Below are positions 1 through 13,155 of a stretch of DNA of 13,155 bases, piece after piece. The translations under genes and the position numbers were made by a program. This stretch comes from Candidatus Saccharimonadota bacterium (GTDB taxonomy: Bacteria; Patescibacteriota; Saccharimonadia; Saccharimonadales; UBA4665): the NCBI GenBank assembly GCA_028289265.1, contig JAQGGU010000033.1, positions 1-13,155 on the forward strand, read 5' to 3'. The notes under the pieces were generated by a model. It searched no databases and was not told the origin of the DNA. It saw only the letters and a list, made by a program, of their open reading frames with translations. The first letter of the stretch is position 1, and the number at the start of each line of letters is the position of its first letter.

Positions 1-1727
1 GCGCGGACCTGGCCGACGTATTCGACGATGAAGTCGCCCGGGAAAGTGCTTTCGAACTTTTCCTTGTTCTCGAACGGATAGTGGTGCTGCGCAAACGGCA
101 TCGAACCGGATTCAAACCAGCAGTCGATGACCTTGTCGATGCGCTTATAGTGCACGCCATCCAGGTCAAACTCGATGTCATCGACCCATGGCCGGTGATA
201 ATCGGCCAATTCTTCCCCGCTGAGTTCTTTCAATTCAGCGTACGAGCCAACTACTTTAATATGCTCATTCCCTTCAGTATCAGTCCCTTTCCAGATCGGC
301 ATGGCAGTCGCCCAGAAGCGGTCACGGCTGAGGTTCCAGTCCGGTGCCTGCTCAACGGTCTTCTGGAAGCGGCCATGCTTGATGTGCCCCGGGAACCAGT
401 TGACGTTCTCGTTTTGCTCAAGCATTTCAGAGCGCTGGCCATCAACGTCCATGAACCAACTCGGATGCGCCCGGTACATAAGCCTGTTGCCGTTGCGTAA
501 ATTGTGCGGATATTCGTGCTGAATGTAATCGATTTTCCAGACGATACCGCGCTCATGCAGCGCTTTGGCGATACTCTTGTTGTTTTCCCAGACATCGAGG
601 CCTTGCCACTCGCCCTCAGTGTATTTGCCGTACTCGTCAAGCACGTGCACCACCGGCACGTTGTTGGCGCGGGCAAGCTCGAAGTCTTCTTCACCGTAGG
701 CCGGCGACAGGTGGACGACACCGGTACCGTCTTCGGCGGAAAGGCCTGGATAGTTCCAGACCTTGTGGGCATTCTCGCCGCGCTCAACTCCGAGCAGCGG
801 CTCGTATGACAAGCCGATAAGATCCGAGCCCTTTATATTGTCGCGGATGACAGTGTGCGGCACCGGCTGGTGCTTCTGGTCGGTCAGGACCTTATCTACC
901 AGGCCGGCAAGCAATATAAAGTGCTCGCCGTTTTCCATTTCAACCTCGGCGTATAGTTCATTTTCGCCTACACCGACGGCAGTATTGCCCGGCAAGGTCC
1001 ACGGCGTGGTTGTCCAGGCCAGCAGATATACAGGTGTAGCAGCACCCTGGCTCAGGCTTTCTTGGACCGGGAAGTCTTTCAGCTTGAACTTCACATACAC
1101 ACTCGGATCGGTTACGACCTGATAAGCACCGGCATCCATGGTGACTTCAGCTTTAGAAAGTGGTGTCGCCCACTTGGTGTCATATAGAAGCACCTTTTCA
1201 CCCTCGTATATCTTGCCTTTTTCATATAGCTGCTTGAAGGCCCACCAGACTGACTCCATATAGTCCTTGTCCATAGTCTTGTAGGCACCCTTGAAATCAA
1301 CCCAGCGCCCGATACGGTCGACAGTCGATTCCCATAGGTTACCGGTTTGGATCATGCTCTCGCGGGCAGTAGAGATGTAATCTTCGAGGCTGATTTTAGT
1401 GCCAATCTCGCTGCGGTCCTGTATACCGAGCTTTTTCTCCACGAAGTTCTCTGCTGGCAGACCATGCGTGTCCCAGCCCCATACGCGCTCGACACGCTTG
1501 CCTTGCATCGTCCAGTAACGCGGCACGACATCCTTAGCGATACTTGAAAGCAGCGTCCCGTGGTGCGGCACACCAGTAATGAACGGAGGGCCGTCATAAA
1601 AGACGTATTGGTTATCCTGTGGGCGCATCTCGACAGACTTTTCAAATGTCTTGTTCTCTTTCCAGTGCTGTACGAGATCTTTTTCGTATTCGATAGCCCT
1701 GCGGCGGGTTCCTGATTTAAACTTCAT
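1..1727 (-). CDS. ileS: Isoleucyl-tRNA synthetase, N-terminal 575 codons (gene runs off the left edge)
   Basis: Class I aminoacyl-tRNA synthetase that charges tRNA-Ile in the cytoplasm. Seen: the ATG at 1727 follows an AAGGAG Shine-Dalgarno (1738-1733) by 5 nt. The Rossmann-fold start YDGPPFITGVPHHGTLL covers residues 44-60, so the HIGH signature reads HHGT (55-58). GWDTHGLPAE follows at 85-93. The inserted editing (CP1) domain shows AWTTTPWTLPGN (237-248) and GTGVVHLSPAYGEEDF (334-349). WNLSRDRFW (464-472) marks the return to the catalytic core. The KMSKS loop and anticodon-binding domain lie beyond the window. The GWDTHGLP block and editing motifs fit IleRS rather than ValRS or LeuRS, and the sequence is closer to eukaryote-like type 2 IleRS than to the E. 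coli type (from memory of the families). Around residues 408-414 the CxxC usual in many relatives is absent. A T-box leader upstream independently supports Ile. Confidence 0.96.
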   Translation of the reverse strand, partial: MKFKSGTRRRAIEYEKDLVQHWKENKTFEKSVEMRPQDNQYVFYDGPPFITGVPHHGTLLSSIAKDVVPRYWTMQGKRVERVWGWDTHGLPAENFVEKKLGIQDRSEIGTKISLEDYISTARESMIQTGNLWESTVDRIGRWVDFKGAYKTMDKDYMESVWWAFKQLYEKGKIYEGEKVLLYDTKWATPLSKAEVTMDAGAYQVVTDPSVYVKFKLKDFPVQESLSQGAATPVYLLAWTTTPWTLPGNTAVGVGENELYAEVEMENGEHFILLAGLVDKVLTDQKHQPVPHTVIRDNIKGSDLIGLSYEPLLGVERGENAHKVWNYPGLSAEDGTGVVHLSPAYGEEDFELARANNVPVVHVLDEYGKYTEGEWQGLDVWENNKSIAKALHERGIVWKIDYIQHEYPHNLRNGNRLMYRAHPSWFMDVDGQRSEMLEQNENVNWFPGHIKHGRFQKTVEQAPDWNLSRDRFWATAMPIWKGTDTEGNEHIKVVGSYAELKELSGEELADYHRPWVDDIEFDLDGVHYKRIDKVIDCWFESGSMPFAQHHYPFENKEKFESTFPGDFIVEYVGQVR

Positions 1728-1748
1728 GTTTACTCCTTATTTTTAGTT

Positions 1749-1975
1749 AAATAAAAAGTCACCTCTTCTGTCTGTCAGAACCCGTGGACTTATGTGCCGC
1801 GGGTGGTTCCATCTGACTTCCAAAAGAGACGACTCTTGTAATGGCGCTTATTTATCAGCTATGACGGGCTGCTGCCGGCGGGGTCTACTATTACAAGCGT
1901 AATTTCTTCCCGCTCCGTATCTGTCATGCAGATTCGTGGGTGATAACCACTCAAACGGATTTACTAAATTGTTAC
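1749..1975 (-). promoter_or_regulatory. T-box riboswitch leader of ileS
   Basis: The leader RNA is expected to sense uncharged tRNA-Ile and allow read-through into ileS. Seen: an antiterminator with the standard layout. GTCAGA (1817-1812) pairs with TCTGAC (1779-1774). A 7-nt bulge UGGAACC (1811-1805) matches the T-box consensus UGGNACC. Above it ACCCGCGG (1804-1797) pairs with CCACGGGT (1787-1780), with one C-A mismatch. An alternative terminator overlaps the 3' arm. Upstream, a hairpin GTGG/CCAC (1950-1947 with 1939-1936) carries AUC, an Ile codon, in its loop (1944-1942), with possible tandem G-A pairs below. An AGTA (1966-1963) to GAA internal loop (3' side near 1910) flanked by TCCGT/ACGGA lies around it, with AUU as a second possible Ile specifier. 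Inferred: an Ile-specific T-box using transcription attenuation. The specifier-domain fold is not resolved by eye. Oddity: the bulge is UGGA, whereas A73 of tRNA-Ile would predict UGGU. Confidence 0.85.
1753..1791 (-). terminator. Intrinsic terminator of the ileS T-box leader
   Basis: On the minus strand AAGTC (1791-1787) pairs with GACTT (1760-1756), AC (1785-1784) with GT (1762-1761), and TTCTG (1780-1776) with CAGAA (1770-1766), around a loop ACAGA. C1786 is bulged and a GGG/GAG internal loop interrupts the stem. A T-run (1757-1753, then ATTT) follows. The 5' arm uses the same bases as the 3' arm of the antiterminator helix (1787-1774), so the two folds exclude each other, as in transcriptional T-boxes. 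The hairpin ends about 25 nt before the ileS start. Confidence 0.75.
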
Positions 1976-1981
1976 CCTGTT

Positions 1982-2010
1982 AGTGTACTCCAACTCATCA
2001 CTTTTGACAA
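1982..2010 (-). promoter_or_regulatory. Promoter of the ileS leader
   Basis: TTGTCA (2010-2005) and TACACT (1987-1982) are separated by exactly 17 bp, a good sigma-70-type match. The predicted start near 1975 gives a leader of about 250 nt, which contains the whole T-box. Confidence 0.7.
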
Positions 2011-2020
2011 CAATAGCCCC

Positions 2021-2290
2021 CTAGCCGGAGTAAGCGTAGGAAGCGACTTCATCCATAAGTGGCAGCATGTCGTCATTCCAAAGTTTTATCAGCCTGCCAT
2101 CTTCGGCCACAGCCAGTAACGCCGGGTAGCGCATGATTCCGTATACCTCACACTTGGCGATGCCATCTCTTTCATCAACATTGAGTGTTTCAAGACGAAT
2201 GTTGGGATTCCGCATGCTGAAATCGCGGACAAATGTCTCAATGCTTCTCGCATGCTCGGATTCTGGGCGGTAAAGGATAACCACTTTCAT
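2021..2290 (-). CDS. Small thioredoxin-fold-like protein lacking the CxxC active site
   Basis: An 89-residue protein starting MKVVILYRPESEH. I chose ATG 2290 over an in-frame ATG at 2323 because the protein then begins directly with a beta-strand and because a TGCTACAAT extended -10 lies 7 nt upstream. Seen: a strand-helix-strand start, a middle strand (LETLNVDE), then YGIMRYPALLAV, which resembles the cis-proline strand of thioredoxin folds, followed by DGRLIKLW. The usual CxxC position (residues 6-11) is RPESEH, and the only cysteine (in AKCEVYG) is outside it. Inferred: a thioredoxin-like fold without dithiol oxidoreductase chemistry, function unknown. It ends 10 bp before the ileS promoter and is transcribed in the same direction. 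Confidence 0.7.
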   Translation of the reverse strand: MKVVILYRPESEHARSIETFVRDFSMRNPNIRLETLNVDERDGIAKCEVYGIMRYPALLAVAEDGRLIKLWNDDMLPLMDEVASYAYSG

Positions 2291-2297
2291 GATTACA

Positions 2298-2306
2298 ATT
2301 GTAGCA
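2298..2306 (-). promoter_or_regulatory. Extended -10 promoter of the thioredoxin-like gene
   Basis: TGCTACAAT is an extended -10 element. The -10 hexamer ends 7 nt before ATG 2290, so the mRNA would start at or next to the start codon. I see no convincing -35 and no Shine-Dalgarno. Confidence 0.5.
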
Positions 2307-2336
2307 TGCATAGAAGCGCACACGTTACGGGATTAC

Positions 2337-2855
2337 CTACCGTGAGCGTAGAATCGGCAGTTTGCCTACAAGCGCCTGTGCGCGCTGTATAGATTCTGTA
2401 GGTATCACCATATCCTTAGTGAAGTCGCGGAGCGCGATACGCTGGCGCAAGCTGAGATACGGGCGGAAAATTTCCATGACATCGTCATCAAGCTTCCTAC
2501 CAGCACGACGTGCTTCCTCGACTGTCGTTTGGACCAGACGGCGAACTGCAAAATCAATATCATGCTTGGTATAAGGACGAGGTAATTTATTACCGTTTAT
2601 CATCCGTATTACCAAACCAATACAGTGCTTCATGATAGCCCGCTTTTCTCTTGTAACATGGATATGCATCTGCGGATAATTGCGAATGCTCTCCTCTGCG
2701 GTGTAATAAGTATCAAATGATTCTTTCAAATTGATAAGTTCTTCTTCAATGTGAATCTCACTATCCAATATAGGATTGTGGCGTTTAGATTTTACGGCAG
2801 ACACGAGGTCAATATGGGTCAGTTTTGCGACTGCCTTAAGAGCTGCTTTGTTCAT
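2337..2855 (-). CDS. Hypothetical protein, 172 aa
   Basis: I do not recognise the family. The protein is soluble, with no signal peptide or membrane segment. It is mainly helical and charged, with an acidic stretch around residues 32-48 and a basic C-terminal half rich in Arg and Lys (for example RRLVQTTVEEARRAGRKLDDD, about residues 105-125). Basic helices could suggest nucleic-acid binding, but I see no named motif. The start is supported by GGAGGG (2873-2868) 12 nt upstream of the ATG, a slightly long spacing, and by a good promoter at 2919-2891. The next gene downstream starts about 50 bp away. Ends in TAG. Confidence 0.8.
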   Translation of the reverse strand: MNKAALKAVAKLTHIDLVSAVKSKRHNPILDSEIHIEEELINLKESFDTYYTAEESIRNYPQMHIHVTREKRAIMKHCIGLVIRMINGNKLPRPYTKHDIDFAVRRLVQTTVEEARRAGRKLDDDVMEIFRPYLSLRQRIALRDFTKDMVIPTESIQRAQALVGKLPILRSR

Positions 2856-2890
2856 TAATTATAATGTCCCTCCATTAAGCACAAGATATA

Positions 2891-2919
2891 ATTGTACCTG
2901 ATATATCATAAATGGTCAA
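2891..2919 (-). promoter_or_regulatory. Promoter of the 172-aa gene, inside an inverted repeat
   Basis: TTGACC (2919-2914) and TACAAT (2896-2891) are separated by 17 bp. The -10 lies between inverted half-sites GATATA (2885-2890) and TATATC (2902-2907), 11 bp apart, which could be a repressor site. The expected 5' UTR is about 28 nt and includes the Shine-Dalgarno. Confidence 0.65.
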
Positions 2920-3015
2920 CCTTGAGGGTGTTTGTTGGTAATAACAAATTATAAGCATAAGAACGTTACCACCACATGCACATAGCTGTATATATCCTTA
3001 ACATCTCCACTATCA

Positions 3016-3041
3016 AAAAGGACCGCTTCCGCGGTCCTTTT
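3016..3041 (-). terminator. Terminator downstream of nrdJ
   Basis: An 11-bp perfect stem AAAAGGACCGC / GCGGTCCTTTT around a 4-nt loop, with T-runs on both strands. It sits about 20 bp after the nrdJ stop and would also work on the plus strand. Confidence 0.85.
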
Positions 3042-3061
3042 ATCCTTATAAACCTTAAGGC

Positions 3062-4582
3062 TTAACTACAGCCAGTGGTGCTTCCACATGAGCTACAGAC
3101 GTAGCAGCTACCTGCCCTTTGCGTCTGGTTGCCACAGTTGTAGCAGAGAGGCGCAGTGCTATCACCGCTACCAAGCTTTGCGTCTGCCGTAGCAACGGCC
3201 GGTGCTTCGCTGACAGCTGGCGATTTCTCGGCAGCCTGATGTTCTTTCGCGGGCTTCTCGGCATCCGCAACATCGTCAGTTGTCTGCTCTGTCTCGAGCA
3301 AGCTTACCTGTTGATCGTCGAGGGGCATGTCCTCGAATGAGGCCAGACCGAGCTCAAGGCGGTCGTCGAAGCTCAGGTAGTCGAGTGCCAGGCGGCGAAC
3401 GATGTAGTCAGTGATAGAACTTGCGGTACGGATATCACTATCGTCAGTGATGCCGCTTGGCGCGAATGAAGTTCCGCGGAGTGTCTTGACGTAACTCTTC
3501 AGAGGCACGCCGTACTGCAGGCCATGGCTGACACTGATAGCGAAGGAGTCCATCAGTCCAGACAGGGTGCTTCCCTGCTTAGAGACGCTCAGGAACAGTT
3601 CGCCTGGTGCGCCATCTTCGTACTCACCGACAGTGAAGTATCCTTCAAGGTCAGCGATCTGGAACTTGTAGGTCTTACTGTTGCGGACACGAGGAAGCTT
3701 GCGGCGGACAGCGCCACGGACAATGACATGACCATTGACGGCTTCAGCTGCGGCTACTGGAGTAGTAGCAACTGGCTCATCCTTCTTATCGTCGTCTTTC
3801 TTGGCCATTGAGAGTGGCTGAGCAACCTTACAGTTATCACGGTAGATGGCGACAGCTTTCAGGCCCATCTTCCATGAGTCGATGTGTAGCTGTTCGACTT
3901 CCTCGATAGTTGCTTCTTCGGGCATGTTGACGGTCTTAGAAATAGCACCGGAGATGAATGGTTGTACGGCAGCCATCATCTTGACGTGGCCGAGGTAGTG
4001 GATAGAGTTGTCACCCATCGAGCAAGCGAAGACATTGAGGTGCTCAGCTTTGAGGGCTGGTGCGCCGATAATAGTCTTTTCGGTGTCGATGTAAGCTACG
4101 ATAGCGTCGACTTGGTCCTTGGTGTAGCCAAGAGCCTTCAAGGCGCGTGGTACGGTCTGGTTGACGATGTGCATCGTACCGCCACCGACCAATTTCTTTA
4201 CCTTTACGAGGCCAAGGTCTGGCTCGATACCGGTAGTGTCGCAGTCCATCATCAGGCCGATAGTACCAGTTGGAGCGAGTACTGAAGCCTGTGAGTTGCG
4301 TACACCGTGCAGTTCACCTTGCTCGACAGCTTCGTCCCAAGCAGTCGCAGCAGCGCTGAGGAGCTCTTCTGAGACGAGTGAGGCGTCAATGTCAGATACA
4401 GCCTCACGGTGCATCTTAAGGACATTGATCATGCCTTCGCGGTCCTTGTGGAAGCCGGTGAATGGACCAACCTTCTGAGCCATCTTGGCGCTAGTGGCGT
4501 ATGCCTGGCCTGTTAGTAGTGCTGTAATAGCAGCAGCTTGGGCGCGGCCTTCGTCGGAGTCGTATGGCAAGCCCTGAGCCAT
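3062..4582 (-). CDS. nrdJ: B12-dependent ribonucleotide reductase, C-terminal part after the in-frame stop
   Basis: Distal part of class II ribonucleotide reductase, in the same frame as the segment at 5881-4727. Homologous coding actually resumes at 4726: the codons between the TAG and ATG 4582 read on as SFIHTVELIFTAQEILVGY, a normal NrdJ sequence, so ATG 4582 (MAQGLPYDSDEGR) is a conserved internal Met and not a plausible native start. I see no Shine-Dalgarno before it. Seen in the 506-residue ORF: APTGTIGLMMDCDTTGIEPD (barrel and substrate region, residues 104-123), ISGAISKTVNMP, then a linker and a second conserved region ending with a Cys-rich tail (CYNC, CYVCSSC, GC; residues 480-505). 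In the family, tail cysteines relay electrons from thioredoxin to the active-site disulfide. Ends in TAA, followed by a strong terminator. On its own this piece lacks the radical Cys. Confidence 0.9.
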   Translation of the reverse strand: MAQGLPYDSDEGRAQAAAITALLTGQAYATSAKMAQKVGPFTGFHKDREGMINVLKMHREAVSDIDASLVSEELLSAAATAWDEAVEQGELHGVRNSQASVLAPTGTIGLMMDCDTTGIEPDLGLVKVKKLVGGGTMHIVNQTVPRALKALGYTKDQVDAIVAYIDTEKTIIGAPALKAEHLNVFACSMGDNSIHYLGHVKMMAAVQPFISGAISKTVNMPEEATIEEVEQLHIDSWKMGLKAVAIYRDNCKVAQPLSMAKKDDDKKDEPVATTPVAAAEAVNGHVIVRGAVRRKLPRVRNSKTYKFQIADLEGYFTVGEYEDGAPGELFLSVSKQGSTLSGLMDSFAISVSHGLQYGVPLKSYVKTLRGTSFAPSGITDDSDIRTASSITDYIVRRLALDYLSFDDRLELGLASFEDMPLDDQQVSLLETEQTTDDVADAEKPAKEHQAAEKSPAVSEAPAVATADAKLGSGDSTAPLCYNCGNQTQRAGSCYVCSSCGSTTGCS

Positions 4583-4726
4583 CAGGAGCGCGCCAAGGTT
4601 AGCGTAGCCGATGCCAAGCTCACGATAAGCACGGGCGTTCTTGGTGATGCTTTCTGTCGGGTAAGCGCTGTAGCCGACCAGGATTTCCTGAGCGGTAAAG
4701 ATGAGCTCAACAGTGTGGATGAACGA

Positions 4727-4729
4727 CTA
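4727..4729 (-). other. nrdJ: In-frame TAG interrupting nrdJ
   Basis: Minus-strand reading: GGC TCA TTC GAC ATT TAG TCG TTC ATC CAC ACT. Both sides are in the same frame and both match NrdJ, where this position is normally an acidic or other sense residue, so no frameshift is needed. One substitution (for example GAG to TAG) would create it. TAG is the real stop of the 89-aa and 172-aa genes, nrdR, ftsZ, ftsA, yqeY and the winged-helix gene, so general recoding of TAG is unlikely. Most probable: a nonsense mutation or a sequencing or assembly error. Read-through is possible but unsupported. Confidence 0.9.
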
Positions 4730-5881
4730 AATGTCGAATGAACCGTCGTCCTTCAAGAACTTGAGTAGGTTCAGTGAAGCCAGGTTACAAGCTGAGTTGT
4801 CGAGGTGCATGTACTCTGAACATGGGTTTGAACCGTTGATGCGGCCGGCGTTTGGCGTGGTGTGCCACTTGTTGATGACAGTATCAAATTGCATACCGGG
4901 GTCAGCGCACTTCCATGCGGCTTCTGCAAACTGGCGCATCAGGTCGCGGGCCTTAACGGTCTTTACGACGCGGCCATCCTTGACGGCCTTGAGGTCCCAG
5001 TCGGCGTCAGCTTCGACAGCCTTCATGAACTCATCGGTCACGCGAACAGAGTTGTTGGCGTTCTGGTACTGGACCGAGTAAATATCCTTGCCGTCAAGGC
5101 TCATGTCGAAGCCTGCAGCCTGCAAAGCACGGGCTTTCTCTTCTTCGCGTTCTTTTGCCCAGATGAAGTCTTCAACATCCGGGTGGTCGACGTTCAGGAT
5201 GACCATCTTGGCAGCGCGGCGGGTCTTACCGCCACTCTTGATAGCACCAGCACTTGAGTCAGCACCGCGCATGAAACTAAGGGGTCCAGAAGCAGTACCA
5301 CCGCTCTTAGAAAGAGGCTCGACGCTTGAGCGGATGCCTGAGAGGTTGATACCTGCGCCGGAACCGCCCTTAAAGATCATGCCTTCTTCAACATACCAGT
5401 TCAGGATAGATTCCATAGTGTCCTGGACGCCGAGAATAAAGCACGCACTAGCCTGCTGGGCGCGTTCTGGGGCACCGATGTTGAACCATACCGGCGAATT
5501 AAAAGCGGCACGCTGGGTTGCCAATACATACTTCAACTCTTCGCGGTAATCTTCTGCTTCAGTACCTTCAGCAAAGTAACCCTCTTGGATACCTTGGCGG
5601 ACGACAGTGTCGACTACGCGGTCAATCAGGTGCTTTAGCGATGATTCGCGCTCATCGGTGCCTGGAGTACCGGTGAAATACTTCTGTGCCACGATGTTGA
5701 TAGCGTTCATCGAGAAGCCTTCTGGAAATTCCAGGTCGCGCTGCTCGAAGACGTTCTTGCCGGTCATCGGGTTTGTGATAACAGAGTCGCGCTTGACCCA
5801 TTTCAGCTGATCATACGCCTTGGACTTCGGCTCAGTGAATAAGCGCCGTCCAGCACCAGCTTTGCTTGTTGTTTGCCCCAT
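4727..5881 (-). CDS. nrdJ: B12-dependent (class II) ribonucleotide reductase, N-terminal part up to the in-frame stop
   Basis: Adenosylcobalamin-dependent reduction of ribonucleotides to deoxyribonucleotides, oxygen-independent, cytoplasmic. Seen: start MGQTTSKAG with GGAGGGG (5896-5890) 8 nt upstream. The motif AFNSPVWFNIG is at 126-136. The first redox Cys is C147 (SACF). GGSGAGINLSGIRSS (172-186) binds substrate. The thiyl-radical motif NPCSE is at 352-356 (Cys354, Glu356). The partner redox Cys is C365 (SACNL), 11 residues after Cys354, as in Thermotoga NrdJ (from memory). Translation stops at codon 385 (TAG), deleting the rest of the ten-stranded barrel. With read-through the protein would be 939 residues, normal for the family. 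The upstream neighbour on the same strand is nrdR, 155 bp away, the expected regulator. Confidence 0.93.
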   Translation of the reverse strand: MGQTTSKAGAGRRLFTEPKSKAYDQLKWVKRDSVITNPMTGKNVFEQRDLEFPEGFSMNAINIVAQKYFTGTPGTDERESSLKHLIDRVVDTVVRQGIQEGYFAEGTEAEDYREELKYVLATQRAAFNSPVWFNIGAPERAQQASACFILGVQDTMESILNWYVEEGMIFKGGSGAGINLSGIRSSVEPLSKSGGTASGPLSFMRGADSSAGAIKSGGKTRRAAKMVILNVDHPDVEDFIWAKEREEEKARALQAAGFDMSLDGKDIYSVQYQNANNSVRVTDEFMKAVEADADWDLKAVKDGRVVKTVKARDLMRQFAEAAWKCADPGMQFDTVINKWHTTPNAGRINGSNPCSEYMHLDNSACNLASLNLLKFLKDDGSFDI

Positions 5882-5900
5882 AATAACTACCCCTCCGTTT

Positions 5901-5925
5901 GCCTGTAGACCTCACATCCGCAGGC
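5901..5925 (-). promoter_or_regulatory. Small hairpin just before the nrdJ Shine-Dalgarno
   Basis: GCCTG and CAGGC (5925-5921 and 5905-5901 on the minus strand) can pair around a 15-nt loop, 4 nt before GGAGGGG. It does not contain a recognisable cobalamin-riboswitch B12 box. Role unknown, possibly none. Confidence 0.25.
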
Positions 5926-6026
5926 ATTACTTTTATTATTTTTGTTTAGAGTGTGCCGCTTTCTCGCTTTGTAGCAGCAAGCGCTCTCTGCCGCCTTCTA
6001 TGCTTAGATAAAAGAAGATAGAGAAC

Positions 6027-6049
6027 CGTCAAAGCTCTAATCTTTGACG
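6027..6049 (-). terminator. Hairpin spanning the nrdR stop codon, possible weak terminator
   Basis: A perfect 8-bp inverted repeat CGTCAAAG / CTTTGACG with a 7-nt loop that contains the nrdR TAG stop. The following sequence is T-rich but has no clean T-run, so it may attenuate rather than stop transcription into nrdJ, or act as a 3'-end stabiliser. Confidence 0.35.
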
Positions 6050-6534
6050 AGTTCCAATTTCGCATCACTTTCCTTATTACGATCTCTATCGCGGATCGCG
6101 GAAAGCTCCTTTTCGAAGCTCTCGATATCCTTGAAGCGGCGGTAAACACTAGCGAAGCGCACATAAGCCACTTCATCCAGGATGGCTAGCCGTTCCATTA
6201 CATAGTCGCCTATCTTCTTGGAACTGACTTCGTTCTCGCCGCAGGCATAGAGTTGTTGTTCTATGTCCATGACTGCCCGCTCTATCTGCACGCTGGTTAC
6301 CGGTGTCTTCTCGCATGCCCGGTAGAATCCAGCTAACAGTTTCTCGCGGTTGAACATCTGCCGCTTGCCATCGCTTTTGACGACGATCAGCTGCGGCCGC
6401 TCCAGCCGTTCATAGGTCGTAAATCGGTAGTTACAGTCCGGACACATCCGACGGCGGCGTGTTGCCTCGCCTTCGGCTACGTCACGGGATTCTATAACCT
6501 TAGTATCGTGATACTGACATTGGGTACATTTCAT
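6037..6534 (-). CDS. nrdR: Transcriptional repressor NrdR
   Basis: ATP/dATP-sensing repressor of ribonucleotide reductase genes. Seen: an N-terminal zinc ribbon with CxxC pairs Cys3/Cys6 and Cys31/Cys34. The signature between them includes VIESRDVAEGEATRRRRMC, and FTTYER follows the second pair. An ATP-cone domain spans about residues 48-138 (VVKSDGKRQMFNREKLLAGF, then IGDYVMERLAILDEVAYVRF and ASVYRRF). The length of 165 is typical, with a slightly longer charged C-tail than E. coli NrdR. AGGGGG lies about 5 nt before ATG 6534. It sits directly upstream of nrdJ in the same orientation, a classic pairing. I found no convincing pair of the palindromic NrdR boxes (consensus resembling acaCwAtATaTwGtGt) in front of nrdJ. 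Ends in TAG. Confidence 0.97.
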   Translation of the reverse strand: MKCTQCQYHDTKVIESRDVAEGEATRRRRMCPDCNYRFTTYERLERPQLIVVKSDGKRQMFNREKLLAGFYRACEKTPVTSVQIERAVMDIEQQLYACGENEVSSKKIGDYVMERLAILDEVAYVRFASVYRRFKDIESFEKELSAIRDRDRNKESDAKLELVKD

Positions 6535-6929
6535 ATATGCCCCCTAACCGTACCCAACGCCGTTGACACCCTCCGGACGTGAATCTTCGACTCCCTATCT
6601 TTACCGTACGAGAGTACCGCTCAGATATGCCGCTTGATTTCCATCCCAAAGTGCACCACCGTCGAGGTGTACTAATCGAATTTAATGTGCTTATGCTCCA
6701 GTAGCTTATATGTTGTAAATTACTACATGTAGCGTATTGCCTACTTAGAATAGCCCTACCTATAGCGTTTTGCAATACGAAATGTGGTGTAGAATTTGTA
6801 ACGCTTATGCATAATATAAAAGGTAGAATTCCTACCTTCCAGCTGGCACTATTTCCGCCGAGTGAATCATCAAAAATAGTGGATTTATTACCTAGTGTAG
6901 CAGAAAAGAATAGCTAGAAATAACAAAAA
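6535..6929. other. 395-bp gene-free region with several hairpins; function unknown
   Basis: No convincing coding sequence on either strand; the one minus-strand frame (6775-6500) is low complexity in content and overlaps nrdR. Structures seen: GTAC-GAGA-GTAC (6606-6617); GTGCACC/GGTGTAC (6651-6657 with 6666-6672, one G-T pair); the palindrome CTACATGTAG (6724-6733); the inverted repeat CGTATTGC/GCAATACG (6733-6740 and 6772-6779); AAGGTAG/CTACCTT (6820-6826 and 6832-6838), followed on the minus strand by TTATATT; and CACTATTT/AAATAGTG (6847-6854 and 6874-6881). This may be the nrdR 5' UTR plus an unrecognised small RNA. I looked for tRNA, tmRNA, RNase P RNA and SRP RNA hallmarks and did not find them. 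Confidence 0.4.
6747..6775 (-). promoter_or_regulatory. Possible nrdR promoter
   Basis: TTGCAA (6775-6770) and TATTCT (6752-6747) with a 17-bp spacer; each hexamer matches consensus at 4 of 6. It would give a 5' UTR of about 205 nt. The CGTATTGC/GCAATACG inverted repeat brackets the element, overlapping the -35 and lying just past the -10, so it could be an operator. Confidence 0.35.
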
Positions 6930-6949
6930 GCCGCCATTATAATGGCGGC
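6925..6949 (-). terminator. Terminator of ftsZ
   Basis: Perfect 20-bp palindrome built from GCCGCCATTA and its complement (6949-6930), followed on the minus strand by TTTTT (6929-6925) and more T-rich sequence. It lies 22 bp after the ftsZ stop. Confidence 0.9.
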
Positions 6950-6971
6950 CTTAGTGCGATTCGTTCGCAGA

Positions 6972-8345
6972 CTATTCCTTTTTATCCTCGGAAGATTCTT
7001 CTTTTGGCTCGTCTGTGCTCTTCTTGCGGCCACGGAGACGTCGCAAGAAGGATGGACGTTCAAGCTCATCCTCGGAGTCACTAGTGAATATATGCGGCGT
7101 GGGAGCGTTATCCTGCGGGTCATCGGTGATACCAGATAGGTTTGCGCCGCGCAGTCCGTCCTCTTGTTTATCCTGGTTGCCGTTATGGCCATCTTCATCA
7201 ATTGTCCAAATATTCGGCATCGGTGTATCGCTCGCAAAACTGTCGTCGTGAACACCGTCCAGATTGAGGTCCATATTCGACATGACCGAGTCATCACCCG
7301 TAGCTACAGGCGTAGGGACAAGTTCAGGATCTGCAGGTTCATTTGCCCCTACCATTGATGGAGCCTGAACGCTTTGTTTTGCATAATACGCAGCGTCAAA
7401 ACCAGTCGCGACGACAGTAATGATAATCTCACCTTCTAGGTCAGGGCTGATTGTAGCACCAAAAATAATGTTCGCGTCTGGGTCGGCAGCAGCGGTAATA
7501 GTTTCCGCAGCGGTGTTGATCTCGTGCATTGAAAGGTCATTACCACCAATGATGTTGAATAGAACGCCACGGGCACCATCGATAGATACTTCAAGCAGCG
7601 GCGAATCAATCGCCTGCTGGGCGGCTTGGATGGCACGGTTTTCACCGCTGGCACGTCCAATGCCCATCAGTGCCGAACCGGCATTGCTCATAACCGCCTT
7701 CACATCAGCGAAGTCAAGGTTGATAAGGCCGTTGACAGTGATCAGGTCAGAAATACCCTGCACACCTTGACGCAGAACATCGTCTGCCACTTGGAAGGCT
7801 TCGAGTAATGGCGTGTCACGGTTGATAGTCTGCAGCAAGCGGTCATTAGGAATAATAATGAGGGTGTCGACTGACTTGCGTAAATTAGCGATGGCATTTT
7901 CCGCATTACGTCGGCGCTTCTCGCCTTCAAAAGCAAATGGCCGAGTGGCGAAGCCGACTACTAAGATGCCGAGATCGCGCGCGACCTGAGCCACGACATG
8001 TCCGGCACCACTACCCGTACCACCACCGGCGCCCAATGTCACGAACACCATATCGGCGCCCTCAATGGCCTTTTTGATGTCTTCGCGGGATTCCATGGCT
8101 GCCTGTTCACCTAGACTCGGCTCCGCGCCAGCACCAAGACCACGCGTCGCGTCCTTGCCGATATGAATCTTTACTGCTGCTTTTGAGTGATGCAGGGCCT
8201 GGGCATCAGTATTGATAACAATAAACTCCACGCCCTCTATACCGGATTCAACCATACGGTTCACTGCGGCACCGCCGGCTCCACCCACACCGATCACTTT
8301 GATACGGGCGAATGTTTCAATTGCTGGTTCAACTGCTTGTGGCAT
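6972..8345 (-). CDS. ftsZ: Cell division protein FtsZ
   Basis: Tubulin-like GTPase that polymerises into the cytokinetic ring. Seen: [17 protein letters not shown] (15-31), the nucleotide-binding start; the tubulin signature GGGTGSG (107-113); T7-loop [11 protein letters not shown] (209-219), which completes the GTPase site of the neighbouring subunit; globular core to about residue 325. A variable acidic linker of about 100 residues follows. It contains two similar short segments, [12 protein letters not shown] (374-385) and [13 protein letters not shown] (414-426). [12 protein letters not shown] (430-441) resembles the conserved C-terminal peptide that binds FtsA. Unusually, it is followed by a 16-residue Glu/Lys-rich end. 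AGGGGG lies 11 nt before the ATG, inside a small ACCCC-A-GGGGGT palindrome. ftsA is immediately upstream, and its own promoter is visible at 8421-8393. Ends in TAG. Confidence 0.97.
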
Positions 8346-8392
8346 GGTTTCTGATACCCCCTGGGGTTAGCGCACTTATATTTATGTTGTTT

Positions 8393-8421
8393 AGTATACG
8401 GCAAACAGCGCTGACGGACAA
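8393..8421 (-). promoter_or_regulatory. Promoter of ftsZ
   Basis: TTGTCC (8421-8416) and TATACT (8398-8393) with a 17-bp spacer, giving a 5' UTR of about 40 nt. It implies ftsZ can be transcribed separately from ftsA. The remaining 150 bp back to ftsA (8422-8571) show no gene and only weak hairpins. Confidence 0.65.
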
Positions 8422-8571
8422 TAATAAATGTATGCGGTCGTATAGTGCACCGTGAACTCCGACCTCCAGGTGGCCGTGCTGCCATTAAAATTCGGGTGTC
8501 ATAGTTCCGAAATTTCTTGCTTATGAATACTTTTTGTACTCATCAAAAACTGCAAATAACAGAGGTGGATA

Positions 8572-9813
8572 CTAGTGCTTGAAGCGACCGAGCAGACCTT
8601 CGACAAACCCAAAGGCCTTGCCATTTGGACTACCGAAATTGCCCTGTCCGTGCATGTTTCCGTCTGGTGGCAGTAGCAACATGTCGAGCAACATAAGGCC
8701 GATGACCGTGTAGTAAGATGGGTCATTAACAGTATCGGCCAAGCCGCTAACTGTCTGCAACTTACCGATCCGAGCCGGCAATTGTAACTGATTCTTGGCA
8801 TAGTCGGCCAGCCCTGGCAACTTGGCCGTGCCGCCCGCCAGGACAATACCGCCAGGCAGTTTGCGCGCACGGTGAATGCGCACCAGCTCTTTATTTACAT
8901 ACTCCAGAAGCTCTTCTACTCTCGCCTCAGCGATCATAGTGACATCATCCATCGGGAAATGGTGCATCGTATCGTTATACTTGACGCTAGCTACAGCCTT
9001 GGTAGTCTCGGCAAGCGTCGCGAAATTCACCTTCACCTGCTCGGCGACTTCCAGGTCGGTCTTAAGCCCGATAGCAAGGTCATTGGTGATGTGCATACCA
9101 CCTATAGGCAGTACAGCAACGTGCTGGACTTCGCCGTCCTCAATAACAATCAAGTTGGTTGTACCCATACCAATATCAAGCACAACCGTGCCAGCTTCTT
9201 TTTGCTGTCGGTTGAGTACCGCCTCCGCAGATGCCAAGCTCGACAAGGTATGGTGGGTCGGCTCGATCTGCGCCTTTTCTAGTGCCATATCAAGGTTCCG
9301 CAGGCTAGGACTCGAGGCCGTCACGATATGCGCATCTACTTCGAGGCGCACGCCATGCATGCCTACGGGGTCCTTGATATTACGCTGGCCATCAAGGCTG
9401 TAATTCTTGGCAAAGAATTGTACGATTTCACGGTTAGCCGGCATTTTGATAACGGTCGCTGCTTCTTCGACGCGCATGCGGTCTTCCGATGTGATTTCAC
9501 GGTTAGCCGAGCTAATGGCGATGACGCCTTTAGAGTCCATCCCCTCCACATGTACGCCATTGATATTCACCGTTGCGCGGTGGATCTGCACGCCCGAGAT
9601 ACGCTCGGCTTCAGTGACGGCTTGAGCAATTGCTTCGGTAGCATCATCGACGTGTACTACGGCGCCTTTACGAGTACCCATATTGGGCGCTGAACCGTGG
9701 CCAATTATAGACGGCCGAGCACCATCCGCCTCGTCGACCATACCGACAATACAACGAACAGCGCTCGTGCCTACATCGAGGCCAATAAAATGAGTCTGAT
9801 TAGACTGCTGCAT
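8572..9813 (-). CDS. ftsA: Cell division protein FtsA
   Basis: Actin-family ATPase that tethers FtsZ filaments to the inner face of the membrane. Seen: phosphate-1 motif FIGLDVGTSAVRCIVG (9-24); the 1C/SHS2 region with VNINGVHVEGM (82-92) and IVQFFAKNYSLDG (130-142); phosphate-2 motif VVLDIGMGTTNLIVI (210-224); the GIVLAGGTAKLPGL adenosine loop (322-335). The C-terminus FGFVEGLLGRFKH (401-413) fits the short amphipathic membrane-targeting helix of the family. The length of 413 is normal. It pairs with ftsZ downstream in the usual order. No Shine-Dalgarno is present next to the ATG, and the -10 of its promoter lies only 10 nt upstream, suggesting a leaderless or near-leaderless mRNA. Ends in TAG. 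Confidence 0.97.
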   Translation of the reverse strand: MQQSNQTHFIGLDVGTSAVRCIVGMVDEADGARPSIIGHGSAPNMGTRKGAVVHVDDATEAIAQAVTEAERISGVQIHRATVNINGVHVEGMDSKGVIAISSANREITSEDRMRVEEAATVIKMPANREIVQFFAKNYSLDGQRNIKDPVGMHGVRLEVDAHIVTASSPSLRNLDMALEKAQIEPTHHTLSSLASAEAVLNRQQKEAGTVVLDIGMGTTNLIVIEDGEVQHVAVLPIGGMHITNDLAIGLKTDLEVAEQVKVNFATLAETTKAVASVKYNDTMHHFPMDDVTMIAEARVEELLEYVNKELVRIHRARKLPGGIVLAGGTAKLPGLADYAKNQLQLPARIGKLQTVSGLADTVNDPSYYTVIGLMLLDMLLLPPDGNMHGQGNFGSPNGKAFGFVEGLLGRFKH

Positions 9814-9823
9814 ATTATGCTTA

Positions 9824-9853
9824 AGTATAGCGCTTTAGCTTCCCTTTGGGCAA
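9824..9853 (-). promoter_or_regulatory. Promoter of ftsA
   Basis: TTGCCC (9853-9848) and TATACT (9829-9824) with an 18-bp spacer. The predicted start lies about 3 nt before ATG 9813. A second TATACT occurs about 40 bp further upstream (near 9875) without a clear -35. Confidence 0.6.
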
Positions 9854-9884
9854 GCAGACATCGACTATTTAGTATAATCCCTGT

Positions 9885-10640
9885 TTATACTTCGGTGAGA
9901 ATCTCGGCGCCATCTTCGGTGATGAGTACCGTATGCTCAAAATGAGCCGCCATCGATTTGTCGGCTGTAAGAATGGTCCATTGGTCGGGAGCGACATATA
10001 CTTTATCAGTACCAAGTGTAGCCATTGGCTCAATCGCGATGGTCATTCCTTTGGAGAGCCACGGACCCGTGTGTGGACGGCCGTAATTCGGCACATTTGG
10101 GTCTTCATGCAGTTGATGTCCGACGCCGTGCCCGACAAGGTCGCGGACAATGCCGAATTTACCCTTATCGAGTACCGTCTGTACGGCCGCGCCGATATCT
10201 CCGGTGCGCACATGATCGCGTACAGCCGCAATCCCCTCGTACATGGAAGTCTCAGTTGCCCGTACCAGTTCTAGATGCCGCTGTTCTTTCGGCTTGCCTA
10301 CAATGACACTGATGGCCCCGTCGGTGATCATGCCATTATAGACAACACCAAAATCAAGGCCGAGGATATCACCTGCTTGCAAAATTTTTCCAGCAGATGG
10401 AATACCGTGCACCACTTCTTCATTTACGGAGATACAAATCACATCCGGAAAACCTTGATAACCAAGAAATGCCGGCTTGCCGCCGAGCCTCTCAAGCTCA
10501 CGGGCGGCTATAATTGCCAGATCCTTGGTGGACATGCCCGCCTGTACTTGATTCTTGAGGTGCTGCAGCACCGCCGCGAGCATCTTGCCGCTCACGCGCA
10601 TTGCTTCAATTTCGGCCGCGGTTTTTACTTGCGTCATCAT
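9885..10640 (-). CDS. map: Methionine aminopeptidase, type I
   Basis: Removes the initiator methionine from new proteins; a cytosolic dinuclear metalloenzyme. Seen: pita-bread fold motifs with metal ligands Asp96 (LDFG), Asp107 (ITDGA), His171 (GHGVGH), Glu204 (AIEPM) and Glu235 (HFEHT), and the substrate-binding His79 (VVHGIP). These positions agree with E. coli MetAP to within one residue (from memory). The length of 251 is typical of the compact type Ia enzyme with no N-terminal extension. It begins ATGATG at 10640, overlapping the adk stop in an ATGA junction, so translational coupling is likely; the second Met could be the true start. It is last in the yqeY-adk-map operon and ends in TAA, with no clear terminator before ftsA. 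Confidence 0.97.
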   Translation of the reverse strand: MMTQVKTAAEIEAMRVSGKMLAAVLQHLKNQVQAGMSTKDLAIIAARELERLGGKPAFLGYQGFPDVICISVNEEVVHGIPSAGKILQAGDILGLDFGVVYNGMITDGAISVIVGKPKEQRHLELVRATETSMYEGIAAVRDHVRTGDIGAAVQTVLDKGKFGIVRDLVGHGVGHQLHEDPNVPNYGRPHTGPWLSKGMTIAIEPMATLGTDKVYVAPDQWTILTADKSMAAHFEHTVLITEDGAEILTEV

Positions 10641-11188
10641 GCCGTTACAGGCTCAGGATTATCTATAAGTTCGAGAATGTCATCGTGGATCTCGCGTGGA
10701 TCGCGGTCAGCATTGATCTCGTGGATAGGAATTAGTTTTTCCTTGAAGTGGTTCAGGATTGGCCGCGTGACCGCCTCGTACTCAGCAAAACGTTCATTAA
10801 TAGCCGTTTCAGTGTCATCGACGCGTCCACGCTTCGTCAGACGCTCTAGGATAATCTCTTTAGTAGCCACGAGGTTGACGACAGCCGATAATCCAAAACG
10901 TCCCGCATCGACTTGCTCTAACAGCCAATCGGCCTGCCGTACAGTACGTGGGAAACCATCCAAGACGAATTCCTGCTTGGTATCTATGAGTTCAAATACT
11001 TTATCGATCAGCTCGATTACCTCTTCGTCGCTCAGCAGTTTGCCCTGCATCATTTCCTGACGACGCTTACCGGTAACCAACACGCGCAAAATCTCTCCTG
11101 TAGATATCCATGCGTAGCCGTGTTCATCAGCCAGGATACGGCCCTGCATACTTTTGCCAGCGCCTGCGACTCCCATCAGTAATATCAT
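10637..11188 (-). CDS. adk: Adenylate kinase, short form lacking the LID insertion
   Basis: Interconverts ATP + AMP and 2 ADP. Seen: P-loop GVAGAGKS (6-13), with Ala and Ser-Met where many Adks have Pro and Gly-Thr; AMP-site STGEILR (29-35); LDGFPRTVRQ (76-85); and the compact RGRVDD (120-125). Here the long or zinc-binding LID of typical bacterial Adk is reduced to a few residues. Length 183 fits the short class. A different nucleoside monophosphate kinase (for example UMP/CMP-type) is the main alternative, but adjacency to map, as in many ribosomal-protein operons, favours Adk. ATG 11188 directly abuts the TAG stop of yqeY, and its own stop overlaps map by 4 bp. No separate promoter is evident. 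Confidence 0.9.
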   Translation of the reverse strand: MILLMGVAGAGKSMQGRILADEHGYAWISTGEILRVLVTGKRRQEMMQGKLLSDEEVIELIDKVFELIDTKQEFVLDGFPRTVRQADWLLEQVDAGRFGLSAVVNLVATKEIILERLTKRGRVDDTETAINERFAEYEAVTRPILNHFKEKLIPIHEINADRDPREIHDDILELIDNPEPVTA

Positions 11189-11638
11189 CTACATTCGCTC
11201 CTTTACCAGCCGTGCCACAGTCGCGCCGTCCGCCGCACCGCCAGACCTGGCCTTTACGGCAGCAATAGTCGCGCCCATAGTTTCTTTGCTAATAGCACCG
11301 TTTTCAGCAACAATTGCATCTATTAATTTACTAATGTCGTCTTCGCTTAGCTGCGCGGGCAGGTACTCTTCAATAATCTTTTTCTCGGAAAGTTCAGCAT
11401 CAGCCTTTTCCTGGCTACCACCCTGGATATACAGATCGGCACTTTCCTGGCGTTTTTTTGCTTCCTTACTCAGTATACGAAGCACCTCGTCATCAGGTAG
11501 TCCCTCGGCGCGAACACCTTTAGCGACTTCTTCATATAAAACAGCACTCTTAACCCCACGGAGCACACTAGCCCGTTCTTTGTCGCCGCCGAGTAAAGCA
11601 GCCTTTATATCTTGGTCGATTTTTTCTTTGAAACTCAT
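11189..11638 (-). CDS. yqeY: GatB/YqeY domain protein
   Basis: Stand-alone YqeY-family protein, 149 residues, related to the tRNA-binding tail of GatB (amidotransferase subunit); its exact cellular role is not settled. Seen: the start MSFKEKIDQDIKAALLGGDK and VLRGVKSAV typical of the family, a helical bundle, then YLPAQLSEDDISKLI, TMGATIAAVKAR and a C-terminal ADGATVARLVKERM that matches the family ending. I chose ATG 11638 because GGGAG lies about 7 nt upstream and the conserved family start is there; an in-frame ATG at 11671 would lie before the ribosome site and close to the promoter. First gene of the yqeY-adk-map operon, with zero gap to adk. Ends in TAG. Confidence 0.93.
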   Translation of the reverse strand: MSFKEKIDQDIKAALLGGDKERASVLRGVKSAVLYEEVAKGVRAEGLPDDEVLRILSKEAKKRQESADLYIQGGSQEKADAELSEKKIIEEYLPAQLSEDDISKLIDAIVAENGAISKETMGATIAAVKARSGGAADGATVARLVKERM

Positions 11639-11661
11639 TGAATAGCTCCCTTTACTTATAA

Positions 11662-11670
11662 AGTGTAGCA
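11662..11670 (-). promoter_or_regulatory. Extended -10 promoter of the yqeY-adk-map operon
   Basis: TGCTACACT (11670-11662) is an extended -10. Transcription would start near 11655, giving a leader of about 17 nt that includes the GGGAG ribosome site. I see no clear -35. Confidence 0.45.
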
Positions 11671-11720
11671 AAAGTTAGTACTTAATTCATCCACCCAACC
11701 TCGAGAAGAGGTTAAATCAT

Positions 11721-11753
11721 TAAAATAACCTGGATTTAGTCCAGGTTATTTTA
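11721..11753 (-). terminator. Terminator of rpsU (bidirectional shape)
   Basis: A 13-bp perfect stem TAAAATAACCTGG / CCAGGTTATTTTA with a 7-nt loop and T-rich flanks on both strands. It lies 20 bp after the rpsU stop. A second small hairpin AACCTC/GAGGTT (11697-11713) follows it before the yqeY promoter. Confidence 0.88.
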
Positions 11754-11773
11754 AAACAGTTGTCGCGCTATGC

Positions 11774-11989
11774 TTAGCGTTGGCCGAGCTTAATCTTCTT
11801 GAGCTTGATGCTCTTGCGCTCAGTGCGAACTATAGCCTTCAAGCGGCGGTCGCGCTTGCTCATCGGCTTTTCAAAATATTGGCCGGACTTCACGATAGCG
11901 ATCGCGCCGGACTGTTGGACTTTACGGTTGAAACGGCGAAGAAGGTTCTCTGCCGATTCCTTACCATCTTTACGTGTAACTTGTATCAT
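11774..11989 (-). CDS. rpsU: Small ribosomal subunit protein bS21
   Basis: A 71-residue basic protein of the 30S subunit, located near the anti-Shine-Dalgarno end of 16S rRNA. Seen: MIQVTRKDGKESAENLLRRF, the N-terminal strand and helix typical of S21, then IVKSGQYFEKPMSKRDRRLKA, in which YFEKPxxKR is the family hallmark, and a Lys/Arg-rich end. Its own promoter -10 ends 9 nt before the ATG and no Shine-Dalgarno is present, so the mRNA is predicted to be leaderless or nearly so. Ends in TAA before a strong terminator, so it appears to be a single-gene unit. Confidence 0.95.
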   Translation of the reverse strand: MIQVTRKDGKESAENLLRRFNRKVQQSGAIAIVKSGQYFEKPMSKRDRRLKAIVRTERKSIKLKKIKLGQR

Positions 11990-11998
11990 ATCTGTAGT

Positions 11999-12027
11999 AT
12001 TCTACCGTAACACCGTCGCTTTTGCAA
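11999..12027 (-). promoter_or_regulatory. Promoter of rpsU
   Basis: TTGCAA (12027-12022) and TAGAAT (12004-11999) with a 17-bp spacer. The predicted start is about 3 nt before ATG 11989. Confidence 0.7.
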
Positions 12028-12067
12028 CACCCCGGCCATAGATAGTTGATGTGACGGGGTTTTAAAA

Positions 12068-12352
12068 CTAAACGGTTTTCTTTTGGGTGGTGCGTTGTGA
12101 TTTAAGCACGATACTTTGGAGCTCTTTAAAGATCGGGAAGCTCTTGTTGGTGTAATAAATTTTGGTATTTCCCTGCTTTTCGGAAATGAGGAATCCGACC
12201 TTCTCGAGCCGCTTGAGTTCGCGCTGAATATTGCCAGCATCTTCTTTGATCAGCTTGGCAAGCCCGCGCACATGGGTTTTGAAGTCGGGATATTTGGCGT
12301 AAATTACGATGATTTTACGCCGAACTCTGGATGTGATAAATACGTCTAACAT
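12068..12352 (-). CDS. Small winged-helix transcriptional regulator (ArsR-like)
   Basis: A 94-residue protein that is almost entirely one winged helix-turn-helix domain. Seen: an opening VFITSRVRRKIIVIYAKYPD helix, HVRGLAKLIKEDAGNIQREL (about 27-46, helix-turn-helix with recognition helix), LKRLEKVGFLISEKQGNTKIYY (about 46-67, wing), then a helix FPIFKELQSIVLKS and a basic tail. No metal-binding Cys motif of classic ArsR sensors is present, so the ligand, if any, is unknown. Similar short wHTH proteins are common in CPR genomes (from memory). Start ATG 12352 has AGAGG only 3 nt upstream, a tight spacing. An AAAGT/ACTTT inverted repeat (12380-12396) covers its -10 and might be an autoregulatory operator. 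Ends in TAG. Confidence 0.82.
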   Translation of the reverse strand: MLDVFITSRVRRKIIVIYAKYPDFKTHVRGLAKLIKEDAGNIQRELKRLEKVGFLISEKQGNTKIYYTNKSFPIFKELQSIVLKSQRTTQKKTV

Positions 12353-12381
12353 AAGCCTCTATTGTTTGAATGACAACGTAA

Positions 12382-12410
12382 AGTATAGACGACTTTCGCG
12401 TCCCAATCAA
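12382..12410 (-). promoter_or_regulatory. Promoter of the winged-helix gene
   Basis: TTGATT (12410-12405) and TATACT (12387-12382) with a 17-bp spacer. The -35 abuts the end of the upstream membrane-protein gene (stop at 12417). Confidence 0.65.
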
Positions 12411-12416
12411 CACCAT

Positions 12417-12773
12417 TTATAAGTGCAAGCGTTTACCCGCCCACAAAATGAGGACAAGCAATGCGTTGATAGCTGCGAGCCCCAGCAATCCTATGAATGT
12501 CCATTCGAATATGTTTCTAGGACCAGCATCAAATTCTGCCCGGGAAAGCAGAGCGACAGTTATGCCTGCTGCGAAAAAGACAAAGATGAGAAGTTCCATC
12601 GAAAAGAACATCAAAGTTAACGGCATAGACATTCTTTCATAATTCTTGATTGGCATATAGCCATGAAACCCCAACATGACAGCAGGAAGTAAGAAAGCAA
12701 AAGTAAAGAAAACTGGAAAGAAACCTGCGAACTTTTTGAACCGTTGCATTGGAGTCATCGGAATTATTTTCAT
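12417..12773 (-). CDS. Small integral membrane protein of unknown function, 118 aa
   Basis: I do not recognise the family. Three hydrophobic segments are visible: about residues 16-38 (GFFPVFFTFAFLLPAVMLGF), 52-77 (LTLMFFSMELLIFVFFAAGI) and 89-112 (FIGLLGLAAINALLVLILWA). Short basic N- and C-terminal ends (MQRFKK, GKRLHL) and an acidic connecting loop (SRAEFDAGPRN) flank them. No signal-peptide cleavage site or catalytic motif stands out. It starts at ATG 12773 with no Shine-Dalgarno; a TATAGT -10 at 12790-12785 would put transcription start about 5 nt before the ATG. It is divergent from priA and 64 bp upstream of the winged-helix gene. Ends in TAA. Confidence 0.75.
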   Translation of the reverse strand: MKIIPMTPMQRFKKFAGFFPVFFTFAFLLPAVMLGFHGYMPIKNYERMSMPLTLMFFSMELLIFVFFAAGITVALLSRAEFDAGPRNIFEWTFIGLLGLAAINALLVLILWAGKRLHL

Positions 12774-12781
12774 CTTATGTC

Positions 12782-12790
12782 TATACTATA
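12782..12790. promoter_or_regulatory. Overlapping divergent -10 elements between the membrane-protein gene and priA
   Basis: The 9-bp TATACTATA holds a plus-strand TATACT (12782-12787) 6 nt before the priA GTG, and a minus-strand TATAGT (12790-12785) 11 nt before the membrane-protein ATG. The two share three base pairs, so only one polymerase could open the site at a time. The -35 elements are weak on both sides. Confidence 0.4.
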
Positions 12791-12793
12791 GCT

Positions 12794-13155
12794 GTGACTT
12801 ACTATTACAAAGTTCTTGTCGGGAGCGCCCAGTATCATGGGAGTGAAGCTCTAACGTACGCCAGCGACGAAGACCTACCCATTGGGGCCATCGTGCGGAT
12901 ACCACTGCAAAGAATATCAGCGCTCGGTGTTGTAACCGGGATAGTCGGAAAACCTTCTTTTAAAACGAAAAACATCTTAGAAACATTTGGGCTCCCACCG
13001 CTGCCAGCCAATCTTGTCGGGGTCATCACGTGGCTGCGCGCCTACTACCCGGCACCGCTCGGCCAAACCACTTTATCGATCTTGCCCAGCCAACTTACAC
13101 CCAAACTTATCGATGAAATACCCGGGCTGCAAGAACCCATAGCTATAGCAGACAA
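12794..13155 (+). CDS. priA: Primosomal protein N' (PriA), N-terminal part (gene runs off the right edge)
   Basis: Replication-restart helicase that recognises stalled forks. Only about 120 codons are present. Seen: YYKVLVGSAQYHGSEALTYA then LPIGAIVRIPLQ and ALGVVTGIVG, the beta-rich 3'-DNA-binding domain found at the PriA N-terminus, followed by LPPLPANLVGVITWLRAYYP and the start of the winged-helix region. The helicase domains are off the window. The start is GTG 12794 (VTYYKV): the frame is open further upstream but has no ATG, and a TATACT -10 ends 6 nt before the GTG with no Shine-Dalgarno, consistent with a leaderless mRNA. It is the only plus-strand gene here. Reading it as PriA rests on the N-terminal domain alone. 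Confidence 0.85.
   Translation, partial: MTYYYKVLVGSAQYHGSEALTYASDEDLPIGAIVRIPLQRISALGVVTGIVGKPSFKTKNILETFGLPPLPANLVGVITWLRAYYPAPLGQTTLSILPSQLTPKLIDEIPGLQEPIAIAD

What the first reader, a model, noticed from the sequence alone, without database searches (positions are those of the whole stretch)
1749..2010. A full T-box riboswitch with transcriptional terminator in front of ileS in a CPR-like genome
Seen directly: promoter (TTGTCA-17-TACACT), a 6-bp helix, the UGGAACC bulge and an 8-bp helix exactly as in the T-box antiterminator, and a mutually exclusive terminator with a T-run 25 nt before ileS. T-boxes are best known from Firmicutes and Actinobacteria (established); one in a Patescibacteria-like genome would be notable. 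The specifier domain looks unusual: AUC sits in a short hairpin loop, as in ultrashort Stem I ileS T-boxes of Actinobacteria, yet an AGTA/GAA internal loop with AUU encloses it, and the attenuation is transcriptional rather than translational.
Basis: partly seen in the sequence, partly recalled or inferred. Interest (0 to 1): 0.75.

Follow-up and report, generated by a model that had tools for sequence, protein, structure and literature searches.

The report
Saccharibacterial T-box with Stem III switch
The stretch before an essential protein-making gene in an ultrasmall bacterium looks like a tRNA-sensing RNA switch; the same kind of switch sits before this gene in most relatives examined, is missed there at the standard database threshold, and appears to flip a different part of itself than textbook versions do.

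Summary
The T-box is real. A covariance model built from 30 relatives, without the window, finds it (87.8 bits, E 4e-22), although Rfam's T-box model scores only 18.3 bits (cut-off 93). The host is a saccharibacterium. Such T-boxes are found upstream of ileS at 75 of 80 related loci and in 173 of 244 genomes of the class; Rfam's cut-off passes none of the 244. The aptamer resembles the short-Stem-I kind of actinobacterial ileS (AUC in an apical loop, Stem II S-turn), but is joined to a transcription terminator.

The terminator's downstream strand pairs with the 3' arm of Stem III and encloses an intact antiterminator hairpin. Its 14 pairs covary. 56 of 71 classifiable ileS T-boxes fold this way, 15 canonically. 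Stem III is thus the likely switched element.

Similar T-boxes occur elsewhere in Patescibacteria, before valS, aspS, thrS, tyrS, lysS and others; the loop codon matches the gene in 59 of 79 (shuffled mean 1.8). Caveat: the window's UGGA cannot pair with the A73 of relatives' tRNA-Ile. No experiment was possible.

The parts
1982..2010 (-). sigma-70-like promoter TTGTCA-17-TACACT (predicted)
   Evidence: Consensus scan, 9 of 12 matches, 0.5 expected by shuffling
1914..1959 (-). Stem I: basal helix 1959-1955/1918-1914 with a UUGA/GA junction and an extra hairpin 1933-1929/1923-1919
   Evidence: MFE (not in the MFE of the longer stretch); the same-genus genome G097 (L319) keeps basal helix and extra hairpin, the latter longer and with one pair changed on both sides
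1936..1950 (-). Specifier hairpin GUGG-UUAUCAC-CCAC
   Evidence: Aligned in 34 leaders (A1); the stem varies while pairing is kept (e.g. GUGG/CCAC, GCGG/CCGC, GCAG/CUGC)
1942..1944 (-). Specifier codon AUC (Ile) in the apical loop
   Evidence: Invariant in alignments A1 and A2; gene is ileS
1878..1913 (-). Stem II with S-turn (AAGAA / AGUAGA)
   Evidence: Invariant or near-invariant GAA and UAGA columns in A1/A2; covered by the R2 hit
1856..1877 (-). Stem IIA/B: CGG/CCG helix, loop CAGC (1874-1871) able to pair with GCUG (1859-1856)
   Evidence: Sequence; helix in models R1/R2; the pseudoknot pairing was read by eye and not counted
1818..1849 (-). Purine motif AAGCG (1849-1845), Stem III (1844-1820), AA (1819-1818)
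   Evidence: Conserved columns; RNAfold without the terminator strand; motif RRRxG-StemIII-AA described in PMC7583486 (passages)
1774..1817 (-). Antiterminator hairpin: A1 1817-1812/1779-1774, bulge UGGAACC 1811-1805, A2 1804-1780
   Evidence: A1/A2 covary, 99.5% of 400 cells paired
1754..1837 (-). Nested terminator helix 1837-1821 with 1770-1754, enclosing the antiterminator
   Evidence: MFE (-38.9 vs -22.4 kcal/mol without the downstream strand); pair probabilities 0.38-1.00; covariation in 40 sequences
1753..1757 (-). Terminator U-run
   Evidence: Sequence
3..1727 (-). ileS (first 575 codons; runs off the window)
   Evidence: NCBIfam TIGR00392, E 1.6e-158; 529.5 bits, under the cut-off of 621.4 for the whole protein since the frame is cut

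Best explanation
It is a tRNA-Ile-sensing T-box riboswitch that controls ileS by transcription attenuation. Inferred working: tRNA-Ile(GAU) pairs by its anticodon with AUC in the Stem I loop, braced by the Stem II S-turn. If the tRNA is uncharged, its 3' CCA pairs with the UGG of the bulge, the purines that flank Stem III clamp onto this joint, Stem III plus A1/A2 form one stacked unit, and polymerase reads on. If the tRNA is charged, the clamp fails. The newly made strand 1770-1754, which resembles the 5' arm of Stem III, then displaces that arm from the 3' arm and builds a 16-17 bp terminator with the antiterminator hairpin still folded at its tip. Shown by comparison: the anatomy, its conservation, the terminator pairing, the codon-gene match. 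Inferred: tRNA binding, sensing of charge, the order of events.
For: Model R2, built without the window, hits 1954-1774 (-) at 87.8 bits, E 4.2e-22. Model R1 hits the window and 75 of 80 saccharibacterial ileS loci; of the 47 loci not used to build it, 42 hit. 173 of 244 class genomes hit, 44 of 59 of the family. Terminator helix in 40 sequences: 117 cells with a change on both sides (shuffled 36.9), covariation score 0.672 (0.322), 95.2% paired against at most 64.1% when slid (these rows were chosen for pairing at 12 or more of 14 positions). A1/A2 covary in the same rows. Not selected for the terminator: 64 of 96 discriminators fold nested, A1 kept in all 64; of the window and 75 loci 56 are nested, 15 canonical, 5 unclassified. 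In 79 other T-boxes the loop codon fits the gene in 59 (Asp or Asn accepted for aspS; shuffled leaders: mean 1.8, maximum 5), and base N follows the gene: thrS UGGA 4 of 4, hisG UGGG 2 of 2, aspS UGGC 5 of 8, which for Thr and His fits U73 and C73 in the window genome's own tRNAs.
Against: The window has UGGA, but all 18 tRNA-Ile(GAU) genes found in 17 of 30 genome handles searched have A73, so the fourth bulge pair is lost; 5 of 96 discriminators, the window included, have UGGA, two of them in genomes whose tRNA-Ile is A73 (G111, G004). No tRNA-Ile(GAU) was found in the window's own 83%-complete genome. The window's Stem III is imperfect (3 + 5 bp with an internal loop). When the fold is extended past the start codon, the MFE no longer forms the basal and specifier helices of Stem I but pairs the 5' end with the specifier region (Stem I forms). 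Rfam's own model gives no significant hit. Folding energies ignore tRNA and transcription kinetics. Nothing here is experimental.
Confidence: 0.78

Rival explanations
1. Ordinary T-box with the canonical switch: the 3' strands of A1/A2 would form the 5' strand of the terminator, and the nested helix is incidental.
For: This is the textbook mechanism (PMC7583486, passages). 28 of 96 discriminators of the set and 15 of 71 classified ileS T-boxes fold that way, 13 of those 15 in one starred clade.
Against: In the window's MFE no base downstream of A1 pairs with the A1/A2 3' strand (0 canonical pairs, 15 nested), and the nested helix has changes on both sides at 11 of 14 positions.
Confidence: 0.1
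2. A degenerate T-box that no longer senses tRNA-Ile: a conserved leader with a constitutive or leaky terminator.
For: UGGA against A73, while the same-genus genome G097 (L319) has UGGU; imperfect Stem III.
Against: The other elements are present; the extra Stem I hairpin differs from that of G097 by a pairing-preserving change; G097 itself has a similarly interrupted Stem III, read by eye; UGGA recurs in 5 of 96, the window included.
Confidence: 0.12
3. Translational T-box as in Actinobacteria, the T-run being incidental.
For: The aptamer resembles class III T-boxes, which mostly regulate translation (PMC10482949, passages). The Shine-Dalgarno-like AAGGAG (1738-1733) has pairing probabilities of 0.14-0.66.
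Against: The predicted OFF helix ends in a T-run at 1757-1753; in the MFE the partners of AAGGAG lie in the stretch after the terminator helix or in the gene start, not in the T-box elements; in the 39 aligned nested relatives a T-run follows the helix at the same place.
Confidence: 0.04

Closest known systems
Class III T-boxes (Nocardia farcinica and mycobacterial ileS)
   Same: Short Stem I, AUC in an apical loop followed by A; Stem II with S-turn; IIA/B pseudoknot; ileS target
   Different: 7-nt rather than 5- or 6-nt loop as drawn here; transcription terminator instead of Shine-Dalgarno sequestrator; extra hairpin in the Stem I junction; phylum Patescibacteria (class definition from PMC10482949, passages)
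Transcriptional T-boxes of Firmicutes (class I/II, e.g. Bacillus subtilis tyrS, glyQS; Rfam RF00230)
   Same: T-box bulge, A1/A2, Stem III with flanking purines, intrinsic terminator
   Different: No long Stem I; terminator takes the 3' arm of Stem III rather than of A1/A2; 18.3 bits against RF00230
TBDB T-box collection (PMC7778990, passages)
   Same: Same family of leaders; its class II (translational) model appears to correspond to the short-Stem-I kind
   Different: That model was run on actinobacterial reference genomes and on class I hits with a truncated Stem I; the passages seen do not mention Patescibacteria. The database itself could not be opened

Membership tests
T-box riboswitch | 7-nt bulge UGGNACC between helices A1 and A2 | tested here: met
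   1811-1805; A1/A2 covary in 40 sequences
T-box riboswitch | Specifier codon matching the downstream synthetase | tested here: met
   AUC, ileS; invariant in the aligned relatives
T-box riboswitch | Base N of UGGN complementary to the tRNA discriminator base | tested here: not met
   UGGA against A73 in tRNA-Ile of relatives; own tRNA-Ile not found. 88 of 96 discriminators have UGGU. The homologous set has exceptions, so this lowers confidence in function, not in homology
T-box riboswitch | Stem II S-turn and purines flanking Stem III | tested here: met
   Conserved columns
T-box riboswitch | Stem IIA/B pseudoknot | tested here: inconclusive
   Pairing CAGC/GCUG is possible; covariation not counted
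T-box riboswitch | Rfam RF00230 gathering score (93 bits) | tested here: not met
   18.3 bits; a curated score cut-off that also passes 0 of 244 class genomes
T-box riboswitch | Response to tRNA charging | not testable with these tools
   needs in vitro transcription
Canonical T-box attenuator | Terminator mutually exclusive with antiterminator (uses A1/A2 3' strands) | tested here: not met
   MFE keeps A1 (6 of 6 pairs) inside the terminator
Class III T-box | Short Stem I, specifier in a 5- or 6-nt apical loop | tested here: inconclusive
   Short Stem I yes; loop is 7 nt with the 4-bp stem drawn
Class III T-box | Regulates translation (mostly) | tested here: not met
   Terminator and T-run predicted; 'mostly' in the source, so not strictly defining

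The most novel reading that the evidence does not exclude
Patescibacteria carry a phylum-wide set of short-Stem-I T-boxes for several amino acids, many joined to transcription terminators. In the main saccharibacterial design Stem III is itself the switch: its 3' arm is exchanged between its own 5' arm and a near-copy of that arm downstream, while the tRNA holds the 5' arm in place through the flanking purine latch. The antiterminator never has to melt.
Probability: 0.6. Interest if true: 0.82.

Novelty: new variant of a known kind. Interest (0 to 1): 0.7.

Why it matters
It would show tRNA-sensing attenuation in a phylum of reduced, host-dependent bacteria for which the searches made here found no report, in a form that the standard Rfam threshold misses in this class. 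It would separate the class III aptamer from translational control. And it would give Stem III a direct, testable role as the exchanged strand: a 2018 study calls its function unclear (PMC6197855, passages), while a 2020 review makes it part of the charge-sensing domain but not of the terminator (PMC7583486, passages). Nested and canonical designs within one class are a natural comparison.

Tried and rejected
Rfam at gathering and E-value thresholds: too insensitive for this form. Upper Stem II was left out of the models because MAFFT did not align it consistently, the pseudoknot because the models cannot hold one. The idea that UGGA matches the cognate tRNA was dropped; two of the 17 handles there, G242 and G587, have identical coordinates and are probably one genome. 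As an outside control, exact AGGGTGGTACCGCG in viral contigs gave 56 stretches, mostly chance: of 55 with enough flank 48 have no T-run, 6 fold canonical, 1 mixed, 0 nested, and 20 of the 56 scanned with Rfam gave no hit. A better control, 20 of the higher-scoring Rfam-type T-boxes in other Patescibacteria (12 of the 13 over the cut-off and 8 of the next best): 12 canonical, 1 nested, 3 mixed, 4 without a recognised motif. Stem III pairing (333 of 342 cells) was fitted per sequence for register, so it is not used as covariation evidence. The automatic specifier rule was shaped while looking at some of these loci; its shuffle control is. The strand comparison used 53 of 96 rows (43 distinct pairs of strands) with at least 10 of 14 pairs; one search used 40 with at least 12 of 14; counts without that selection are. 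Literature: ten searches; (T-box and riboswitch with Saccharibacteria, candidate phyla radiation, Patescibacteria, Parcubacteria) found no paper; subscription journals and preprints are mostly not held.

Full report
What was checked. The finding lies on the minus strand, between a promoter-like site at 2010-1982 and ileS, which starts at 1727 (NCBIfam TIGR00392, E 1.6e-158). The leader folds better than 200 of 200 shuffles (z -3.64). Rfam's T-box model finds nothing at its gathering score, 18.3 bits, E 0.064, over its full length when only 501 bases are searched, and nothing in the window's own genome at E 0.001.

Relatives. Printed leaders showed the same plan in many. An alignment of 34 (window and 33 loci) gave model R1, which hits the window (103.1 bits) and 75 of the 80 loci; L010, L025, L058, L064 and L065 have none and L005 is cut off at the contig end. 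Of the 47 loci not used for training, 42 hit. A second model, R2, from 30 relatives without the window, finds the window at 87.8 bits, E 4.2e-22, and nothing else in it up to E 10.

Distribution. R1 matches 173 of 244 genomes of the class at E 0.01, 44 of 59 of the family, and 137 of 379 across the phylum; 104 of those 137 lie outside the class by my count of the listing. RF00230 has a match at E 1 in 76 of 244 class genomes but 0 over its cut-off; across the phylum 131 of 379 at E 0.01, 13 over the cut-off, none of these 13 in the window's class. So gathering-threshold annotation does not see the saccharibacterial form, though it sees some T-boxes elsewhere in the phylum. These scans use stricter filters that lose weak matches, as the outputs say.

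Anatomy. The specifier AUC sits in the loop of GUGG-UUAUCAC-CCAC, followed by A, much as in class III T-boxes (PMC10482949 and PMC7583486, passages). Stem II has the GAA/AGUA S-turn, then a short helix with a possible pseudoknot, the purines AAGCG, Stem III, AA, A1, UGGAACC and A2. Between the junction purines and the 3' strand of the basal Stem I helix the window has an extra hairpin; the same-genus genome G097 has one at the same place, longer and with one pair changed on both sides (L319). The helices of Stem I are in the MFE; when the fold is extended past the start codon the MFE pairs the 5' end with the specifier region instead.

The switch. In the published model the 3' strands of A1 and A2 become the terminator's 5' strand and A1 is sheared (PMC7583486, passages). 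In the window the MFE keeps A1 whole inside a helix made of 1837-1821, that is Stem III's 3' arm with its loop and the inner part of its 5' arm, and 1770-1754 next to the T-run (-38.9 kcal/mol; -22.4 without the downstream strand; again). Of 96 distinct discriminator segments (nearly all from the class), 64 fold nested, all with A1 kept, 28 canonical, 4 otherwise. Of 76 ileS T-boxes (window and 75 loci), 56 are nested, 15 canonical and 5 were not classified because no UGGNACC-like motif was found; 13 of the 15 canonical ones fall in one starred clade of 14 rows, several of whose records come from rumen or gut (titles). On an alignment of 40 nested sequences, chosen for pairing at 12 or more of 14 positions, the helix has 117 cells with changes on both sides against 36.9 in shuffles, and 95.2% of cells paired against at most 64.1% for slid versions; A1/A2 covary in the same rows. 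So both helices are kept at once, and what the terminator excludes is Stem III.

Generality. 82 further T-box hits, outside the class or second hits within it, were inspected. Of 30 downstream proteins tested, 26 are aminoacyl-tRNA synthetases (Ile, Val, Asp/Asn, Thr, Arg, Tyr, Lys, Leu; some cut and under the curated cut-off), one is HisG, one NAD(P)H-hydrate dehydratase and two have no family; the other genes were labelled by similarity to these. With an automatic rule the loop codon fits the gene in 60 of 82, or 59 of the 79 with a labelled synthetase or hisG gene; shuffled leaders give 1.8 on average, at most 5, and permuted gene labels 19.8, at most 32. Both hisG leaders are misses of the rule. 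Base N of UGGN is A in 4 of 4 thrS, G in 2 of 2 hisG, C in 5 of 8 aspS, U in 33 of 35 ileS and 21 of 25 valS leaders; U73 in tRNA-Thr, C73 in tRNA-His and A73 in tRNA-Val of the window's own genome fit. Terminators in 78 of these 82: 39 canonical, 25 nested, 5 mixed, 9 not classifiable. So outside the class the canonical design is the commoner one.

What does not fit. Among the 96 discriminators N is U in 88, A in 5 (the window, L033, L151, L156, L157), C in 2, G in 1. All 18 tRNA-Ile(GAU) genes found in 17 of 30 genome handles have A73, including those of L151 (G111), L157 (G004) and L006 (G586, UGGC). So the window either makes do with three pairs, or is weakened, or has an unusual tRNA-Ile that its incomplete genome does not show. 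Its Stem III is interrupted, as that of G097 also looks by eye.

Verdict. A homologue of T-boxes by descent and anatomy, with an aptamer like that of class III, a predicted transcriptional output, and a terminator that displaces Stem III instead of the antiterminator. Sensing of tRNA charge is inferred from the family, not shown. I file it as a new variant of a known kind.

Noticed in passing
window 3062-5881 (-): nrdJ (vitamin B12-dependent ribonucleotide reductase) is interrupted by one in-frame TAG at 4729-4727; the same frame continues into the second half. Sequencing error, pseudogene or real is not known.
   Followed up: partly
L311, L313 (G150, G045, same family as the window): T-box-like leaders with UGGG before hisG (L311 by NCBIfam, L313 by similarity), fitting the C73 of tRNA-His: a possible histidine-sensing T-box in Saccharibacteria. 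The automatic codon rule did not find a His codon.
   Followed up: partly
L114, L115, L130 (G034, G005, G019, another family of the class): Second T-box hit of the genome, before a nondiscriminating aspS, with GAC in a 6-nt loop (L115 and L130 read by eye) and UGGC.
   Followed up: partly
L013, L022, L028, L039, L044, L051, L055 and others: The T-box lies 230-1200 nt before ileS; in some a small gene seems to lie between.
   Followed up: no
L385, L386, L389 (other Patescibacteria): Rfam-type T-boxes also seem to precede genes other than synthetases: argininosuccinate synthase-like (L385, L389) and sulfate adenylyltransferase-like (L386) proteins, named by eye only.
   Followed up: no
window 2021-2290 (-): Small protein just upstream of the T-box promoter, glutaredoxin-like by eye; no NCBIfam match.
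   Followed up: no
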